This document shows, one piece after another, positions 1 to 64,000 of a DNA stretch of 64,000 nucleotides. A model generated the notes under the pieces. The model was not told the DNA's origin. It did not search any database and worked only from the letters and a program-made list of their open reading frames with translations. Every line of letters starts with the position of its first letter. The first letter of the stretch is position 1. Both the position numbers and the translations under genes were made by a program. This DNA is from a virus: IMG/VR virus record IMGVR_UViG_3300008952_000003, positions 62,001 through 126,000 of that record; one strand, 5' to 3'.

Positions 1-954
1 GATGAAGGAATACATTTGAGTATAGAAGATATTCCTGTTGATTTTCTCAACAAACCAACATTAAATTCCTTTTATGTGGGCGGCCCAAATATGAAATCAC
101 TCATCGATATAGTTGGGTTCAACAAGGGCGCCTCAAGAAAGATTGGGAAAGTGGCTGAATCAAAAACAGTTCACGAAGCAGTAGTCGCGATTCCGTACAT
201 TATTAAGGACGGAGAGAGAAAATTCTTCAAAGTTTGCGGGAATTTAATCAAAAATGCACGCTCAGTTCTGGGAGATGGCACCGAAGCTGTTTCGGAAGAG
301 CGCCCTGGCGACTCTATTATTGACATGGTATCAAAAATGAAGAGGTATATACTCCCTCCGAGAATGGATTTCGTAGCAAACGATAGTGTGGATCCATTTG
401 CAATATACATATTTGAATTTTCGCACACTTTTGATCAAAATGATCTATCTTATATCTGGCAAAACACAATGCCAACCACGGGAACCTCCTTTGAGGAGGC
501 TACAGCAGAGCTTTCCCACAAAATAATCAACAAAGAATTGCTAGAAACATTCAAAGATAAAATAAAATGGCTAGTATTTAAAGCAAAGCAAAGAGGCAAC
601 AACAATTACTTCAGTCTCGTAAGTGGCCAGTCAGAAGAGGGTAGTGAACAACACAAATATAGTTACAATTGGCCTTATGATTACTTTTCAATGGTAGAAT
701 TTATAAAAATAGAGTCCGAAATAGAGTATTCGACCGAACAAGCGATTGATATTAATGATTCGTTTGCAGAAGTCAACGAATCACTCCAAAAGGGAGTTAG
801 ATCCACAAAACAACTCATACCATCACAAGAAAAAGACAGGGCATATACCTCTGAACTGACGATGACAGAGGCAAAAACTGAAAAAAGAGAGAAAGTAAAA
901 GAAGACAGAGAAAAGAGAAAGATAAGGGGAGCCTTTAAGGCGAAGGACGATTAA
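1..954 (+). CDS. Unrecognised protein, probably the 3' end of a larger structural gene
   Basis: The frame is open from the first base of the window (codons for DEGIHL precede the first possible start), so the gene probably begins to the left. A TTG at 16 with GAAGGA just upstream is an alternative start, giving 312 residues. I see no catalytic motif, signal peptide or membrane segment. The last 45 or so residues are very rich in K, E and R and end in GAFKAKDD. Only two bases separate it from the next gene, so the two are co-transcribed. Its place at the head of a run of large structural genes suggests a virion or baseplate protein, but this is inference from position only. Confidence 0.6.
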   Translation, partial: DEGIHLSIEDIPVDFLNKPTLNSFYVGGPNMKSLIDIVGFNKGASRKIGKVAESKTVHEAVVAIPYIIKDGERKFFKVCGNLIKNARSVLGDGTEAVSEERPGDSIIDMVSKMKRYILPPRMDFVANDSVDPFAIYIFEFSHTFDQNDLSYIWQNTMPTTGTSFEEATAELSHKIINKELLETFKDKIKWLVFKAKQRGNNNYFSLVSGQSEEGSEQHKYSYNWPYDYFSMVEFIKIESEIEYSTEQAIDINDSFAEVNESLQKGVRSTKQLIPSQEKDRAYTSELTMTEAKTEKREKVKEDREKRKIRGAFKAKDD

Positions 955-956
955 AA

Positions 957-2078
957 ATGGAGTTTTTTGACGATAAAGAAGAGGTATTGGATATACAATT
1001 GACTCAATTTGGGAAGCACTTGCTATCTCTTGGGAAGTGGAAGCCCACATATTATGCTTTTTTTGATGACAATATTCTTTATGACGGAAAATATGCCGAA
1101 TTAGTCGAAGAACAGAACGATATAGAGGGTAGAATACAAGATATCACCCCACAGATGCACACTCAGCATGTTTTTTCTGGCAGAGAAACGGATTTTTTAA
1201 GAATTCTGGAAGCAAAAGAAGAAAAAGACCTCAGTGAAGAGGAAAAGGTAAGGATTCAATCAACACCAGAAAGGGATTACTCACTAGTGTCCCCCCTTGG
1301 AAACTCAGAACTGGGAGTAGATAAAACACCAAGGTGGTCAATTAAGTCATTATCTGGCGAGATACAAAGTTCTTCTGAATTCCTCACAGGATCCTTTCAG
1401 AGTCTAAGGATTCCACAGATAAATATGCAAATATCATATCGAGCACTCGCCAGGAGTACGAGGGCATTCCCCGCAGGAGTGGAATCTTTTGGGCAGATTG
1501 AGGCAGAAGAGCTTAATCTGGGGGTTTTTTCTGATGGCACCTTCTTGGATATAATTAGTGATTCTCTATTGCTGGATATTTCTGAGCTTAATACGGAGTT
1601 TGATGTTGAGAATTTCGAAATAGAAGTCTTCAAAGTTGAAAATAGCGAGCTTCCGGGAACAAGTAATCCAAATATTAGCACTTTAAATCAACTTTTTTTC
1701 GAAAAAAGAAAAGAGCAAATACAAAACAATATTTTAATTTCTGATAGGCCATCCAACGAGATAATTCCCACTGATCCAACGTATGTGGAGTATTATTTTG
1801 ATGTATTTCTAGATGACGAAATCGATGAAAATACGATATGTGCCGCCGTAAGCAAGCTAAAATCAAACGGAATTTACATAGATACAGAGTTCGATTGTCC
1901 CGAGTCCCCACTCCAGGCTACAGCAGTTAATCCATATTTAGATCAGACTGAAACGACCCTGGTTGTGTGTAATGATGACGACATAAATACGCCTCCAAGG
2001 GCCTCTGTTGTTAAATCCGGTGTCTTTTCGACAGTCCCAGTGAAAGACCTTGATGTAAATGAGGATGAAAATGACTAA
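957..2078 (+). CDS. Putative virion structural protein
   Basis: A 373-residue acidic protein with no enzymatic motif. Its N-terminus (residues 10-35) has the pattern VLDIQLTQFGKHLLSLGKW followed by YYAFFDD. The same kind of opening, ILDAVLTDTGRARLAKGDG followed by FALGDD, occurs in the protein encoded at 8989, so the two share an N-terminal domain that may be an attachment module. The rest has no recognisable domain and ends in an acidic tail (DLDVNEDEND). The ATG is two bases after the previous stop. A (A/G)ACTATTTATA promoter-like motif starts right after its stop codon. Structural role is inferred from company and from the shared N-terminus. Confidence 0.6.
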   Translation: MEFFDDKEEVLDIQLTQFGKHLLSLGKWKPTYYAFFDDNILYDGKYAELVEEQNDIEGRIQDITPQMHTQHVFSGRETDFLRILEAKEEKDLSEEEKVRIQSTPERDYSLVSPLGNSELGVDKTPRWSIKSLSGEIQSSSEFLTGSFQSLRIPQINMQISYRALARSTRAFPAGVESFGQIEAEELNLGVFSDGTFLDIISDSLLLDISELNTEFDVENFEIEVFKVENSELPGTSNPNISTLNQLFFEKRKEQIQNNILISDRPSNEIIPTDPTYVEYYFDVFLDDEIDENTICAAVSKLKSNGIYIDTEFDCPESPLQATAVNPYLDQTETTLVVCNDDDINTPPRASVVKSGVFSTVPVKDLDVNEDEND

Positions 2079-2081
2079 GGA

Positions 2082-2090
2082 CTATTTATA
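2082..2090 (+). promoter_or_regulatory. Putative late promoter motif CTATTTATA
   Basis: The string GACTATTTATATAAAAGG lies between the stop of the preceding gene and the ATG at 2107. It matches the motif found in most other intergenic gaps of this window. The function is inferred from recurrence and position. Confidence 0.5.
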
Positions 2091-2106
2091 TAAAAGGCGA
2101 ACATAG

Positions 2107-5100
2107 ATGGCTATTAATATTGATACAAAAAATCTTTCTGGCGACATTCTCCCTACAGTTTATATATCGGAGATCGCGATACGTTCGGCCAAGCTATCCA
2201 AGTTCGAGCCTCGTGACATCGCATCAAGTAACTTTAGGAATCCATCGGCGCCAGTTGTGCCAAAAAAAACCATTTCTGGAAAACTGCTATCCACCGCCAC
2301 CACAGCGATTCCAGTTAAGGATGTTGCTGCCAAAACGAACAGCCTGTTAGAGAAGAAAAAGAATACTTCATCGGGTCTGAGTGTGACTCTCTCTCTATCG
2401 ATAAAAGATATTGTCGAAAAGGATCAGATTAGCACATGGCTATTTAATAGCGACTTTACTGAGTTTTTAAATATAAAAATAATTCAGAGTACTGACCCGA
2501 CTCTAACAAAAAATCTTTCTAAGGGAAAATTTAAATCACTGAATGATCAAAAATTTAAAAGACATTACAAAGAAAAGATCCTGTCAGTCCGGAAAAACAA
2601 CGCTGAAAAAACAAAAAACAAGACAGCAGATTTTGATTTGAAGGATTTTTCTAGTGTTGTGACCTCCACCGGAGAAAGAATATATGAAATTCCCTACGAA
2701 ACTGAGTTCACCATTAAGACCGCAAAGCCTAAACATTTAGCATATTTTGCTTTTGTTTATATCGACATACGTCAGATGGCGAGATTTTACGGGATGGACT
2801 CAGTAGGTATAAACTCAAAATTTATAAAAGGAATCACATCTGCTGAAAAAGTGATAAACAGGGGAGAAGTAAATACGAGCACTTTTGTATTTTATCTTGC
2901 TGACACAAACCAAATATGGGCCGGCCCAAAGCACAAAGACAAAGGGATTTGGATGACTGGCAAACGAGGCGATCCTCTCGCCAAGGTGTTGAGAAAAGAG
3001 GAGATGGCCAACAAGAAGATTAATGATTATAGAGAAGTGAATGATCTGCAGAAAAATGATTTAATTCTCAAAGCGGCCCTGAGACAAGTTCAAAGACTCC
3101 AAAAAACACAGCTAAACAGAGATAGGGTTTCGTACGATGCTCCAGATTCATATATTTCAGCCGGAATAGTTTCTCCCAAGCCAAACGGTGAAGTCAATTT
3201 ATTGTTTCACGTAGATGTCAGGAAATTAGTTCGAACTCAGAGTGCTTTTGGAAATATATTAGATTTAACTTCCAATCAGAGAGCTAAAGAAGAGATTTAT
3301 TTATTGTCAAATATCAAAACAATGAAAATTCTTCGCCGCCGAGTAAAGAATATACCCTCCATCAATAGGCTGGGAACACCAGTTTATTCAAATATTTTTG
3401 ATGCATCGAGGGAGATAGTGAGGACCATAGTGTTCTCTTCGGATGAGGATGGCGCCTTGAAAAAACAGCAAAACGATAATGGTGGAATCCGAGAGGTGGG
3501 AAATATCGCATTTTCTTCTGGCGTCCGAACTTTCACTGTGACCGATAATAGTATTTCCGAAATAACAGATGGCACTTACCAGTATGGTGTGTACGTGGAA
3601 GTCGAAGATGGCACCGTTAAGTTTCTAAACAAACAATTATCCAGGCTCATATTGGCTAATGAGAGATTGCGACTTTATCACACTGATTCTTTAAATCCCA
3701 GATATCTGGAGAAAGATGGAAAGTTTAAAGATACTTTTTCGAAAAAATATAAGAACCTCGCAAGATCTTCAGGGCAGATAGTTCCTTGGGTCCGCGCTAT
3801 AGCTACTTTTATAGATGTATATTCCTCCATTACGGATTTGAAGCAATCTCCAAATAAATTGGCCAAGAAGTTTAACTCGATGACAAATGCCGAAACTGGA
3901 AATGCTGCTGGAATAGCAGCTTTAATAACCTTGATTGATGAGGTTATTAATAAATTGGAGGCCACCCTGGGATCAAAGAAATACCCCAAGCAGTCTTCAT
4001 TTCTGACGTCAAAGAAGTCGGCACCTCAACAGTACAAAGTTTCTATCATGACGATCGACAAATACTTTAGAGACTTGCACGATAGTGATATAGTGAAGAA
4101 TGTTGGTGTGGACTTCGTGGGAAAAGAGGGAGTCGAAGACGTTGGGATCAAGGCTATCTTAACGGACGACTTCTTCGAGAGGATTAAAGAAGAAAATTCA
4201 ATGTACTGGAAAACCGATGACATTAATGCCATTGGGAACAAACTGTCTCTAGAATTCGAAAACACAACACAGGTACCAGATGATAAGAGAGAATTGTTTA
4301 ATTTAGCTGAGACAGAGATGACTTTCCTTACCCCTTCCACTATCAGGGGGGGAAATTACGCCATCGATCGTTTGAATGCCGGAAAATCCCTGTGGGATTC
4401 TGGAAAATATAACGCCATGGCAAGCACCCTAGTCGCCACTAAGAGTGGAAATTATATTAATAAAAACCAAAAAACTAATCCAACAATGCCAGCAACCGAA
4501 AGGGATGCAAAAGACTCTATGGACAACAATCTGAGAAGACAAGCCCAGAATGGTTCGGTTTCCAGCGTTTTGAGTCAGATGGGGGTGACGATAGTTGACC
4601 CCGACATCGCAACAAAACCCAAGTCGCCTCCCCTATCAATACCCGTCTCCGCCGCGCCTCCCGGAGGTAAACCACCAACCTCTTTGGCCGGCGCACAGGG
4701 AAAAGGCGCCTCTTTGGATTTTACAGTCAATACGAAGCCGATAGAAAATTCGAATTTACAATCATTGACTGATTGTGATGGTAATCCAATAGCGTCAAAT
4801 ATGATTTTTGATGATTCTGATCCTGTTGTTAAAGTGACGACCGAGGAGGCAGACATAGAAGAAGAGAAAATAGCTAAACGCCGCCGCATACACAATAACA
4901 AGATACTCGCAGAGAGCAGAAATGCTATTGGGAATGTCTTTGTAAACCGCGCCGCATCACGGGGAACATTAAATAAACTCTCTCCACAAAGCAAATCGTC
5001 CCAACGAAAGGTCGTCGACAACACCCCATCTGTCTCGGGATACGAACTGGGTAGCGTGAGAAATTTGGTAGATAATATTAGGCAATCTCCACTCAAGAAG

Positions 5101-6159
5101 GCAGATTTTGAAAAAATTCCAAATCAAGTGAGATCCCTCATGTTCTCCGAGAGTGATCAGGTAAAAAATAACTTCTTAGATATGGAGCAAGACCCTATGA
5201 GGAGCCCAGAGACTTCTCAAATGATGAAATATAATTTCGACACTTTTGGGAAAATAGAAGCCTTTGTTGGCTTCGTGAAAGACTCGGAAGGAAATAATAT
5301 AATTAAAAAGCCAAAATTTGTCCCCCTTAAAAAGCGATTACTGGATCGAGCTAAATCTGGCGTTATTTTGTGTAGGATACAGAACTATGAAAATAAGCAG
5401 CTAAAGATCGGCCAAAATAGTTCCTTAAATATGAAGATTTATGATAATTGTTTCTTGATGTCCACAAAGCAACTATCGTTGATGCTCGTAAAAAAGAAAA
5501 AGATAGAAACAAAGATAAAAATAGCCAGAAGAAAGGAAGAGATTGAAGCAGCTAAGAGAGCCGCTGCCCTTGCAGCAGCAATGGCTCCCTCAAATAAGCA
5601 GAAAATAAAAGAAAAGTCATTTATAGAAGACGATATAGAGATAGTTTTGGTTGAAGAAGTCAAGAAAGGGGACCAGACAGTTGCTACGTTCGCAGGCGCC
5701 GCTGCTACTGCTCCTGGCGTTCTAAAGAAAAAAGAAGAAAAGAAAAAGAGAGTGAAAAAAATAACAAAAGCTGGAAGTTCTGTGACTATCGAGGTCGACG
5801 CGGATATCGTCGAAGCGGATATTGAAAATCTAATAGATTCCATCAAGGATGAAGATTTGGTAGATACAGTAAGGGGTGATTTTTCCGATTCTAGTTCCTC
5901 AAGGGGAGACGAGCAGTCAAATACCCCCGGCCAAACCCTTGGCGGCATGTTTTCCAAGAAAGAAGAGGAAAAAGAAGAGGAAATTCTAACTCTGAATGAC
6001 GTCGCTGGTCCATCAATTGAGGAACAAATCTTACAAGATCTAGACCAAGCAACACTACTCGCCCCAGTTGGGGACTACTCTGAATCGATAGAAGTGGAAG
6101 AAGAACCAACACCCCCATTCCCCGCCGGCGTTTCAGGCCTAGTAGGTGGCGGAAGATGA
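2107..6159 (+). CDS. Giant virion structural protein, 1350 aa, unknown
   Basis: A 1350-residue protein without enzymatic motifs. The first 900 residues look like a mixed globular protein. A Pro/Gly/Ala-rich linker follows around residues 840-880. Residues 1120-1165 are a highly charged, Ala-rich probable coiled coil. Residues 1210-1239 carry KKRVKKITKAG, then VTIEVDADI, a module repeated in the neighbouring 916-residue protein (KKRVKQISKPG, then VVLEVDADI). The C-terminus is acidic and ends in a Gly-rich stretch. Size and position suggest a baseplate, tail-fibre or long structural protein. The ATG has a modest AAGGCGA upstream and a CTATTTATA promoter-like motif 25 bases before it. No T4 counterpart is recognised. 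Confidence 0.65.
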   Translation: MAINIDTKNLSGDILPTVYISEIAIRSAKLSKFEPRDIASSNFRNPSAPVVPKKTISGKLLSTATTAIPVKDVAAKTNSLLEKKKNTSSGLSVTLSLSIKDIVEKDQISTWLFNSDFTEFLNIKIIQSTDPTLTKNLSKGKFKSLNDQKFKRHYKEKILSVRKNNAEKTKNKTADFDLKDFSSVVTSTGERIYEIPYETEFTIKTAKPKHLAYFAFVYIDIRQMARFYGMDSVGINSKFIKGITSAEKVINRGEVNTSTFVFYLADTNQIWAGPKHKDKGIWMTGKRGDPLAKVLRKEEMANKKINDYREVNDLQKNDLILKAALRQVQRLQKTQLNRDRVSYDAPDSYISAGIVSPKPNGEVNLLFHVDVRKLVRTQSAFGNILDLTSNQRAKEEIYLLSNIKTMKILRRRVKNIPSINRLGTPVYSNIFDASREIVRTIVFSSDEDGALKKQQNDNGGIREVGNIAFSSGVRTFTVTDNSISEITDGTYQYGVYVEVEDGTVKFLNKQLSRLILANERLRLYHTDSLNPRYLEKDGKFKDTFSKKYKNLARSSGQIVPWVRAIATFIDVYSSITDLKQSPNKLAKKFNSMTNAETGNAAGIAALITLIDEVINKLEATLGSKKYPKQSSFLTSKKSAPQQYKVSIMTIDKYFRDLHDSDIVKNVGVDFVGKEGVEDVGIKAILTDDFFERIKEENSMYWKTDDINAIGNKLSLEFENTTQVPDDKRELFNLAETEMTFLTPSTIRGGNYAIDRLNAGKSLWDSGKYNAMASTLVATKSGNYINKNQKTNPTMPATERDAKDSMDNNLRRQAQNGSVSSVLSQMGVTIVDPDIATKPKSPPLSIPVSAAPPGGKPPTSLAGAQGKGASLDFTVNTKPIENSNLQSLTDCDGNPIASNMIFDDSDPVVKVTTEEADIEEEKIAKRRRIHNNKILAESRNAIGNVFVNRAASRGTLNKLSPQSKSSQRKVVDNTPSVSGYELGSVRNLVDNIRQSPLKKADFEKIPNQVRSLMFSESDQVKNNFLDMEQDPMRSPETSQMMKYNFDTFGKIEAFVGFVKDSEGNNIIKKPKFVPLKKRLLDRAKSGVILCRIQNYENKQLKIGQNSSLNMKIYDNCFLMSTKQLSLMLVKKKKIETKIKIARRKEEIEAAKRAAALAAAMAPSNKQKIKEKSFIEDDIEIVLVEEVKKGDQTVATFAGAAATAPGVLKKKEEKKKRVKKITKAGSSVTIEVDADIVEADIENLIDSIKDEDLVDTVRGDFSDSSSSRGDEQSNTPGQTLGGMFSKKEEEKEEEILTLNDVAGPSIEEQILQDLDQATLLAPVGDYSESIEVEEEPTPPFPAGVSGLVGGGR

Positions 6160-6180
6160 TCTCTCGAAGGAAATTATAAG

Positions 6181-8931
6181 ATGTCAAATTCAAAGAAAAA
6201 TATATACATATTATCGGCAAATCATAGCACTTCTAGGGACAGCTTTAGGGATGCTACTGGAAATTATTGGACAACCCCCGGAGAGACTCCAGAATATGGA
6301 GATATGACTTCTAGAACCAGAAAAATCGGACCTGATCGCATAAAACTAAAGAACAAGCCTACGTCGGTCAAGAAAGATAACCTTATAAGAATAATTCCAA
6401 GACATCAGGAAGTTGAAAAGACCAAATCCGCCCCATTCTATGAAATAGTCCACAAATTTGAGGTATATTCAGATAGAGAAATCTATGGAAATATCGATAC
6501 GTGGACGACATTTATGAAAAATAAAGTAAAAATAGGAAAAACATTCCAAGATTACTCAATTGAGATCCATAATCCGCTAGCAGAAAATGAACTGGGAGGG
6601 CAAAATTACAGTCCGTCAGCTATTTTTGAAAAAGTTAGCTTTGATTACAATTATTATTCTAATATTTATGAAATTACTACCAACAATGCAGGTTCCCAGG
6701 AAAATATTTTGCCAAATCTCTATTTCTTTGCCGAAAACCAAGATAACGAAGAGATAAATGAGGCATTCGAGGCTATTACTGCAGGGGGGATCCTCTCCAC
6801 GAACGATATGAAGAGCTTGCGACGTTCAAAGCTTGGATTTATTAAGCCGTCGTTCTTTGATGACTTTGGAAAAGCTCAACGAAATATGCCAGCTAGAAAG
6901 AAGAAGAAACTAGTTGAGAAGGCTTCAAATATTATTTTCGAAACTAAGAGTGTGGAGTTGCTTAAGAAAGCAGAAGAGCTATTCTCACTCTTCCCCATGG
7001 GCGTTGATATCGAATTTATGTCTGATTTTATGAACGAATTCACTGAAATCCTAGAGGATTCCAAATTGAGTACTTCCTTGTTGGGATATTTGGCAGAGAT
7101 TCCAGTAGATCCAACCGGCCCCCAAGCTAAGAGATTCTCCATTAAAAATATGAAAATGAAAAGATATTTTGAAAGGATTGGAAATCCAAAGGACAGGAAT
7201 CCTCAAGTAGAAGTTGATTTTGAGGGTATAACAGCGAAGACAATTGACTTATTTTCGTGGTACCAAAAAGTCGCAGAAGGCATGAGAGTGAAAAGGGGTA
7301 AAGTAACTGTTCTCGGGGACAAAGAGGATGAAAATATATCAAAGTTTGAGAAATTCTTATATCTGATAATTTTTTCTGGAAAATTGCAGACAATGATCAA
7401 GAAGCATCAGAGAACCTATTTGGATATCTCAGATGGGGACCTTTCTTATTCAGAGACCTTCTGCTATAAGATTGAAAAGTCATTAGAAAATGGCGCCCCA
7501 ATGCAAACTGTGTGGCTTCCTAATACGAACGAGATAGATCTCATCAGATATATCGACACTCAGGTTAAATTTAATAAGACATATAAATATAAAGTGACAG
7601 CATATCAGATAGTCATGGGTTCCGAATACGAATATAACAATTTGGAATTTCCAGAAGAGTACAATGCTGATCCAAAAAAGAAAAAAAGAGTGAAGCAAAT
7701 ATCAAAGCCGGGCGGCGGAGTGGTGTTGGAAGTGGACGCAGATATAGCACCGGCAGAGGTGGAAATATCCCCTGGGCTCTTGGCCCGCCAGGGTCAGCAG
7801 TTGCCAGGGTCCAATACTCAACAGCCAGAGTCTAATACTCAGCAGCCATCACTACTATCTCTAAACTCCCAACAGGTCAACTTTTCAAACATTCCTGCCC
7901 CCGGAGCCCAGAGTGTGCTTGTCGATGTGGGTGATTCTAGCTTCGCTCAAAGAAAGTTCGAGGTCGTGGTGCCCGATCCAGAAGATAAAGAGATTTTTGG
8001 ACTAAGTGATAAAAATAAATTTAATACAAAATATGCCAATAGATTATTCGTATTAGCAAGGAAAAGGGAAAAGGTTGATGATGAGAAGTATTTTAGAGCC
8101 ACTATGGAGGTGAGAGTCAGACCTTCGATTAAGATTGTTGAGCTTCCCTTTTTTGAAATCGCAGGTCGAGTGATAGACGATCCTCCGGTACCGCCTCACG
8201 TAAACATCGTGCCATATCGCGGAGTCAATAACAAGCTTTTGATAAACTTAAATACTAATGTTGGAAGATATGAAATGTCCCCTGTTATTTTTTCTAACGC
8301 TGAAAGAAAAATAATCAATGAAATAAGAGCAGCAAAAAGGCTGCCACCGGATAGCAAAATAACATACAGCACGGACGATCCAATTTCATCATTCGAGATA
8401 TACCGGATGGCGACTCCCCCTCAGAAGATAGAGGATTTTGCAGAAAATTTAAGATCAGTGTTGGATACGGATATTGATGCCGCAACCGCCCAAAAGGCAT
8501 CATCAGCTTCAATCAAAGATTCACTATCTCCAAACGTAGACTATTATTATACTTTCAGGGCAATCGATATACACGGGAAAAAATCAAATCCAACAGAAGT
8601 GTATAGAGTTAAGATTGTTGAGAATGACGGCGCCGTATATTCTATTATTGAGCTTTATGAGATGAAAAAAATTAAACCACAAAAGCCGATAAAAAAAGGG
8701 AAAAAACTACTTAATATTGTCCCAAGGTTTACTCAAACTTTAATTAATGAGAATAAATCAAAAATGGGAGATGGTAAAAGCGCCTTTAACGTGAAAAGTG
8801 TGGTGTTGGGACAAGAGGGACAGTCCTTGTTTGGAGAAAGCTTTAAAGTAAGGTTGACCTCACTGAAGACGGGAAAGAAGGTAGATATAAATATTGATTT
8901 TAATGTAGAGTTGGAACAGAGACAAAAATAA
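6181..8931 (+). CDS. Large structural protein with fibronectin-like C-terminal region
   Basis: A 916-residue protein starting 21 bases after the previous gene, with GGAAATTATAAG before the ATG. Residues 1-490 are unrecognised. Residues 498-530 hold the KKRVKQISKPG / VVLEVDADI module shared with the upstream giant protein. A Gln/Asn/Pro-rich linker (about 535-570) follows. The C-terminal 300 residues contain beta-rich stretches such as PPVPPHVNIVPYRG and YYYTFRAIDIHGKKSNP, which resemble fibronectin type III strands. Such folds are common in phage tail and baseplate proteins that contact surfaces or partners. No catalytic residues are evident. I infer a structural partner of the preceding protein. 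Confidence 0.6.
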   Translation: MSNSKKNIYILSANHSTSRDSFRDATGNYWTTPGETPEYGDMTSRTRKIGPDRIKLKNKPTSVKKDNLIRIIPRHQEVEKTKSAPFYEIVHKFEVYSDREIYGNIDTWTTFMKNKVKIGKTFQDYSIEIHNPLAENELGGQNYSPSAIFEKVSFDYNYYSNIYEITTNNAGSQENILPNLYFFAENQDNEEINEAFEAITAGGILSTNDMKSLRRSKLGFIKPSFFDDFGKAQRNMPARKKKKLVEKASNIIFETKSVELLKKAEELFSLFPMGVDIEFMSDFMNEFTEILEDSKLSTSLLGYLAEIPVDPTGPQAKRFSIKNMKMKRYFERIGNPKDRNPQVEVDFEGITAKTIDLFSWYQKVAEGMRVKRGKVTVLGDKEDENISKFEKFLYLIIFSGKLQTMIKKHQRTYLDISDGDLSYSETFCYKIEKSLENGAPMQTVWLPNTNEIDLIRYIDTQVKFNKTYKYKVTAYQIVMGSEYEYNNLEFPEEYNADPKKKKRVKQISKPGGGVVLEVDADIAPAEVEISPGLLARQGQQLPGSNTQQPESNTQQPSLLSLNSQQVNFSNIPAPGAQSVLVDVGDSSFAQRKFEVVVPDPEDKEIFGLSDKNKFNTKYANRLFVLARKREKVDDEKYFRATMEVRVRPSIKIVELPFFEIAGRVIDDPPVPPHVNIVPYRGVNNKLLINLNTNVGRYEMSPVIFSNAERKIINEIRAAKRLPPDSKITYSTDDPISSFEIYRMATPPQKIEDFAENLRSVLDTDIDAATAQKASSASIKDSLSPNVDYYYTFRAIDIHGKKSNPTEVYRVKIVENDGAVYSIIELYEMKKIKPQKPIKKGKKLLNIVPRFTQTLINENKSKMGDGKSAFNVKSVVLGQEGQSLFGESFKVRLTSLKTGKKVDINIDFNVELEQRQK

Positions 8932-8988
8932 AATAAATTCTACGACTAGCTAAATTAAATACTAATTATAGAGTAAGGAAGGAAAAGA

Positions 8989-9930
8989 ATGGCTTTTTTA
9001 GACAACAGTGGAGACATAATTCTCGACGCAGTTTTGACTGATACGGGACGCGCCCGATTGGCAAAGGGTGATGGTACTTTTAAGATTGCAAAATTTGCTC
9101 TCGGAGACGATGAGATAAATTATGCCAATTATGATAAAAATAATCCGAGCGGATCGGCTTATTATGATCTGCAAATCCTGCAGACCCCGGTTTTGGAGGC
9201 ATTTACTAACAATACAGCAATGCTTCATTCGAAGCTGATATCAATTCCGCGTACAAACTTGATTTATCTGCCTGACATAATCTTAAATGAGGTCTATGGC
9301 GGCGGCGGTTCAACTACTGCCTCTTCGACTGCTATGAATGAGGATGCTAATGCATTTTATGTGGCCGTTGATGACGACACATTGACTGAGCTAGCACTTG
9401 TTTCTGGAGTCGTAAATGGCGTAGATGGTTCTGGTGGTACTCATATTCGTACCGATCAGGGGCTAGACACAGATGAAGTGTCCCCCAAGAGAGAACTCGA
9501 CGCAGATTTGGTAGAAACTCAATATCTGATAGAGATGGACACCAGATTGGGCGAGATATTATCGATTGATGGTGAAACTTTAGCAACCATCTCATTCATA
9601 GATGATGACCAGATTGCGAGCTATTATTTATCACTGGGAACTGATTTGAAATTCGTAGCAGAAATAACAAATGATAAGCCAATTGGCGACGGAGCCCCAG
9701 GACAAGTCATAAGGGGCCCCCGAGGAACGAAGTTGGATTTCAAAATTCAGGCTAGCCTAGATTTGAATACGAGCACCTTCCTGTTCACTCAACTGGGGTC
9801 CACCGTGTCCATAGATACTGGAGGGATTGCCCCGGTCGATTTTAATTATATCGATTCAGTCTTGCGAGTAACGGGAGTTACGACAGGAAACAGGATAGAC
9901 ATTCCCCTAAGATTTGTGAAATTAGCATAA
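8989..9930 (+). CDS. Putative tail fibre/baseplate appendage protein
   Basis: A 313-residue acidic protein with AAGGAAGGAAAAG before its ATG. The N-terminus, ILDAVLTDTGRARLAKGDG then FALGDDEINY, parallels the N-terminus of the protein at 957, so both may dock at the same kind of site. The remainder is rich in beta-forming residues with low-complexity Gly/Ser/Thr stretches (GGGGSTTASS near residue 105), typical of phage fibres. It is followed within 10 bases by two paralogous fibre-like genes. The exact role is unknown. Confidence 0.6.
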   Translation: MAFLDNSGDIILDAVLTDTGRARLAKGDGTFKIAKFALGDDEINYANYDKNNPSGSAYYDLQILQTPVLEAFTNNTAMLHSKLISIPRTNLIYLPDIILNEVYGGGGSTTASSTAMNEDANAFYVAVDDDTLTELALVSGVVNGVDGSGGTHIRTDQGLDTDEVSPKRELDADLVETQYLIEMDTRLGEILSIDGETLATISFIDDDQIASYYLSLGTDLKFVAEITNDKPIGDGAPGQVIRGPRGTKLDFKIQASLDLNTSTFLFTQLGSTVSIDTGGIAPVDFNYIDSVLRVTGVTTGNRIDIPLRFVKLA

Positions 9931-9940
9931 GGAAAATAAA

Positions 9941-10909
9941 ATGGCAACAGTATTTAAAAATTTATTAAGCAATGATATAGCGACGACAAGAACACTATTA
10001 AATGAGGCGATTCCGATCACTGGGTCGATTGTGTCTGGTACTTATGCGGATGCAAATATTAAAAATTATGCACACGAAATGTTCCAAAGCATTTATGACT
10101 ATCCATTTTTATCCTCCTCGGCCAATCATATCTTTGATATCACCTACGGGTACTCCAATAGCGAGGATGATCCCTCAAACGTCCAGAACGATAAGAAGAG
10201 AAATGTCTATAATCAAATGGCGCAAGTTTTGGTTGGATATGGCCCTGCCGGAAATATTAGAAGATTCGATCAGGATGGCAGTTTTACTGGTGGCACAAAA
10301 CATCGACAGTGTGTTTTCATCAACTATTCGAGATTGCTCGTCAAAGACGAAATCAAAAAGGGGTCGTACTCCTTAACTATCAATAGTGGGTCATCCGAGA
10401 TTATCTTGGCCGACCACGGCGCCCAAAATGATTATCGAGTCAACTCTCCGACAGGAGAATACGGAATCCTATACACTTCCTCTTTGGCCTCTGAAGGCAC
10501 AGGGGTGGGACTTATTTATTATCAGGCAGGGGTGGCAGTCATTACTGCTTCCGCAGACATATTCGAGAGTGCTTCTAACTACGAAGCTACATTTAATATT
10601 ACTGGAACTGCTAATGATGTTAGAAGGGTCTGGGAAAATAATGAACTAAATAACACTACAGAACTGAACTCCACAATTTATTTTTGCAGAGCAAATAACA
10701 ATGAATTTAATTATTCTTCTAATCAGACATATTTGGAAGATAGCAAAATCATAACAAAAAATGTATCTTCAGACCCTTCGGTTGCCTATATTACGACGGT
10801 TGGCCTTTATTCTGCGGATAACGAGCTTTTGGCAGTTGCAAAGTTGAGTGAACCCCTAAGAAAGGATCAAACTAACGAGCTTACTTTGAGAGTTCGCCTA
10901 GATTATTAA
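9941..10909 (+). CDS. Putative tail/baseplate appendage protein, paralogue of the next gene
   Basis: A 322-residue protein with AAGGAAAATAAA before the ATG. Its C-terminal 80 residues (NQTYLEDSKIITKNV, then AYITTVGLYSADNELLAVAKLSEP) align with the C-terminus of the protein at 10918 (NPTYVDH, then TYISKIGIYDENRNLIGIASVSKP). A central segment with IKKGSYSL also matches IKKGSVDL in that neighbour. The two are therefore ancient tandem duplicates. The shared end, reading like a 'position and activity' beta domain, is common in large-phage structural proteins. The function is inferred to be structural. Confidence 0.6.
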   Translation: MATVFKNLLSNDIATTRTLLNEAIPITGSIVSGTYADANIKNYAHEMFQSIYDYPFLSSSANHIFDITYGYSNSEDDPSNVQNDKKRNVYNQMAQVLVGYGPAGNIRRFDQDGSFTGGTKHRQCVFINYSRLLVKDEIKKGSYSLTINSGSSEIILADHGAQNDYRVNSPTGEYGILYTSSLASEGTGVGLIYYQAGVAVITASADIFESASNYEATFNITGTANDVRRVWENNELNNTTELNSTIYFCRANNNEFNYSSNQTYLEDSKIITKNVSSDPSVAYITTVGLYSADNELLAVAKLSEPLRKDQTNELTLRVRLDY

Positions 10910-10917
10910 AAAATGAT

Positions 10918-12081
10918 ATGGCATTTAAGAAATTTAATGAAAATGATGTTTTTTATAACAGGATAAAGACTTATCCGAATAATCATTTCGCCATATATGA
11001 TGGAAAAGTCTACAAGCAGAGAAGATCGGAGATATCTGGAGCATTTGCTCCGAGTACTCCCAATGCACCAACTGGCTTTGTATCCCTATATGAGATGAAC
11101 GTTGACAGGACAAAGAATGATACGGGATTAATTTATCCGTTTATTGTCAAAAATGGAACTTTGTCCAATTTTAGCACAATTTCCACATCTGAGTTTAACA
11201 GTGACTTTTCTTATGGATCAGAGATAACGGGATCATACCCGCTGACTGCATCAATCAGCAGGGAGTATTTTCAGCTTGGCCAGGGTAGACGACACGTCGA
11301 TGCATTGCGGAACGTTCTTAACTATTATACTTACTTGAGTAAATATTATGCATATAGCTCCAGCTTGGGAGACAAGGCCACCCAGGAACTGAACTTAATT
11401 TCTATTCCTTCAATATTCTATGGATCTTCGATAAAGAAGGGGTCGGTTGATTTAAGATATTATATTTCCGGATCCCTCATAGGTCAAGCAAGAGACATAA
11501 ATAAGAACGGTGAACTAATTCAGGTCGGCCCATCTGGAAGCGTAGGCTCCGGATCTGTCGCGGGCGTTGTTTTATATACCGAGGGATTCTTAGTGTTGAC
11601 GGGTAGCTGGGATCTGGACCCCACCCCCAGAAGATACCTGGGTGATCCAACAAACTTATCTGCATCTTCTTGGCTTTTTTACGGTGTGGGCGCAAATGAC
11701 GGTATCGGCCCCGATTGGATTCCGTTTGTTAACTACGAAGCAGAATTTCAGGGAACCAATTATGTACCAACAATCACCATGTTGGCTCACGCCCCAAAGG
11801 GAGAGTTAAATCACTCTAATAACCCGACATATGTTGACCATGGCCAGAATCAGATTATCAATTCTTCTTCAAACTGGTTCATTGAACCTGATTTAATAAT
11901 AAAAAATACTACAGAGTCCCCATATACAGATACAGAAGCCGCGTTCAAGAAAACAACTTACATTTCGAAGATTGGTATCTATGATGAAAATAGAAATCTT
12001 ATTGGAATAGCTTCTGTCTCGAAACCCGTAAAGAAAACGGAAAATAGAGATTATACTTTTAAACTAAAAATGGATTTCTAA
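10918..12081 (+). CDS. Putative tail/baseplate appendage protein, paralogue of the previous gene
   Basis: A 387-residue protein whose central (IKKGSVDLRYYISGS) and C-terminal regions match the gene just upstream, from which it is separated by eight bases. Compared with that neighbour it has a longer N-terminal half containing many Tyr, Ser and Asn residues. Its TAA stop overlaps the ATG of the RuvC-like gene (TAATG), so the structural run leads straight into the replication island. There is no sign of enzymatic function. Confidence 0.6.
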   Translation: MAFKKFNENDVFYNRIKTYPNNHFAIYDGKVYKQRRSEISGAFAPSTPNAPTGFVSLYEMNVDRTKNDTGLIYPFIVKNGTLSNFSTISTSEFNSDFSYGSEITGSYPLTASISREYFQLGQGRRHVDALRNVLNYYTYLSKYYAYSSSLGDKATQELNLISIPSIFYGSSIKKGSVDLRYYISGSLIGQARDINKNGELIQVGPSGSVGSGSVAGVVLYTEGFLVLTGSWDLDPTPRRYLGDPTNLSASSWLFYGVGANDGIGPDWIPFVNYEAEFQGTNYVPTITMLAHAPKGELNHSNNPTYVDHGQNQIINSSSNWFIEPDLIIKNTTESPYTDTEAAFKKTTYISKIGIYDENRNLIGIASVSKPVKKTENRDYTFKLKMDF

Positions 12082-12608
12082 TGATTTTAGGGCTTGATAT
12101 TAGTACGAGCATCACGGGCGTGTGCGTGCTTAGTGGTAATGGTGAAATATTATTTAATGACTACATTGATACGAGGAAGTTCAAGTGCTTTTTTGATAAA
12201 GTAGACAAGGTTAAGAAATTCTTGAAAGATTTGTCCGAAGGGTACCAAATTAAACACATTTACGTCGAACAATCCCTCCAGTCCTTCCGAAGTGGATTCT
12301 CTTCTGCTAGGACTCTCTCGACTTTATCGCGATTCAATGGAGTTGTATCCTGGTTGTGTTACGAAATATGGGGAATAAAGCCCGAATATGTCGCCGCGAT
12401 TTCTGCACGAAAGCTTTGCGGGATAAAGGTTCCGAGGGGGGAGAAAGCAAAAGCGGTGGTTATTAAATATTTGCTTGACAATGAGGAATCTTTTGTGGTA
12501 GAATATACAAAACATGGAAATATCAAGCAACATTACTATGACATGGCTGACTCTATCGTCATAGCAAGAGCCGCTTCAAAAATAATACTTGACAACCAGA
12601 GCGTCTAG
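12081..12608 (+). CDS. RuvC-like Holliday junction resolvase
   Basis: A 175-residue protein of the RNase H-like fold. The expected acidic catalytic residues are visible: D6 in LGLDIS, E63 in IYVEQS, and D154/D157 in YYDMADSIVIARA. RuvC-family resolvases cut four-way DNA junctions; in phages they resolve branched replication and recombination products before packaging. The length is normal for the family. It starts at a TAATG overlap with a structural gene and is followed by primase and the Mre11-Rad50 fusion. The -35 hexamer of a predicted promoter for the primase lies in its last codons. T4 uses an unrelated enzyme (endonuclease VII), so this is a functional substitute. Confidence 0.8.
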   Translation: MILGLDISTSITGVCVLSGNGEILFNDYIDTRKFKCFFDKVDKVKKFLKDLSEGYQIKHIYVEQSLQSFRSGFSSARTLSTLSRFNGVVSWLCYEIWGIKPEYVAAISARKLCGIKVPRGEKAKAVVIKYLLDNEESFVVEYTKHGNIKQHYYDMADSIVIARAASKIILDNQSV

Positions 12609-12617
12609 TGTTATACT
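12589..12617 (+). promoter_or_regulatory. Sigma70-like promoter before the primase gene
   Basis: TTGACA at 12589-12594, a 17-base spacer and TATACT at 12612-12617 form a near-perfect host sigma70 promoter. Transcription would start near 12624, which is the A of the primase ATG, so the message would be leaderless. No Shine-Dalgarno sequence is visible before that ATG, which agrees. Function is predicted from the match only. Confidence 0.6.
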
Positions 12618-12623
12618 ATATGT

Positions 12624-13559
12624 ATGAAAGATAAAATATCGATAATAACTGGTATATTGGGCTCATTTCACAAGTCGAATAACGAGTACCTTTTTCGATG
12701 CCCGTATTGCAAAGACCACAAGCACAAATTCTCAGTAAATATTGAGAAGAATGTTTATAAGTGCTGGCTCTGTGATGCTCGTGGTAGGAGTTTGACCCGG
12801 ATTGTTCGCCGGTTCGGCGCCTTTGTGGATGTGGAAGCGTGGAAAGAGCTTTCCGGAGAGAAATTAAATCTCAATGAATTCGACAACTTGTTCGAGGAAG
12901 ACATAGAAGAATCATATCGAGAAAAGGTAATTAGAATACCAGAATCGTTCAAGACTTTGACTTCCGAACATCTTGATAAATTTGGCAAAAAGGCATTAGT
13001 TTATCTTAGCCAGCGAGGGATAAATAAGAGGGATATATTAAGGTGGAAGATGGGGTATTGTACGAGGGGGAAGTATAGGAACAGGATCGTTATACCCTCT
13101 TTTAATGATTCTGGAGATCTAAATTACTTTGTAGCGCGCTCATATACGGACGGGTATATCAGATATATGAACCCTCCAGTGTCAAGAAACATCATATTCA
13201 ATGAGCTATACGTGGATTTCGATAAAGAGGTGACATTAGTTGAGGGGATATTTGATGCCATTAATACCGAGAACTCTATTCCCATTTTGGGTTCATCAAT
13301 AAGGGAAGATTCGAGATTGTTCAAGAAAATAGTAGAAAAAGATACGCCAGTATTGTTAGCGCTGGACCCCGATGCGAAGAGGAAGTCAAATTGGATTAAG
13401 CGATTGTTGTTGAAGTATGGGATAGAAGTAAGAGAATTGAAATATGTCGACGGTCGAGATCTCGGAGAGATGTCCAAAGAAGAAGTTAGAAAATTAAGCG
13501 TTAAAGCGCCGATTGTGGGAGATTATGACAATCTTCTCTCGGCAATAACTGCAATATAG
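12624..13559 (+). CDS. DNA primase (DnaG/gp61-type, zinc finger plus Toprim)
   Basis: A 311-residue primase that would make RNA primers for lagging-strand synthesis. A zinc-binding N-terminus is visible: C26-P-Y-C29 and C47-W-L-C50. The Toprim core follows, with E207 in TLVEGIFDA and D248/D250 in ALDPD, which bind metal ions in this family. The size resembles T4 gp61 (about 340 residues) rather than full DnaG, so a separate helicase is expected elsewhere in the genome. The ATG has no Shine-Dalgarno but sits at the predicted start of a sigma70-type transcript. It is followed 11 bases later by the recombination nuclease, with which it is probably co-transcribed. Confidence 0.85.
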   Translation: MKDKISIITGILGSFHKSNNEYLFRCPYCKDHKHKFSVNIEKNVYKCWLCDARGRSLTRIVRRFGAFVDVEAWKELSGEKLNLNEFDNLFEEDIEESYREKVIRIPESFKTLTSEHLDKFGKKALVYLSQRGINKRDILRWKMGYCTRGKYRNRIVIPSFNDSGDLNYFVARSYTDGYIRYMNPPVSRNIIFNELYVDFDKEVTLVEGIFDAINTENSIPILGSSIREDSRLFKKIVEKDTPVLLALDPDAKRKSNWIKRLLLKYGIEVRELKYVDGRDLGEMSKEEVRKLSVKAPIVGDYDNLLSAITAI

Positions 13560-13570
13560 GAGAGAATATT

Positions 13571-16500
13571 TTGAAGTTTGCGCACATAGCAGATACTCAC
13601 ATTAAGAATCTGAAGTTTCATTATGAGTATAAAATTATATTTCAGGAGCTTTATGACAAGCTCCGTAAGGAGAAGGTCGACTACATTGTTCATTGTGGGG
13701 ATATCGCACACACAAAAACCCAAATAAGCCCAGAATTTGTGGAAATGTGTACAAATTTTTTTAGAAATTTGGCAGATATAGCTCCAACCTACATTATACT
13801 GGGAAATCATGATGGAAACCTCAAGAATGCAAGTCGCCAGGACGCCATTACACCCATTGTGGAGGCTTTAGAAAACCCAAACATATATTTGCTTAAAAAA
13901 TCAGGAGAAGTCCCCCTAGAGGGCGATATAACGCTAAATGTTTTGTCTGTTTTTGACGAAGAGGGATGGATAAAGCCCACAGATAAGGATAAAATTAATA
14001 TAGCCCTTTACCATGGTTCTGTATCCGGCGTTGTAACTGATACAGGCTGGGTGATGACACACGGCGACCACCCTATCGAGATCTTTGAGGAATTTGATTA
14101 TGCGTTTTTGGGAGATATTCACAAAACTGACCAATCAATCGATATGCACGGGAAAATGAGATACCCCGGTTCAACAATTCAGCAAAATCATGGCGAGACA
14201 GATGACAAGGGGTTTTTAATCTGGGAAATTGAAGATAAGGAGAATTTTACGTGTCGACATGTTGAGATTAAGAATCCGAGGCCATTTGTCACGATAAAAT
14301 TGACACCAAAGGGGAAGATGCCAAAAGGGCTCAAAGTTCCCGAGAGAAGTCGCTTGAGGTTAGTATCCGAAAATAATCTTCCTTTGTCAGCTATGACAAG
14401 GGCCCAGGATATTGCGAAGAGAAGATTTAAACCCGAAAGTGTATCCTTTTTAAACCGAGCTTCTGGTATTCGAGGGAGCGTAGAGAATCTTACAAATAGC
14501 CTCGAAGCAGCCGATCTTCGTAATATCAAGATACAAGAATCCCTGATTAAAGAATATTTGAAAGATTACGAACTCGACGATGATTTGATAAAGAGAATCT
14601 TAGATCTGAATTTGAAATATAACAAGATCGCAGAAGAAAATGAAAAAGTCTCTAGAAATATAAACTGGAGCCTCCGTAAGTTGGAGTTTGACAATTTATT
14701 TAACTATGGAGAGAATAATTCGATTGATTTTGACAATCTTGAGGGTATCGTTGGGATTTTTGGAAAGAATTTTTCTGGAAAATCGAGCATAATTGATTCG
14801 CTTCTATATACGGTCTTCAATTCCACTTCAAAAAATGACAGAAAATCGGTAAATGTTATCAATCAGAACAGGGAGAGTGCCGAAGGCCGCGTCCACCTTT
14901 CGGTGGGAGATACAGATTTTCACATAACTAGAAGCTCTGAAAAATATGTGAAAAAACTTAAAGGAGAGGAGACTATTGAGGCGAAGACTCACGCGACTTT
15001 TTTGTCAAAAGATCGAACAACGGGAGAGTCTAAAAATCTTAACGGATTGAGTCGAATCGAGACGGATAAGAACATCAGAAAGATGTTTGGGACCTTGGAT
15101 GATTTTTTATATTCGTCTATGGCTAGTCAATTGGATTCACTAACCTTCATTAAGGAGGGATCTACCAAACGAAAGGAAATTTTGGCAAAGTTTTTGGACT
15201 TAAAATTCTTTGAAACAAAATTTAAGTTAGCCAAGGAGGACGCATCGGATACAAAAGGAGCCCTCAAGAAGCTGGAAGATAGGGATTTTGAAGAGGAGGT
15301 TGTACTATCCAAGGAAGAGTTAGATATCAACAACAGGGAACTGGAGAAGGTCAAGAAAATATCCGAAAAGTATAAGAAAGATATTTCAGATTTTGAAGAA
15401 GAAGCGTATGAAATATCTGAAAAAATAAAATCAGTCCCAACAGAAATCATTGATATAGTAAAGGTTCGAAAAGAATTGAGAGACAAGAAAAAGCAAATGG
15501 TCTCCATTAGGGACCAAAACGAAGAGCACACGAAGAAAAGAGGAGAGTTTAAATATGACTATGAACAGATAGCCTATTTCCTGGAAGAGTTTGACAAGAA
15601 TACACTATATGAAAAACGAGATAAGATCAAGGAACTCGAAGAAGCACTAGGTGCCCTCGAAATCGAACTAGACAGAGAAGAAAGAGACTTATCAGACAAT
15701 CAAAAGAGAGTTCAGTTATTGAATGGGATCCCGTGCGGAACATCTTTTCCCAAGTGTAAGTTTATTCGAGATGCATATATTTCAAAGGCCAACATTCCAG
15801 AAAATGAAAAAAAGCTTCAGCATCTTGGCTCCGAAAAGGAAGATGTAGATTTGAAAATAAAAGATTTGGATCCGACTCTCGTATCTTTTCAAATTGAGAA
15901 ATATAATGACATTGTTGATAGAAAAAACGAACTTTTCAATCTCATAATGAACTGTGATTTGAATATTGAAAAGAATGATTCCATGATAGAGAGCCTCGTT
16001 TTTCAGGTGGATAAACTCGAATCTGAGGTTTCTGTATACGAATTAAACAAAGACTCAATTGAAAATCTGGAAAATTTAAATGACAGAATGGATGAAATAA
16101 AATACAAGAATGAGTCGAGAAAAATAAAACTTGCAGCATTCAATGATCGTATGATGGAGTTATATAAAATAATTGGATCAATGGAACAAAAACTGGAAAA
16201 CGTGGTGATGCAGAAAGAGGAATATACCGATTTGCAGCAAGAATATTCAGCATATGATCTTTATATGAAATGCATGCACCCGAATGGGATAGCTTTTGAT
16301 GTCATAAGAAAAAAATTACCAATCATTAATGAGGAAATCGCTAAAATATTGGCAAATATCGTTGATTTTGAGGTGTTCTTTGAGGATGATGGCAAGAGGT
16401 TAGATATTTTCATTAAGCACCCCCTTTATAATCCGCGCCCCCTAGAGATGGGTTCGGGCGCAGAAAAGACGATTTCCGCCATGGCAATCAGGCTAGCTCT

Positions 16501-16723
16501 CCTTAGCGTGTCTAGTTTGCCAAAGTCGGATATTTTCATCCTGGATGAACCTGGCACGGCACTGGATGAGGAAAATATGCAAGGATTTGTAGACATTCTT
16601 GCAATAATTCGATCATATTTCAAAACAGTGTTGCTAATTTCTCACCTCGATAACTTAAAGGATTGTGTAGACATGCAAATCACAATCGAGAAAGAAAAAG
16701 AGTTCGCTTCGGTCAAGGAGTGA
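13571..16723 (+). CDS. Mre11-Rad50 (SbcD-SbcC, gp47-gp46) fusion protein
   Basis: A 1050-residue single chain combining both subunits of the DNA double-strand-break nuclease. Residues 1-250 are the Mre11/SbcD phosphoesterase: D8 and H10 in ADTH, D44 in HCGDIAH, N79-H80 in GNHD, H148 in LYHGS, H184 in GDIH. After a linker, residues 370-420 give the Rad50/SbcC start with P-loop GKNFSGKS (398-405). A long coiled coil follows with a zinc-hook-like C722...C729 turn (CGTSFPKC). The ABC signature region (GSGAEK) and Walker B (ILDEPGTALDEEN, D992-E993) close the protein. In T4 these are separate genes 47 and 46. The start is TTG with TAGGAGAGAA upstream. Role: end resection for recombination-dependent replication. 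Confidence 0.9.
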   Translation: MKFAHIADTHIKNLKFHYEYKIIFQELYDKLRKEKVDYIVHCGDIAHTKTQISPEFVEMCTNFFRNLADIAPTYIILGNHDGNLKNASRQDAITPIVEALENPNIYLLKKSGEVPLEGDITLNVLSVFDEEGWIKPTDKDKINIALYHGSVSGVVTDTGWVMTHGDHPIEIFEEFDYAFLGDIHKTDQSIDMHGKMRYPGSTIQQNHGETDDKGFLIWEIEDKENFTCRHVEIKNPRPFVTIKLTPKGKMPKGLKVPERSRLRLVSENNLPLSAMTRAQDIAKRRFKPESVSFLNRASGIRGSVENLTNSLEAADLRNIKIQESLIKEYLKDYELDDDLIKRILDLNLKYNKIAEENEKVSRNINWSLRKLEFDNLFNYGENNSIDFDNLEGIVGIFGKNFSGKSSIIDSLLYTVFNSTSKNDRKSVNVINQNRESAEGRVHLSVGDTDFHITRSSEKYVKKLKGEETIEAKTHATFLSKDRTTGESKNLNGLSRIETDKNIRKMFGTLDDFLYSSMASQLDSLTFIKEGSTKRKEILAKFLDLKFFETKFKLAKEDASDTKGALKKLEDRDFEEEVVLSKEELDINNRELEKVKKISEKYKKDISDFEEEAYEISEKIKSVPTEIIDIVKVRKELRDKKKQMVSIRDQNEEHTKKRGEFKYDYEQIAYFLEEFDKNTLYEKRDKIKELEEALGALEIELDREERDLSDNQKRVQLLNGIPCGTSFPKCKFIRDAYISKANIPENEKKLQHLGSEKEDVDLKIKDLDPTLVSFQIEKYNDIVDRKNELFNLIMNCDLNIEKNDSMIESLVFQVDKLESEVSVYELNKDSIENLENLNDRMDEIKYKNESRKIKLAAFNDRMMELYKIIGSMEQKLENVVMQKEEYTDLQQEYSAYDLYMKCMHPNGIAFDVIRKKLPIINEEIAKILANIVDFEVFFEDDGKRLDIFIKHPLYNPRPLEMGSGAEKTISAMAIRLALLSVSSLPKSDIFILDEPGTALDEENMQGFVDILAIIRSYFKTVLLISHLDNLKDCVDMQITIEKEKEFASVKE

Positions 16724-16730
16724 CTATTTA
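16724..16730 (+). promoter_or_regulatory. Putative late promoter motif CTATTTA
   Basis: The motif GACTATTTAAT begins inside the TGA stop of the preceding gene and lies 49 bases before the fibre gene ATG. It matches the recurring motif of this window. Confidence 0.45.
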
Positions 16731-16772
16731 ATGTTAAAGAACACACACAATCTTGTGGGGGAGAATTAAAGT

Positions 16773-18803
16773 ATGGCTTTGACAGATGGACTAATCGCAA
16801 AATATGAATTTGATAACTTATCGGATGGTATAGGATCTTATGATCTTACTACGTTCGACGGCGCTACTGTTAGTGGAGGTAAATTAAATCTTCCCTCTGC
16901 CGCTGGTGGTGTTTATCCAAGTAGTAAGGTCCCCACCGGGGATCAATTTACTCTTTCTTTGTGGTTCGAAAATCTAAAAGACAGATCGCTAGCGACGGCC
17001 AATTGGCTGCAATTCGATGGCACAAGTACAGGATCCCCCGCTGGCTCAACTGGCACCACTGGGGTTCACTATATAGCGGCTATATATCACGACGATATGT
17101 TGGGCGCGTTCACGCAAGCTGGAGGTTGGGTTAGTTCGGGCTACTCAATGACGAACATTAGTCATTCCGGACTTCACCATTTGGTCGCAATATACGACAA
17201 CGGGACAATAACTTATTATATCGATGGGCAGCAAGCTGGCAATCCAGTTGCGTATTCCCCCGGTGATGGCATTCAGGTTTTTGGATCTTGGGGTACCCAC
17301 TCTTATGCCCCAGCCGACTCTTTAGATGGCATTCGTGTTTATAATAGGGCCATTTCTCTTTCCGAAGTCGGAGAGCTTTATACTACACAGTGGCCATCGC
17401 AGAATACTAAGTACACCAACACTGACAATCCAGAGATAATTTCATCAGCAGCACCAACTGGTGTGATGGGGATGCAAAATACATCTGGGGATAGCGGGTT
17501 TTTCGTCTATTCGGAAAAACCATACACGTTGTGGTTAAGGGATTCTCTGGGCTCCTGGATCGCCCACCAGACATTTACATCAGAGAACCTTGTGACTGCT
17601 ACTACTTTTCAGTGGGGCGTCAATCAGGCAGCTTATTTTCAAACAGCCGAATCATCTCATGATGTTTATGTGATCGGGCGCTCGGGGGCCCTCCTCATCG
17701 ATTCGACTCCTTCTGATGGGAGCAATGCGATTGACTCCATTGTGCTAGATAATGGAACTTCGTTAAGACTATTTGGCGCCTCAAGCACGGTGACCGTAAC
17801 TGAATCGACTCATGCCATTTCGGATGGCTCCCCTGTGACTATTAGTGATGGGTGTGATGCGAGTGTCGTCATCACAGAAGTCGTGAGCGATTATACAGAT
17901 TCACTCTCTTCTAAAATGGCGGCATATTACAAATTTAACGGAAACGCGAATGATTCCAGCAATGACGCTGTTCATGCAACTGCATCTTCTGGCGTTGCGT
18001 GGCAATCCGGCAAGCTGGGGCAAGGCAGTGCTTTCGTGGATAGTACGGCAGTTATAGAGACAAACAACTCGAACTTGCTAGATCTCGGCCCCAATTGGAC
18101 TATCTCAGCCTGGGTCTATGTACCCTCTTCTCAGGCATTTAGTGGTGATAATAACTCGCAAAATAATATGATTATATTTTCTAATGCTGATCAATATGGT
18201 GACTGGACTTATATGTCTGGCGTCAGAATCATGATTCCCAAGCCAGGATACACTGGCGGAGATTATCTTAATCAGCCAAATAGTCTCGCATTCGAATCTG
18301 GATGCGGCACTGGAAACGGCATATACAGTTTCGCATGGTACGCTAGCGCGACTGGAACCAACTCCTTCCCCTATGATCAGTGGGTTCACATTGCGGTAAC
18401 AATGAGAGATCAGGATCAGCCCGGTTGGGGTGGTAATGAAAAACTCTACATTAATGGGACATCAATGCCAACAAACCCGAGAGTTAATCAGCCAGTTCAG
18501 AATCCTCAAGTGTGGGCGACTCCCCCGGAGGTTGTGAGAATCGGAGGCTGGTGGGCAAAATCACAACCGTATGCCCCACAAACCGCTGGAGACATGGATT
18601 TTGATGAGTTGGTCATCTGGAAGAGAGAGTTGTCCGAAGCAGAAATAGCAACACTCTACAACGCAGGAACCGGCACAGAACTTGATACAGCACATGCAAC
18701 GACAGAGACGGTAAGAAATGATTTCACCGTTGAGAAGAATGTGGTTGTAACTGCTCCTGCGGGAGAAGATAGCACCAACATCAAAGTCAAGATCACTAAA
18801 TAA
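16773..18803 (+). CDS. Tail fibre-like protein with two LamG/concanavalin-type domains
   Basis: A 676-residue protein with GGGGGAG before the ATG. Residues 1-205 and about 378-630 each show the LamG/laminin-G-like pattern: an opening like LIAKYEFD or MAAYYKFNGNANDSS, a middle strand with TLSLWFEN or TISAWVY, a YIDGQQ or YINGTS turn, and a closing D(G/E)xRVYNRALS-type or DELVIWKRELSEAEI strand. These jelly-roll domains commonly bind sugars. Between them, residues 225-330 form a module (YSEKPYTLWLRDS, then GALLIDSTP) shared with the next fibre. The role is probably receptor binding on the host surface. The gene ends about 140 bases before the next gene. Confidence 0.75.
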   Translation: MALTDGLIAKYEFDNLSDGIGSYDLTTFDGATVSGGKLNLPSAAGGVYPSSKVPTGDQFTLSLWFENLKDRSLATANWLQFDGTSTGSPAGSTGTTGVHYIAAIYHDDMLGAFTQAGGWVSSGYSMTNISHSGLHHLVAIYDNGTITYYIDGQQAGNPVAYSPGDGIQVFGSWGTHSYAPADSLDGIRVYNRAISLSEVGELYTTQWPSQNTKYTNTDNPEIISSAAPTGVMGMQNTSGDSGFFVYSEKPYTLWLRDSLGSWIAHQTFTSENLVTATTFQWGVNQAAYFQTAESSHDVYVIGRSGALLIDSTPSDGSNAIDSIVLDNGTSLRLFGASSTVTVTESTHAISDGSPVTISDGCDASVVITEVVSDYTDSLSSKMAAYYKFNGNANDSSNDAVHATASSGVAWQSGKLGQGSAFVDSTAVIETNNSNLLDLGPNWTISAWVYVPSSQAFSGDNNSQNNMIIFSNADQYGDWTYMSGVRIMIPKPGYTGGDYLNQPNSLAFESGCGTGNGIYSFAWYASATGTNSFPYDQWVHIAVTMRDQDQPGWGGNEKLYINGTSMPTNPRVNQPVQNPQVWATPPEVVRIGGWWAKSQPYAPQTAGDMDFDELVIWKRELSEAEIATLYNAGTGTELDTAHATTETVRNDFTVEKNVVVTAPAGEDSTNIKVKITK

Positions 18804-18889
18804 GAAAATCATGATGATGGGCGGGAATTTTGTCATTACTAACAAGCCAAATTTGTTCTAAAAAAAAACACTTCTCCTGGGTGCCATGA

Positions 18890-18896
18890 CTACTTA
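18890..18896 (+). promoter_or_regulatory. Putative late promoter motif CTACTTA
   Basis: GACTACTTAATAT lies 57 bases before the ATG at 18947. It is the T-to-C variant of the recurring motif, as also seen before 40275. Confidence 0.4.
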
Positions 18897-18908
18897 ATAT
18901 TGAAATAA

Positions 18909-18940
18909 CTCTCTATGGGATCATTCATAGAGGGGGGGGA
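18909..18940 (+). promoter_or_regulatory. Hairpin covering the ribosome binding site of the fibre gene
   Basis: CTCTCTATG (18909-18917) can pair with CATAGAGGG (18926-18934), leaving an eight-base loop. The 3' arm runs into the unusually long purine tract AGGGGGGGGA that serves as ribosome binding site for the ATG at 18947. Base pairing would hide part of that site, so translation of the fibre could be controlled. It was found by inspection; no folding energy was calculated. Confidence 0.4.
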
Positions 18941-18946
18941 TATAAA

Positions 18947-21900
18947 ATGGCAATTAACGATAACTTGATAGCGTATTATCGCGCTTCTGATTTTACAGAC
19001 GAAAAGGGCACTTACAACAGCACGACCCAGACAAGCGTGACCGTGAGCGCAACTGGTAAGTATGGGGATGGCTGGAGCTTCGATGATAGCGACGAGTCCG
19101 TAATAATTTTGGATTCTACAATCGATTTCGACATGGCACATGTTGCAAGCACGGGATATACCATCTCAATATGGGCAAAGAATCCATATCCTGCTACACC
19201 GGTCCGCGGAAAGACTTCGATATTATCTTCTGACACCAATTCCGTGATGCCTCTTATGATTTATCGCTTCCTGGGTGGTAAAATTCGTCTAGGCTGGAAT
19301 GGAGATGAACCAAATAGCAATTACGGTGGAACTTCATATGCTGAAGATATTATCAATGGCGGCTATTGGGAGAAGCAAGACAGTGATGAAATTTTTAGTG
19401 GCTGGATTCATTTGGCTGTGACCGTTCAAGCCGGCCACGCTAAATATTATATAAATGGCTCTCATGTTGCCACTTTGAGTCACGCCAAGGTTACGCAAGC
19501 TGTCTCGTTCAACCGTATTGGGAACCTAACCAGCTCCTGGTATAGCAAAACCGCCCTTGCAGAGGTGGTAGATGAGGTCGCTGTATGGTCAAGAGCTTTG
19601 ACAGCCTCAGAAATATTGGATGTTTATGGATCAGAGATCAACTCTTTGGTCGCCGGCCCTCCTGCTCCCGCCCCTGTAGCCCTAGCAGAGAAGTCGACCC
19701 TCTCTTCTGAATCTGACACGTCCGCAGTTGGACTCGTTTCACCTACTGGCGATGTGGGATTTTTAAAAGGCTCAGGACAGACAGGAATTATGGTATATTC
19801 AGAGTCACCATATACTATCTGGTTTAAAGATTCGAACGCTACGTGGACTTCTTATCAGACTTTCACAGCGGAGAATTTACTAAAAAATACTACATTTCCG
19901 TGGGGAAATAATGTAGCGGCCTATATTCAGACCTCCGAAGCGACCCACAAAGTCTACATTTATCCAAAAACCGGCGCGTTGCTGTATGATGGTGATCCAA
20001 CTGATGGAATTAATCAGGCAGACACACTATTATCTTCCGACAATACATCAGTGGCCCAAACAATTGCTTCAAAGTGGGATCAGGATACTGGTGGTCACCT
20101 TATTCCCGGCACTAATGATACATTTGATATCGGGTCTCCTGATTATAGAGTCAGGGACATATATCTATCCAATGACTCTCTTTATATAGGTGACGACGTA
20201 AAAATCTCAAACGATAACGGCGTCAAGAAGACCAAAAAGAGAAAGAAAGATCGAATGCCGCAATTACTGCAAGATCTTGGCGTTACGTCCGCTCAGGTTG
20301 CTGCTGCTTTTCCAAACAAGTCGGGCTTTTCAGATATGACGATGGCCAATTGGCTTAATCTTGCCAAGCAGCAAAGTGGAAATCAAAATCTGACACCAAA
20401 AGACTTATTTGATGCAGTGGCAGACTTCGACATAGATCCAGAGTGGAGTGATTATCTAATCGTAGACTCGCCGACTCTTGGAAATCTTGAATTGAAGGGG
20501 TCTGCTGGTCAAAAAATCAAACTATCCGAATTGATAGGAATGCAATCAGATATTGCAGCCATTGACACTTCTGGTATCGCAACAAACGCGACAGCAATTG
20601 CAACAAACGCGACAGATATCCAGGACACCCTTGGTACCATCACTGGGTCTACTCATTTGGGGTTTTTACCCATTCCCGGAGCTTCTTCTAGTGCCCCATT
20701 TGCAAACCTTATAGAATCGGTCTCTATGCATGGGGATGATGGGGATATAAAGTGGTTTGACGAGGGAGCATTGACTTGGAAGTCTCATATCAGATCTGGT
20801 GAAAATGATGGGGAGACCTACATCGATATATCGCCACAAGTGTTCGGGTCTCCATCGGCCATATGGTTGGGCCAAGGCGCAGATCAATGTACCACCTCTG
20901 TTCGTGGTGATCTGAGAGTAGCAGGCACAATTAAGCCTTACGCGGGCACGAACCACGATTTGGGATCCCCCACTTCCCCTTTTAGAGACTTATATCTTTC
21001 TGATAACTCTTTGTGGGTCGGAGATTCCAAGTTGGACTCCACCACCGGAAAAATCAGAAAGAGGAACAGAAAAAAGGATAAGGTACCAAAATGGTTGTCA
21101 GATCGAGGTGTGACACCTGCCGACGCACAAGCTGCCTTTCCTGGTTATTCGAACATATCGCAGATGACAATGGCAAACTGGATGACAATGGCTAAACAAC
21201 AGTCTGGAGGAGAAGATGCCACCCCAAATGACGTTTTCGGAGCCAGCGAGGACTTCGACATTGATAAAGACTGGGAAGATTATCTCGTTGTCGATGATCC
21301 GGAAATAGGAGACCTCACACTCAAGGGATCCACGGGCATCCCGGCTGTGTTTACTTCGCGACCCGGCGCCGCCCCCTACTACGGAGATGGCTCCCTACGC
21401 TATCTTGATCTTCGAGTTTCGGATATTCAAGCCGAACATCTTGAATTCAAGCAAAACGGCAAAGGGATTATGTGGCGGGATTCTAATGAGGTTCAGCAGT
21501 GGTTACTCATGCACCAAAGCGCCGACGGCGTAGCCCCCACACTCAAACTCTCAGTGGCCACCGCCGCCTCCCGCGACGAAACTGGGCGCACACCGCATTT
21601 AAAATTGATAGCTGGCCGATCTGGCCATGACGATAGCGTTTTGACACTAAGGGCACACCAAGTGGTTGTTGAGGATAATCTTGGCGACAATGCTCTTGAT
21701 TTGCGCGAAGAGTTGCCAAAGATTGCAACAAATACAGCAGCAATCGCAGCAATCGCAGCAATTGATACTTCTGGTATTGCAACAAATACAGCAGCAATCG
21801 CAGCAATTGATACTTCTGGTATTGCAACAAATACTTCTGATATTACAACAATCAACGATAATAAATATATATTTGATGGCGCAGATGCAAACACAATACA

Positions 21901-23086
21901 ACTTAAAGATATCGGACTTGACCTCTATAACGAAGATGGTGCCGAAAGGGGCTCTCGTATAACCTTGAATAGAAACCTGGCCCAACAGAAACAAGATCTT
22001 TGGATAGCGATGGATCACATTGAAAACCAGCCTCGAAAGATTTATCTAGATGCAGGCCTTGGCCACACTACATCTCCACAGATGGGGGGGGTATATCATC
22101 CGCCCGGCGAGGTAAAGGTGAGGGGCACCCTATCGCTCGACACCGAGACACTCTCTGTGGCTGATGTTGCGCAATCTTTGACCGACAATATTGCAGCAAT
22201 CGCAGCAATCGATACTTCTGGTATTGCAACAAATGCAGCAGCAATCGCAGCAATCGATACTTCTGGTATTGCAACAAATGCAACAGCCATTTCAAGTATT
22301 AATGCAGATAAGCACATATTTACGGATCATATCGTCCTCAAAGAGAAAAGGGATCTCCATTTTTATGATGAGACAGATTCCATGAAGGGGCAGGTAGCCT
22401 ACAACGAGAGTTCAGACGGAAATTATATAAAGGTTGCTCTCGAAGCGGACAGCACAAAGACGAGAGTAATTAGCCTTAACGCTGGAAACTTAGACGGCGT
22501 AAGCCCAGAGGGCACTGTCAAACTAATAGGAGAGACCATTATCAATAGAAATGGCACCGTTTACAATGTTACGGACAAATTGGACTCTCTTGATGCTACC
22601 GTGGTATCAAACTCCACCGCAATCGCAGCGATTGACACTAGTGCTCAGGGCACAAACGCAACAAACATTACAACAAACACAACGAATATCGCAGCAAACG
22701 CAACAAACATTACAACAAACACAACGAATATCGCAGCAAACACTGCCACCGAGCTAGAAAATAGGTGGTCGAATTCAAAAAACTGGATGCTTAGACCACC
22801 CGCTCCCTATAGCGGAAATAATGTTTTGCAAATCCAGACAGGCGGAATATTCGGATCAACCGATGGATCCGTAGCCTTCCATTCATCAGACGGAATGTTG
22901 ATAATAAACGGCCCGGCCGACTCCGCGAACGATGCCGTATTGGCCTGTGATGGAAAAAAACTTTCCATGAAAGATACTATTAACTTATTCGTATCAATAA
23001 AGACAGCCGTAGATCAGGCAACTGATTTTGATCACTTTAAGGCGCTCATGGGGCTCGCTTATGCTTTTTGGGATCCAAATTGGTAG
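18947..23086 (+). CDS. Long tail fibre with LamG domain and coiled repeat stalk
   Basis: A 1379-residue fibre. Residues 1-235 are a LamG-like jelly roll (LIAYYRASDF, YTISIWAKN, KYYINGSHV, DEVAVWSRALTASEI). Residues 265-350 repeat the YSESPYTIWFKDS / GALLYDGDP module of the previous fibre. Two copies of a roughly 120-residue unit follow (about 397-520 and 678-795), each with a YLSxxSLxxGD strand, a Lys/Arg-rich KKRKKD patch, MTMANW, and a closing LxLKGS. Between and after them come stalk repeats of the form IAAIDTSGIATN, typical of trimeric phage fibres. The C-terminus ends in an unrelated 70-residue tip. The purine-rich site before the ATG may be masked by a hairpin. Likely role: host recognition. 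Confidence 0.75.
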   Translation: MAINDNLIAYYRASDFTDEKGTYNSTTQTSVTVSATGKYGDGWSFDDSDESVIILDSTIDFDMAHVASTGYTISIWAKNPYPATPVRGKTSILSSDTNSVMPLMIYRFLGGKIRLGWNGDEPNSNYGGTSYAEDIINGGYWEKQDSDEIFSGWIHLAVTVQAGHAKYYINGSHVATLSHAKVTQAVSFNRIGNLTSSWYSKTALAEVVDEVAVWSRALTASEILDVYGSEINSLVAGPPAPAPVALAEKSTLSSESDTSAVGLVSPTGDVGFLKGSGQTGIMVYSESPYTIWFKDSNATWTSYQTFTAENLLKNTTFPWGNNVAAYIQTSEATHKVYIYPKTGALLYDGDPTDGINQADTLLSSDNTSVAQTIASKWDQDTGGHLIPGTNDTFDIGSPDYRVRDIYLSNDSLYIGDDVKISNDNGVKKTKKRKKDRMPQLLQDLGVTSAQVAAAFPNKSGFSDMTMANWLNLAKQQSGNQNLTPKDLFDAVADFDIDPEWSDYLIVDSPTLGNLELKGSAGQKIKLSELIGMQSDIAAIDTSGIATNATAIATNATDIQDTLGTITGSTHLGFLPIPGASSSAPFANLIESVSMHGDDGDIKWFDEGALTWKSHIRSGENDGETYIDISPQVFGSPSAIWLGQGADQCTTSVRGDLRVAGTIKPYAGTNHDLGSPTSPFRDLYLSDNSLWVGDSKLDSTTGKIRKRNRKKDKVPKWLSDRGVTPADAQAAFPGYSNISQMTMANWMTMAKQQSGGEDATPNDVFGASEDFDIDKDWEDYLVVDDPEIGDLTLKGSTGIPAVFTSRPGAAPYYGDGSLRYLDLRVSDIQAEHLEFKQNGKGIMWRDSNEVQQWLLMHQSADGVAPTLKLSVATAASRDETGRTPHLKLIAGRSGHDDSVLTLRAHQVVVEDNLGDNALDLREELPKIATNTAAIAAIAAIDTSGIATNTAAIAAIDTSGIATNTSDITTINDNKYIFDGADANTIQLKDIGLDLYNEDGAERGSRITLNRNLAQQKQDLWIAMDHIENQPRKIYLDAGLGHTTSPQMGGVYHPPGEVKVRGTLSLDTETLSVADVAQSLTDNIAAIAAIDTSGIATNAAAIAAIDTSGIATNATAISSINADKHIFTDHIVLKEKRDLHFYDETDSMKGQVAYNESSDGNYIKVALEADSTKTRVISLNAGNLDGVSPEGTVKLIGETIINRNGTVYNVTDKLDSLDATVVSNSTAIAAIDTSAQGTNATNITTNTTNIAANATNITTNTTNIAANTATELENRWSNSKNWMLRPPAPYSGNNVLQIQTGGIFGSTDGSVAFHSSDGMLIINGPADSANDAVLACDGKKLSMKDTINLFVSIKTAVDQATDFDHFKALMGLAYAFWDPNW
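20550..22745 (+). repeat. Interspersed imperfect repeats encoding IAAIDTSGIATN-type units
   Basis: Four clusters, near 20550-20625, 21719-21846, 22188-22290 and 22617-22745, repeat variants of ATTGATACTTCTGGTATTGC plus AACAAATACAGCAGCAATCGC. They encode the fibre stalk. Copies inside the second and third clusters are nearly identical at the DNA level, which points to recent expansion or gene conversion. Confidence 0.8.
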
Positions 23087-23110
23087 CAAATAGTTTTATA
23101 AGGAGGGTCT

Positions 23111-23311
23111 ATGACAATGACACAAATGGCAAAAGGCGCCTTGGATAAGCTTTTAGAAAAAGCTATTTCAAGAAAACTACTGGTATGGGGAACTGCAACA
23201 GCACTTCTCTTTACCTCCAATCTTGAGAGTGAACACTGGCTCTATCTTAGCGCCCTATATATTGGTGGACAATCTATAATCGACGCAATAGTTAAATTTA
23301 AGAGTGCTTGA
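23111..23311 (+). CDS. Small membrane protein, holin candidate
   Basis: A 66-residue protein with a strong ribosome site (AAGGAGGGTCT) before its ATG. Two hydrophobic segments are visible: LLVWGTATALLFTSNL (about 25-40) and WLYLSALYIGGQSIIDAIV (about 44-62), with a Lys-rich stretch before the first. Small size, two membrane segments and its place just before two more membrane-associated proteins are typical of holins, which open the inner membrane at lysis. No endolysin gene is visible nearby, so the lysis role is inference. It overlaps the next gene by four bases (ATGA). Confidence 0.5.
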   Translation: MTMTQMAKGALDKLLEKAISRKLLVWGTATALLFTSNLESEHWLYLSALYIGGQSIIDAIVKFKSA

Positions 23312-23712
23312 TGATTAATATTAATTTCGGTGATGTTTTCAGATATTTGGGAGAGTTTTTATCAAAGAACTGGCAAGCTATAGGTCTTGTGATCATGGTC
23401 TGTCTCTTCTTTTTGACAAAAAACGATTATGCTGCTTTAAAAAATTCAATGGATGTGATGAGTGTGAGCTATCAAGAGCAAATATCTGTCCTAGAAGCTC
23501 TTCATGCTAAGGAAATAGCAGCGCGAGAGGAGGCAATCGCCGCCTATGAGCGCGAACTAGTTGAATTGACAAGAAAATATGAGGAAGAGATCAGAGATCT
23601 TCAAAGAAATAAAGAAGAGGACATCGAAGAATATATTCGAGACTTTGACCTACAGCCAGAAAAGCTTGCGAGAGAAATAGAAGAACAATTTGGATTTGAA
23701 TATGTTGAATAA
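23308..23712 (+). CDS. Membrane-anchored coiled-coil protein, inner-membrane spanin-like
   Basis: A 134-residue protein. Residues 20-38 (NWQAIGLVIMVCLFFLT) form one membrane span near the N-terminus. From residue 50 on it is a charged coiled coil (Glu/Lys/Arg heptads such as LTRKYEEEIRDLQRNKEED). An N-terminal anchor followed by a periplasmic coiled coil is the layout of Rz-type i-spanins, which help fuse the two membranes in Gram-negative lysis. It overlaps the preceding holin candidate (ATGA) and the following signal-peptide protein by 11 bases, resembling Rz/Rz1 arrangements. There is no sequence-level match I can claim. Confidence 0.5.
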   Translation: MMININFGDVFRYLGEFLSKNWQAIGLVIMVCLFFLTKNDYAALKNSMDVMSVSYQEQISVLEALHAKEIAAREEAIAAYERELVELTRKYEEEIRDLQRNKEEDIEEYIRDFDLQPEKLAREIEEQFGFEYVE

Positions 23713-24136
23713 AATAATATTTTTGGCACTCTTTTCTGCTTTTGCAGGTACGGCACTAGCCAGTGATGGGAAATTCACATTCACACAAGAGAATGAGCCA
23801 TCACCATTTACTGGAACTCTGTTCGACCCAGAAGCAACAGCGAGATTGTTGGCAAATAATAAGTTTTTGAAAGAAGAGTATGATTTGAAGCTTGGATTTG
23901 AGCTTTCAAAGCAAGAAAGAGAGTTCAATCTCAAACTAGAACAGCTTCAAATCACCCTGGACACCCAGAAAGAGAAATATGAGACAACACTAGAGTTAAA
24001 AAACACAGAAATCGAACAATTAAACAAGATTATCGCGAAAAAGCCCGGATCAAATGCTATGATTTGGGGAATAATCGGTGGTTTTGTGGCTGGCGCCGCT
24101 TCTACTGTCGCTATCGTACATGCGGTGAACAAATGA
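23702..24136 (+). CDS. Exported coiled-coil protein with C-terminal membrane segment
   Basis: A 144-residue protein starting at the ATG at 23702, inside the end of the previous gene; an upstream TTG at 23690 is less likely because it would put DLNM before the signal peptide. Residues 1-20 (NKIIFLALFSAFAGTALA) are a good signal peptide with an ALA cleavage site. The motif PFTGTLFDPEATARLLA follows, then a coiled coil (about 60-110) and a C-terminal hydrophobic segment (IWGIIGGFVAGAASTVAIV). It lacks the lipobox cysteine of a true Rz1 o-spanin. Its neighbours suggest a role in lysis or envelope passage, but this is inference. Confidence 0.55.
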   Translation: MLNKIIFLALFSAFAGTALASDGKFTFTQENEPSPFTGTLFDPEATARLLANNKFLKEEYDLKLGFELSKQEREFNLKLEQLQITLDTQKEKYETTLELKNTEIEQLNKIIAKKPGSNAMIWGIIGGFVAGAASTVAIVHAVNK

Positions 24137-24516
24137 AGAAGAGTTTAAATGATATTGCGAAATATGAAGTTGCTATTTCCAAAAAATATGGAAAAGATGC
24201 AATCAAGCATCCCCAAGCCGACTGGAACGACGAAAAAGAGAAGGAATACCAAAAACAATCCAAGGATCTTTATGAAAAAGAGAAGGAAATTCGAGAAAAA
24301 ACTGAAAAAGTAGAAGTTGATGGATTTTTAATATCTAAAAAACTATTTACTAAAGATAGCAATCGAATTTGTCCCACATGTCATTCCTATTCTTTTGATT
24401 TGAGAGACGATGTATATATGACAAAGTTTGATTGTTGCTTTAAATGCTACATTCAATGGGTAGAGGGCCGCGAAGAAAGGTGGAAATCTGGATGGCGCCC
24501 AAAAGAGGAAAAATAA
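24133..24516 (+). CDS. Small zinc-ribbon protein, unknown function
   Basis: A 127-residue protein. I choose the ATG at 24133, which overlaps the previous stop (ATGA); a longer reading to 24064 would only translate the neighbour out of frame. Residues 30-62 are a charged helix. A zinc ribbon follows: C80-P-T-C83 and C102-F-K-C105 (C101 adjacent). The end, EGREERWKSGWRP, is rich in Trp and Arg. It sits just before the terminase genes. The zinc site is visible; any DNA- or protein-binding role is a guess. Confidence 0.65.
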   Translation: MKKSLNDIAKYEVAISKKYGKDAIKHPQADWNDEKEKEYQKQSKDLYEKEKEIREKTEKVEVDGFLISKKLFTKDSNRICPTCHSYSFDLRDDVYMTKFDCCFKCYIQWVEGREERWKSGWRPKEEK

Positions 24517-25038
24517 ATGGCTACAACATTAGAAATTATTCAAGGAATTACACAAGCTGCAGCAAACGCTTATGATGGTGCTCACGATCAGAGATTTGTG
24601 CCAGATGGAGAAACAAAGGAAATAGGCCTCTCTCGTGAAGAGGGCTGTGCAATCACAGACTCCAGAGTTTCTGATGGTTTCGGTGTAAAAATAATGGGAG
24701 ACGTGCTCCAGATCAATTATGAGGCCAATATCAGATTATCGGATGTCTATGCTAATGGATTTGAAGAAGAGTGCGAAAGAAGGCTGGCAGCAATAGCGGA
24801 TTTTCTAAAAAAAGAATACAAAGTCGTCACCGGCCGATCTTTGGCCCTAAGCCCCCAAGGCGAGGCAGTTTGTGTCGTGCAGCACACCTCCAGAGTCAGG
24901 ACATTTGTTATGGCTCACAAAATGTTTAAAATTGGGGGCCTGAAAGAGGTTGAAACTCTCGGAGAAGGCATAAGTGACCCAATTGCAGTAAAATACCAGA
25001 AGTTTTTGAAAGAAGGCGCCTTTGACAAAAGTGAGTAG
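24517..25038 (+). CDS. Conserved-looking phage protein preceding the terminase
   Basis: A 173-residue protein directly upstream of the large terminase gene, with no gap on either side. The order small-then-large terminase is common, but I do not see the coiled-coil and helix-turn-helix layout of a gp16-type small subunit. The protein instead reads as a compact alpha/beta fold with SREEGCAITDSRVSDGF and a basic helix RLAAIADFLKKEYKVVTG. I leave the function open; terminase or head assembly partner is the most natural guess from position. Confidence 0.6.
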   Translation: MATTLEIIQGITQAAANAYDGAHDQRFVPDGETKEIGLSREEGCAITDSRVSDGFGVKIMGDVLQINYEANIRLSDVYANGFEEECERRLAAIADFLKKEYKVVTGRSLALSPQGEAVCVVQHTSRVRTFVMAHKMFKIGGLKEVETLGEGISDPIAVKYQKFLKEGAFDKSE

Positions 25039-26628
25039 ATGTCATACACATTATCAAAGAAAGAGGTAGTAGCAGAAATATTAAAATGTGGCAAAGATCC
25101 GGCCTATTTTACCAATAACTACGCAAGAATATCTCACCCTCTAGAGGGATTGATCCCATTTAAGACATACCCCTATCAGGCGGATTTGTTATCTGATTTT
25201 AATGATTATCGATTCACCGTCATACTAAAGGCGCGTCAATTAGGTATCTCCACTATCGTCGCGGCATATATAGTATGGCTAATGTTGTTCCATCGAGACA
25301 AAAATATCCTCGTGATGGCTACAAAATTTGCAACAGCCGCAAACTTGGTAAAAAAAGTCAAAGCTATTTTAAAAAACCTACCAGAATGGATCATAATATC
25401 TAACATATCGATAGATAATAGGACCTCTTTCGAACTTTCTAACGGATCCCAGATTAAAGCCGCCTCAACTTCTGGCGATGCCGGCCGCTCGGAGGCACTA
25501 TCTCTGTTGGTTCTAGACGAGGCCGCCCATATTGATAATTTAGGCGAACTTTGGGCAGGATTATATCCTACAATTTCAACTGGCGGCCGCTGCATAGCGC
25601 TTTCTACTCCGAATGGTGTCGGAAACTGGTTTCACAAAGTATATGTCGAGGCCATAGAGTCTTCAAATGATTTCCACCCGGTCAATCTACCGTGGGATGT
25701 CCATCCAGATCGAGATCAGGAGTGGTTTGAGAAAGAGACCAGAAATATGTCTCGACGAGAAATCGCACAAGAACTCGAATGCAACTTCAATACTTCCGGA
25801 GAGAGTGTAATTCATCCAGACGACATAGACTGGATAGAAAAACACGTCTGCGATCCAAAATATCGAACAGGGTTTGATAGGAATATGTGGATATGGGAAG
25901 AATATCAGGCAGATTGTACATACCTTTTAGTTGCCGATGTAGCTAGGGGAGACGGCGCCGATTATTCCGTGTTCCACATAATCAAATTGGAGACTATGGA
26001 AGTTGTGGCTGAGTATCAAGGGAAACCAAATCTGGATATGTATGCCAATGTCTTAACTCAGGCCGGCAAAGAATATGGCAATTGTCTATTGGTGGTGGAA
26101 AATGTTGGAATCGGAATCTCTGTTTTAGAGAAGCTAATAGATTTGGAATACTCAAATCTATATTATTCGATAAAGAGCACACACGAGTATGTTGACAGCT
26201 ACCAGGGTGAAGCCAACAACTCTGCAGTCCCTGGATTTACTACATCGACAAAAACAAGACCACTCATTGTGGCAAAATTAGAAGAATTCATAAGAAACAA
26301 ACTAATTAAAGTATATTCAGTTCGTTTTTCCAATGAACTGCGAACTTTTATTTGGCATAATGGAAAGCCACAAGCAATGCGAGGGTATAATGATGACTTA
26401 ATCATGGCCTTAGCAATCGCTTGTTGGGTAAGGGACACAGCATTAAGCGTGAATAAGAGAGAAGTAGAGTATAAGAAGGCATGTCTAAACTCAATAATCA
26501 AAGTTAATACAAAAATAAACACTACAATTCCAGGAATGGAAGGATACAATAGAAAAGAAGCATTTGATGAAAAAATGTTTAAATCATTAGAAGAATATAA
26601 AAAATATTCTTGGTTAATAAAAGGATAA
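25039..26628 (+). CDS. Large terminase subunit (gp17-like packaging ATPase/nuclease)
   Basis: A 529-residue packaging motor. The ATPase part shows a variant Walker A, KARQLGIST (64-72), Walker B LLVLDEAAH (D160-E161) and the coupling motif ALSTPNG (187-193). The nuclease part has an RNase H-like acidic triad: D300 in LLVADVARGDGADYS, E354 in LLVVENVGIG and D453 in YNDDLIMALA. It pumps DNA into the prohead through the portal and cuts concatemers. The length is shorter than T4 gp17 (610 residues). The gene is followed three bases later by the portal gene, as expected for a partner. Confidence 0.92.
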   Translation: MSYTLSKKEVVAEILKCGKDPAYFTNNYARISHPLEGLIPFKTYPYQADLLSDFNDYRFTVILKARQLGISTIVAAYIVWLMLFHRDKNILVMATKFATAANLVKKVKAILKNLPEWIIISNISIDNRTSFELSNGSQIKAASTSGDAGRSEALSLLVLDEAAHIDNLGELWAGLYPTISTGGRCIALSTPNGVGNWFHKVYVEAIESSNDFHPVNLPWDVHPDRDQEWFEKETRNMSRREIAQELECNFNTSGESVIHPDDIDWIEKHVCDPKYRTGFDRNMWIWEEYQADCTYLLVADVARGDGADYSVFHIIKLETMEVVAEYQGKPNLDMYANVLTQAGKEYGNCLLVVENVGIGISVLEKLIDLEYSNLYYSIKSTHEYVDSYQGEANNSAVPGFTTSTKTRPLIVAKLEEFIRNKLIKVYSVRFSNELRTFIWHNGKPQAMRGYNDDLIMALAIACWVRDTALSVNKREVEYKKACLNSIIKVNTKINTTIPGMEGYNRKEAFDEKMFKSLEEYKKYSWLIKG

Positions 26629-26631
26629 AGA

Positions 26632-28569
26632 ATGGCCGACAGAACTAAAAATCCAAACAATCCACAATCTGAACTTTTTAGGAGATTGACAAGATTATTT
26701 TCTGGTCCGATTATAAATTGGCGGACTCAAATGAATCGAAAGATTCGCAGGACATCTCTGGATAAATATGCGACTCAGTTTAAGTCAGCGTCTGGCCAAC
26801 AATTTAAAAAATCCGAATATAGTCCTTTTGACGTGATGCATTCGAAGATAATGGCGCAACAAAATCGCGCCGAAAGGTATGTCGATTACGAGCAGATGGA
26901 ATATATGCCAGAAATAGCTTCGGCCTTGGATATATATGCAGATGAGATGACGACGCATACCGCACTGACTCCCATGTTGACAATTACGTGCCCCAATGAG
27001 GAAATAAAGGCCATTTTGCGCTCACTTTACGATAATGTACTCAATATTAATCATAATCTTTTTGGCTGGTGCCGCTCGATGTGTAAATATGGAGATATCA
27101 TATTATATATGGACCTCGATGAGAGGTTGGGCGTTAAATCAGTCATCCCTCTTCCACTTCGAGAGATTGAGCGCATGGAGGGCGAAGATCCGTCTAATCC
27201 AAATTATATACAATATCAATGGAACTCCGGAGGGATGACTTTTGAAAATTGGCAGATAGCTCATTTTAGAATTCTTGGAAATGACAAAAATACCCCATAT
27301 GGGACTTCCGTTTTGGACGCTGGCCGAAGAATTTGGCGCCAACTAGTTTTAATGGAGGACGCGATGATGGCTTATCGTATTGTCCGATCATCGGAGAGGA
27401 GGGTTTTCTATATTGATGTTGGGAACATCGCCCCCCAAGACGTTGAGAGTTTTGTGCAAAAAACTATCACTTCAATGAAGCGAAATCAGGTAGTTGATGC
27501 AAACACTGGACGCGTCGACCTTCGTTATAATCCGCTATCTGTCGAAGAGGACTATTTCATCCCGATAAGGGGAGGAGAATCATCAAAAATAGACACACTC
27601 CAGGGCGGACAATTTACTGGAGATATCGACGACGTAAAATATTTGAGAGACAAGCTCTTTTCAGCCCTCAAAATACCATCATCATATTTGTCGAGTGATT
27701 CTGAGGCAGCGATTGAAGATAAAAATACGCTAGCTCAGAAAGATGTTCGCTTTGCAAGAACTATTCAACGGTTACAGCGCTCGGCAATTACAGAGTTGGA
27801 AAAGATAGGGATTGTACACCTATATACTTTGGGATTCCGAGGCGACGATTTAGTCAGCTTCAGACTCAGCTTAAATAATCCATCTAAAATAGCAGAACTA
27901 CAAGAGCTAGAACACTGGAAAACGAAATTTGATATCGCAGGCGGCGCCACAGAGAACTTTTTTAGTAGGCGGTGGATTGCTCAAAATATTTTCGATTTAT
28001 CAGATGAAGAATTTGTCAGAAATCAAAGGGAGATGTTCCACGATAGAAAATATGAGGCTGCACTTGCATCTGCGGCCGAAGAATCCGCCGAAGAGGGTTA
28101 CGATGACGCAGGCGTCGATCTTGGAGGTGAAGAAGATTTCGATCTTGGAGGTGAAGAAGATTTCGATCTTGGAGGTGAAGAGGAAGCAGGGACAGAAACG
28201 GCTGAAGAAGAGCCAGAAAGCCCCCTTTTGGCCGCTCCAGCAAAAAGAAACGACAATGGCCAGAAGTATTCTAAAAACTCACTCCGCCCCTCCGCCAGGG
28301 GCAAAAAATATGTAAATAAAGGCCTTCGAGGAGGAGACGGCCGCAATGGCCGCCCCCAGAGCTATAGAAGTATCGCCATTCCTAAGCCGAAAGAGATTAT
28401 ACCCGGTATGATGGATATGAAAAGCTTATCTCGTGGTATTTACGAGGGCGAGCAGCCTATTTATAAAAACGAAGAAAATATTTTATTGGAATCCAACTTA
28501 GCGGTCAAAAGAGTTATTATGGAATTGCAACAAAATTCGGAGATTAAACTAAATGAAGATGAAACATAA
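26632..28569 (+). CDS. Portal protein (gp20-like)
   Basis: A 645-residue portal. Characteristic phrases include YEQMEYMPEIASALDIYADE (about 85-104), PYGTSVLDAGRRIWRQL and RLRRSAITEL-type helices leading to the crown. Portals form the dodecameric ring at the head vertex, nucleate head assembly and receive the terminase. It is over 100 residues longer than T4 gp20 (524), mostly because of an acidic, repetitive tail from about residue 480 (DLGGEEDF units) and a basic, Gly-rich stretch near 545-575. ATAAAGA precedes its ATG. The next gene starts within its last codons. Confidence 0.88.
   Translation: MADRTKNPNNPQSELFRRLTRLFSGPIINWRTQMNRKIRRTSLDKYATQFKSASGQQFKKSEYSPFDVMHSKIMAQQNRAERYVDYEQMEYMPEIASALDIYADEMTTHTALTPMLTITCPNEEIKAILRSLYDNVLNINHNLFGWCRSMCKYGDIILYMDLDERLGVKSVIPLPLREIERMEGEDPSNPNYIQYQWNSGGMTFENWQIAHFRILGNDKNTPYGTSVLDAGRRIWRQLVLMEDAMMAYRIVRSSERRVFYIDVGNIAPQDVESFVQKTITSMKRNQVVDANTGRVDLRYNPLSVEEDYFIPIRGGESSKIDTLQGGQFTGDIDDVKYLRDKLFSALKIPSSYLSSDSEAAIEDKNTLAQKDVRFARTIQRLQRSAITELEKIGIVHLYTLGFRGDDLVSFRLSLNNPSKIAELQELEHWKTKFDIAGGATENFFSRRWIAQNIFDLSDEEFVRNQREMFHDRKYEAALASAAEESAEEGYDDAGVDLGGEEDFDLGGEEDFDLGGEEEAGTETAEEEPESPLLAAPAKRNDNGQKYSKNSLRPSARGKKYVNKGLRGGDGRNGRPQSYRSIAIPKPKEIIPGMMDMKSLSRGIYEGEQPIYKNEENILLESNLAVKRVIMELQQNSEIKLNEDET
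28117..28183 (+). repeat. 24-base tandem repeat in the portal gene
   Basis: The unit GATCTTGGAGGTGAAGAAGA plus TTTC occurs twice exactly (28117-28140 and 28141-28164) and a third time in part. It encodes DLGGEEDF copies in the acidic portal tail, so length may vary between related phages. Confidence 0.9.
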
Positions 28570-29374
28570 TAAAAAGAGAAACACGGCCTTTATCTTTGAA
28601 GCGCTCATACGAGAATTGACAAAATCTATTATCTCTAAAGATGATAATAAGAAGAAAACTATCCTATCTCTCATAAAAGAGAACTTCAAGGGAAGCGGAA
28701 TACTAGCAAGAGACTTAGAATTGTATAAATCGATTCTTGAGACCAGGAGTGTTGATAGGAGAACGGCAGAGAAGATAATATTCGAATCTAGAATACAAAA
28801 AAAGACCATCGATCACAAAGAACTGTTCGAAAAGCAGACAGAAGTGATTAAAAAGATAAATAAGATGGTATCTCCAGGCGTATTTAATAACTTTATTCCA
28901 AATTATAAAGATATGGCAACAATATTCCAAATATTTCATCCAAAAACGAAGACAAAGCAGCGAATATTGATGGAAAACCAATTAGCTGACAAGATGATTT
29001 CCGATAAAGAGCGCGAGAAAGAGTTATTGAGGCCAATTGATAATCTGACATACAAGACGTTCGTTAAAAAATTCAATGAGAAATATGGTTCCTCCCTGAT
29101 GGAGGTGCAGAAAGAGCTATTAAAGAGATATATCGGATCATTCACAGATAATGGAATAGAATTAAAGATATTCCTAAATGAAGAAATACCAAGACTGAGA
29201 AAAGAGGTGCAAGTAGCCCTCGGAATGGAAGAAATTAGGTCAGACAGTGATATGCTCTCTGGCGCCAAAAAAGTCTCTTCGATGCTTGACAATATGATAA
29301 AGAGACCAGTGGATAATATTTTTATTCACGATATCTTGAAGATACAAAATTTAGTTAAGGAAATTAAAAGCTAA
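28553..29374 (+). CDS. Unrecognised head-cluster protein
   Basis: A 273-residue, mostly helical, lysine-rich protein between portal and protease. It opens MKMKHNKKRNTAFIFEALIR and has no catalytic motif. The start overlaps the last codons of the portal gene. In T4 this slot holds the prohead core proteins gp67 and gp68, so a role in prohead assembly is plausible, but the sequence does not let me claim homology. The stop overlaps the next start (TAATG). Confidence 0.6.
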   Translation: MKMKHNKKRNTAFIFEALIRELTKSIISKDDNKKKTILSLIKENFKGSGILARDLELYKSILETRSVDRRTAEKIIFESRIQKKTIDHKELFEKQTEVIKKINKMVSPGVFNNFIPNYKDMATIFQIFHPKTKTKQRILMENQLADKMISDKEREKELLRPIDNLTYKTFVKKFNEKYGSSLMEVQKELLKRYIGSFTDNGIELKIFLNEEIPRLRKEVQVALGMEEIRSDSDMLSGAKKVSSMLDNMIKRPVDNIFIHDILKIQNLVKEIKS

Positions 29375-29928
29375 TGGCATCATTAACCGTCTATATGGGC
29401 CCCGAGGCCAACAAAAAAAGAGTAACTTTGGAGTTGCAAGCCAGAAAGACGTTGGATGGTAACATTCTGATCTTTGATCATCAAGAAATCGATATCGTCA
29501 TAATGCCAAAAAAGAAAAAAGTGGTTGCTTTTGCGAAAGATGACTTTTCTGACACTGTTTACGAGGTTCAAAATAGACTATTCGACCACCTGAAGAAGAA
29601 GGGGATCGTTTCTTATGACTCAATAAGAGGGGGCAACGTTTATGGTTCGTTTGAGGGCCTAATAGAGGAATCTGCTGATGAAAGTATCAATCCTGTTGAT
29701 TACGCCCTATACAATATCTATACTTTCCTGAAAGAAGAGGCGCCTTATTACAATTATATCGAGGATTACGAAAAAATGCTCGATGATTACTACACTAGTC
29801 CGACCGATGAAGACTCAACGGAACTAGGTGAGGTGCCGCAAGCCTCCGAAAAGGGCGCCCTTAAGCCCGGCTACAACTACGAGCCGTATTGGATGAGCTA
29901 TATGCTCGAAGAAAGCAAGGAAAAGTAG
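29374..29928 (+). CDS. Unrecognised acidic head-cluster protein
   Basis: A 184-residue protein with a beta-rich N-terminus (SLTVYMGPEANKKRVTLEL) and an acidic C-terminal half rich in Tyr (EDYEKMLDDYYTSPTDEDS, PYWMSYMLEES). It starts at a TAATG overlap with its upstream neighbour and ends overlapping the GTG of the small membrane protein. The acidic tail would fit a prohead core component. The function is not known. Confidence 0.6.
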   Translation: MASLTVYMGPEANKKRVTLELQARKTLDGNILIFDHQEIDIVIMPKKKKVVAFAKDDFSDTVYEVQNRLFDHLKKKGIVSYDSIRGGNVYGSFEGLIEESADESINPVDYALYNIYTFLKEEAPYYNYIEDYEKMLDDYYTSPTDEDSTELGEVPQASEKGALKPGYNYEPYWMSYMLEESKEK

Positions 29929-30224
29929 TGAGTCTTGTTTACTTTATTTTAGCATCGCACGGGCTCACCCAACTGCTATGTTACGCGAAGATTTTTGACA
30001 AGATTCGCCCCACTGGCTATTTCTGGTGCTGCCCCATGTGCATTGGATTCTGGGTTGGAGTATTTTTGTGCGTCATTAGCCCCTTGACTGAACTATTTAC
30101 TTATGAACTTTCGATCACGAATCTTTTAATTTGTGGTGGAATAAGCTCAGGAACATCATATATTTTGAGCATGGTATTCGGAGACGAAGGCATAAACCTA
30201 AAAAAAGGAGGTGAATATGTCTAA
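29928..30224 (+). CDS. Small membrane protein with FWCCPMCIGFWVG motif (DUF1360-like)
   Basis: A 98-residue protein starting at the GTG that overlaps the previous TAG; a longer frame from 29889 would lie wholly inside the neighbour. Two or three membrane segments are seen, around VSLVYFILASHGLTQLLCY, IGFWVGVFLCVISPL and LLICGGISSGTSYILSMVF. The CxxCxGFWxG signature resembles small DUF1360-type membrane proteins found in bacteria and phages. Its role in the head operon is unknown. Confidence 0.6.
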   Translation: MSLVYFILASHGLTQLLCYAKIFDKIRPTGYFWCCPMCIGFWVGVFLCVISPLTELFTYELSITNLLICGGISSGTSYILSMVFGDEGINLKKGGEYV

Positions 30225-30270
30225 AAGATGGTTGATTCGCGGTGTCCGTCGTTGCAAAAACGGCTGTTGA
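30217..30270 (+). CDS. Very small basic peptide, 17 aa
   Basis: ATG at 30217 opens a frame for MSKRWLIRGVRRCKNGC, ending at TGA. An optimal ribosome site, AAAGGAGGTGA, sits immediately before it inside the end of the membrane-protein gene. The peptide has five Arg/Lys-rich turns, two Cys and one Trp. It fills the gap before the protease gene. The strength of the ribosome site and the fit argue that it is translated; the function is unknown. Confidence 0.45.
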   Translation: MSKRWLIRGVRRCKNGC

Positions 30271-30291
30271 CTACTTTAGAAGGAAATTAAA

Positions 30292-30909
30292 ATGAGTAAA
30301 GTTTTACTAAGAGAATATTACGCCCTCTGTGAGGGCGGCGTCTGTCAAGATTTGTTGACAGAGGCAGAAAAAAGAGACATTAAAGAAAATAATGCCATGT
30401 ACTTGACAGGCTTGATGCAACAAGCTGACCTACAAAATGGCAATGGAAGGGTATATCCACAGCAAATACTCATGAGAGAGATAAAGACATACCAAAAGCT
30501 TGTTTTGGAGCGCCGCGCCTTGGGAGAATTAGATCACCCGGATGATTCCATCATTAACTTGAGGAATGCCTCTCACATGGTCTCCCGGATTTGGACTGAG
30601 GGCCCAAAAGTCATGGGAACAGTGAAAGTTCTCAATACCCCTTCTGGGAATATCTTGAGGGGACTCGTCGAGAGTGGGTGTCAATTGGGCATTTCATCGA
30701 GAGGTCTGGGTTCAGTAAGAGAAAACATGGACAGTAGTGTCGTGGTCGAAGATGATTTTCAATTGATCTGCTTCGATTTCGTATCAGAACCATCAACGCC
30801 AAACGCATACATGCAACTGCAAGAAGGTAAGAAATACGATGAACCAAACATTTTTACCAAAGCAGATAGAATTAATCGTGCTTTGAACAGTATTTTGGGT
30901 GATAAATGA
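30292..30909 (+). CDS. Prohead maturation protease (gp21-like)
   Basis: A 205-residue serine protease of the T4 gp21/herpesvirus assemblin type. The expected residues are visible: H82 in ALGELDHPD and S135/S136 in LGISSRGLGS, with a later acidic strand (FDFVSEPSTPNAYM) typical of the family. It acts inside the prohead, removing the scaffold and trimming the capsid protein, generally after Glu. It is near T4 gp21 in length (212). AGAAGGAAATTAAA precedes the ATG, and a weak CTACTTTA promoter-like element lies at 30271. The ATGA stop overlaps the next gene. Confidence 0.88.
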   Translation: MSKVLLREYYALCEGGVCQDLLTEAEKRDIKENNAMYLTGLMQQADLQNGNGRVYPQQILMREIKTYQKLVLERRALGELDHPDDSIINLRNASHMVSRIWTEGPKVMGTVKVLNTPSGNILRGLVESGCQLGISSRGLGSVRENMDSSVVVEDDFQLICFDFVSEPSTPNAYMQLQEGKKYDEPNIFTKADRINRALNSILGDK

Positions 30910-31328
30910 AAAAAAGTGAACTACAAAAAATCCTAAAACCCCTTATCAAAGAGTGTATTAAAGAAGTGATCTTTGAAGAGGGGGTTTTGTCAAATTTGAT
31001 TAAAGAAATAGCCGTTGGTTTGGGAACTCAGCAGCCACTCGTTGAGATAAGAAATCCAGAGCCACAATATGACTTCTCAAGGCAACAAGTTGAGCTTCAA
31101 GAGGAGGCCTCCGAGGCTCTAAAAGAGAAGAAGAAGAAACTAGAGGAGTCAATGGGTGCCGGATTCAGTGGCATATTTGATAATGTGGCTCCGATATCAA
31201 GAGCAGGCACCCCAGGGGCCCCCACATCACAAAGTCCATTATCTACTTACGCACCGAATGATGCTGGTGTGGATATCAGCGGGATTATGGCAATTGCAGG
31301 CGGAAAAAATTGGAAAAATATGATTTAG
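30906..31328 (+). CDS. Small prohead/virion-associated protein, unknown
   Basis: A 140-residue protein overlapping the protease gene (ATGA). Residues 1-35 form an amphipathic helix (LQKILKPLIKECIKEVIFEEG), 60-85 a charged coiled coil, and the rest is a flexible Gly/Ala/Pro/Ser tail ending GGKNWKNMI. Translational coupling to the protease suggests a prohead core or internal protein, possibly a protease substrate. I recognise no family. Confidence 0.55.
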   Translation: MKKSELQKILKPLIKECIKEVIFEEGVLSNLIKEIAVGLGTQQPLVEIRNPEPQYDFSRQQVELQEEASEALKEKKKKLEESMGAGFSGIFDNVAPISRAGTPGAPTSQSPLSTYAPNDAGVDISGIMAIAGGKNWKNMI

Positions 31329-31340
31329 TTTCTTATTTAA

Positions 31341-31349
31341 CTATTTATA
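31341..31349 (+). promoter_or_regulatory. Putative late promoter motif CTATTTATA
   Basis: AACTATTTATATAGG lies 30 bases before the ATG at 31371 and separates the prohead operon from the fibre cassette. Confidence 0.5.
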
Positions 31350-31370
31350 TAGGTAAAGTGAACTAAATAT

Positions 31371-34300
31371 ATGTCAAGATTTAGGCCAAGTAGAAATTAC
31401 GTTAGTGGCAAAGTTGTATTTGATGGAGGCCCCGTTGATATATCAGGTGATCTGGTTGTATCTGGGTCCGTAACAGCTAACGAATATAATGTAAATGTCA
31501 TTAATACAAATGTGACTCATATTGACATGGATGGGTCAACAAAATTTGGAGACACTCCAGATGACACACATGTCTTTACGGGCTCGGTCTTTATTGACGG
31601 CCCCCTATCTGCTAGCAGTATTGTCGGCGGCGGCGCCACAACACCGGGCGCCCCAGTCAACTCGGTTCAATTTAACGATGCTGGTGCATTTGCTGGTGAT
31701 GCCGATTTTACGTGGGACAATGCGGCAAATGTACTGACCGTGACTGGTGACATTACAGCATCCGTAAATATTTCCGGAGCCTTTTTCTACGGCGATGGAT
31801 CCGGCCTGACCGGTGTCACAGCAACAGCAGCCCCAGCCGGATTAAATACAGAGATCCAATATAATGCTGACGGCATATTGGGTTCGGACGCCGATTTTAC
31901 ATGGAGTAGTGGTAGTAACACCCTGAGTGTTAATGGATCCATAACTTCGTCAGCCATCCTGATATCTTCCTCTGGCGATCCAGGCCCCCTTTTAGCAGTT
32001 TGTGGAAATGATTTTCCGTGTCTGTTGTCCGTCGACGCCTCCAGTAGCATTGACGGCGGTGGACGCGTACTAATTCGAACCTCAAACGATGACATAGAAC
32101 TTCCAACTTTCACGGCCCAGAGGGGCGCACTTCACTTGGAGCAGGAGTCTACTTCTTCAGCGGCCCTCAATGCAAACGGCATCTCTATGTATACCTATGC
32201 TCAAGAGCAATACCAATCTAGCATTAGGTTACATACTTGGGATCCAGTTCCGGGCGGCGCATCACACTTGTCTTTCTTTACAAATGAGGGCACATTCCCC
32301 CGCAGAGGATTTGTGCTGGACAACCAGCGTCTTGGTAGAATAAATTTCGGAGGATACGATGGCAATCAATCAGCATTTGGGTGTTATATTCAGGCCCGAG
32401 CCGATGAAGACTGGCATTTTTCAAGTAAAAACGGCACAGACCTTCAGTTCTACCTGGTCCCGAAAGAAAAGGGGTACTCGCCAAATTTAAGAGAGAGAAT
32501 AAGGATGACCGGCGAGGGGCACTTGATTGTTTTTCCTTATTCCGCCTCCAATGATGACGCTGATCTGATACAAAACAATTTTCTTTCAAGCCCAGGCTCT
32601 CCTGCATTACAAGTCTATGGCCCCACCATTTTTGGCAGTTCATCGCTGAATACACACACCTTCACCGGCTCAGTTAATATAAGCGGAGATCTGAGTGCCT
32701 CTTTAAATATGTCAGCCAGTGCGTTTTATGGTGACGGATCAAACTTAACAAATGTAAATGCATCTCTTTTAGTTGGAAACTCTCTCTTTGTCGATAGCGT
32801 CAACGGAGATGATGGAACCGCAACGAGGGGAAATGAGTCCCTTCCCTATTTGACAATCGCTGCAGCCCTCGCGGATTCCTTGAGTGGTGATGCTATTTAT
32901 GTTGGCCCCGGCGATTATCCGGAAACGTCCCTGTCCCTTACCACCGGCCGCGCCCTATTTGCTCCTGCCGGATACTCTCAAACTTCAATCGGTATAACAT
33001 CTTCTGCTACCGATATCATCGCGGCAGTTGATAATACTTGGATCGAGGGTTTTACTATTCATGTTCCGACTGGATCTGGAAATGCGGGGATTCGATATAC
33101 TGGGACTGGTGGGACAATGCTGGCTTACTCCATGGCCTATTCTGGCGACGGCGCAAGTGGCCTCGGCGATGGCTTTGTAAAGACGGGTACTGGAAAGGTT
33201 GTAGGGGCAGAAGTTAGGCTCGCCAAGGGCGGCCTGAATTCCATGATCAGGGTTGATCAGGGAGTCATGGCTTTCGAATCAATACACGTTCCCGGAGCCA
33301 CAGGTGTCATAGAAAATGTGGCAATAGCAGAGGGCACCGGCCGCGCTCAATTGATCAATTTTAATGTTGGGAATCCAAACGTTGTTGATACAATGACAGT
33401 TTCTGGTTCGGCAACTGCAATTTGTTTAAACGTCAATTGGTTCAATGTGGCAAATGGAATAAATTTACTGCAAGACGGAGTGACCCTTGAGGTCAACGGC
33501 GGAAAGGTACAGCCAACAACATATAGTATTAAAATGGATCTTGCAACTACCTGGACAACCGCTACGGGAATAACACTTACGAATGTTAGTTTGATTCCGA
33601 CATATTATGTTCCACCAACCGCATTCTCAAGCAACTTTGAGGCATTCTATTCTCAAAAGAAGGGAGAAGATTACGCAGGCGCCGTGAGGTTGTTGGGAGT
33701 TGATTTCGTCGCAGGACTCCCAGAGAAAGGCTCAGGCATAATGGCCGGACGAGGCGCTTCTTTTGGCTTAAATACAAAGGTTTATACGAGCGACGGCACA
33801 GACACGTCGACGACGGTAGGCGCAGTGATAGATGTCACGCCGACAGCATCCTCTATGGAAGATTCAACGTTCACTTTTCAGGGAGGCGCTGTAGATCACT
33901 GTATCTATTATGGAACGATTAGGCGAACCCCTGATAGCCAATTGGTTAAGAACTTTGGGACATTGATTGACACCACCGCTGGATCCCTCACCGGGTCCTA
34001 TGTCTTTGAAATTTGGGATGGTGCAGCCTGGGCGGATGTGGATTACATGTGTACTTCAGTAGATGAGGGATACAGGTATGCTAATAATCCTTTTATGAGG
34101 CCCTCAAGTAGAGAATTCATAAGAACAGGCGTTACTCCCGAGACAACCTGGGCAACATCTTCAATCGACGGAATCGACGCTTATTGGTCGAGATGCAGGA
34201 TAACAACTTCTGCCAGTTTGCCAACTTTCGAAAGATGGTGGCTGACCCCCTCACACTTCATGGTTAGCACCGAGGGCGTTAGGCAATCACACGGCTCGGC

Positions 34301-34913
34301 AGCTTGGAAAGAAACTCTTGTAGGTGCAGGTAATATCTTTGGAGAATCCGGAGGAGTGGTCACGGCAAATCCTGCAGTCGGATCGGGAGTAGTCCCGAAT
34401 GCTTGGAATCACAACATGCCAAACTCCCTCTTAAACTCACCAGGGGGTGATGCAATCTATACTCAGTTTGCCCTGCCAGCGGGAATTGATACATCATTCC
34501 CCTTGACTTTCAAAGTCCTATACTCCCTAGATGACTCCTCCCCCGCTGTCGATTTCCCAACGGGAATTTTATCCGCAATACCATTTGGGGTCACGGGAAT
34601 AGCGATTGCCGACCCGACTGGAGGGAAGATTCCAACCGCTCGCCAATTTGACAACACAGAAACCTTAACGTCCAAAGCGGCTCCTCTCGCTCTATCTTCG
34701 TCTATGCAGCCACCCGGCGCCGTGTTAGGCGATGATCTCAGTAATAAAATCTTTTCTATCGAATATTCATCATTATCTATTGAGGAATACTACGAGGACG
34801 ACATAATCGCAATCCGCTTTGAGTTGGACGACGACGGAGATCCAGCCTACAATGTTGCCATTTGGGCAGTTATTGTGGAAGGGCACAAATTCACAGATGG
34901 GAAAGCAATCTAA
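31371..34913 (+). CDS. Large fibre/appendage protein with beta-helix region
   Basis: An 1180-residue protein. The N-terminal third carries fibre motifs: DISGDLVVSGSVTANEYNV, AFFYGDGSGLTGV (about 140) and AFYGDGSNLTNV (about 450). Residues 470-760 begin SLFVDSVNGDDGT and PYLTIAAALADS, followed by GDAIYVGPGDYPE, the typical opening of a right-handed beta-helix of the pectate-lyase type. No catalytic set is evident. The last 350 residues are beta-rich and unrecognised. The protein is likely an adsorption appendage or head fibre. It lies inside the head gene cluster, between protease and scaffold genes. The stop overlaps the next start (TAATG). Confidence 0.7.
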   Translation: MSRFRPSRNYVSGKVVFDGGPVDISGDLVVSGSVTANEYNVNVINTNVTHIDMDGSTKFGDTPDDTHVFTGSVFIDGPLSASSIVGGGATTPGAPVNSVQFNDAGAFAGDADFTWDNAANVLTVTGDITASVNISGAFFYGDGSGLTGVTATAAPAGLNTEIQYNADGILGSDADFTWSSGSNTLSVNGSITSSAILISSSGDPGPLLAVCGNDFPCLLSVDASSSIDGGGRVLIRTSNDDIELPTFTAQRGALHLEQESTSSAALNANGISMYTYAQEQYQSSIRLHTWDPVPGGASHLSFFTNEGTFPRRGFVLDNQRLGRINFGGYDGNQSAFGCYIQARADEDWHFSSKNGTDLQFYLVPKEKGYSPNLRERIRMTGEGHLIVFPYSASNDDADLIQNNFLSSPGSPALQVYGPTIFGSSSLNTHTFTGSVNISGDLSASLNMSASAFYGDGSNLTNVNASLLVGNSLFVDSVNGDDGTATRGNESLPYLTIAAALADSLSGDAIYVGPGDYPETSLSLTTGRALFAPAGYSQTSIGITSSATDIIAAVDNTWIEGFTIHVPTGSGNAGIRYTGTGGTMLAYSMAYSGDGASGLGDGFVKTGTGKVVGAEVRLAKGGLNSMIRVDQGVMAFESIHVPGATGVIENVAIAEGTGRAQLINFNVGNPNVVDTMTVSGSATAICLNVNWFNVANGINLLQDGVTLEVNGGKVQPTTYSIKMDLATTWTTATGITLTNVSLIPTYYVPPTAFSSNFEAFYSQKKGEDYAGAVRLLGVDFVAGLPEKGSGIMAGRGASFGLNTKVYTSDGTDTSTTVGAVIDVTPTASSMEDSTFTFQGGAVDHCIYYGTIRRTPDSQLVKNFGTLIDTTAGSLTGSYVFEIWDGAAWADVDYMCTSVDEGYRYANNPFMRPSSREFIRTGVTPETTWATSSIDGIDAYWSRCRITTSASLPTFERWWLTPSHFMVSTEGVRQSHGSAAWKETLVGAGNIFGESGGVVTANPAVGSGVVPNAWNHNMPNSLLNSPGGDAIYTQFALPAGIDTSFPLTFKVLYSLDDSSPAVDFPTGILSAIPFGVTGIAIADPTGGKIPTARQFDNTETLTSKAAPLALSSSMQPPGAVLGDDLSNKIFSIEYSSLSIEEYYEDDIIAIRFELDDDGDPAYNVAIWAVIVEGHKFTDGKAI

Positions 34914-35956
34914 TGGCGGGAAATTTTAATTTATTATATACACAATCTTTTACGGCGACAGACACAATCGTTGTCAATCACTCTCTCAATAGATATCAGA
35001 TGGGTGTCATAATTACCATTGCCGGCTCAGCAGATAGTTCGGCACTTATTTCCTCTATTGATCTCGACCCCGTGGATCCGAGAAACTCCCTAACAATTAC
35101 TTTGACTTCTGCTCAAACCGGATTTGTCAAGATTATAGACACAGATTATTCTTGGGCGAACATGCTGACCCCAGAAGAGAGTGCAGAACTTCCAGATGCT
35201 ATAATTTCTGGTTCTGCCGCTGCCGGCGATCTTTCTGGAGCATATCCAGATCCAAGTGTTGCGACCGTTGGCGGAACACTAGCAGCAACTATTGGCTCAC
35301 ATCCATCAGACACAGCAAATCCCCACGCAACAGACGTTGCTAATCTTGGCGCCGGAACTTTAGCAGAATTAAATACGGTAATCTCCGATGCAACTTTGGA
35401 TGATTCTTCGGCCAGTCGTCCACCAAGCGGAAGCGCTGGTGGAGATCTTGCGGGAACATATCCAAACCCCAGTTTATCTACCACGGCCGTCTCCGCAGGA
35501 TCGTATACTTCGGCTGATATTACTGTTGATGCCCAAGGTAGATTGACTGCGGCCTCTAATGGGTCTGGTGGGGGAGTTTTCGGACAAGATTATCAAACAG
35601 CAATTTCTGTTGCAAGAGATACTACCACCTCAACTACATTTCAGATAAAGGTTACTTTGACAACGCCGATACTGACGGGGACATATCGAGTTGGGTGGCA
35701 TTCAGTGATCGACCTTGCTCGAACCGACAGAGATGGCGAATTTCAGTTATATAATGCAACAGACGCTTCGACAGTAGGGGTAGTACAACAACTGGAAGTC
35801 AAAGACATCGACAATAAAACCGTTGTTGGTGGATTCGCCGAAGTCGTATTTAGTAGTGAATCCAAGTCTTTTGAGATTCAATATAGAAGATCTTCATCGG
35901 GATCAACAACAGTGGGAATCGAAGACGCGAGAATTGAGTTTTGGAGGGTTAGTTGA
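34913..35956 (+). CDS. Fibre protein with GDLSGxYPxP repeats
   Basis: A 347-residue protein; I choose the ATG at 34913, in a TAATG overlap, because the upstream ATG at 34862 lies inside the previous gene. Two copies of the phage fibre motif are present: AAAGDLSGAYPDPSVAT (about 101-117) and SAGGDLAGTYPNPSLST (about 175-191), the second followed by SADITVDAQGRLTAASN. Between them is HPSDTANPHATDVANLG, another common fibre phrase. The C-terminal 120 residues look like a small beta tip. It probably assembles with the preceding protein. A GGAGG near its end serves the next small gene. Confidence 0.7.
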   Translation: MAGNFNLLYTQSFTATDTIVVNHSLNRYQMGVIITIAGSADSSALISSIDLDPVDPRNSLTITLTSAQTGFVKIIDTDYSWANMLTPEESAELPDAIISGSAAAGDLSGAYPDPSVATVGGTLAATIGSHPSDTANPHATDVANLGAGTLAELNTVISDATLDDSSASRPPSGSAGGDLAGTYPNPSLSTTAVSAGSYTSADITVDAQGRLTAASNGSGGGVFGQDYQTAISVARDTTTSTTFQIKVTLTTPILTGTYRVGWHSVIDLARTDRDGEFQLYNATDASTVGVVQQLEVKDIDNKTVVGGFAEVVFSSESKSFEIQYRRSSSGSTTVGIEDARIEFWRVS

Positions 35957-36039
35957 TGTCATTTCCTAATTATGTGGCGCCACCGAGTGTTGAAATTCAT
36001 AAAGGCACTACTACTTATAATGTCCGGAGGCAAAGTTAA
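35956..36039 (+). CDS. Small peptide, 27 aa
   Basis: An ATG overlapping the previous TGA opens MSFPNYVAPPSVEIHKGTTT and ends at the TAA just before the ATG at 36040, so it exactly fills an 83-base gap. GGAGG lies 9 bases before its ATG. The Pro-rich sequence has no known match to me; a fibre-assembly peptide or virion minor component is possible. Tight overlap and spacing are the evidence that it is real. Confidence 0.5.
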   Translation: MSFPNYVAPPSVEIHKGTTTYNVRRQS

Positions 36040-36597
36040 ATGAACTATTTTTATTCACTATCCGCAGATTTCCCACAAGGCATAGATGGCGAAAAACTAC
36101 ACGATGAAATAGGGGGATCTATCGATATCAGCACAACAATAAATGGCATCACTATTTCTGGCGATACTGTGAAAATATCGTTTGATGAAGAGATCACCCT
36201 GGGCGAGAAAAACGACCTAGATCACATCGTAGCGACTTGCACGCCACCATCCTCTATAGATACAGCAAGAGAGGAGAAGCATTTCGAGATTGATCAAAAA
36301 ACTCATGAAATTATAGAAAGAGGGTTTCAGTTTGATGGGAAGGTGTTCAGTCTCGATATCAGATCTCAGATGGAGTGGGTTTTCTTGAAGTTGATGGAGG
36401 TGGAACAAATTTGGCCCGCAAGGATTCAAACTATTGATGGAGAGATATACTATTTGCAACAAGCAGATTTACACAACTTCGCCCTGGCCGCTTTTGATAA
36501 AATACGGCAAACATTCGACAGTTCGACAGCCCTAAAAGATGATATAAATATGTACTCGACAGAAGAAGAAATTCTCAGCATCGAAGATACGAGATAA
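36040..36597 (+). CDS. Fibre-associated protein, DUF4376-like C-terminus
   Basis: A 185-residue acidic protein following the fibre genes. Residues 1-80 are beta-rich; residues 95-165 (FDGKVFSLDIRSQMEW, then WPARIQTIDGEIYYL and ADLHNFALAAFDKIRQ) follow the pattern of DUF4376-type domains found in phage tail-fibre assembly proteins. Its place after the fibres supports a chaperone or minor fibre role. The family call is tentative. Confidence 0.5.
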   Translation: MNYFYSLSADFPQGIDGEKLHDEIGGSIDISTTINGITISGDTVKISFDEEITLGEKNDLDHIVATCTPPSSIDTAREEKHFEIDQKTHEIIERGFQFDGKVFSLDIRSQMEWVFLKLMEVEQIWPARIQTIDGEIYYLQQADLHNFALAAFDKIRQTFDSSTALKDDINMYSTEEEILSIEDTR

Positions 36598-36608
36598 TTG
36601 GAGTAAAA

Positions 36609-36887
36609 ATGTCTAGATCTAAGCCATCTAATTTGACAGAAAGGCCGAGAGGAAAGCACGATAATGATTTGCGAATGATTCGCAGATTTATGAAAAAGAT
36701 TAAAAAGTTCAGAATATTAGATGATTATAAAGAGACTCTGGTATTTGAAAAAGATTCTACAAAAAAGAGAAAAGCAAGAAAGAGAAGAAGAAAGGTTCTC
36801 GACAAATTGAGAGATGAGGAAAAGAAATCAATGGAAATCAATGATGAACTTCCCAAACTACCAAAAAAAAGAAAAACAAGAAGATAG
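36609..36887 (+). CDS. Ribosomal protein bS21-like protein
   Basis: A 92-residue, very basic protein with TTGGAGTAAAA before the ATG. Residues 22-60 align without gaps to bS21: RRFMKKIKK matches the RRFKR helix, ILDDYK matches the VLAEVR turn, VFEKDST matches the conserved FYEKPT, and KKRKARKRRRK matches the basic C-terminal helix. bS21 sits on the 30S platform near the anti-Shine-Dalgarno and affects mRNA choice; phage copies are known from metagenomic surveys. The N- and C-terminal ends (about 20 and 30 residues) are extensions. A generic basic DNA- or RNA-binding protein remains possible. Confidence 0.65.
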   Translation: MSRSKPSNLTERPRGKHDNDLRMIRRFMKKIKKFRILDDYKETLVFEKDSTKKRKARKRRRKVLDKLRDEEKKSMEINDELPKLPKKRKTRR

Positions 36888-36899
36888 AATTTTTAAAAA

Positions 36900-36908
36900 C
36901 TATTTATA
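36900..36908 (+). promoter_or_regulatory. Putative late promoter motif CTATTTATA
   Basis: AACTATTTATATTATT lies 40 bases before the ATG at 36940, a small gene that probably needs high late expression. Confidence 0.5.
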
Positions 36909-36939
36909 TTATTAAAAGAAACAATGGGAGTTTATTTAA

Positions 36940-37338
36940 ATGAGTGTATATCAATATAGAGCGGGATTGAATAATGTTGGATCCTACCAAGTTGGCGGAA
37001 CTCCGTATCTGACTGGCTCAACATTGGATGGCGGTGGCGCCGAAACTAAAATAGAATTTCCCAATGTAACAAAGAATATTTTGGTAGTCAATACTTCTGC
37101 CTCTGTTCCGATTAGAGTCCACTTTAATTCTCTTTCTGACGGAAATGTAGACGGCGGACATCACTTTTTTACACTTGAGGATAAAAAAGACAATGTAACC
37201 CTAAATAGCAAGTGTAAAGAGATATTCATATCAGTATTGGCGCCTGGATTTGACGGGTCTTTCGAGTTGGTTGCCGATCTAACCGGGATTAAATCTACTG
37301 AAATGTTCGTCCTAACTGGATCCGGACTTACAGAGTAG
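36940..37338 (+). CDS. Small virion protein, possible capsid decoration
   Basis: A 132-residue beta-rich protein opening MSVYQYRAGLNNVGSYQVGG. It has no enzymatic motif. It has its own promoter-like motif upstream and another downstream, and it sits right before the scaffold and major capsid genes. That setting and the compact beta composition suggest an abundant virion protein such as a capsid decoration or head-fibre base. This is inference from context. Confidence 0.55.
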   Translation: MSVYQYRAGLNNVGSYQVGGTPYLTGSTLDGGGAETKIEFPNVTKNILVVNTSASVPIRVHFNSLSDGNVDGGHHFFTLEDKKDNVTLNSKCKEIFISVLAPGFDGSFELVADLTGIKSTEMFVLTGSGLTE

Positions 37339-37405
37339 AAAAGATTTCAATTTATTTTTTATAAAACAAACTCTTTATAAAAAGGTCTTTTTATGTTTTA
37401 AAAGA

Positions 37406-37413
37406 CTATTTAT
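37406..37413 (+). promoter_or_regulatory. Putative late promoter motif CTATTTAT
   Basis: GACTATTTATCTG lies 40 bases before the scaffold ATG. A 7-base inverted repeat (37385-37391 with 37400-37406) ends at the first base of the motif. Confidence 0.5.
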
Positions 37414-37445
37414 CTGTGAGGTAATTTTTTTTAAGGAGTTCACAA

Positions 37446-38411
37446 ATGTCTTCACTTTTGGAACAAGCAATAATTGACGCATCGGCGCTAAAAGAAGCTG
37501 CTGTAAAAAATGCAGAAACAGCAATATTGAATAAATATTCAAGCGATATCAAGGAGGCCGTTGAGAGCCTCTTGGAGCAAGAAGATGAGGAGGTGCTAGA
37601 TCCCATAGATCCCGAGACACCAGACATTCCTCTTGCTGGTGCTCCCGCCGATAGCGCCGAAGAAGTTATTACTTTGGATTTTGAAGAATTGAAGGAAATG
37701 GCGGAAACCTTAGCGGAAAAAGATCAAGAACTGATTGGCTCGGAGTACGCACATTCTGCAGCTAGCGATGAGGAGGGACAATTGTCACCTCCCGAGACGG
37801 AAGTCGATAAAGTCGATGTAGATGTCGCGCTAGAAGAAGATATTGACCTGGCAGATTTGGATAATATCCTAGAAGAACTGGTTGTCGATATTGATCCTCG
37901 TAAATCCGGCTGGGCCGGAACTCCCGAAGAGGTTATGAATTATAAAGAAGAAATGGAACTCGCACACAGATCTTCAACTGCGGCTAAAGAAAAAGCCGAA
38001 GAACTTCAGTCTGCTGTCGAGAGACTTTCCGAAGAAAAACAAATTTTAAAAGATAAAAACACAAAGATTATTGAAGCCATAAAGGCTTTAAAAGAGAATT
38101 TTGATAAAGTAAATTTATCAAATGCAAGATTACTCTATACAAATCGCATTTTGACAAACGACTCCTTGAATGAGCGACAAAAACATAAAATTGTCGAAGC
38201 TTTGTCGAATGCTATTTCTATTGAGGAAGCAAAGGTTATTTTCGAGACTCTAGAAAGCGCAGTGGGTAGTGTATCAGGTAAAGCGCGACCACAATCACTC
38301 CGCGAGACTATTGAACGACCTTCTGCCACTTTACCTAGAAGAGCACCAGCTAGGAACATAGAAACTCCAGTAATGGAGAGAATGAAAATTCTAGCAGGTA
38401 TTAAAAACTAG
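37446..38411 (+). CDS. Prohead core scaffold protein (gp22-like)
   Basis: A 321-residue, acidic, largely helical protein directly before the capsid gene, as T4 gp22 is before gp23. It opens SSLLEQAIIDASALKEAAVK. A central acidic linker (residues 50-150) is followed by a coiled coil (about 180-225, EEKQILKDKNTKIIEAIKAL). The C-terminus, PVMERMKILAGIKN, is typical of T4-type scaffolds. It forms the internal core around which the capsid assembles and is then degraded by the protease. TTAAGGAGTTCACAA gives a good ribosome site. Confidence 0.8.
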   Translation: MSSLLEQAIIDASALKEAAVKNAETAILNKYSSDIKEAVESLLEQEDEEVLDPIDPETPDIPLAGAPADSAEEVITLDFEELKEMAETLAEKDQELIGSEYAHSAASDEEGQLSPPETEVDKVDVDVALEEDIDLADLDNILEELVVDIDPRKSGWAGTPEEVMNYKEEMELAHRSSTAAKEKAEELQSAVERLSEEKQILKDKNTKIIEAIKALKENFDKVNLSNARLLYTNRILTNDSLNERQKHKIVEALSNAISIEEAKVIFETLESAVGSVSGKARPQSLRETIERPSATLPRRAPARNIETPVMERMKILAGIKN

Positions 38412-38436
38412 ATAACAATTAGGAGAATATAAAAAA

Positions 38437-40176
38437 ATGTCTATTTTAAATAAATTAACTGAAGGTATCGTTCGACGCGATCTTTCTAAAGAAGGTGCCG
38501 CTCTTCTCTCCAAGTGGGAAAAGACTGGTCTTCTTGAGGGGATTTCTAATGAGCGTGCCAAACACGGAATGGCTTCGTTGCTCGAAAACCAAGCTAAAGA
38601 ACTTCTTCGCGAAGCCTCCACCATGGCAGGTGCCGGCGGCGGTGACGTTGAGGGTTTCGCTTCCGTAGCTTTCCCCATCGTCCGCCGCGTCTTCGGTGGT
38701 TTGATCGCAAACGATCTCGTCTCGGTTCAGCCGATGAGCTTGCCTTCTGGCCTCATCTTCTTCCTTGACTTCACACTTCACCCTCGTGATGGTGCCCGCC
38801 TTGATTCTGTTATTGGCGAGTCCGTTTACGGTGGTGGTGTTGTTGCTTCACAAATCACTGGTGGCGTCTCGCTCGCCGGTAACGAAGCAGAGCAGAGCTT
38901 TTATGCTCTGAACAATGGTTACTCCAGCCCGACTGGATCAGTTAGACCACTCGTACTAACTGATCTTGGAGCCGCTTCAGGTACTGTTGGCTCCGGCATT
39001 CCAGGTGACTGGACAGGTACGGGCCCCGGAGGCGCAGCCCTTGCTTCCCTCGGTGACCGCCTCGTCCGCTTCGATCCGGATATCGCTTCCGGCACTGCAG
39101 CATGCGTTGTTTCTGTGCCCCTCGCGACATTCACCGCTGGCCAGTTGAATATCAAGGATTATGTCACAATCACCCTTGATGATAACGCAGGCACAGTCGA
39201 TGCAACCCAGGTCCGCAGATTGACCCGCGACGATCCCAATACTGCAGCAAATATTCTGCTTGTAACATCAGATGGTACAAATACTATAACACTCTCTGGT
39301 ACTATGACCACTGCACCCAAAGGAGCTTCTTTTGTCATTGACGATGCGTTCCAGGCAGCAGGTGCTATTGGTTCTGTCGAAGGTATCGACGTCTGGGGTC
39401 TTGAGAATGAAGAACGTATCCCAGAAATCGACATCAAAGTCGATTCTGTGGCTGTGACCGCAAAGACCAAAAAGCTCAAAGCTAAGTGGACGCCTGAATT
39501 GGCACAAGACTTGAACGCTTATCATAATCTCGATGCAGAGGTTGAGTTGACTAGTATTCTGTCTGAGCACATTGCTCTTGAGATTGACCAAGAAATCTTG
39601 GAAGACCTTATCAAAGGTGCTACTGCTGAAACCCTGTTTTGGTCGCGACTTCCTGGAAAATTCGTGAATCGTGTCACTGGCGGCGCTCTGGATTCCGTAA
39701 CTAACGGCTTCCCAGACTTCACCGGCAACGTTAGCGAATGGTATGAGACCCTCGTCGAGACCATCAATGACGTCTCCGCACAGATCCACAGAAAGACACT
39801 TCGTGGTGGTGCCAACTTCATCGTTGTTTCGCCTGAAGTTGCAAACCTCCTCGAATTCACTGCTGGATTCCGTGGATCCGTCACTCACGATGATGATCGT
39901 GGGCAAGTTGGTGCAGTCAGAGTTGGCTCCTTGAGCAAGAAGTTTGACGTATATGTTGATCCTTACTTCCCGAGAAACGTTGTTCTCGCGGGTCGCAAAG
40001 GCTCCTCATTCCTCGAAAGTGGATACGTTTACGCTCCGTATGTGCCGCTCCAGATGACTCCTACCATTTTTGGTACTGAGGATTTCGTGCCGCGCAAAGG
40101 CGTCATGACTCGTTATGCCAAGAAAATGGTTCGTCCTGATATGTATGGACTTGTCATTGTTCAAGATCTTGTATAA
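38437..40176 (+). CDS. Major capsid protein (gp23-like)
   Basis: A 579-residue HK97-fold capsid protein of the T4 type. The N-terminal region (LTEGIVRRDLSKEGAALLSK) resembles the removable part of gp23, and LLRE-A at residues 56-60 fits a protease cut after Glu. FPIVRRVFGGLIANDLVSVQPM (about 79-100) is a gp23 hallmark. Codon use differs from its neighbours: arginine is mostly CGC/CGT rather than AGA/AGG, and CTC/CTT leucines are common, as expected for the most abundant protein. It is followed by a clear terminator. Confidence 0.9.
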   Translation: MSILNKLTEGIVRRDLSKEGAALLSKWEKTGLLEGISNERAKHGMASLLENQAKELLREASTMAGAGGGDVEGFASVAFPIVRRVFGGLIANDLVSVQPMSLPSGLIFFLDFTLHPRDGARLDSVIGESVYGGGVVASQITGGVSLAGNEAEQSFYALNNGYSSPTGSVRPLVLTDLGAASGTVGSGIPGDWTGTGPGGAALASLGDRLVRFDPDIASGTAACVVSVPLATFTAGQLNIKDYVTITLDDNAGTVDATQVRRLTRDDPNTAANILLVTSDGTNTITLSGTMTTAPKGASFVIDDAFQAAGAIGSVEGIDVWGLENEERIPEIDIKVDSVAVTAKTKKLKAKWTPELAQDLNAYHNLDAEVELTSILSEHIALEIDQEILEDLIKGATAETLFWSRLPGKFVNRVTGGALDSVTNGFPDFTGNVSEWYETLVETINDVSAQIHRKTLRGGANFIVVSPEVANLLEFTAGFRGSVTHDDDRGQVGAVRVGSLSKKFDVYVDPYFPRNVVLAGRKGSSFLESGYVYAPYVPLQMTPTIFGTEDFVPRKGVMTRYAKKMVRPDMYGLVIVQDLV

Positions 40177-40209
40177 TAGCCGAATAGCTACACAATAAGA
40201 GAATTAATG

Positions 40210-40240
40210 CCCTCCCACTTTTTGTGGGGGGGTTTTGTTT
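40210..40240 (+). terminator. Intrinsic terminator after the capsid gene
   Basis: CCCTCCCAC pairs with GTGGGGGGG (one G-U) around a TTTTT loop, followed by TTTTGTTT. This is a strong intrinsic terminator that isolates the capsid transcript. Confidence 0.85.
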
Positions 40241-40249
40241 ATCTAGAAA

Positions 40250-40258
40250 CTACTTAAT
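40250..40258 (+). promoter_or_regulatory. Putative late promoter motif CTACTTAAT
   Basis: AACTACTTAATCT lies just after the capsid terminator and 25 bases before the neck gene ATG, where a new promoter is needed. GGAGGAAAC is the ribosome site that follows. Confidence 0.5.
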
Positions 40259-40274
40259 CTAGGAGGAAACAACT

Positions 40275-41543
40275 ATGGCGCTACCGACATTAACCCCCGC
40301 AAGCCAGATGAGTAAAGCGATCTTGCCCCCCACGGGCAATGTGAATAACGTTTCCGCCGCTGTACCATATGGAATGTACACCGGATCGGCTGATTTTCTG
40401 TCCGGCGCCTCTGATCAGGTTGCTTATACTTATAAGAAACTGGGCGGCGATGTTTTGGATATCGAATTGAAGGCGGCAAATGTATATGCGAATTATGAAG
40501 AGGCGGTCTTAGAATATAGCTACCTGATAAATCTACATCAGACAAGAAATGTTCTTTCCGATGTCCTCGGCCAGGCAACTGGAACATTCGATCACCATGG
40601 CGAATCAAAAACGGGCCCAGAAAACGTAAATTTAAAATATCCACGAGTCATGTTCGAATACGCCAGGAGAGTTGGTGATGGAATATCTTTTGAAGCTAAC
40701 GTTGGTGGAACTATTCCGATATACTCGGCCTCCTTTAAATTAAAGGAAAATCAGCAGGACTACAATTTGCAATCAATAATCTCATCCTCAGCCGCCTCTG
40801 GCGTAGATCCAACCGGAAATGCCGTTCCATTTGCTGGAATAGTGGGAGATAAAAGAGTTATTGTAAAGAAAGTTTATTATAAGACGCCTCACGCTATGTG
40901 GAGGTTTTTTGGCTATTTTGGGGGCCTCAATGTGGTTGGAAATCTAAATTATTATGGACAGTTTACAGATGATTCATCATTCGAATTGGTGCCGACTTGG
41001 CAAAACAAACTTCAGGCAATGGCCTTTGAAGATAACTTATGGACAAGACTATCTCATTATTCATATGAACTGAAAAATAACCGATTAAGAATATATCCGA
41101 TTCCTCAAATATTGAGTACTTATTTGTATATGTGGGTCGAATTTTCAGTTATACCAAATAGCTGGGATGAGTCACCAGACTATGATTCTGGTACAGATGG
41201 AATTAACAATTTAAATACGGTTCCTTTTGACAACTTACCTTATAAGAATATCAATGCCATCGGAAAGCAGTGGATCAGGCGCTTCGCTCTTGCACTCTCG
41301 AAGGAGACCCTGGGCCAGATAAGAGGAAAGTTTCAGACAATACCAATTCCAGGAGAATCAGTAACTCTCAATGCTACTGATTTGTTATCGCAGGCAAAGG
41401 ATGAGCAAGAAAAATTGAGAACAGAGTTGAAGGAGATTATGGATCAACTGACATATGTGGAGATGGCAAAAAGTGATGCTGAGAAGGTCGAAGCAGTGGG
41501 ATCAATTCAGAAAACAATCCCAAGGCTGATATATCAAGGATAA
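40275..41543 (+). CDS. Neck protein (gp13-like)
   Basis: A 422-residue protein at the start of the neck module. The segment AYTYKKLGGDVLDIEL plus NYEEAVLEYSYLI (about 52-84) follows the pattern of gp13-type neck proteins of T4-like phages (xRKLGxPLxxVELT..Q..DAI.DAL). The following DVLGQATGTFDHHGESK and the Trp/Tyr-rich central part (RFFGYFGGLN) are not diagnostic to me. gp13 joins the head to the tail together with gp14. It is over 100 residues longer than T4 gp13. Call based on this pattern and the neighbours. Confidence 0.55.
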   Translation: MALPTLTPASQMSKAILPPTGNVNNVSAAVPYGMYTGSADFLSGASDQVAYTYKKLGGDVLDIELKAANVYANYEEAVLEYSYLINLHQTRNVLSDVLGQATGTFDHHGESKTGPENVNLKYPRVMFEYARRVGDGISFEANVGGTIPIYSASFKLKENQQDYNLQSIISSSAASGVDPTGNAVPFAGIVGDKRVIVKKVYYKTPHAMWRFFGYFGGLNVVGNLNYYGQFTDDSSFELVPTWQNKLQAMAFEDNLWTRLSHYSYELKNNRLRIYPIPQILSTYLYMWVEFSVIPNSWDESPDYDSGTDGINNLNTVPFDNLPYKNINAIGKQWIRRFALALSKETLGQIRGKFQTIPIPGESVTLNATDLLSQAKDEQEKLRTELKEIMDQLTYVEMAKSDAEKVEAVGSIQKTIPRLIYQG

Positions 41544-41546
41544 AAC

Positions 41547-42422
41547 ATGAGCAGTGAAAAAGAAAAGTTTCAGGGTTTTCGTCCTTATTTTAAGGAAGAC
41601 CTCTTAGATGACAGTCGAGTTCCATTGAAGGAGATCTCCCTGATGCCATCAACAGTGGAAACTATTGATCTGGCCCTTTTTGATTGGGTTAGTGAAACAA
41701 TGGATTTATATTGCACGACCAATGAGGGATGGAAGAAAGTTCCTATTATATGGTCGATGCCCGAGAGATCATTTCAGATAAAAGACAATAAAGATTTGAG
41801 AAATTCTAATAATATCTTCACGCTCCCCGTGATATCAATCGAGAGAAAATCTTTAATAAAGGATCCAAGCATGAAAGGCGTTGCATGGGCCCATTTACCA
41901 CAATATAATGATCCTCGCGGAGGAACTATAGAGGTATCCAGGAGAATTCAGCAAGATAAGACGTCGAACTTTGCTAATGCCACATCGCAAAGAAAGTTTA
42001 AACAGCAAAATTTCCCATTTAATAACAAGAAAGTAGTCTACGAAACGGTCACAATGCCAATTCCCACATATGTGGTAGCAACTTATTCTTTGGTCATTAG
42101 CACTGAATATCAGCAACAAATGAACGAGATTTTTACTCCATTTTTAACGACCACTGGACAAATTAACAATTTCTTTATACATAGAGACGGGCACAAGTTC
42201 GAAGGATTCATTCAGAATGATCCATCTCTGGATAACAATTTATCAGACTTAGCAGAAAAAGAAAGAAAGTTTAAAACTACGATTGATTTAAAAGTATTGG
42301 GGTATTTGTTGAGCGCCGGCAAGAACGACGAACGCCCCAAAATTACGATCAGGGAGAATGCGGTAGAGGTTCGTATGCCGAGAGAGAGAGTTATATTTGG
42401 GGATAAAAAGGAATATAAATAA
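41547..42422 (+). CDS. Neck/tail-completion protein, possibly gp15-like
   Basis: A 291-residue protein three bases downstream of the gp13-like gene. The segment PTYVVATYSLVISTEYQQQM and NEIFTPFLTTTGQINNFF (about 170-205) resembles the pattern of proximal tail-terminator/sheath-stabiliser proteins, in which a strand is followed by a helix that contacts the tail end. The length is near T4 gp15 (272). The order here would be 13-15-14 rather than 13-14-15. The call is tentative; a neck role is the safer statement. Confidence 0.45.
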   Translation: MSSEKEKFQGFRPYFKEDLLDDSRVPLKEISLMPSTVETIDLALFDWVSETMDLYCTTNEGWKKVPIIWSMPERSFQIKDNKDLRNSNNIFTLPVISIERKSLIKDPSMKGVAWAHLPQYNDPRGGTIEVSRRIQQDKTSNFANATSQRKFKQQNFPFNNKKVVYETVTMPIPTYVVATYSLVISTEYQQQMNEIFTPFLTTTGQINNFFIHRDGHKFEGFIQNDPSLDNNLSDLAEKERKFKTTIDLKVLGYLLSAGKNDERPKITIRENAVEVRMPRERVIFGDKKEYK

Positions 42423-43255
42423 TGGCGGATGATGAAAAAAAGTGGAGCAGACCGTCGAACCCGCCACCGCCTCTTTTTTTGGGCGAGAGCGAAAGAAACT
42501 TAGTTAAGCAAGTTAACGATGAACTGATAGAGCGAGTCATCGGCCAGGCTATCACTTACCTCCCTATTTCCATGGAGAGGACAAATTTTCATCCACTTTA
42601 CGGCGAAGCGATAGAAAAAAGTTTCATGCCCCCAGTTAGAGTCTACGCGCTTGTGGAATTTCCGGGAATAACCACAACAACTGATCACTATGGGTTGGAT
42701 AAGGAATATCCAATAACGGTTAGATTTCACGAAAGAAGGCTTTTTGAAGATCAGGATTTGTACATCCGAGAAGGTGATTATATTCAATATGGAACATCAT
42801 TTTTTGAAATTGTATCTCTGAAGGAGGACCGCCAGCTTTTTGGCCAGGTTGAACATCTTTTCCAGATCGAGGCCAAATGTATAAAGACCAGAAAAGGACT
42901 CATAGATCTGGATGTGCTCCCACCTGAGACGATTTCTGCAATCATTGAAAGTTCGGACTCTGAATCTGCATCAACCTCTGGCGGCGGCCCATCATCAACA
43001 CCCACCCAGGTCGTGAGAGTGTGCTATGTGAATGATGCTACAGTGCTCCTAGCGGCAGATACGTCGCTCAATGGGTTTCTGGGCGTGGGAGAATTGTCAC
43101 TTACCACCGCAGCAGTATATGAAGACGGCCTGCGTCAAAAATTAACAGGACTCCCGGCAACTGGTGATTATTATATCGATGATGGCACCTTGTATAGTGT
43201 TATGGATATTGAGATCGACCAACGTGTTTTATTGGAGGTCTTGACTTTGGTATGA
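42422..43255 (+). CDS. Neck protein (gp14-like)
   Basis: A 277-residue protein; its ATG overlaps the previous TAA (TAATG). Residues 20-160 follow the gp14 pattern: ERNLVKQVNDELIERVIG, YLPISMER, a DPxYGE-like HPLYGEAIEKSF, FHERRLFED, and IREGDYIQYGTSFFEIVSL. gp14 helps seal the filled head. The last 110 residues add a Ser/Gly linker (about 178-195) and a small beta domain not expected from T4. Its stop overlaps the ATG of the YeaH-like gene, so the neck genes and the stress-protein trio share a transcript. Confidence 0.65.
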   Translation: MADDEKKWSRPSNPPPPLFLGESERNLVKQVNDELIERVIGQAITYLPISMERTNFHPLYGEAIEKSFMPPVRVYALVEFPGITTTTDHYGLDKEYPITVRFHERRLFEDQDLYIREGDYIQYGTSFFEIVSLKEDRQLFGQVEHLFQIEAKCIKTRKGLIDLDVLPPETISAIIESSDSESASTSGGGPSSTPTQVVRVCYVNDATVLLAADTSLNGFLGVGELSLTTAAVYEDGLRQKLTGLPATGDYYIDDGTLYSVMDIEIDQRVLLEVLTLV

Positions 43256-44460
43256 GTACTTTTCGTGAACATAAATCAGTTGCAGACCGGTCGGCATCGG
43301 ACAGGAAGAGACACAAACATAAGATCGAGAAAGCACTCCGAGAGGGAATCAAGGATGTAGTCGCCGATGAATCCATTATCGGCCAGGACGGCAAAAAGAG
43401 AATAAAGATTCCAGTAAAAGGAATCAAGGAATATCAATTTATATATGGTGAGAATAAAGACAATAATAAAGCCGGCTCAGCCGGCGATAAACAAGTCAAA
43501 AAGGGTCAAATTTTAAGAAAAAAGCCACGAAAGGGAAAAGGCAAAGCCCCCGGTAAGAAAGGCAGTGACGAGCCGGGAGAAGAATATTACGAAGTAGAAA
43601 TAACTCTAGAAGAGTTGGCAGAATATTTATTTGATAATTTGGATTTGCCTGATTTACAAAAAAAGAAGTTTAGGTTTATTAAAGATAAAAAACTCAAAAG
43701 ACGCGGCTACCGAAAGAAGGGAATCAGAACTAGACTATCGAAGAAAGAAACGATAAAAAGAAAGATAAGAAGAAAAAAGAGAGCCATAGCTTCCGGAGCC
43801 TTTGATCCCGAGGGTGAAGAGAGATTCCCATTCCACCAGGATGACTTGAAATATAAACATATGAAAATAAAGAATGTTGAGAATAGCTCAGCAGTCGTCT
43901 TCTTTCTTATGGATGTATCAGGGTCTATGGACAAAAATAAGAAATATTTAGCACGAAGTTTTTATTTCCTACTGTATCAGTTCTTGAGATATCGATATGA
44001 GAATATTGATGTGGTTTTTATATCTCATTCAACAGAAGCTAAGGAAGTTGGCGAATCGGAATTCTTTGAAAGGGCCACTTCCGGAGGAACTCTAATGTCT
44101 TCAGCCCTCCAGATGGAAAAAGACATCATAGAGAAAAGATATCATCCGTCTTCATGGAATATTTATACTTTTTATTGCGGCGACGGAGAAAATTGGACCA
44201 TTGATAATGCAAAATCAATAGACTTGATAAAGTCGTTGGCAGAGGTTAATCAAATGGTGTGCTATGCAGAAATTAATCCGTTCTTCGCTTCCGGGTCAGA
44301 TAATGATACATTTTTTGTGTTACGCCCGGAAAATGACCCTAATAGTATTTGGTCACGCTTAGGAGTACTTGAAGGTGGGAACATAAAGATGGTAAGAATG
44401 GCCACTCCCGAAGATATCTGGCCATCTTTTCAGAAACTGTTTGGGGGTGATATTTCATGA
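43252..44460 (+). CDS. yeaH: YeaH/DUF444 family protein with VWA domain
   Basis: A 402-residue homologue of bacterial YeaH/YhbH (about 425 residues in E. coli). The N-terminal half is very basic (KKPRKGKGKAPGKKG; KKRRGYRKKG-type stretches), as in the family. The C-terminal half is a von Willebrand A domain with MIDAS motif DVSGSMD (221-227), T280 in SGGT and D311 in CGDGEN. In bacteria the gene travels with prkA and spoVR and is induced in stationary phase or starvation. Here it starts at an ATGA overlap with a neck gene and overlaps the SpoVR gene. A VWA protein beside an AAA+ protein suggests a MoxR-VWA-like working pair. Confidence 0.9.
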   Translation: MSTFREHKSVADRSASDRKRHKHKIEKALREGIKDVVADESIIGQDGKKRIKIPVKGIKEYQFIYGENKDNNKAGSAGDKQVKKGQILRKKPRKGKGKAPGKKGSDEPGEEYYEVEITLEELAEYLFDNLDLPDLQKKKFRFIKDKKLKRRGYRKKGIRTRLSKKETIKRKIRRKKRAIASGAFDPEGEERFPFHQDDLKYKHMKIKNVENSSAVVFFLMDVSGSMDKNKKYLARSFYFLLYQFLRYRYENIDVVFISHSTEAKEVGESEFFERATSGGTLMSSALQMEKDIIEKRYHPSSWNIYTFYCGDGENWTIDNAKSIDLIKSLAEVNQMVCYAEINPFFASGSDNDTFFVLRPENDPNSIWSRLGVLEGGNIKMVRMATPEDIWPSFQKLFGGDIS

Positions 44461-45758
44461 GGGACTGGACTGTAAAAGAATTACAAAAATGGGATAAAGA
44501 AATTTGCAAAATAGCAAAAGAAAAATATGATCTTGATTGGTTCCCAATAGAATATGAGATATTGGATTATCATGAGATGTTGAGTTCTATGGCGTACAGT
44601 GGCCTGCCGACTCACTATCGACATTGGTCATTCGGAAAAGCGTTCGAGAGGACCTCTACTCGCTACAACTTGGGAATGGAGGGTCTGCCATACGAGATGA
44701 TCATTAATAGCGATCCTAGCATTGCCTATTTGATGCTTGAGAATCCAATGAGTATACATTTACTAACAATGGCACACTGTGTGGGTCATTCTGATTTTTT
44801 TAAAAATAATCGCATGTTTAAAGATACGGATCCTGCAAATATCATATCTAAATTTAAATCAGCATCAAAAAGAGTAAGGGATTATATCGAAGATCCAAGT
44901 ATTGGAATTGATAAAGTAGAGGCAATGTTGGATGCATGCCACTCAATACAGTATCAAGTACAAAGGACTCCTGGAATAATAAGAGATGCGGATACTGACA
45001 AAAAAGAAACAGAAAATAATAGTAAAAAAATAATAAATGAATTATTTCATTTCGAAAACTTGAAGGATTATAATTTGCTTGGCTTCATAAAAGAGAACTC
45101 TCGCAATTTGGAGGACTGGCAAAGAGATTTGGTGGGGATGGTTGAGAGGAGGTCTCAATATTTTATTCCACAAGCGAAAACAAAGATCATGAACGAAGGC
45201 TGGGCAGTCACAATTCATGAAAAGATCATGAACGATTTAAAACTACCAGACAAATATCAAATAGCTTTTTTGAAATCGCATAATCAAGTTGTGAGGCCGG
45301 TAGTTGGCAGAATTAATCCATATCACCTTGGATATAGCATGTTCAAGAAGATAGAGAAGCAGCGCGGATTTGAGGAGTGTAAGCTGGTTCGAGAGACGCA
45401 TGACGACGAGGCTTTTATAAGGAAATACTTAGATGAAGAATTGTGCAGAGAGCTAAATCTATTCAGTTATTCCTACAATAGACTGGGAAGAAAATACTCA
45501 ATTAGTGATATTTCTGACAAAGAAGGGTGGAAAAGCGTGAGAGACGCCCTAATTAGCAATGTGGGACTTAACAGCGTGCCCGTTGTTTATGTCGATAAGT
45601 TTAATAAGAAAATGAATATCCTTTATTTGAAACACGAGCATGACGGCAGAGATCTGGAGATCAAATATGCAAACAAGGTGTATGATCATATTAGATTTTT
45701 GTGGGATGATGATATAATATTTACTTCCATTTTGGAAGGTGAACTATGGGAATTTTAA
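44457..45758 (+). CDS. spoVR: SpoVR/YcgB family protein
   Basis: A 433-residue member of the SpoVR family. Diagnostic segments are HWSFGKAFE (56-64), GLPYEMIINSDPSIAYLMLE (76-95) and AHCVGHSDFFKNN (106-118), the last with the conserved His pair. Later PYHLGYSMFKKIE also fits the family. E. coli YcgB is about 510 residues, so this copy is shorter. In Bacillus SpoVR affects spore cortex formation; in Gram-negatives its function is open. The start overlaps the YeaH stop (ATGA), which argues for coupled translation and a functional link. Confidence 0.92.
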   Translation: MRDWTVKELQKWDKEICKIAKEKYDLDWFPIEYEILDYHEMLSSMAYSGLPTHYRHWSFGKAFERTSTRYNLGMEGLPYEMIINSDPSIAYLMLENPMSIHLLTMAHCVGHSDFFKNNRMFKDTDPANIISKFKSASKRVRDYIEDPSIGIDKVEAMLDACHSIQYQVQRTPGIIRDADTDKKETENNSKKIINELFHFENLKDYNLLGFIKENSRNLEDWQRDLVGMVERRSQYFIPQAKTKIMNEGWAVTIHEKIMNDLKLPDKYQIAFLKSHNQVVRPVVGRINPYHLGYSMFKKIEKQRGFEECKLVRETHDDEAFIRKYLDEELCRELNLFSYSYNRLGRKYSISDISDKEGWKSVRDALISNVGLNSVPVVYVDKFNKKMNILYLKHEHDGRDLEIKYANKVYDHIRFLWDDDIIFTSILEGELWEF

Positions 45759-45759
45759 G

Positions 45760-47694
45760 ATGACAAAAACAAATGAATTTTTAGATATCGTTGAGAAGAG
45801 AAGCAAGGAAAAAAAGAGAAGTAAGTTTTCTGGTGCTTTTTCCGACTATTTGGATTTGGTGGAAGAAGACAGAGGAATTTCCATCTTGGCTCACAGAAGG
45901 CTATATGATACAATAAAATCCTACGGAATAACAAGAATGACGCCAGATGACGGCCGCTGCGCAAATCTATTTAATGGCGAAAAAATAAGAACCTACGACT
46001 ATTTTCAGTCCAATTTCTTTGGTATGGAGAGGTCCTTGGCTAAAATTATGAGATATTTGCACTCTGCGGCCATGCGAGGCGAGGAGAGCAAGCAAGTTCT
46101 TCTTCTGCTGGGCCCAGTTGGGGCTGGAAAATCTGCTCTAATCGAACATATCAAACGCGCTTTGGAGTCTGCAGGCTCATTTTATCAAATAGGTGGTTGT
46201 CCGATTCAAGAGGAGCCGCTACATTTGGTTCCGAGGAGCTTGAGGGAGGAATTTAAGAATATTTATGGGATCTCGATTGAGGGAGATTTGTGTCCCGTCT
46301 GTCGACATAATTTGCTAAATGAGTACGACGGTGATTATTTAAACATGCCAGTGGTTGAGACGACTTTCTCAATAAGGGGTCGCAGAGGTATCGGAGTTGT
46401 TCCGCCGATGGACGCAAATACTCAAGATACCAGCATCTTGATAGGCTCTGAGGATATTTCTAAGTTAGATTTGTATCCCGAAGACGACCCGAGAGCCCTG
46501 AGTTTTAATGGGGCCTTTAATGTCGGAAATCGAGGGATTGTTGAGTTTGTAGAGGTATTCAAAAATGAGATAGAATTTCTCCACACCATGATCACAGCAA
46601 CGCAAGAGAAGGCTATTCCAAGCCCCGGAAAGGGCGCCATGATTTATTTCGATGGGGTTATATTAGCTCACTGCAATGAGGCAGAATGGAATAAGTTTAA
46701 ATCAGAGAACACCAATGAGGCTATTCTAGATAGAATTGTTAGAGTGAATGTTCCATATTGCCTTGAGGTCACAGAAGAACAGAAGATATATCAAAAAATG
46801 CTCGATGAGTCTGATTTTGATGCACATATTGCACCACACACGCTTGAAATTGCAGCAATGTTCGCTGTACTATCCCGTCTAAAGATCTCCAACAAGGTTG
46901 ATCCCATTACAAAGATGAAGATTTACAATGGGGAGGAAATTGTTGAGAAGGGATATATTAAGAAAATCGATATTAATGATCTCAGAGAAGAGGCGAGAGA
47001 TGAGGGAATGACTGGCCTCTCAACTAGATTCATAATGAAATCAATCGACGCCGCTTTGGCCGATTCGGATAGAAATATGGTTACTCCTATATCAATTCGA
47101 GATGCTCTGGTGAAACAAGTCAAAGAACAAGTTGTCGTCGAAGAGCTAAGAGAAAAGTATCTATCATTTCTCCAGAAAGAGCTTCACGATGAATATTTGA
47201 GAATACTAGAAAAAGAAATAACCAAAGCTTTTGTTTCTGCGTATAAAGAGCAGGCTGAATCACTCTTTGACAATTATCTTGATCATGCTGAAGCGTATGT
47301 CAACGCCACAAAGGTGAAGGATAACATCACCGGAGAGGAGATGGTCGCTGATGAGGAATTTTTGTGCTCCATTGAAGAGCAAATTGGTATTGTCGGCTCG
47401 GCACGAGAAAACTTCAGAGCAGATATAACTGCTTATATGTTTGCCAAGTTGAGAAGAAAAGAGAAAATTGACTGGAGAGCATACGGCCCGCTTAAAGAAG
47501 CAATCGAGAACAAACTATTGGATTCGGTGAGAGACATATCCAGAATTGTGACTAAATCAAAGTCCAGAGACAATAAGCAGAAAAAGAAATACAATGAGAT
47601 GGTCAAGACTCTCATTGAGGACTATGGATATAGCGAAGATTCTGCAAATGAAATTATTAAATATGCCTCGAATAATCTCTGGCGCGATAGCTAA
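45760..47694 (+). CDS. prkA: PrkA/YeaG family AAA+ protein (serine kinase)
   Basis: A 644-residue PrkA homologue, the same length as E. coli YeaG. I choose the ATG at 45760, just after the SpoVR stop; a GTG at 45739 would add seven residues. FFGMERSLAKIMRYLHSAA leads to the P-loop LGPVGAGKSA (117-126). GDLCPVCRHNLL is the family's Cys motif, and MIYFDGVILAHCNEAEW the Walker B/sensor region. The C-terminal third is helical, as in PrkA's kinase-like part. PrkA has been described as a serine protein kinase and, in Bacillus, as an ATP-dependent protease. It is the last gene before a terminator. Confidence 0.93.
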   Translation: MTKTNEFLDIVEKRSKEKKRSKFSGAFSDYLDLVEEDRGISILAHRRLYDTIKSYGITRMTPDDGRCANLFNGEKIRTYDYFQSNFFGMERSLAKIMRYLHSAAMRGEESKQVLLLLGPVGAGKSALIEHIKRALESAGSFYQIGGCPIQEEPLHLVPRSLREEFKNIYGISIEGDLCPVCRHNLLNEYDGDYLNMPVVETTFSIRGRRGIGVVPPMDANTQDTSILIGSEDISKLDLYPEDDPRALSFNGAFNVGNRGIVEFVEVFKNEIEFLHTMITATQEKAIPSPGKGAMIYFDGVILAHCNEAEWNKFKSENTNEAILDRIVRVNVPYCLEVTEEQKIYQKMLDESDFDAHIAPHTLEIAAMFAVLSRLKISNKVDPITKMKIYNGEEIVEKGYIKKIDINDLREEARDEGMTGLSTRFIMKSIDAALADSDRNMVTPISIRDALVKQVKEQVVVEELREKYLSFLQKELHDEYLRILEKEITKAFVSAYKEQAESLFDNYLDHAEAYVNATKVKDNITGEEMVADEEFLCSIEEQIGIVGSARENFRADITAYMFAKLRRKEKIDWRAYGPLKEAIENKLLDSVRDISRIVTKSKSRDNKQKKKYNEMVKTLIEDYGYSEDSANEIIKYASNNLWRDS

Positions 47695-47721
47695 GATATT
47701 TTAAAAAATAGTATTTAAAAT

Positions 47722-47759
47722 AAGCCCCTTATTTCATTTAGAAAAGGGGCTTCTTTGTG
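47722..47759 (+). terminator. Intrinsic terminator after prkA
   Basis: AAGCCCCTT (47722-47730) pairs perfectly with AAGGGGCTT (47744-47752), followed by CTTTGTGTCTTTT. It closes the neck-YeaH-SpoVR-PrkA operon. The remaining 130 bases before the next gene hold a weak AT-rich leader with ATAAGGAGAAAATA as ribosome site; I saw no clear promoter motif there. Confidence 0.8.
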
Positions 47760-47889
47760 TCTTTTCGATATCGGACTCTCTATGTATTCCCGGACAAGGA
47801 TATAAATCACTCTCGTCCCTGGTTTCTTTAACAATGTTTATCGAAACTGGCATATTTTAATTTCAAAACAATAAGGAGAAAATAACAAT

Positions 47890-49020
47890 ATGGCTAAAAC
47901 AAGAATTAATGTCCGTCAGGTCGACCTGGAACTTGCAGGTGGAGCCTCGGACTATGAAACAATGGCAGAAGCAGTCGCCGCAGAGGGCGCAGCCCTCGTT
48001 GGTAAGCTGGTTCCTGCTAAGTTTGACCCAAAATATTTGGGTGTTAGTCTTTCTGTCGCCGATTATGACGGTGCAGCATCTGACTATACAATCGTAAACA
48101 AGGGAGTACTGACCTCCCTGTCAGCCTCAATCACGGCTACCACAGACCTCCACATGAGCTACCTGAACGCCGATTATAATGCCCTCCTGACGGCTTCGGC
48201 TGAACGTGCAGCACTTCAGGCTGATATTGATCAGAACGAAGCAGACGCAGACGCAGCAATCGCAGCACTTCAAGCTGACGTTGATCAGAACGAAACAGAC
48301 GGCGATACCGATCGCGCAGCAATTCGCTCTGAATTCGCAGCAGCAGATGCAATCCAGTGGAAGAACGTGCTAGGCGCCGTAGGCGCAGTTCAAGCTGACG
48401 TTGATCAGAACGAAACAGACGGCGATACCGATCGCGCAGCAATTCGCTCTGAATTCGCAGCAGCAGATACAGCAATTCTGCTCCAAATCGCTACGAACCT
48501 AACAAACGGTACCGCAGCCCTCGCAGCAGTTCAAGCTGACGTTGACGGTAACGAAGCAGACGCTGACGCAGCAGACGCAGTTCTCCAGGGTCAGATTACA
48601 TCTAACGATGCCGACATCGCTACGAACGCCGCCGACATCGCAACAGAGACAGCACGCGCTCTTGCAGCAGAAGCAGTTAATGCTGGCTTGATTAGTGCAG
48701 AAGCGACTCGCGCTACTGCAGCAGAAGGTGTACTCACCACAGATGTGTTGGAACTCAACGCTGATGTCCTCGCACTTCACGGAAGACACTTCAGAGCAAG
48801 TAGTGTTGTAGTTGCAGGAGGCGCCCATGGTGTTTCTGTTTCTCCAGCAGACGCAGGCTCGTTGCAAGTATTTGTTAACGGTCTACTTAAAGTGGCTGGA
48901 GACGATTACACTGTAACTGCAGACGGAAACGGTTCTGTTACTGACGTTAGTGTTCTTGGTTGTGAAGCAGGTGATGATGTCACCGTCATGGGTCAAGGAT
49001 ACGTGTCTCTAACATCGTAA
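47890..49020 (+). CDS. Repetitive fibre, possible fibritin/whisker-like protein
   Basis: A 376-residue Ala/Asp-rich protein. Residues 1-95 form an N-terminal domain. Residues 105-285 are coiled-coil-like repeats (LQADVDQNETDGDTDRAAIR, LQADIDQNEADADAAI, AVQADVDGNEADADAADAV) as in trimeric stalks. The last 90 residues are a beta tip (GRHFRASSVVVAGG ... MGQGYVSLTS). Its place between neck and sheath genes and its trimeric-stalk style recall T4 fibritin (wac), but there is no sequence match I can show. Codons are biased as in the capsid gene (CGC/CGT arginine), so it is probably abundant. A strong terminator follows. Confidence 0.6.
   Translation: MAKTRINVRQVDLELAGGASDYETMAEAVAAEGAALVGKLVPAKFDPKYLGVSLSVADYDGAASDYTIVNKGVLTSLSASITATTDLHMSYLNADYNALLTASAERAALQADIDQNEADADAAIAALQADVDQNETDGDTDRAAIRSEFAAADAIQWKNVLGAVGAVQADVDQNETDGDTDRAAIRSEFAAADTAILLQIATNLTNGTAALAAVQADVDGNEADADAADAVLQGQITSNDADIATNAADIATETARALAAEAVNAGLISAEATRATAAEGVLTTDVLELNADVLALHGRHFRASSVVVAGGAHGVSVSPADAGSLQVFVNGLLKVAGDDYTVTADGNGSVTDVSVLGCEAGDDVTVMGQGYVSLTS
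48269..48468 (+). repeat. Perfect 80-base direct repeat in the fibre gene
   Basis: Bases 48269-48348 and 48389-48468 are identical and lie exactly 120 bases apart (40 codons). They encode a repeated stalk segment. Exact identity including third positions points to a recent duplication or gene conversion. Confidence 0.9.
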
Positions 49021-49065
49021 TCTAAATCATTAATGTGATATTCCAATTTTATTGAAATATTGCTT

Positions 49066-49099
49066 GGCCCTCCCAAATTAATGGGAGGGCCTTTTTTTT
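49066..49099 (+). terminator. Intrinsic terminator after the repetitive fibre gene
   Basis: GGCCCTCCCA (49066-49075) pairs perfectly with TGGGAGGGCC (49082-49091), followed by eight T. This is the strongest terminator in the window. Confidence 0.9.
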
Positions 49100-49103
49100 A
49101 AAA

Positions 49104-49110
49104 CTATTTA
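49104..49110 (+). promoter_or_regulatory. Putative late promoter motif CTATTTA
   Basis: AAACTATTTAAAATTG follows the terminator directly and precedes the ATG at 49141 by 37 bases. Confidence 0.5.
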
Positions 49111-49140
49111 AAATTGATTGCATGTCAAGGAGTCACAAAC

Positions 49141-49515
49141 ATGTTCGAGAAAATAAGAAACTTTTTTAACCCTGCTAGTAAGGCTGAATCGGAAGAAGAA
49201 GTCTCCGAAGAGTTAATCCAGGAGCCCAAGCCAGAAATACCAGATACGCTTGAGGTCCCATGGGAAGACATAGTTCAATTGAAGAATATCGATATCGCCA
49301 GAAAGAAGGTCTATAGCCAGTTAAAAGAGTTATTATATAATGCGAAGCTTGCTGAAAGAAACGCTTTTCAGACCTTGGACGCCTATCGAGACATCGAGAA
49401 AGAAAAGCTAGAAAAACTGCATGAAAAATACAAAATCCCAGCAGATGGGAGCTACGACTTCGAATTACCAGAGGTAACGGGCAAGCGAGGATACTTTAAG
49501 AAAAGAAATAAGTAG
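49141..49515 (+). CDS. Small acidic-to-basic protein before the sheath gene, unknown
   Basis: A 124-residue protein starting at ATG 49141 with CAAGGAGTCACAAAC upstream; a TTG at 49114 would place the ribosome site inside the gene. Residues 15-45 are acidic and Pro-rich, 55-95 a likely coiled coil (ARKKVYSQLKELLYNAKLAE), and the end is basic (KRGYFKKRNK). It lies between a terminator and the sheath promoter, so it is a separate small transcript or the start of the tail operon. Role unknown; tail assembly is a guess. Confidence 0.6.
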   Translation: MFEKIRNFFNPASKAESEEEVSEELIQEPKPEIPDTLEVPWEDIVQLKNIDIARKKVYSQLKELLYNAKLAERNAFQTLDAYRDIEKEKLEKLHEKYKIPADGSYDFELPEVTGKRGYFKKRNK

Positions 49516-49558
49516 ACTCATTCTAGAATATTTAATATGACTTTGAAAAAATAATAAA

Positions 49559-49567
49559 CTATTTATA
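49559..49567 (+). promoter_or_regulatory. Putative late promoter motif CTATTTATA
   Basis: AACTATTTATAGTATAA lies 47 bases before the sheath ATG, which has GTAGGAGAAAATTTAA as ribosome site. Confidence 0.5.
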
Positions 49568-49605
49568 GTATAACAGGATTTTATTTCCCGTAGGAGAAAA
49601 TTTAA

Positions 49606-52461
49606 ATGTCAGTCAAAAAGTTCAAATTTGTATCGCCAGGTGTGTTTTTAAGCGAAGTTGACAATTCGCAACTACCTGCTGCAGAGCGAGAAATCGGACC
49701 ACTTCTTGTAGGCCGAACCCAATTCGGACCAGCCATGAGGCCCGTCACGGTCCAGTCTTTTTCGGAATATGTAGAGACTTTTGGAAATCCAGTGCCAGGG
49801 TCATCCGGCGGGGATGTCTGGAGAGATGGTAACCAGCAGGGCCCCACCTATGCGGCTTACGCAGCCCAAGCTTATCTTAAGGCGGACGTGGGCCCAGTGA
49901 CAATGGTTCGTTTGTTGGGTTCGGACAATCCAGACTTCATCGGAAGTCCGGTCGCATCAAATCGCGCCGCCGCAGGTTGGGCGACAGAAGGCACAATTGA
50001 CCCAGGAAACGACGGTGGCGCCTATGCCCTGGTTGTTTGCAATAGTTCTTCTACACCCACTGGAGAAGTCCAAACAGCAACGATAGGGGCTATCTGGTAC
50101 ATCAATGACGGCACAATATCCCTAAGCGGAACTCTCGCCGGCCCTGGAGGGGCAACCAGCCAAACTGGCTCATATGCACTCTTCAGAAACAATGGGTCAG
50201 CATTCAATCCAGAATATACAGCTATCATAAAGGACTCGGGAGGAAATATAGTCCACAAGACTGCATTCAATGGAGATCCTGATTCTGCCAAGTATATTCG
50301 CAATGTTTTTAATACAAATCCACAACTGTTAAACTCGGATGTGGTGGACACAAGTGCCTTTTCTCATGGAGAGGATCTATATTGGCTTGGTGAAACATTC
50401 GAGGGTGCTTTATCAACAAAGAATTTAAGTAATCCGGACGCAATGATCGTTGCTCTAGGAAATGATATAGGAACTGTCAGCAGATCCGATATGAAAGAGA
50501 ACTACCGAGAGGCATCTACTGGCTGGTTCATTTCTCAGGATTTAACAACAGATACCGGATCTTACAGCCCCAGAACTCAAGACACTCTCTTCAGAATTGT
50601 CGCGAGAGATGCGGGCGAGAGCATACAAAATACTTTAAAAATATCAATACAAAATGTCAAAGCATCTACGAGTCTTCTTGATCAATATGGAACCTTCGAT
50701 GTTGTCGTGAGAAGAGCCAACGATTCGGACAATGTTGTAAAGTATGTTGAAAGATATACCAATCTGTCCCTCAATCCTGCTTCTGATAATTACATCGGTG
50801 TCAAGATAGGTGACAAATACACAGAATATGATGATGACCAAAAGAGACTTAGAGAATATGGCGAATATAATAATCAATCAAAATACATTCGAGTGGACAT
50901 TAGAGATGACGTAGCATCAGGTCTAACTGATGCAAAATATCTTCCATTTGGAGTGCAGGGCCCCAGAATCCCCGCCCCCGTTACTATGAGTAGCGGCTCC
51001 ACAACTATGACCGTGCCGCTAGGTCTCGGGTCAATAATAGTCACCGGATCATTAGCGGCCGATACGAAGGCATCAGCAACATCGATGTATGATGCTGGGG
51101 GATACATCCAACATACCTGTTCTGTGGAGTGGCCCCTGGTTACCTTAAGACACTCCGCTTCTGACGGGGGGATTGGAAATCCAAAGGACGCATTCTTTGG
51201 TGCCCAATCATCAACACAGGTCTCCCTCAATGACAATATTAACTTCGATCAAGGCTACGGCGACCTTCTACGGGCTTTTCCAACAGCCCTCGAAGGTACT
51301 ATGGCAGCCGGCTGGGTATTCTCTCTGGATGATGTAGTCATCAGTGGATCTGCCACAGCATTTTATCAAGAAAACTCCAGAGTAAACGGCAATTCGGCAA
51401 CAGCCCAGGGTGACTACAAGTCTATCTTGGAGGCTGGATATGATAGTTTTACTGCTCCTCTTTATGGTGGGTTTGATGGATTAAACATCACGGAAATTGA
51501 GCCATTTAGAAATAGCGCAATGACTTCCGCAGATAATGAGTTCACCAACTATGCTTTCAACTCAATACAACAGGCGCTTAATAGCGTGGCAGACCCAGAG
51601 GTGGCTGAATACAACCTCCTCGCTGTTCCTGGATTGACGAATACAAAGTTAACACAGCACATGATCAACACTTGTGAAGACCGCGCAGACGCGCTAGCAG
51701 TTGTTGACTTAGGGAGTGTTTATGAGCCCTTTACTGAGACAACCGACTCCTTTAAAGAAAGAATAAGCACGCCAAAGGATGCCGTAGACGCACTTAGGTT
51801 GAGGCAAATTGATTCTTCATACGCTTGCACCTATTTTCCATGGGTCCAGGTTAGGGATACGATCGCCTCACGCCTCTTGTGGGTACCACCTTCAGTAATC
51901 GGCCTTGGAGTCATGGCTAACTCGGAAGCAAAATCAGAAGTCTGGTTCGCCCCGGCTGGCTTTAATCGCGGAGGACTCACAGAGGGATCTGCAGGCCTCC
52001 CAGTCGCGGGATTGACATATAAGTTGACTTCGAAAGATAGGGATCTTCTCTACGATGCGAGCGTTAATCCAATCGCCTCATTTCCTTCCGAAGGAATCGT
52101 GGTCTTTGGACAAAAGACTATGCAAGTTCAGAGATCTGCACTCGATAGAATCAATGTCAGAAGACTAATGATTTTCATCAAGAAGCAGGTTTCCAGAATC
52201 TCTTCAGGTCTCTTGTTTGATCAAAATGTTAGCGTGACGTGGGAAAGGTTCTTGAATCAAGTCAACCCTCTGTTGGCTAGTATCCAATCCAGACTCGGCT
52301 TAACTGAGTTTAAGGTGGTCTTGGATGAAACAACTACGACCCCGGATTTGATAGATCAAAACATCATGTATGCCAAGATATTCTTGAAGCCCGCAAGAGC
52401 TATTGAATTCATCGCAGTTGATTTTGTGATCACAAGATCCGGCGCATCTTTTGATGATTAA
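49606..52461 (+). CDS. Tail sheath protein (gp18-like)
   Basis: A 951-residue contractile sheath protein. The N-terminus, KKFKFVSPGVFLSEVDNSQL followed by GPLLVGRTQFGP, is typical of sheath subunits, as is the C-terminal domain (AFPSEGIVVFGQKT-like phrase, then RINVRRLMIFIKKQVSRISSG and FDQNVSVTWERFLNQVNPLL), which forms the interlocking mesh. It is about 290 residues longer than T4 gp18, the extra length lying in the surface-exposed middle. It is followed by the tube gene, as in T4. Confidence 0.9.
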   Translation: MSVKKFKFVSPGVFLSEVDNSQLPAAEREIGPLLVGRTQFGPAMRPVTVQSFSEYVETFGNPVPGSSGGDVWRDGNQQGPTYAAYAAQAYLKADVGPVTMVRLLGSDNPDFIGSPVASNRAAAGWATEGTIDPGNDGGAYALVVCNSSSTPTGEVQTATIGAIWYINDGTISLSGTLAGPGGATSQTGSYALFRNNGSAFNPEYTAIIKDSGGNIVHKTAFNGDPDSAKYIRNVFNTNPQLLNSDVVDTSAFSHGEDLYWLGETFEGALSTKNLSNPDAMIVALGNDIGTVSRSDMKENYREASTGWFISQDLTTDTGSYSPRTQDTLFRIVARDAGESIQNTLKISIQNVKASTSLLDQYGTFDVVVRRANDSDNVVKYVERYTNLSLNPASDNYIGVKIGDKYTEYDDDQKRLREYGEYNNQSKYIRVDIRDDVASGLTDAKYLPFGVQGPRIPAPVTMSSGSTTMTVPLGLGSIIVTGSLAADTKASATSMYDAGGYIQHTCSVEWPLVTLRHSASDGGIGNPKDAFFGAQSSTQVSLNDNINFDQGYGDLLRAFPTALEGTMAAGWVFSLDDVVISGSATAFYQENSRVNGNSATAQGDYKSILEAGYDSFTAPLYGGFDGLNITEIEPFRNSAMTSADNEFTNYAFNSIQQALNSVADPEVAEYNLLAVPGLTNTKLTQHMINTCEDRADALAVVDLGSVYEPFTETTDSFKERISTPKDAVDALRLRQIDSSYACTYFPWVQVRDTIASRLLWVPPSVIGLGVMANSEAKSEVWFAPAGFNRGGLTEGSAGLPVAGLTYKLTSKDRDLLYDASVNPIASFPSEGIVVFGQKTMQVQRSALDRINVRRLMIFIKKQVSRISSGLLFDQNVSVTWERFLNQVNPLLASIQSRLGLTEFKVVLDETTTTPDLIDQNIMYAKIFLKPARAIEFIAVDFVITRSGASFDD

Positions 52462-52475
52462 AAGAAAACTAATAA

Positions 52476-52482
52476 CTATTTA
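52476..52482 (+). promoter_or_regulatory. Putative late promoter motif CTATTTA
   Basis: AACTATTTAAGATATAAT lies 43 bases before the tube ATG, giving the tube its own promoter besides read-through from the sheath. Confidence 0.5.
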
Positions 52483-52518
52483 AGATATAATACACATCAT
52501 AAAGGAGTATTTTAAGAC

Positions 52519-53103
52519 ATGGCATTCTGGACAGACGCACAAAATAAAGATCCAAAAAGAGCATTTAGATTTATGGTCCAAATTGGCGGCATGGAAAATG
52601 GCGCTACTTGGTATGCTAAGGCAGTGACGAAGCCAAAAATAACTGTTGAAGAGGCAGATCACACTTTTCTAAATCACAAATTTTACTATCCTGGGAGAAC
52701 AAGCTGGGATTCCGTAGAAATTACCCTGGTCGACCCCGTTAGTCCGGACGCCGCTGCAAATACTGCAGCCATCATTCGTGCTTCTGGCTATACTCCACCA
52801 AAAGATGTCAATGACGTTACCACTATGTCAAAAGCAGCAGCAGTTAAAGCTCTCAACGGCGTAGTGATCAAACAGATTGATTCTGTTGGCGAGACTCTTG
52901 AAAAATGGACTCTTTGGAATGCTTTTCTTACTAACGTTACTTATGGTGATCTGACTTATGATGAAGATGGCCTTACGGAAATCACAATGACAGTCCGCTT
53001 TGATTGGGCCGTACTAGAGACACTCAACGAATCAAAAACTGGAAGAACCACACCTGAAGGCGCTTCAGCCGATGGAAAAACATTCTTCAAACCAGGAAGC
53101 TGA
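52519..53103 (+). CDS. Tail tube protein (gp19-like)
   Basis: A 194-residue tube subunit. It opens MAFWTDAQNKDPKRAFRFMV, with VTKPKITVEEADHTFLNHKF and YYPGRTSWDSVEITLVDP, the pattern of gp19-type tubes whose hexamers stack into the DNA channel. It is 30 residues longer than T4 gp19. AAAGGAGTATTTTAAGAC precedes its ATG. It sits between sheath and hub genes, as expected. Confidence 0.88.
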   Translation: MAFWTDAQNKDPKRAFRFMVQIGGMENGATWYAKAVTKPKITVEEADHTFLNHKFYYPGRTSWDSVEITLVDPVSPDAAANTAAIIRASGYTPPKDVNDVTTMSKAAAVKALNGVVIKQIDSVGETLEKWTLWNAFLTNVTYGDLTYDEDGLTEITMTVRFDWAVLETLNESKTGRTTPEGASADGKTFFKPGS

Positions 53104-53128
53104 TAAATAATTTTAAGAGAGGTGTATA

Positions 53129-53986
53129 TTGGCTAGAAATAAGGACCGCCTTGGTCTGGGAAAAGAAGTAGAGAGCAGTGATCCCCTCGCATCTCCATCC
53201 CCGACAAACTCAGATGGCCCGCTCATATTTGAGACTCCATCCGAATTCGTCGAATTGCCGACAAAGGGGAGGTTTTATTCAGAAAACCATCCGCTTTATA
53301 ACCAAGAGCATATTGAGATAAAGCATATGACCGCAAGAGAGGAGGATATTCTATCTTCTAAATCTCTCTTGAAAAAGGGAATAGCTTTAGATAGATTTGT
53401 TCAGAGTGTGATAAAGGATAAGAGGATAAAAGTAGAGAATCTCTATATTGGAGATAGAAACGCTATTCTTATCGCAGCCAGGGTTACTGGCTATGGTGAG
53501 GAGTATGCAACTCAGATTACGTGCCCATCCTGTATGAGTGTCGAGAGACATTCTTTTGATCTGGACCAGAGGACCCTGACTGAGGGGGTTATCTCTGAGG
53601 GTTCTGACGCAGAATTTACAGATACGGGAACAATAACTACGAGATTGCCTATTTTTAAGGTCAAGACTGAACTCCGACTTCTAACTGTGAAAGAGGAAAA
53701 TTATTTAAGTCGCTTGACAAATAACAAAAAAGATAAGAATCTTCCTGATACGAAATTAACTGACATGTTGAAGATGATCATTGTATCTGTTGAGGGAAAA
53801 GACGATTCAGCCACAATTGCTTCTCTGGTGGATAACCTTCCAGCTAGAGATTCTAAACACTTGAGAGATATCTACACTAAAGCTATCCCAAATGTTAGCA
53901 TGAGACAGAGTTTTGAATGCTCTTCATGTTCTTACGAAGGTGAAACGGAGGTTCCGCTTAATGCGGAGTTCTTTTGGCCTAAGTAA
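53129..53986 (+). CDS. Baseplate hub protein (gp26-like) with zinc-type Cys pairs
   Basis: A 285-residue protein with a TTG start and AAGAGAGGTG upstream. ELPTKGRFYSENHPLYNQEH followed by IKHMTAREEDIL (about 45-80) is the signature of the T4 gp26-type baseplate hub family. Two Cys pairs, CPSC (about 132-135) and CSSC (about 266-269), are spaced to bind zinc. gp26 helps assemble the central hub. Its last 26 bases overlap the start of a small gene in another frame. Confidence 0.75.
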   Translation: MARNKDRLGLGKEVESSDPLASPSPTNSDGPLIFETPSEFVELPTKGRFYSENHPLYNQEHIEIKHMTAREEDILSSKSLLKKGIALDRFVQSVIKDKRIKVENLYIGDRNAILIAARVTGYGEEYATQITCPSCMSVERHSFDLDQRTLTEGVISEGSDAEFTDTGTITTRLPIFKVKTELRLLTVKEENYLSRLTNNKKDKNLPDTKLTDMLKMIIVSVEGKDDSATIASLVDNLPARDSKHLRDIYTKAIPNVSMRQSFECSSCSYEGETEVPLNAEFFWPK

Positions 53987-54158
53987 CGAATACATAGAAA
54001 GCGTATACGAAGAGATTTTCACTTTGAAATATCACGGTGCTTGGTCATTTTATGAAGCCTATAGTCTGCCGATTCAGATAAGACGATGGTTCTTGAATCG
54101 CCTGGTTAGGCAATTTGAAATGGAAAGACAACAGATGGAGAAATCTTCAAAGAAATAA
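53961..54158 (+). CDS. Small baseplate/tail assembly chaperone candidate
   Basis: A 65-residue protein starting at ATG 53961 inside the previous gene, with GGAGG about nine bases upstream; the longer frame from 53913 is unlikely. It reads IFTLKYHGAWSFYEAYSLPI plus QIRRWFLNRLVRQFEMER, a helical pattern seen in small proteins next to tail hub or tape measure genes. Many such proteins are assembly chaperones. The frame offset to gp26-like is +1, and own ribosome signal suggests re-initiation, not frameshifting. A terminator overlaps its stop. Confidence 0.5.
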   Translation: MRSSFGLSNEYIESVYEEIFTLKYHGAWSFYEAYSLPIQIRRWFLNRLVRQFEMERQQMEKSSKK

Positions 54159-54190
54159 AAGCCGAATTTTTAGTTTTCGGCTTTTATTTT
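54157..54190 (+). terminator. Intrinsic terminator after the hub genes
   Basis: AAAAGCCGAA (54157-54166) pairs with TTCGGCTTTT (54176-54185) around a T-rich loop and is followed by ATTTT. The stem begins at the last base of the TAA stop. Confidence 0.85.
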
Positions 54191-54199
54191 GGTAAATAA

Positions 54200-54208
54200 C
54201 TATTTAAT
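54200..54208 (+). promoter_or_regulatory. Putative late promoter motif CTATTTAAT
   Basis: AACTATTTAATACAG lies after the terminator and 27 bases before the TTG start at 54227. Confidence 0.5.
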
Positions 54209-54226
54209 ACAGTGGGGGAGTTTATC

Positions 54227-54583
54227 TTGGATAATATTCTGAACGAAGACAAGATCGTCAAAATTAAGATAGATTTTGATGAACTTAGAAAGAATGAAAT
54301 AAATGAAAGCTTTTTGGCCATGTTCGCCGGAACCATCAAAAGTATAATGAAGTATATATTTGCATCTCCAGGCGGCCACGTCCCAAGGGATTTTTTTGAA
54401 TTCAAAGGCAGAAGGGGAGATATCAGTTCTTTTGCTCGGACACTCGGAAATGAAAAGAAGTATCTAGAAGCATTTAAGAAGAATGGTTTAGATCACCCGG
54501 ACACCTATAAATCAAAAAGCGCTTTAGATAGATCCATAAAAAACTTCGAGAAGAGCACTGGCTTAAAGTGGCCCTATAAATAA
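54227..54583 (+). CDS. Unrecognised small protein before the tape measure gene
   Basis: A 118-residue protein. I choose TTG at 54227 because GGGGGAG lies six bases upstream; GTG at 54212 would put that site inside the gene. The protein has an amphipathic start (ILNEDKIVKIKIDFDELRKN), ESFLAMFAGTIKSIMKYIF, and a C-terminal part YLEAFKKNGLDHPDTYKSKS ending TGLKWPYK. No domain is recognised. Its place suggests a tape measure chaperone or a minor baseplate protein. Confidence 0.55.
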   Translation: MDNILNEDKIVKIKIDFDELRKNEINESFLAMFAGTIKSIMKYIFASPGGHVPRDFFEFKGRRGDISSFARTLGNEKKYLEAFKKNGLDHPDTYKSKSALDRSIKNFEKSTGLKWPYK

Positions 54584-54600
54584 GAGGAGTACTTAGATAG

Positions 54601-56844
54601 ATGGCTGAAGAAGATGGTGATTTAGGTGATCTAGCTGCCACTGCAACAACAGTTGCTAACTTATTGCAACAGCTTGGCAAATTAAAGGAAGTTAAGGAAA
54701 CCACGACCGATATTCGCGCCCAAAGAGAGGCCATGTATGAGATAGCCAAGCTCGAATTGAAGTTGCGAGGAGAAGAAGTTTCTCTTGCGGCCCTCGCCCT
54801 AGATAATCAAAAAGAATCAGCAGAAGCCTGGGATCAGACATTCCAGAACATGCTCGGTGTGAGTGATAAGTGGAAATCTTCTAATCTCGGAAGACTTATG
54901 CAGCCAGGTGGACTCGATGGCTTTATTAACAGTATGAAAACTACTTTTACTTGGAGCAATCTTGCTGTTAGTTCACTGACGAAGACCGTGGAAATCGCCG
55001 GCGCTCTTGTCGCCATGAGTTGGTCATTGGCAAAAAGTCAAGATGAGGCTATGGTAGCTTTCAACAAGACTACTGGCGCCTCTAGACTTTATGGGGAAGA
55101 ACTATTGAGATTGGAGTCCTCCATGTATCACCACGGCGTGACCATGGAAGAGGCAGGAGCCGCCTATGCCTCAATGACAACTAACGTTAAGAATCTCAAG
55201 GGCATGTCAGAAATATCAAGAAAGGATCTTGCAGAAACAACAGTAGTACTTGCTCAGCTTGGCGTGAATGCCGACACCACAACTGCAAACTTCCAATTTC
55301 TAACAGCAGCTATGGGATATTCCGCCTCAGAAGCAAATAACTTATCAAGAGAAATGTTTGTACTTGCCCAAGAGATAGGCATGCCCCCAGAGGAGATGGC
55401 CCAAGGACTACAGGGCGCCGCCCCAGCCATGGCTAAATTCGGCTCTCAAAGTGGTGAGATGTATAAGAAGCTCGCCGTTAATGCTCGTGCTGCAAATATG
55501 GAAGTTCCGCAGTTGTTGGGAATTATTGAAAAATTTGATACTTTTGAGGGAGCAGCCCAATCGGTTGGGCAACTCAATGCAATCCTCGGAGGCCCATTCT
55601 TGAATTCTTTGGAAATGGTACAAACAACGGACCCAGTAGAGAGAATGAAACTCCTGAGTGACGCAGCAAATCAGGCTGGGACAAGCTTTGATGACATGAG
55701 TTATTACCAGAGAATAGCCCTGACTGAAGCAATGGGACTAAAAGACGTTTCAGAATTGGCCCTTGTTATGGCAGGTAGCTTCGACGAAGCAGTGCCAGCA
55801 ATGAAAAAAACGCAAGCCGAATTGGCAGAGATTGCAAAACAATCGAACGAGTTCAATACTTTGGCAGAAGAGTGGAGTCAGATACTGAGGATGTTGACAG
55901 TAGATCTTTTTGGCGGCGTGATACCAGCACTCAAGGGGTTCTTGCAGGGAATTCAAGACGCTAACCAAGCAATGGGAGGTCTCCTGATACCAGCACTAGC
56001 AGGCATGATATTGGGAACTGGCGCCGCAGCTACGATAGTTTTCGGGCTCGCTGCAGCAGTTCAAGCATCTCTTCCGTTCGTCCTGTTACTGGGCCCAGGC
56101 CTTGGTGCCACAGGTGCAGGAGGCACCGCCGCCGCAGCAGGAGTAGCTTCATTCTCCGGTGCCCTCGCGGCATCAACTCCAGTTATAATGTCGTCCGCAT
56201 CTGCTGTTGGGTCATTTACTCCAATAATCCTTGGCCTCGGCGCCGCAGCATTTATGGCTGGCGCCGGAATATACTTGGCCCTCTCTGGCGTGACTGGCTT
56301 GATGAGCGCGATAGACGCCGATACTGTGATGCAAAAGGTTCTTTCATTAAATAGCTTGTCTTTCGCGCTTGGTAGTTTGGTCCTTTCTTCTGCCCTCATG
56401 CCATTTGTCGCAGGCAATTTGTGGCAATTAATCGCCACCCTAAATGCTATCGATGGAGATAATCTTATTCCAGTGGCAGAAATGTTTAGCAGCATTAACT
56501 CGATTCTCGACAGGGACCTAGAAGGCTTAACGAAGGTAGAGCAAACTATTGCCAGGGTTGCTGCTTCCATAAATTCAATCGATAGCTCTGAAAAAGTATT
56601 TGCAGTGAAACAACTGATTGATTCTGTCAATGCTGCTACGGCCCGGCCCGCAGCAGCCGCAACAACGACGGCCCTCGCGGCCCAATCCGCGGCCCGGCCC
56701 GCAGCAGCCGCAACAACGACGGCCCTCGCGGCCCAATCCGCAGGTGCTCTAAATAGGCCGATTCAAATCTCACTAAATGTCGCAGGCAGAGAGTGGCTAA
56801 GCTTGCAGACAGATACTCTAGATAAGCTGTTAAACCAATATTGA
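54601..56844 (+). CDS. Tail tape measure protein
   Basis: A 747-residue protein: long helices in the first 400 residues (including LRLESSMYHHGVTMEEAGAA), then hydrophobic segments at about 463-503 (IPALAGMILGTGAAATIVFGL and LPFVLLLGPGLGATG) and 537-566 (IILGLGAAAFMAGAGIYLAL). Helical build, membrane-like segments and its place after tube and hub genes identify it as tape measure, the protein that sets tail length and is injected first. It is shorter than those of long-tailed phages. Residues 681-714 are two exact copies of a 17-residue Ala/Thr unit encoded by a GC-rich repeat. Confidence 0.78.
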   Translation: MAEEDGDLGDLAATATTVANLLQQLGKLKEVKETTTDIRAQREAMYEIAKLELKLRGEEVSLAALALDNQKESAEAWDQTFQNMLGVSDKWKSSNLGRLMQPGGLDGFINSMKTTFTWSNLAVSSLTKTVEIAGALVAMSWSLAKSQDEAMVAFNKTTGASRLYGEELLRLESSMYHHGVTMEEAGAAYASMTTNVKNLKGMSEISRKDLAETTVVLAQLGVNADTTTANFQFLTAAMGYSASEANNLSREMFVLAQEIGMPPEEMAQGLQGAAPAMAKFGSQSGEMYKKLAVNARAANMEVPQLLGIIEKFDTFEGAAQSVGQLNAILGGPFLNSLEMVQTTDPVERMKLLSDAANQAGTSFDDMSYYQRIALTEAMGLKDVSELALVMAGSFDEAVPAMKKTQAELAEIAKQSNEFNTLAEEWSQILRMLTVDLFGGVIPALKGFLQGIQDANQAMGGLLIPALAGMILGTGAAATIVFGLAAAVQASLPFVLLLGPGLGATGAGGTAAAAGVASFSGALAASTPVIMSSASAVGSFTPIILGLGAAAFMAGAGIYLALSGVTGLMSAIDADTVMQKVLSLNSLSFALGSLVLSSALMPFVAGNLWQLIATLNAIDGDNLIPVAEMFSSINSILDRDLEGLTKVEQTIARVAASINSIDSSEKVFAVKQLIDSVNAATARPAAAATTTALAAQSAARPAAAATTTALAAQSAGALNRPIQISLNVAGREWLSLQTDTLDKLLNQY
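56641..56741 (+). repeat. 51-base GC-rich tandem duplication in the tape measure gene
   Basis: The block beginning GCCCGGCCCGCAGCAGCCGC at 56641 is repeated at 56692, 51 bases on, with no differences over 50 bases. It encodes RPAAAATTTALAAQSA twice. Base composition is far more GC-rich than the surrounding gene. Confidence 0.92.
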
Positions 56845-56878
56845 GATATTTAATGGTTGTATCTTTTTGGTTAACACT

Positions 56879-56887
56879 CTATTTAAT
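56879..56887 (+). promoter_or_regulatory. Putative late promoter motif CTATTTAAT
   Basis: CTCTATTTAATAAG lies 32 bases before the ATG at 56911; AGAAGGAATACATTTTGTA is the ribosome region. Confidence 0.45.
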
Positions 56888-56910
56888 AAGCAGAAGGAAT
56901 ACATTTTGTA

Positions 56911-57858
56911 ATGGCTAATTTTGGAAAAAATAGAAAAGATTTAACTTTTCAAGACCCGAGTGATTTATATGCAAATCAAAAAGAACTATTTATTGAGTTT
57001 GAATATATTTTCGGAAATCCAGAAGCCAACAAAGTTGCATTCAAAGCATTTATAACAGATTACTCAGACGAATTTGTGTCAGAGTGGAATTCGGAAGCAG
57101 TCTATGGAAGACCAGACCCGATTCACACTTTCTCAAACACCTCCAGGAAGATTACAATTGGGTGGAAAGTCCCGTCTGCAGATCTTACAGAGGCCAGAGA
57201 AAATATGGCTAAAGCATCACAAATGATGAGATTTCTTTATCCCACATATCTTACTCCAGGTAACGCATCTACCATATTTAAGCCACCATTATTGCGCTTT
57301 AGGTTTGTAAATTTGGCAAAGAAAAATGGCTCTCAGGGCCTCCTGGGGAAGCCAAATGGATTTACTTTTTCTCCCGACATGGAGGAGGGGTGGTATGACG
57401 CCGATTTTAACTTGGGCGCCTCCGGGATGACCAATCTGTTGTATCCCAAATTATTAACTTTTCAATGCACGTTTGACGTGATTCACGAGCACCATCTTGG
57501 CTGGCATGAAGGAAATTGGGAAGTCCTCCCGGCCATACCATTTGCCCTGGATGTCGAGAGGGATTCATTTCCGTTTCTTTCTACTGCAACGAGTGCGAAT
57601 ACCATCTTGGGAGTTCCCATCGCAGAAGAGAAGATAGGGGATGTGCAAGATAACTATGCAGATTCCGGCGCCGTAGCCCTCCCTCCTGCTGATTCAACAT
57701 CGCGCGCCCAAGAAGAGGGCGGATCATCAGATTCTGACGAGGTAAATGCAGCAAGCCAAACAGCGCCAGAACCTCTCCCAACTAATCTGACACCAGAAGT
57801 AACTGAGGAGCAAATAGCGCTTGAAAATGAATATTTTGATCCCCAATCTATCTCGTAG
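56911..57858 (+). CDS. Baseplate/tail-tube-end structural protein
   Basis: A 315-residue protein. The segment FKAFITDYSDEFVSEWNSEA plus VYGRPDPIHTFSNTSRKITI (about 47-85) and the following helix EARENMAKASQMMRFLYPTY form a tube-like fold pattern found in baseplate proteins that cap or start the tube (T4 gp48/gp54 occupy this slot). The C-terminal 90 residues are acidic, Ser/Gly-rich and disordered (EEGGSSDSDE). Next comes the LysM protein, consistent with the baseplate block. The exact T4 equivalent is not certain. Confidence 0.6.
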   Translation: MANFGKNRKDLTFQDPSDLYANQKELFIEFEYIFGNPEANKVAFKAFITDYSDEFVSEWNSEAVYGRPDPIHTFSNTSRKITIGWKVPSADLTEARENMAKASQMMRFLYPTYLTPGNASTIFKPPLLRFRFVNLAKKNGSQGLLGKPNGFTFSPDMEEGWYDADFNLGASGMTNLLYPKLLTFQCTFDVIHEHHLGWHEGNWEVLPAIPFALDVERDSFPFLSTATSANTILGVPIAEEKIGDVQDNYADSGAVALPPADSTSRAQEEGGSSDSDEVNAASQTAPEPLPTNLTPEVTEEQIALENEYFDPQSIS

Positions 57859-57869
57859 GAAAATATAGT

Positions 57870-58220
57870 ATGTCCAATAGAAATAATAATAGAGTAATCA
57901 GAACAAACGGCGCACAGATTTATAAAGAGAAGCTGAAGAAGAAGGGTCTAAAAAAGATCCAACAATATACAACTCCAATTTTTAATGAACTAACTGCAAA
58001 GAAGAGGGGCTCTCTAGAGAGAGTGAGGCACATATGGTCTCGTGGCGATCGATTATATAAGCTTGCTTCGAAATACTACGGAGATCCAGAATTGTGGTGG
58101 CTCATCGCTTGGTACAATCAAAAGCCAACTGAAAGCCACTTTAAGCTTGGTCAGACTGTCCTGATACCGCTCCCCCTCGAAGATATTTTGGGATACTATT
58201 ATCAAAGTGATGTGAGATAA
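57870..58220 (+). CDS. LysM-domain baseplate protein (gp53-like)
   Basis: A 116-residue protein: a basic helical N-terminus (about 1-45) and a LysM-like domain at about 52-104, IWSRGDRLYKLASKYYGDPE, then LWWLIAWYNQ and LGQTVLIPLP. In T4 gp53, a baseplate wedge protein, a LysM domain binds a neighbouring subunit rather than peptidoglycan, and size and location favour the same here. No hydrolase domain is attached, so it is not an endolysin. GTAGGAAAATATAGT precedes the ATG. Confidence 0.75.
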   Translation: MSNRNNNRVIRTNGAQIYKEKLKKKGLKKIQQYTTPIFNELTAKKRGSLERVRHIWSRGDRLYKLASKYYGDPELWWLIAWYNQKPTESHFKLGQTVLIPLPLEDILGYYYQSDVR

Positions 58221-58223
58221 GAA

Positions 58224-61200
58224 ATGGGACACTTGGGACACTATCATGATTTAATAACCTCACTTACGTTTGAGACTGAATCTGGGATAGAATCAGGCAC
58301 AATCGGTGCAATCAAGATCAAGGAGCTTATTCGCGGTGATACTTGGGGTGCAATCAAAGCCACTGGGCCCCCTGGCCTGCTCGTGGAAACCGCCACTTCC
58401 ATCGCAGGTACCCTAACTCCAAACGTGACTTCGACAGCCAAGCTACAAGAAGAGTTGAATAATTTCAAATACAACAGCGAAATCACATTCAAAGTCTTTA
58501 TAGAGTCTACTGGGGTTAGCCCTGCTGCTTTCGGGGCATCCGAGAGCGATGACAGAAAAGACGTTATAGAGGACAATGTTGGAATCAGTGCCCTCGATAT
58601 TTTGGCATACAATCTTCTTGAGTCGGACACCTATACGACTTTATTGGCCCTACAAGAAGATAACTTGAGATCGGGCCGCTCCGAAGATCTGGTTAGTACC
58701 GACTCCGAGTTGCTCGGCGCCGCCGCCATCGATCTAGCCATAGGCCCTTCAGGGAGATTGGCCTACGAAGCCGCGTCCGCGGCCCTCTCTTTGATCAAGG
58801 AGGAAGAAGACCTCCAAGCCTTGGAGGAAAGACACAACCAGTTCCTAAAGGGTGGCGCGGAGGCAAAAGAAGCGTCAAAAGAAGATATAGAGAAATCAGC
58901 ACAGGATGTCAAAATTCACATGCAGTCACTATTGGCATCCCACTTGACAACGCTCGCAGCCTTCAACAAGGGCGCCCGCGCAGAATTGATGCCACGCTAT
59001 GAGAAGACATTTTTGTTGGACGGCCCTCCTTCCCAACTGGTGAACAAACTAACATATGTTCCGGGCTCAGAGGCGTTTGCCAATATAACGGTTCCGGAAG
59101 CATCTTCTCTGGTTCCAATGATTAGATTATTTAAGGTTTTGTATAATTCGAAGGGCGAACTCGACAGAGAGAGGCCAGAGATTGAGTTAATTTTCAAAAC
59201 GTTTACTGATGTCGATAGCGATTTCATGTCGGGCAACGGCGCCGGAAGATCCGGAGTGGGAATAAAATCGTTTGATTGGCAATACAATGGAACAAATCCA
59301 GCAACCGTCAAGAACGATATAACTGCGAAACTAGTGCTATACTTTCAGAACTTTAATGATCTCTTAAAGGAGCAAGAAAATGGATTTAAATATGTTGATT
59401 TGTTGATACGCAGTAGCCCGACTGGAGAAGCAGATAAAGATAAATCAATAGAAGATCCAAATGAAACTGGGATCGTAGAAAATAAATCTACAACAACCGG
59501 CGATTCAAAGAACTTTGAAATAAAAGCTCAAGTCGGATGGTCTCCAAATCCACAATACGCCGAAGAGGTGAGCGTAAATCCAGATTTGGCAAAGAGTATA
59601 AAAAATCAACAGGTAAGTCTGTTCCTTACCCTCGTAGAGCACGAGTTTAGCATCAGACAGGATGGAACTTTTGAGTTGACAATCGATTATCGAGGAAGAA
59701 TAGACGGAATTATGATGGAAAAGCGAGCAGACGTCATCCTCGATGGAGAGGTTCAGAGGCAAATGTGCGAACTTACCAACAAGTTAGAGGAGGCAAAGTC
59801 CGGCTGCTTTCAGGACGAAATCGAAGGCCTCGAAGAGCAGATAGAAGAAGTAAAAACTAGAGCTAAATTTGAATCACACACTAAGATATTTACAGATTTA
59901 CTAAGCACTGGAAGACTTTACTATGCCAAAATTGATAAAAACGCTTGGGAGGAAGCTGATAAAAAAATAGTAAATTTGCAGCCAGGAGACATTGGGATAT
60001 CCACGGATGAAGCAAGCGTTCTTTATCAGGCGGACGCAGATATATTGAAGAAAGAGATGCAAATCGCTTTTGGCGAGCGCCCCGATGTTAATGTCGGAGG
60101 CTGCACCTCTTTGAGTGAAAGGTCCGCACAATTGCTCTCCCCCTTTACTGTCGTTAACGACGCGGCATGGAATTTCGGCCTTGATCTGGTGGGCATAGAT
60201 CCTCTTGGTCACGACGGTTCGGCCTACAGCCTAGCTCCTGATGATAGTGAATTTTGGCAGTGTTTCAAGGACCAATATAACTATGTATCTGGCCAAGAGA
60301 CCCCAGGGGGAGAGTTGCAGGTCGCCGATGAGGTGGAATTTAAAAATGGCCAACTTGGTGAGAAATACGGTCTCCGCGAAGACGATGGCGCACTAATCAT
60401 TCCCTACTTCTTTCTTGGGGATCTAATCGATATTGCGGCCCGCAAGGCCCTCGGGAGCCAAAACGAGACATCTGACGAATCAGAGTGTAATACCTATTTT
60501 CACCCAAACAGGGTTGATCACTTGGGAATAATATTGGGATGCTTAGAGATAGCTCCCCACGGAAATCAAACGGGCTGGCAGCAAATTAATATTGGAGACA
60601 TTCCTATATGTCTTCCTTATTTTAGAGATTGGTGGGCTCGCCATACTACAAAATCCTCAAAAAATAACTATCCATTGATTAAATTCATTCGCGATTGTCT
60701 CAAGGATTTCGCGCTGGAAGCCCTCGGAGACGATCTTTTCGACGGAATGAGATCCCAAAAACTCCTAATAAGAGACGCGTCAATTAATATCCCAGCACAT
60801 ACGCCAGGAATAAATCCCATAAGGCAGAGAATTAGAGAATCGATAAGCGAGCCAGCATATCACGATAAACTTATAGCATCCAGATTAGATCTTAGTATGA
60901 TACCAAACTCTAGACCTATGCAGCTTGTCAATTCGCCAAATTTGACACCGAATGACATGTATTTTTACAAGGTATTTTATTTGGTGAATGACTCTCCGGA
61001 TTATCTGAAGGGAAATAAGGCCGAAGATCTAGAAAGAGGCATACAGCACGTAGTAATGGGTTCCAGATCTGGACTCCTCAAGGAAGCTAACTTTTCAAGA
61101 TCTACGGCAGCAGGACTTCGAGAACAAAGAGTGGTAGAAGAATCAGAGTTTAATCCCCTCTCTCATTTAGCGGATGTCTATAACATCGATGTGAGAATGA

Positions 61201-61547
61201 TAGGGAATACCATGTTTTTTCCTGGTCAATACGTCTACTTAAATCCAATAGGTTTTGGCACCAAGCTGGGAAACCCTTCGGATCCTGGCTCGCCATCGCG
61301 AGCTATGGGATTGGGAGGATATCACTTGATTACACAAGTTTCTAGTTTCATTGATGCTGGAAAATTTGAGACATCCATTGAGGCTCTTTGGGAAACCAGT
61401 GGAGGCGAAGGATCTCGCAGAAACGAGAGAGGACAAAGAACCGAGACAACAAAGTGTTCTTCAAAGGTCGGTACTTTAAACGACGCCCTTGCATCCGCTA
61501 TAGCAGGATCCACAGGAACTGATAGCACCATAGAACTTCCAGAATAA
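58224..61547 (+). CDS. Large baseplate/hub structural protein
   Basis: A 1107-residue protein four bases after the LysM gene. Most of it is unrecognised. Near the C-terminus, YNIDVRMIGNTMFFPGQYVY, then GLGGYHLITQVSSFIDAGKF and ETSIEALWE follow the pattern of phage hub proteins (a 'path to the membrane' strand, then a G-Y-x-V repeat and a T-x-h-x strand). A predicted coiled coil lies at about 200-250 and a second, Glu-rich, at about 520-555. A hub or wedge component is the best guess. Confidence 0.6.
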   Translation: MGHLGHYHDLITSLTFETESGIESGTIGAIKIKELIRGDTWGAIKATGPPGLLVETATSIAGTLTPNVTSTAKLQEELNNFKYNSEITFKVFIESTGVSPAAFGASESDDRKDVIEDNVGISALDILAYNLLESDTYTTLLALQEDNLRSGRSEDLVSTDSELLGAAAIDLAIGPSGRLAYEAASAALSLIKEEEDLQALEERHNQFLKGGAEAKEASKEDIEKSAQDVKIHMQSLLASHLTTLAAFNKGARAELMPRYEKTFLLDGPPSQLVNKLTYVPGSEAFANITVPEASSLVPMIRLFKVLYNSKGELDRERPEIELIFKTFTDVDSDFMSGNGAGRSGVGIKSFDWQYNGTNPATVKNDITAKLVLYFQNFNDLLKEQENGFKYVDLLIRSSPTGEADKDKSIEDPNETGIVENKSTTTGDSKNFEIKAQVGWSPNPQYAEEVSVNPDLAKSIKNQQVSLFLTLVEHEFSIRQDGTFELTIDYRGRIDGIMMEKRADVILDGEVQRQMCELTNKLEEAKSGCFQDEIEGLEEQIEEVKTRAKFESHTKIFTDLLSTGRLYYAKIDKNAWEEADKKIVNLQPGDIGISTDEASVLYQADADILKKEMQIAFGERPDVNVGGCTSLSERSAQLLSPFTVVNDAAWNFGLDLVGIDPLGHDGSAYSLAPDDSEFWQCFKDQYNYVSGQETPGGELQVADEVEFKNGQLGEKYGLREDDGALIIPYFFLGDLIDIAARKALGSQNETSDESECNTYFHPNRVDHLGIILGCLEIAPHGNQTGWQQINIGDIPICLPYFRDWWARHTTKSSKNNYPLIKFIRDCLKDFALEALGDDLFDGMRSQKLLIRDASINIPAHTPGINPIRQRIRESISEPAYHDKLIASRLDLSMIPNSRPMQLVNSPNLTPNDMYFYKVFYLVNDSPDYLKGNKAEDLERGIQHVVMGSRSGLLKEANFSRSTAAGLREQRVVEESEFNPLSHLADVYNIDVRMIGNTMFFPGQYVYLNPIGFGTKLGNPSDPGSPSRAMGLGGYHLITQVSSFIDAGKFETSIEALWETSGGEGSRRNERGQRTETTKCSSKVGTLNDALASAIAGSTGTDSTIELPE

Positions 61548-61562
61548 AAGGTAACAATAGAG

Positions 61563-62849
61563 ATGGCTAACAATTTTTTAATCAATAACGACATTTTTTT
61601 TGGTAAAAATGATTTAGATTCGCAAGATTATTTTTATTCTAGAATGGCCTACTCAGTATATGCTTTTCGTGATCACGAGGAAATGAAAAAGAAGGGGGTG
61701 ATTAGGGATTTTTGGTTCGCAGAGAATATGTTATATGGAAAAGTTAATTCCTCTTTTTTTGCCATCGAGCCCAGACATGAGGTATTGGTACCCATCCAGG
61801 GAACTGACGATCAGTTTACTCTCCCTTTCATCGCTGATGCCTTTAATGAGTTTGAAAAAGAGATTCGAAATGCGATTTTGTCTGGAAAGATTAGCAATAT
61901 GCCGTTCTTGAGGCAACTTAAGGTCTACAAATCAACCGAATCGATAAATCGACTATATTCTGGATTGACAACAATTATGACAAGCAAGATTGTTAGGCTC
62001 TTGACAAAGACCAGAAAATCTGATAATATAATAAACTTTGAAGATTTTATGGTACACTTTGAAGATTTTATGCTGGAATACAGCAATAACAATATCGTAA
62101 CCAAATCATCCTTCGTGATGTCCAATGACGTCGGCCTCCCGCATACTGCCTTGGCTCTGGAGCTTGCAGAAGCAGAATACGCATCAGATTTCGAAAAAGC
62201 CAACGACTTCATCAATGACCCAGAATACGCCTATTATCTTAAAGTAGCTGAGAAATACGGGTTTTATGTTGACAAGAATGTTCCTTGGCGACTTGTAGCA
62301 AACCTATCTTCTCGCGCCATGCAACTCTTCATAGAGGAGTCTGGAAGCTCCAGCGGACTGGATTCGATCTTGGCATCAAATTTTCGAAAAGCGTACATCA
62401 ATGATCTTGGTGCTTTGAAGTTCTGTGCCTACAATGCTTACAGCACAATTGTATCTTCGAGACCAAACATTTCCAAGACATTTCAAGAAAATAGAAAGCT
62501 GTTCACCTCATTTGAAAAAAGAATTCCAGTCACCCCCGAAGAGGTAGATGTCTTATATCCCGATGAAAGGTGGCTGCAGCTATATATTAAGATCAAGAAC
62601 AATGAAAAGAAGCTTGATTTTAACGAGCAAGAAATCAAGAGAATAACAAAAAATTCAATTAGTTTAAAGAATTTGCTTGACACGAGGGAAGCAATGGGGT
62701 ATATTAATAGAGTGTTTCGAGATATTCCGTCATTAGAGGGATCATTCAATGATCTTCAGAATAAGAACTTTTTTAAAAATGTAAAAGATCGCCCATTTTC
62801 AGATTATAGAAATTTCCTAACAAAAACGACCAAAATAAAAAAGAGGTAA
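61563..62849 (+). CDS. Unrecognised structural protein at the end of the baseplate block
   Basis: A 428-residue, mostly helical protein with AATAGAG before its ATG. It opens MANNFLINNDIFFGKNDLDS. A short internal repeat, NFEDFMVHFEDFM, is encoded by an 18-base near-duplication at 62034-62073. No domain is recognised. Adjacency to baseplate genes suggests a virion role. It is followed three bases later by a DNA polymerase gene, marking the end of this structural block. Confidence 0.55.
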   Translation: MANNFLINNDIFFGKNDLDSQDYFYSRMAYSVYAFRDHEEMKKKGVIRDFWFAENMLYGKVNSSFFAIEPRHEVLVPIQGTDDQFTLPFIADAFNEFEKEIRNAILSGKISNMPFLRQLKVYKSTESINRLYSGLTTIMTSKIVRLLTKTRKSDNIINFEDFMVHFEDFMLEYSNNNIVTKSSFVMSNDVGLPHTALALELAEAEYASDFEKANDFINDPEYAYYLKVAEKYGFYVDKNVPWRLVANLSSRAMQLFIEESGSSSGLDSILASNFRKAYINDLGALKFCAYNAYSTIVSSRPNISKTFQENRKLFTSFEKRIPVTPEEVDVLYPDERWLQLYIKIKNNEKKLDFNEQEIKRITKNSISLKNLLDTREAMGYINRVFRDIPSLEGSFNDLQNKNFFKNVKDRPFSDYRNFLTKTTKIKKR

Positions 62850-62851
62850 GA

Positions 62852-64000
62852 TTGCTATTTCAGACACTTGACGATAAGAGAGAGTGTGTCGGTATATATT
62901 ATGAAGGCGATCTTTTGTTCAATCAGTCCCTCCCGACAGACCTGACTCACACTTGGTCATATTCCAGTTTTCTGGCAGATCGAGATATTGAGTATGCTAA
63001 GATTTATTGTGGGGGATTATCCCTGCGAGAAGCTTGTCCTGACCACCTAGCAGAGCGCTGGAGCCACGTAGAAGAGAAGCTTAGATCTTTCCTTAAATCT
63101 TTTCATACAGCCCGTGTATCGCTCGATAAGAACTGTTTTTTTGATTTAGTGCCTAGAAAGTTCCTTTTGGAGATGAGCTATGTAAAGAACATGATTTGTG
63201 AATATATTTTTGCGAATTATGAAAAGCCCAAAGACTACGATTATCTCTTATCCCTGACTAAGGATATCGAAGAGATAAGACATAGGAAGTTGAACATAAA
63301 CTCAAAAAATCTATCACTGTACAAATCAAAGCATAGAAAATTTGCACGAAAACTAAACGAACTGGAGCCTTACTGCAAGTTCAATATTAATGGCACGAAA
63401 ACGGGGCGCCTAACGAGCAACCCTGCAGGCTTCCCCATCCTCACTCTGGCCAAAGAACTTCGTTGTGTGATTGAACCCAAGAATGACTATTTCGTCGAGC
63501 TTGATTTCAATGCTGCCGAATTGAGAACTCTCATGGCGCTACAAGGAAAGAGCCAGCCAAAAGGAGATATTCATATGTGGAATATTAAAAATGTTTTTCG
63601 AGGCATTGGAACGAGAGAAGAAGCCAAAAGGAGAATATTTGCGTGGCTATACAATCCGGAAAGTCACGACTATCTGTGTGAAAGGTTCTATGATAGAGAG
63701 TCGATAGTTAAAAAATATTTTACCCAAGGACAAGTAACCACCTTTTTCGATAAGAGAATAGTCTCAGAGAAGAGAACTGCCCTAAACTACATCATTCAGA
63801 GTACGTGTGCAGAAAATGTTTTGAGGCAAATGATTAAAGTATCTAATTACTTAAAAGGGTCGAATTCACATCTGGCTTTTCCGATTCACGACTCCGTAGT
63901 CCTAGACATGACAAAAGAAGATTTAAGCAACTTGCCAAAAATCATAGATATCTTTTCAGACACAGAACTGGGGAAATTCAAGGTTAATGTCAGTAAGGGT
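62852..64000 (+). CDS. Family A DNA polymerase, cut by the window end
   Basis: The frame from TTG 62852 (GAGGTAAGA upstream) is open to the right edge, 383 codons, so the C-terminus is missing. Family A motifs are visible: NGTKTGRLTSNP, motif A as LDFNAAELRTLMAL (63499 on), motif B as R-x3-K-x3-F-x3-Y (TREEAKRRIFAWLYN, 63611-63655; the usual YG is YN), and motif C as FPIHDSVVLD (63881 on). Only about 180 residues precede the palm, with no 3'-5' exonuclease motifs, so this is a compact, apparently proofreading-less enzyme. It may be replicative or for repair. T4 itself uses a family B polymerase. Confidence 0.85.
   Translation, partial: MLFQTLDDKRECVGIYYEGDLLFNQSLPTDLTHTWSYSSFLADRDIEYAKIYCGGLSLREACPDHLAERWSHVEEKLRSFLKSFHTARVSLDKNCFFDLVPRKFLLEMSYVKNMICEYIFANYEKPKDYDYLLSLTKDIEEIRHRKLNINSKNLSLYKSKHRKFARKLNELEPYCKFNINGTKTGRLTSNPAGFPILTLAKELRCVIEPKNDYFVELDFNAAELRTLMALQGKSQPKGDIHMWNIKNVFRGIGTREEAKRRIFAWLYNPESHDYLCERFYDRESIVKKYFTQGQVTTFFDKRIVSEKRTALNYIIQSTCAENVLRQMIKVSNYLKGSNSHLAFPIHDSVVLDMTKEDLSNLPKIIDIFSDTELGKFKVNVSKG

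What the first reader, a model, noticed from the sequence alone, without database searches (positions are those of the whole stretch)
43252..47694. A complete PrkA-YeaH-SpoVR trio carried by a phage
Three adjacent, overlapping genes match YeaH/DUF444 (MIDAS DVSGSMD), SpoVR/YcgB (AHCVGHSDFFKNN) and PrkA/YeaG (LGPVGAGKSA, 644 residues). In bacteria these three are a conserved set induced by starvation and stationary phase and used in Bacillus sporulation, yet their molecular task is unsolved. Here all three key motifs are intact, and the gene order (yeaH-spoVR-prkA) differs from the usual bacterial order (prkA-yeaH-spoVR), so this is not a fresh capture of a host operon. I infer selected function: an AAA+ plus VWA pair, like MoxR systems, with SpoVR as target or partner, used to keep starved or dormant hosts productive or to process virion proteins.
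Basis: partly seen in the sequence, partly recalled or inferred. Interest (0 to 1): 0.95.

Follow-up and report, generated by a model that had tools for sequence, protein, structure and literature searches.

The report
Phage-borne PrkA-YeaH-SpoVR stress trio
A large group of uncultured T4-like viruses of bacteria carries, as one inseparable three-gene block in its own gene order, a complete bacterial starvation/sporulation gene set whose job has long been unknown, which suggests that the three proteins form a single machine that phages use during infection.

Summary
The trio is real: DUF444/YeaH (43252-44460), SpoVR (44457-45758) and PrkA (45760-47694) in a 193-kb T4-like phage record. It follows a neck gene with ATGA overlaps and ends at a terminator-like hairpin that recurs in relatives. 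Starting from any of the three genes, the other two are present, unbroken and in order yeaH-spoVR-prkA on every IMG/VR contig with room (140 of 149 re-scanned loci; the 9 others stop at contig ends). Bacteria have prkA-yeaH-spoVR in all 74 complete loci. The phage copies form one clade (PrkA and SpoVR trees, support 100), at most 44% identical to bacterial SpoVR, under purifying selection, with key motifs kept. They are old and selected, but accessory: close relatives lack the block at this site, and a second phage group carries it away from its head genes. Thermus phages hold the same order by a separate origin (AU p=0.0005); megaphages hold the bacterial order; a Ralstonia jumbo phage paper lists SpoVR and PrkA. 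So phage carriage is not new; the old, indivisible, rearranged phage lineage appears undescribed in the papers I could search. Best reading: an AAA+/MIDAS remodelling machine with SpoVR, aimed at the host rather than at virion assembly.

The parts
43252..44460 (+). yeaH/yhbH-like gene (DUF444, VWA domain), 402 aa
   Evidence: Pfam DUF444 E=2.5e-109; best NCBIfam model spore_yhbH, below its cut-off; predicted VWA fold
43912..43926 (+). MIDAS motif D221-x-S-x-S of YeaH (with T280 and D311 further on)
   Evidence: conserved in 76 phage and 77 bacterial copies
44457..45758 (+). spoVR gene, 433 aa
   Evidence: Pfam SpoVR E=1.2e-118; AlphaFold2 model pLDDT 88, pTM 0.87
44775..44789 (+). SpoVR H107-x-x-G-H111, on predicted helix 98-117
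   Evidence: H107 and H111 invariant in 79 phage and bacterial sequences; helix from the model
45192..45218 (+). SpoVR N246-E247-G248-W-A250...H254, on predicted helix 243-260; a megaphage copy (L086) has an intein-like insert exactly between NEG and C
   Evidence: invariant positions; insert seen in alignment A1
45760..47694 (+). prkA gene, 644 aa: PrkA AAA+ domain plus C-terminal PrkA domain
   Evidence: Pfam AAA_PrkA 5.4e-144 and PrkA 5.7e-79; solved relatives 9xip/9xiq/9xir
46111..46134 (+). Walker A motif G118-P-V-G-A-G-K124-S125 of PrkA
   Evidence: conserved in 72 phage and 68 bacterial copies
42422..43255 (+). neck-region gene, 277 aa, overlapping yeaH by 4 nt; about 110 aa longer than homologues in trio-less relatives
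   Evidence: lengths 272-309 aa in 31 of 32 trio carriers against 162-180 aa in most trio-less relatives
40275..41543 (+). head-tail adaptor (Ad2-like) gene at the start of the same unit
   Evidence: phrog_211 E=1.9e-11 over part of the profile
41547..42422 (+). gene of unknown function in the same unit, conserved in relatives
   Evidence: tblastn synteny
47722..47752 (+). terminator-like hairpin after prkA (AAGCCCCTT...AAGGGGCTT)
   Evidence: fold z-score -2.8; hairpins of different sequence at the same place in most relatives
40209..40233 (+). terminator-like hairpin after the capsid gene, upstream end of the unit that ends with prkA
   Evidence: consensus scan

Best explanation
The block encodes one three-part ATP-driven remodelling machine that phages keep as an indivisible cassette. 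PrkA is an AAA+ ring ATPase. YeaH is its MIDAS (VWA) adaptor, which docks a client through a metal-bridged acidic contact, as in Rea1/Midasin or NorQ-NorD. SpoVR is the obligate third part, with a probable two-helix metal site: either the dedicated client that the ATPase loads or resets, or the RNA/protein-binding effector that it delivers. In this phage the block is read together with head-completion genes and so is probably made late. It most likely acts on the host, holding a stressed, slowly growing cell in a quiescent but productive state, as YeaG/YeaH do in nitrogen-starved E. coli, rather than on the virion. Shown: the genes, their coupling, motif integrity, clade, selection, indivisibility and accessory distribution. 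Inferred: complex formation, the division of labour, late timing, host target.
For: Indivisible: 140 of 149 re-scanned loci hold all three in one order and the other 9 stop at contig ends; first scan 80 of 80 wherever the contig reaches. Translational coupling and common hairpin end. Key residues kept under purifying selection. Own clade. Bacterial PrkA oligomerises with ATP but has negligible kinase or protease activity (PMC13001217), which favours remodelling. YeaH's VWA fold matches Rea1-MIDAS and NorQD. YeaG and YeaH act together as a metabolic brake in starved E. coli (PMC10954441); SpoVR cross-links to RNA in B. subtilis (PMC12456014). Host-directed rather than virion-directed: absent at this site from phages with Gp23 about 83% identical, located far from head genes in group 2.
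Against: No complex, client or host is shown. In group 1 and in Thermus phage Lalka8 the trio does sit among head genes. E. coli and Bacillus manage with spoVR unlinked, so linkage is not needed for function everywhere. The metal site is a residue pattern on predicted helices; no solved fold resembles SpoVR.
Confidence: 0.5

Rival explanations
1. The trio remodels or processes virion proteins during assembly, for example the extended neck protein or the variable appendage gene that follows prkA.
For: In group 1 the trio is coupled to a neck gene, and the neck protein is about 110 aa longer in 31 of 32 trio carriers; in Thermus phage Lalka8 the trio lies between a minor head protein and TerL.
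Against: Group-2 T4-like phages carry it far from head genes. L009 has the trio with a short neck protein and L102/L104 have the long neck protein and a large insert without the trio. Close relatives assemble without it at this site.
Confidence: 0.2
2. The phage trio interferes with the host's own PrkA/YeaH/SpoVR system (decoy subunits or forced activation), for instance to stop the host from entering dormancy or sporulating.
For: The same proteins drive starvation and sporulation responses in bacteria (PMC13001217, PMC12456014, PMC10954441).
Against: All three active-site sets are kept and all three genes are always present, more than a decoy needs. Whether the host has a trio is unknown.
Confidence: 0.15
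3. The trio is an anti-phage or superinfection-exclusion system carried by the phage.
For: Accessory, patchy distribution and a cargo site between neck genes and sheath that can hold other genes.
Against: No match in PADLOC; the relatives are starvation and sporulation genes.
Confidence: 0.06
4. A recent or neutral capture from a host operon.
For: Presence is patchy among close relatives.
Against: Own clade with long stem, rearranged order, low pN/pS, no broken copies in 149 re-scanned loci, presence across phages whose Gp23 is only 46-49% identical.
Confidence: 0.02

Closest known systems
Bacterial prkA-yeaH(yhbH)-spoVR locus (Clostridia, Myxococcota, Alphaproteobacteria, Flammeovirga; yeaGH in E. 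coli)
   Same: the same three families, with the same motifs, side by side
   Different: order prkA-yeaH-spoVR in 74 of 74 loci; SpoVR at most 44% identical; phage copies form a separate clade
Thermus phages phiYS40, YS40_Isch, phiLo, MN1, Lalka8
   Same: the trio in phages, in order yeaH-spoVR-prkA
   Different: separate origin by tree test; only 20-22% SpoVR identity; YS40_Isch has an extra gene between spoVR and prkA
Megaphages LR745206, LR756502, LR756504, LR756511 (595-642 kb)
   Same: all three genes in a phage record
   Different: bacterial order where adjacent; two copies branch with Pseudomonadota; L086 SpoVR carries an intein-like insert
Ralstonia jumbo phage RsoM2USA (PMC8504454)
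   Same: lists SpoVR (ORF28) and PrkA (ORF30)
   Different: SpoVR 56% identical to Vibrio, a much more host-like copy; YeaH is not named in the text
MoxR-type AAA+/VWA pairs and Rea1/Midasin
   Same: AAA+ ATPase paired with a VWA/MIDAS protein; YeaH's fold matches Rea1-MIDAS and NorQD
   Different: PrkA is not a MoxR/dynein-type AAA by profile and has its own C-terminal domain; SpoVR has no counterpart there

Membership tests
PrkA family | PrkA-type AAA+ domain and PrkA C-terminal domain, Walker A kept | tested here: met
   Pfam PF08298 5.4e-144 and PF06798 5.7e-79, full length; Walker A. Below the NCBIfam equivalog cut-off (409 of 576 bits)
PrkA family | ATPase, kinase or protease activity | not testable with these tools
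   literature on bacterial PrkA conflicts: protease reported for B. subtilis, negligible kinase and protease activity for B. anthracis (PMC13001217)
YeaH/YhbH (DUF444) family | DUF444 over nearly the whole protein and a MIDAS D-x-S-x-S...T...D | tested here: met
   PF04285 2.5e-109; D221, S223, S225, T280, D311 conserved
SpoVR family | SpoVR domain over nearly the whole protein with HxxGH and NEGxA motifs | tested here: met
   PF04293 1.2e-118, profile 1-405 of 407; invariant residues
MoxR AAA+/VWA systems | MoxR-type AAA+ domain | tested here: not met
   AAA_5 only at E=0.0069, below cut-off, and no AAA_3 in the list
MoxR AAA+/VWA systems | VWA/MIDAS partner encoded beside the AAA+ gene | tested here: met
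   gene block and VWA fold; but here spoVR lies between them
Gluzincin zinc peptidases (for SpoVR) | catalytic Glu in HExxH and peptidase fold | tested here: not met
   position 108 is C in phages and V in bacteria; no PDB fold match at E<=0.001
Known anti-phage defence systems | match to a PADLOC model | tested here: not met
   none at E<=0.01

The most novel reading that the evidence does not exclude
PrkA, YeaH and SpoVR are obligate parts of one machine, with SpoVR (no resembling fold in the PDB, a probable two-helix metal site) as its dedicated client or effector. T4-like phages have kept it as a unit through deep divergence to control the physiology of non-growing hosts, and the same permuted gene order arose at least twice in phages.
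Probability: 0.35. Interest if true: 0.82.

Novelty: new variant of a known kind. Interest (0 to 1): 0.62.

Why it matters
The three families are widespread in bacteria and tied to sporulation and starvation, but their joint task is unsolved; in E. coli yeaGH stands without spoVR beside it. A phage lineage that is never seen with fewer than all three says that they work as one unit, and it gives a compact, co-expressed version to purify and test. It also points to phages equipped for slow or starved hosts.

Tried and rejected
T4-type late promoters (TATAAATA): over the whole record not enriched against the reversed-pattern control (39 against 44 hits), so late timing rests on gene context only. 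An apparent GroEL beside prkA in group 2 was a single-linkage clustering artefact: the 441-aa neighbour has no Pfam match, and GroEL lies elsewhere and also in a trio-less record. No constant fourth gene follows prkA in group 2 (PhoH, cysteine-synthase-like or unknown). Enterobacter phage LAU1 (yeaG, yeaH) and Bacillus phage CM1 (a yhbH-like gene alone) are partial sets outside this clade. SpoVR as an active zinc peptidase: no fold match and no catalytic Glu. The YeaH model is only moderate (pLDDT 69). A DNA-level search found no near relative in the phage collection. In my scripts I called the IMG/VR clade 'marine'; no tool showed its habitats, so I do not claim it.
Full report
OBSERVATION. 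The window is part of a 193,157-bp virus record. Neighbours are the Gp23 capsid gene, an Ad2-like head-tail adaptor, two further genes, then the trio, then two variable genes, sheath and tube. The neck-region gene 42422-43255 overlaps yeaH by 4 nt, yeaH overlaps spoVR by 4 nt, and the spoVR stop is one base from the prkA ATG. A terminator-like hairpin follows prkA (47722-47752, fold z=-2.8). Hairpins with different stems stand at the same place in most of 15 relatives checked, L004 and L009 being the weak cases. So the trio closes a transcription unit that probably begins after the terminator-like hairpin at 40209-40233.

DISTRIBUTION. A SpoVR scan of IMG/VR found 120 relatives; the best 80 carry yeaH-spoVR-prkA in that order wherever the contig reaches. 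Scans from PrkA and from YeaH gave 149 further loci, many of them on the same contigs: 140 hold all three in order, and the other 9 stop at contig ends. No copy among the 149 is split by a frame break. Two groups exist. Group 1 (as in the window) has the trio between neck genes and sheath. Group 2 is also T4-like by Gp23 in its longer records, but has the trio elsewhere (gp23 at 19 kb and the trio near 97 kb in the L039 record), beside PhoH, cysteine-synthase-like, helicase and unknown genes. Sister phages without the trio at this site exist: their neck genes run straight into the sheath, including L106 and L108 whose Gp23 is 83% identical to the window's, and a 161,719-bp record has no PrkA anywhere. 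The other trio-less records are fragments and could carry it elsewhere. On the Gp23 tree, presence at this site is patchy.

ORIGIN. Bacterial loci show prkA-yeaH-spoVR in 74 of 74 complete cases, so the phage order is derived. In the PrkA tree 26, and in the SpoVR tree 27, T4-like phage copies form one clade with support 100, within a broad set of Clostridia, Myxococcota, Alphaproteobacteria and Flammeovirga and away from the E. coli and Mesorhizobium side. The nearest bacteria are 35-44% identical in SpoVR. Thermus phage copies are separate; an AU test rejects one clade with the T4-like copies (p=0.00046), so the permuted order probably arose twice, unless Thermus hosts already have it, which I did not check. 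Two megaphage copies fall with Pseudomonadota, in bacterial order. The trees used the quick method, with long branches among the Thermus and one megaphage copy. PrkA and Gp23 identities correlate (r=0.87): mostly vertical descent down to 46-49% Gp23 identity, with one clear mismatch (L051 record: PrkA 74% to the window but 65-67% to its Gp23 neighbours), which suggests phage-to-phage transfer. pN/pS is 0.06-0.22 for the trio against five relatives, with PrkA among the most constrained genes of the region (pS is near saturation, so these are rough).

MECHANISM. Walker A, MIDAS and the SpoVR H/E residues are conserved across phage and bacterial copies. PrkA's AAA+ domain is its own family, nearest outside it to Lon AAA+; in B. 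anthracis it oligomerises with ATP and has negligible kinase or protease activity (PMC13001217). YeaH's VWA fold matches Rea1/Midasin and NorQD MIDAS domains among many VWA folds. SpoVR gives a confident model (pLDDT 88, pTM 0.87) with no PDB fold match; its only significant match among viral models is a 617-residue protein, the length of phiLo SpoVR. Its invariant H107/H111 and E247/H254 lie on two predicted helices, a layout like a zinc-peptidase site without the catalytic glutamate; this is a pattern, not a measured site. SpoVR cross-links to RNA in sporulating B. subtilis (PMC12456014), and YeaG/YeaH act as a metabolic brake in starved E. coli (PMC10954441). I therefore favour an ATP-driven remodelling machine acting on the host, made together with head genes in group 1. 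The virion rival is kept at 0.2: in group 1 the neck protein is about 110 residues longer when the trio is present (31 of 32), but L009 (trio, short neck protein) and L102/L104 (long neck protein, other insert, no trio) separate the two features.

NOVELTY. Phage carriage of these genes is on record (phiYS40 and other Thermus phages; RsoM2USA, PMC8504454; megaphages), and PHROGs holds them as families mostly of unknown function. What I did not find described in the open-access library is the large T4-like lineage with an indivisible, rearranged trio. Hence: new variant of a known kind. The nearest cultured phages by terminase (Flavobacterium phage immuto, 48.5%) and capsid (Microcystis phage Mel-JY01, 37%) are not in the trio hit lists, and the host remains unknown.

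Noticed in passing
L037-L065 (e.g. L039:8484-8777, L051:2317-3300, L044:6293-6727): Many unrelated small proteins beside the group-2 trio begin with one N-terminal motif, MKITKxxLRxIIKEE: 47 of 1178 ORFs against 2 expected from shuffling. It may be a shared targeting tag, such as a capsid-targeting sequence.
   Followed up: partly
window 42422-43255 and homologues: The neck-region protein has a C-terminal extension of about 110 aa in trio carriers and in relatives with another large insert at the same place, but not in most trio-less relatives.
   Followed up: partly
window 47890-49020; L102:4084-8391; L021:13340-19435; L002:13439-15934: The stretch between neck genes and sheath holds a very variable gene (376 to 2031 aa, fibre- or appendage-like) in these phages: a cargo site.
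   Followed up: no
L086:7950-9854 (megaphage LR756504): SpoVR carries an insert of about 130 aa with intein-like ends exactly inside the conserved NEG/C-A motif.
   Followed up: no
G000:C1:153279-154772, outside the window: The phage encodes a GroEL-type chaperonin, as do 10 of 22 related records searched, trio-less G195 included.
   Followed up: partly
L089:7725-8642 (Bacillus phage CM1): A lone YhbH-like VWA gene annotated 'sporulation protein', with no PrkA or SpoVR annotated nearby.
   Followed up: no
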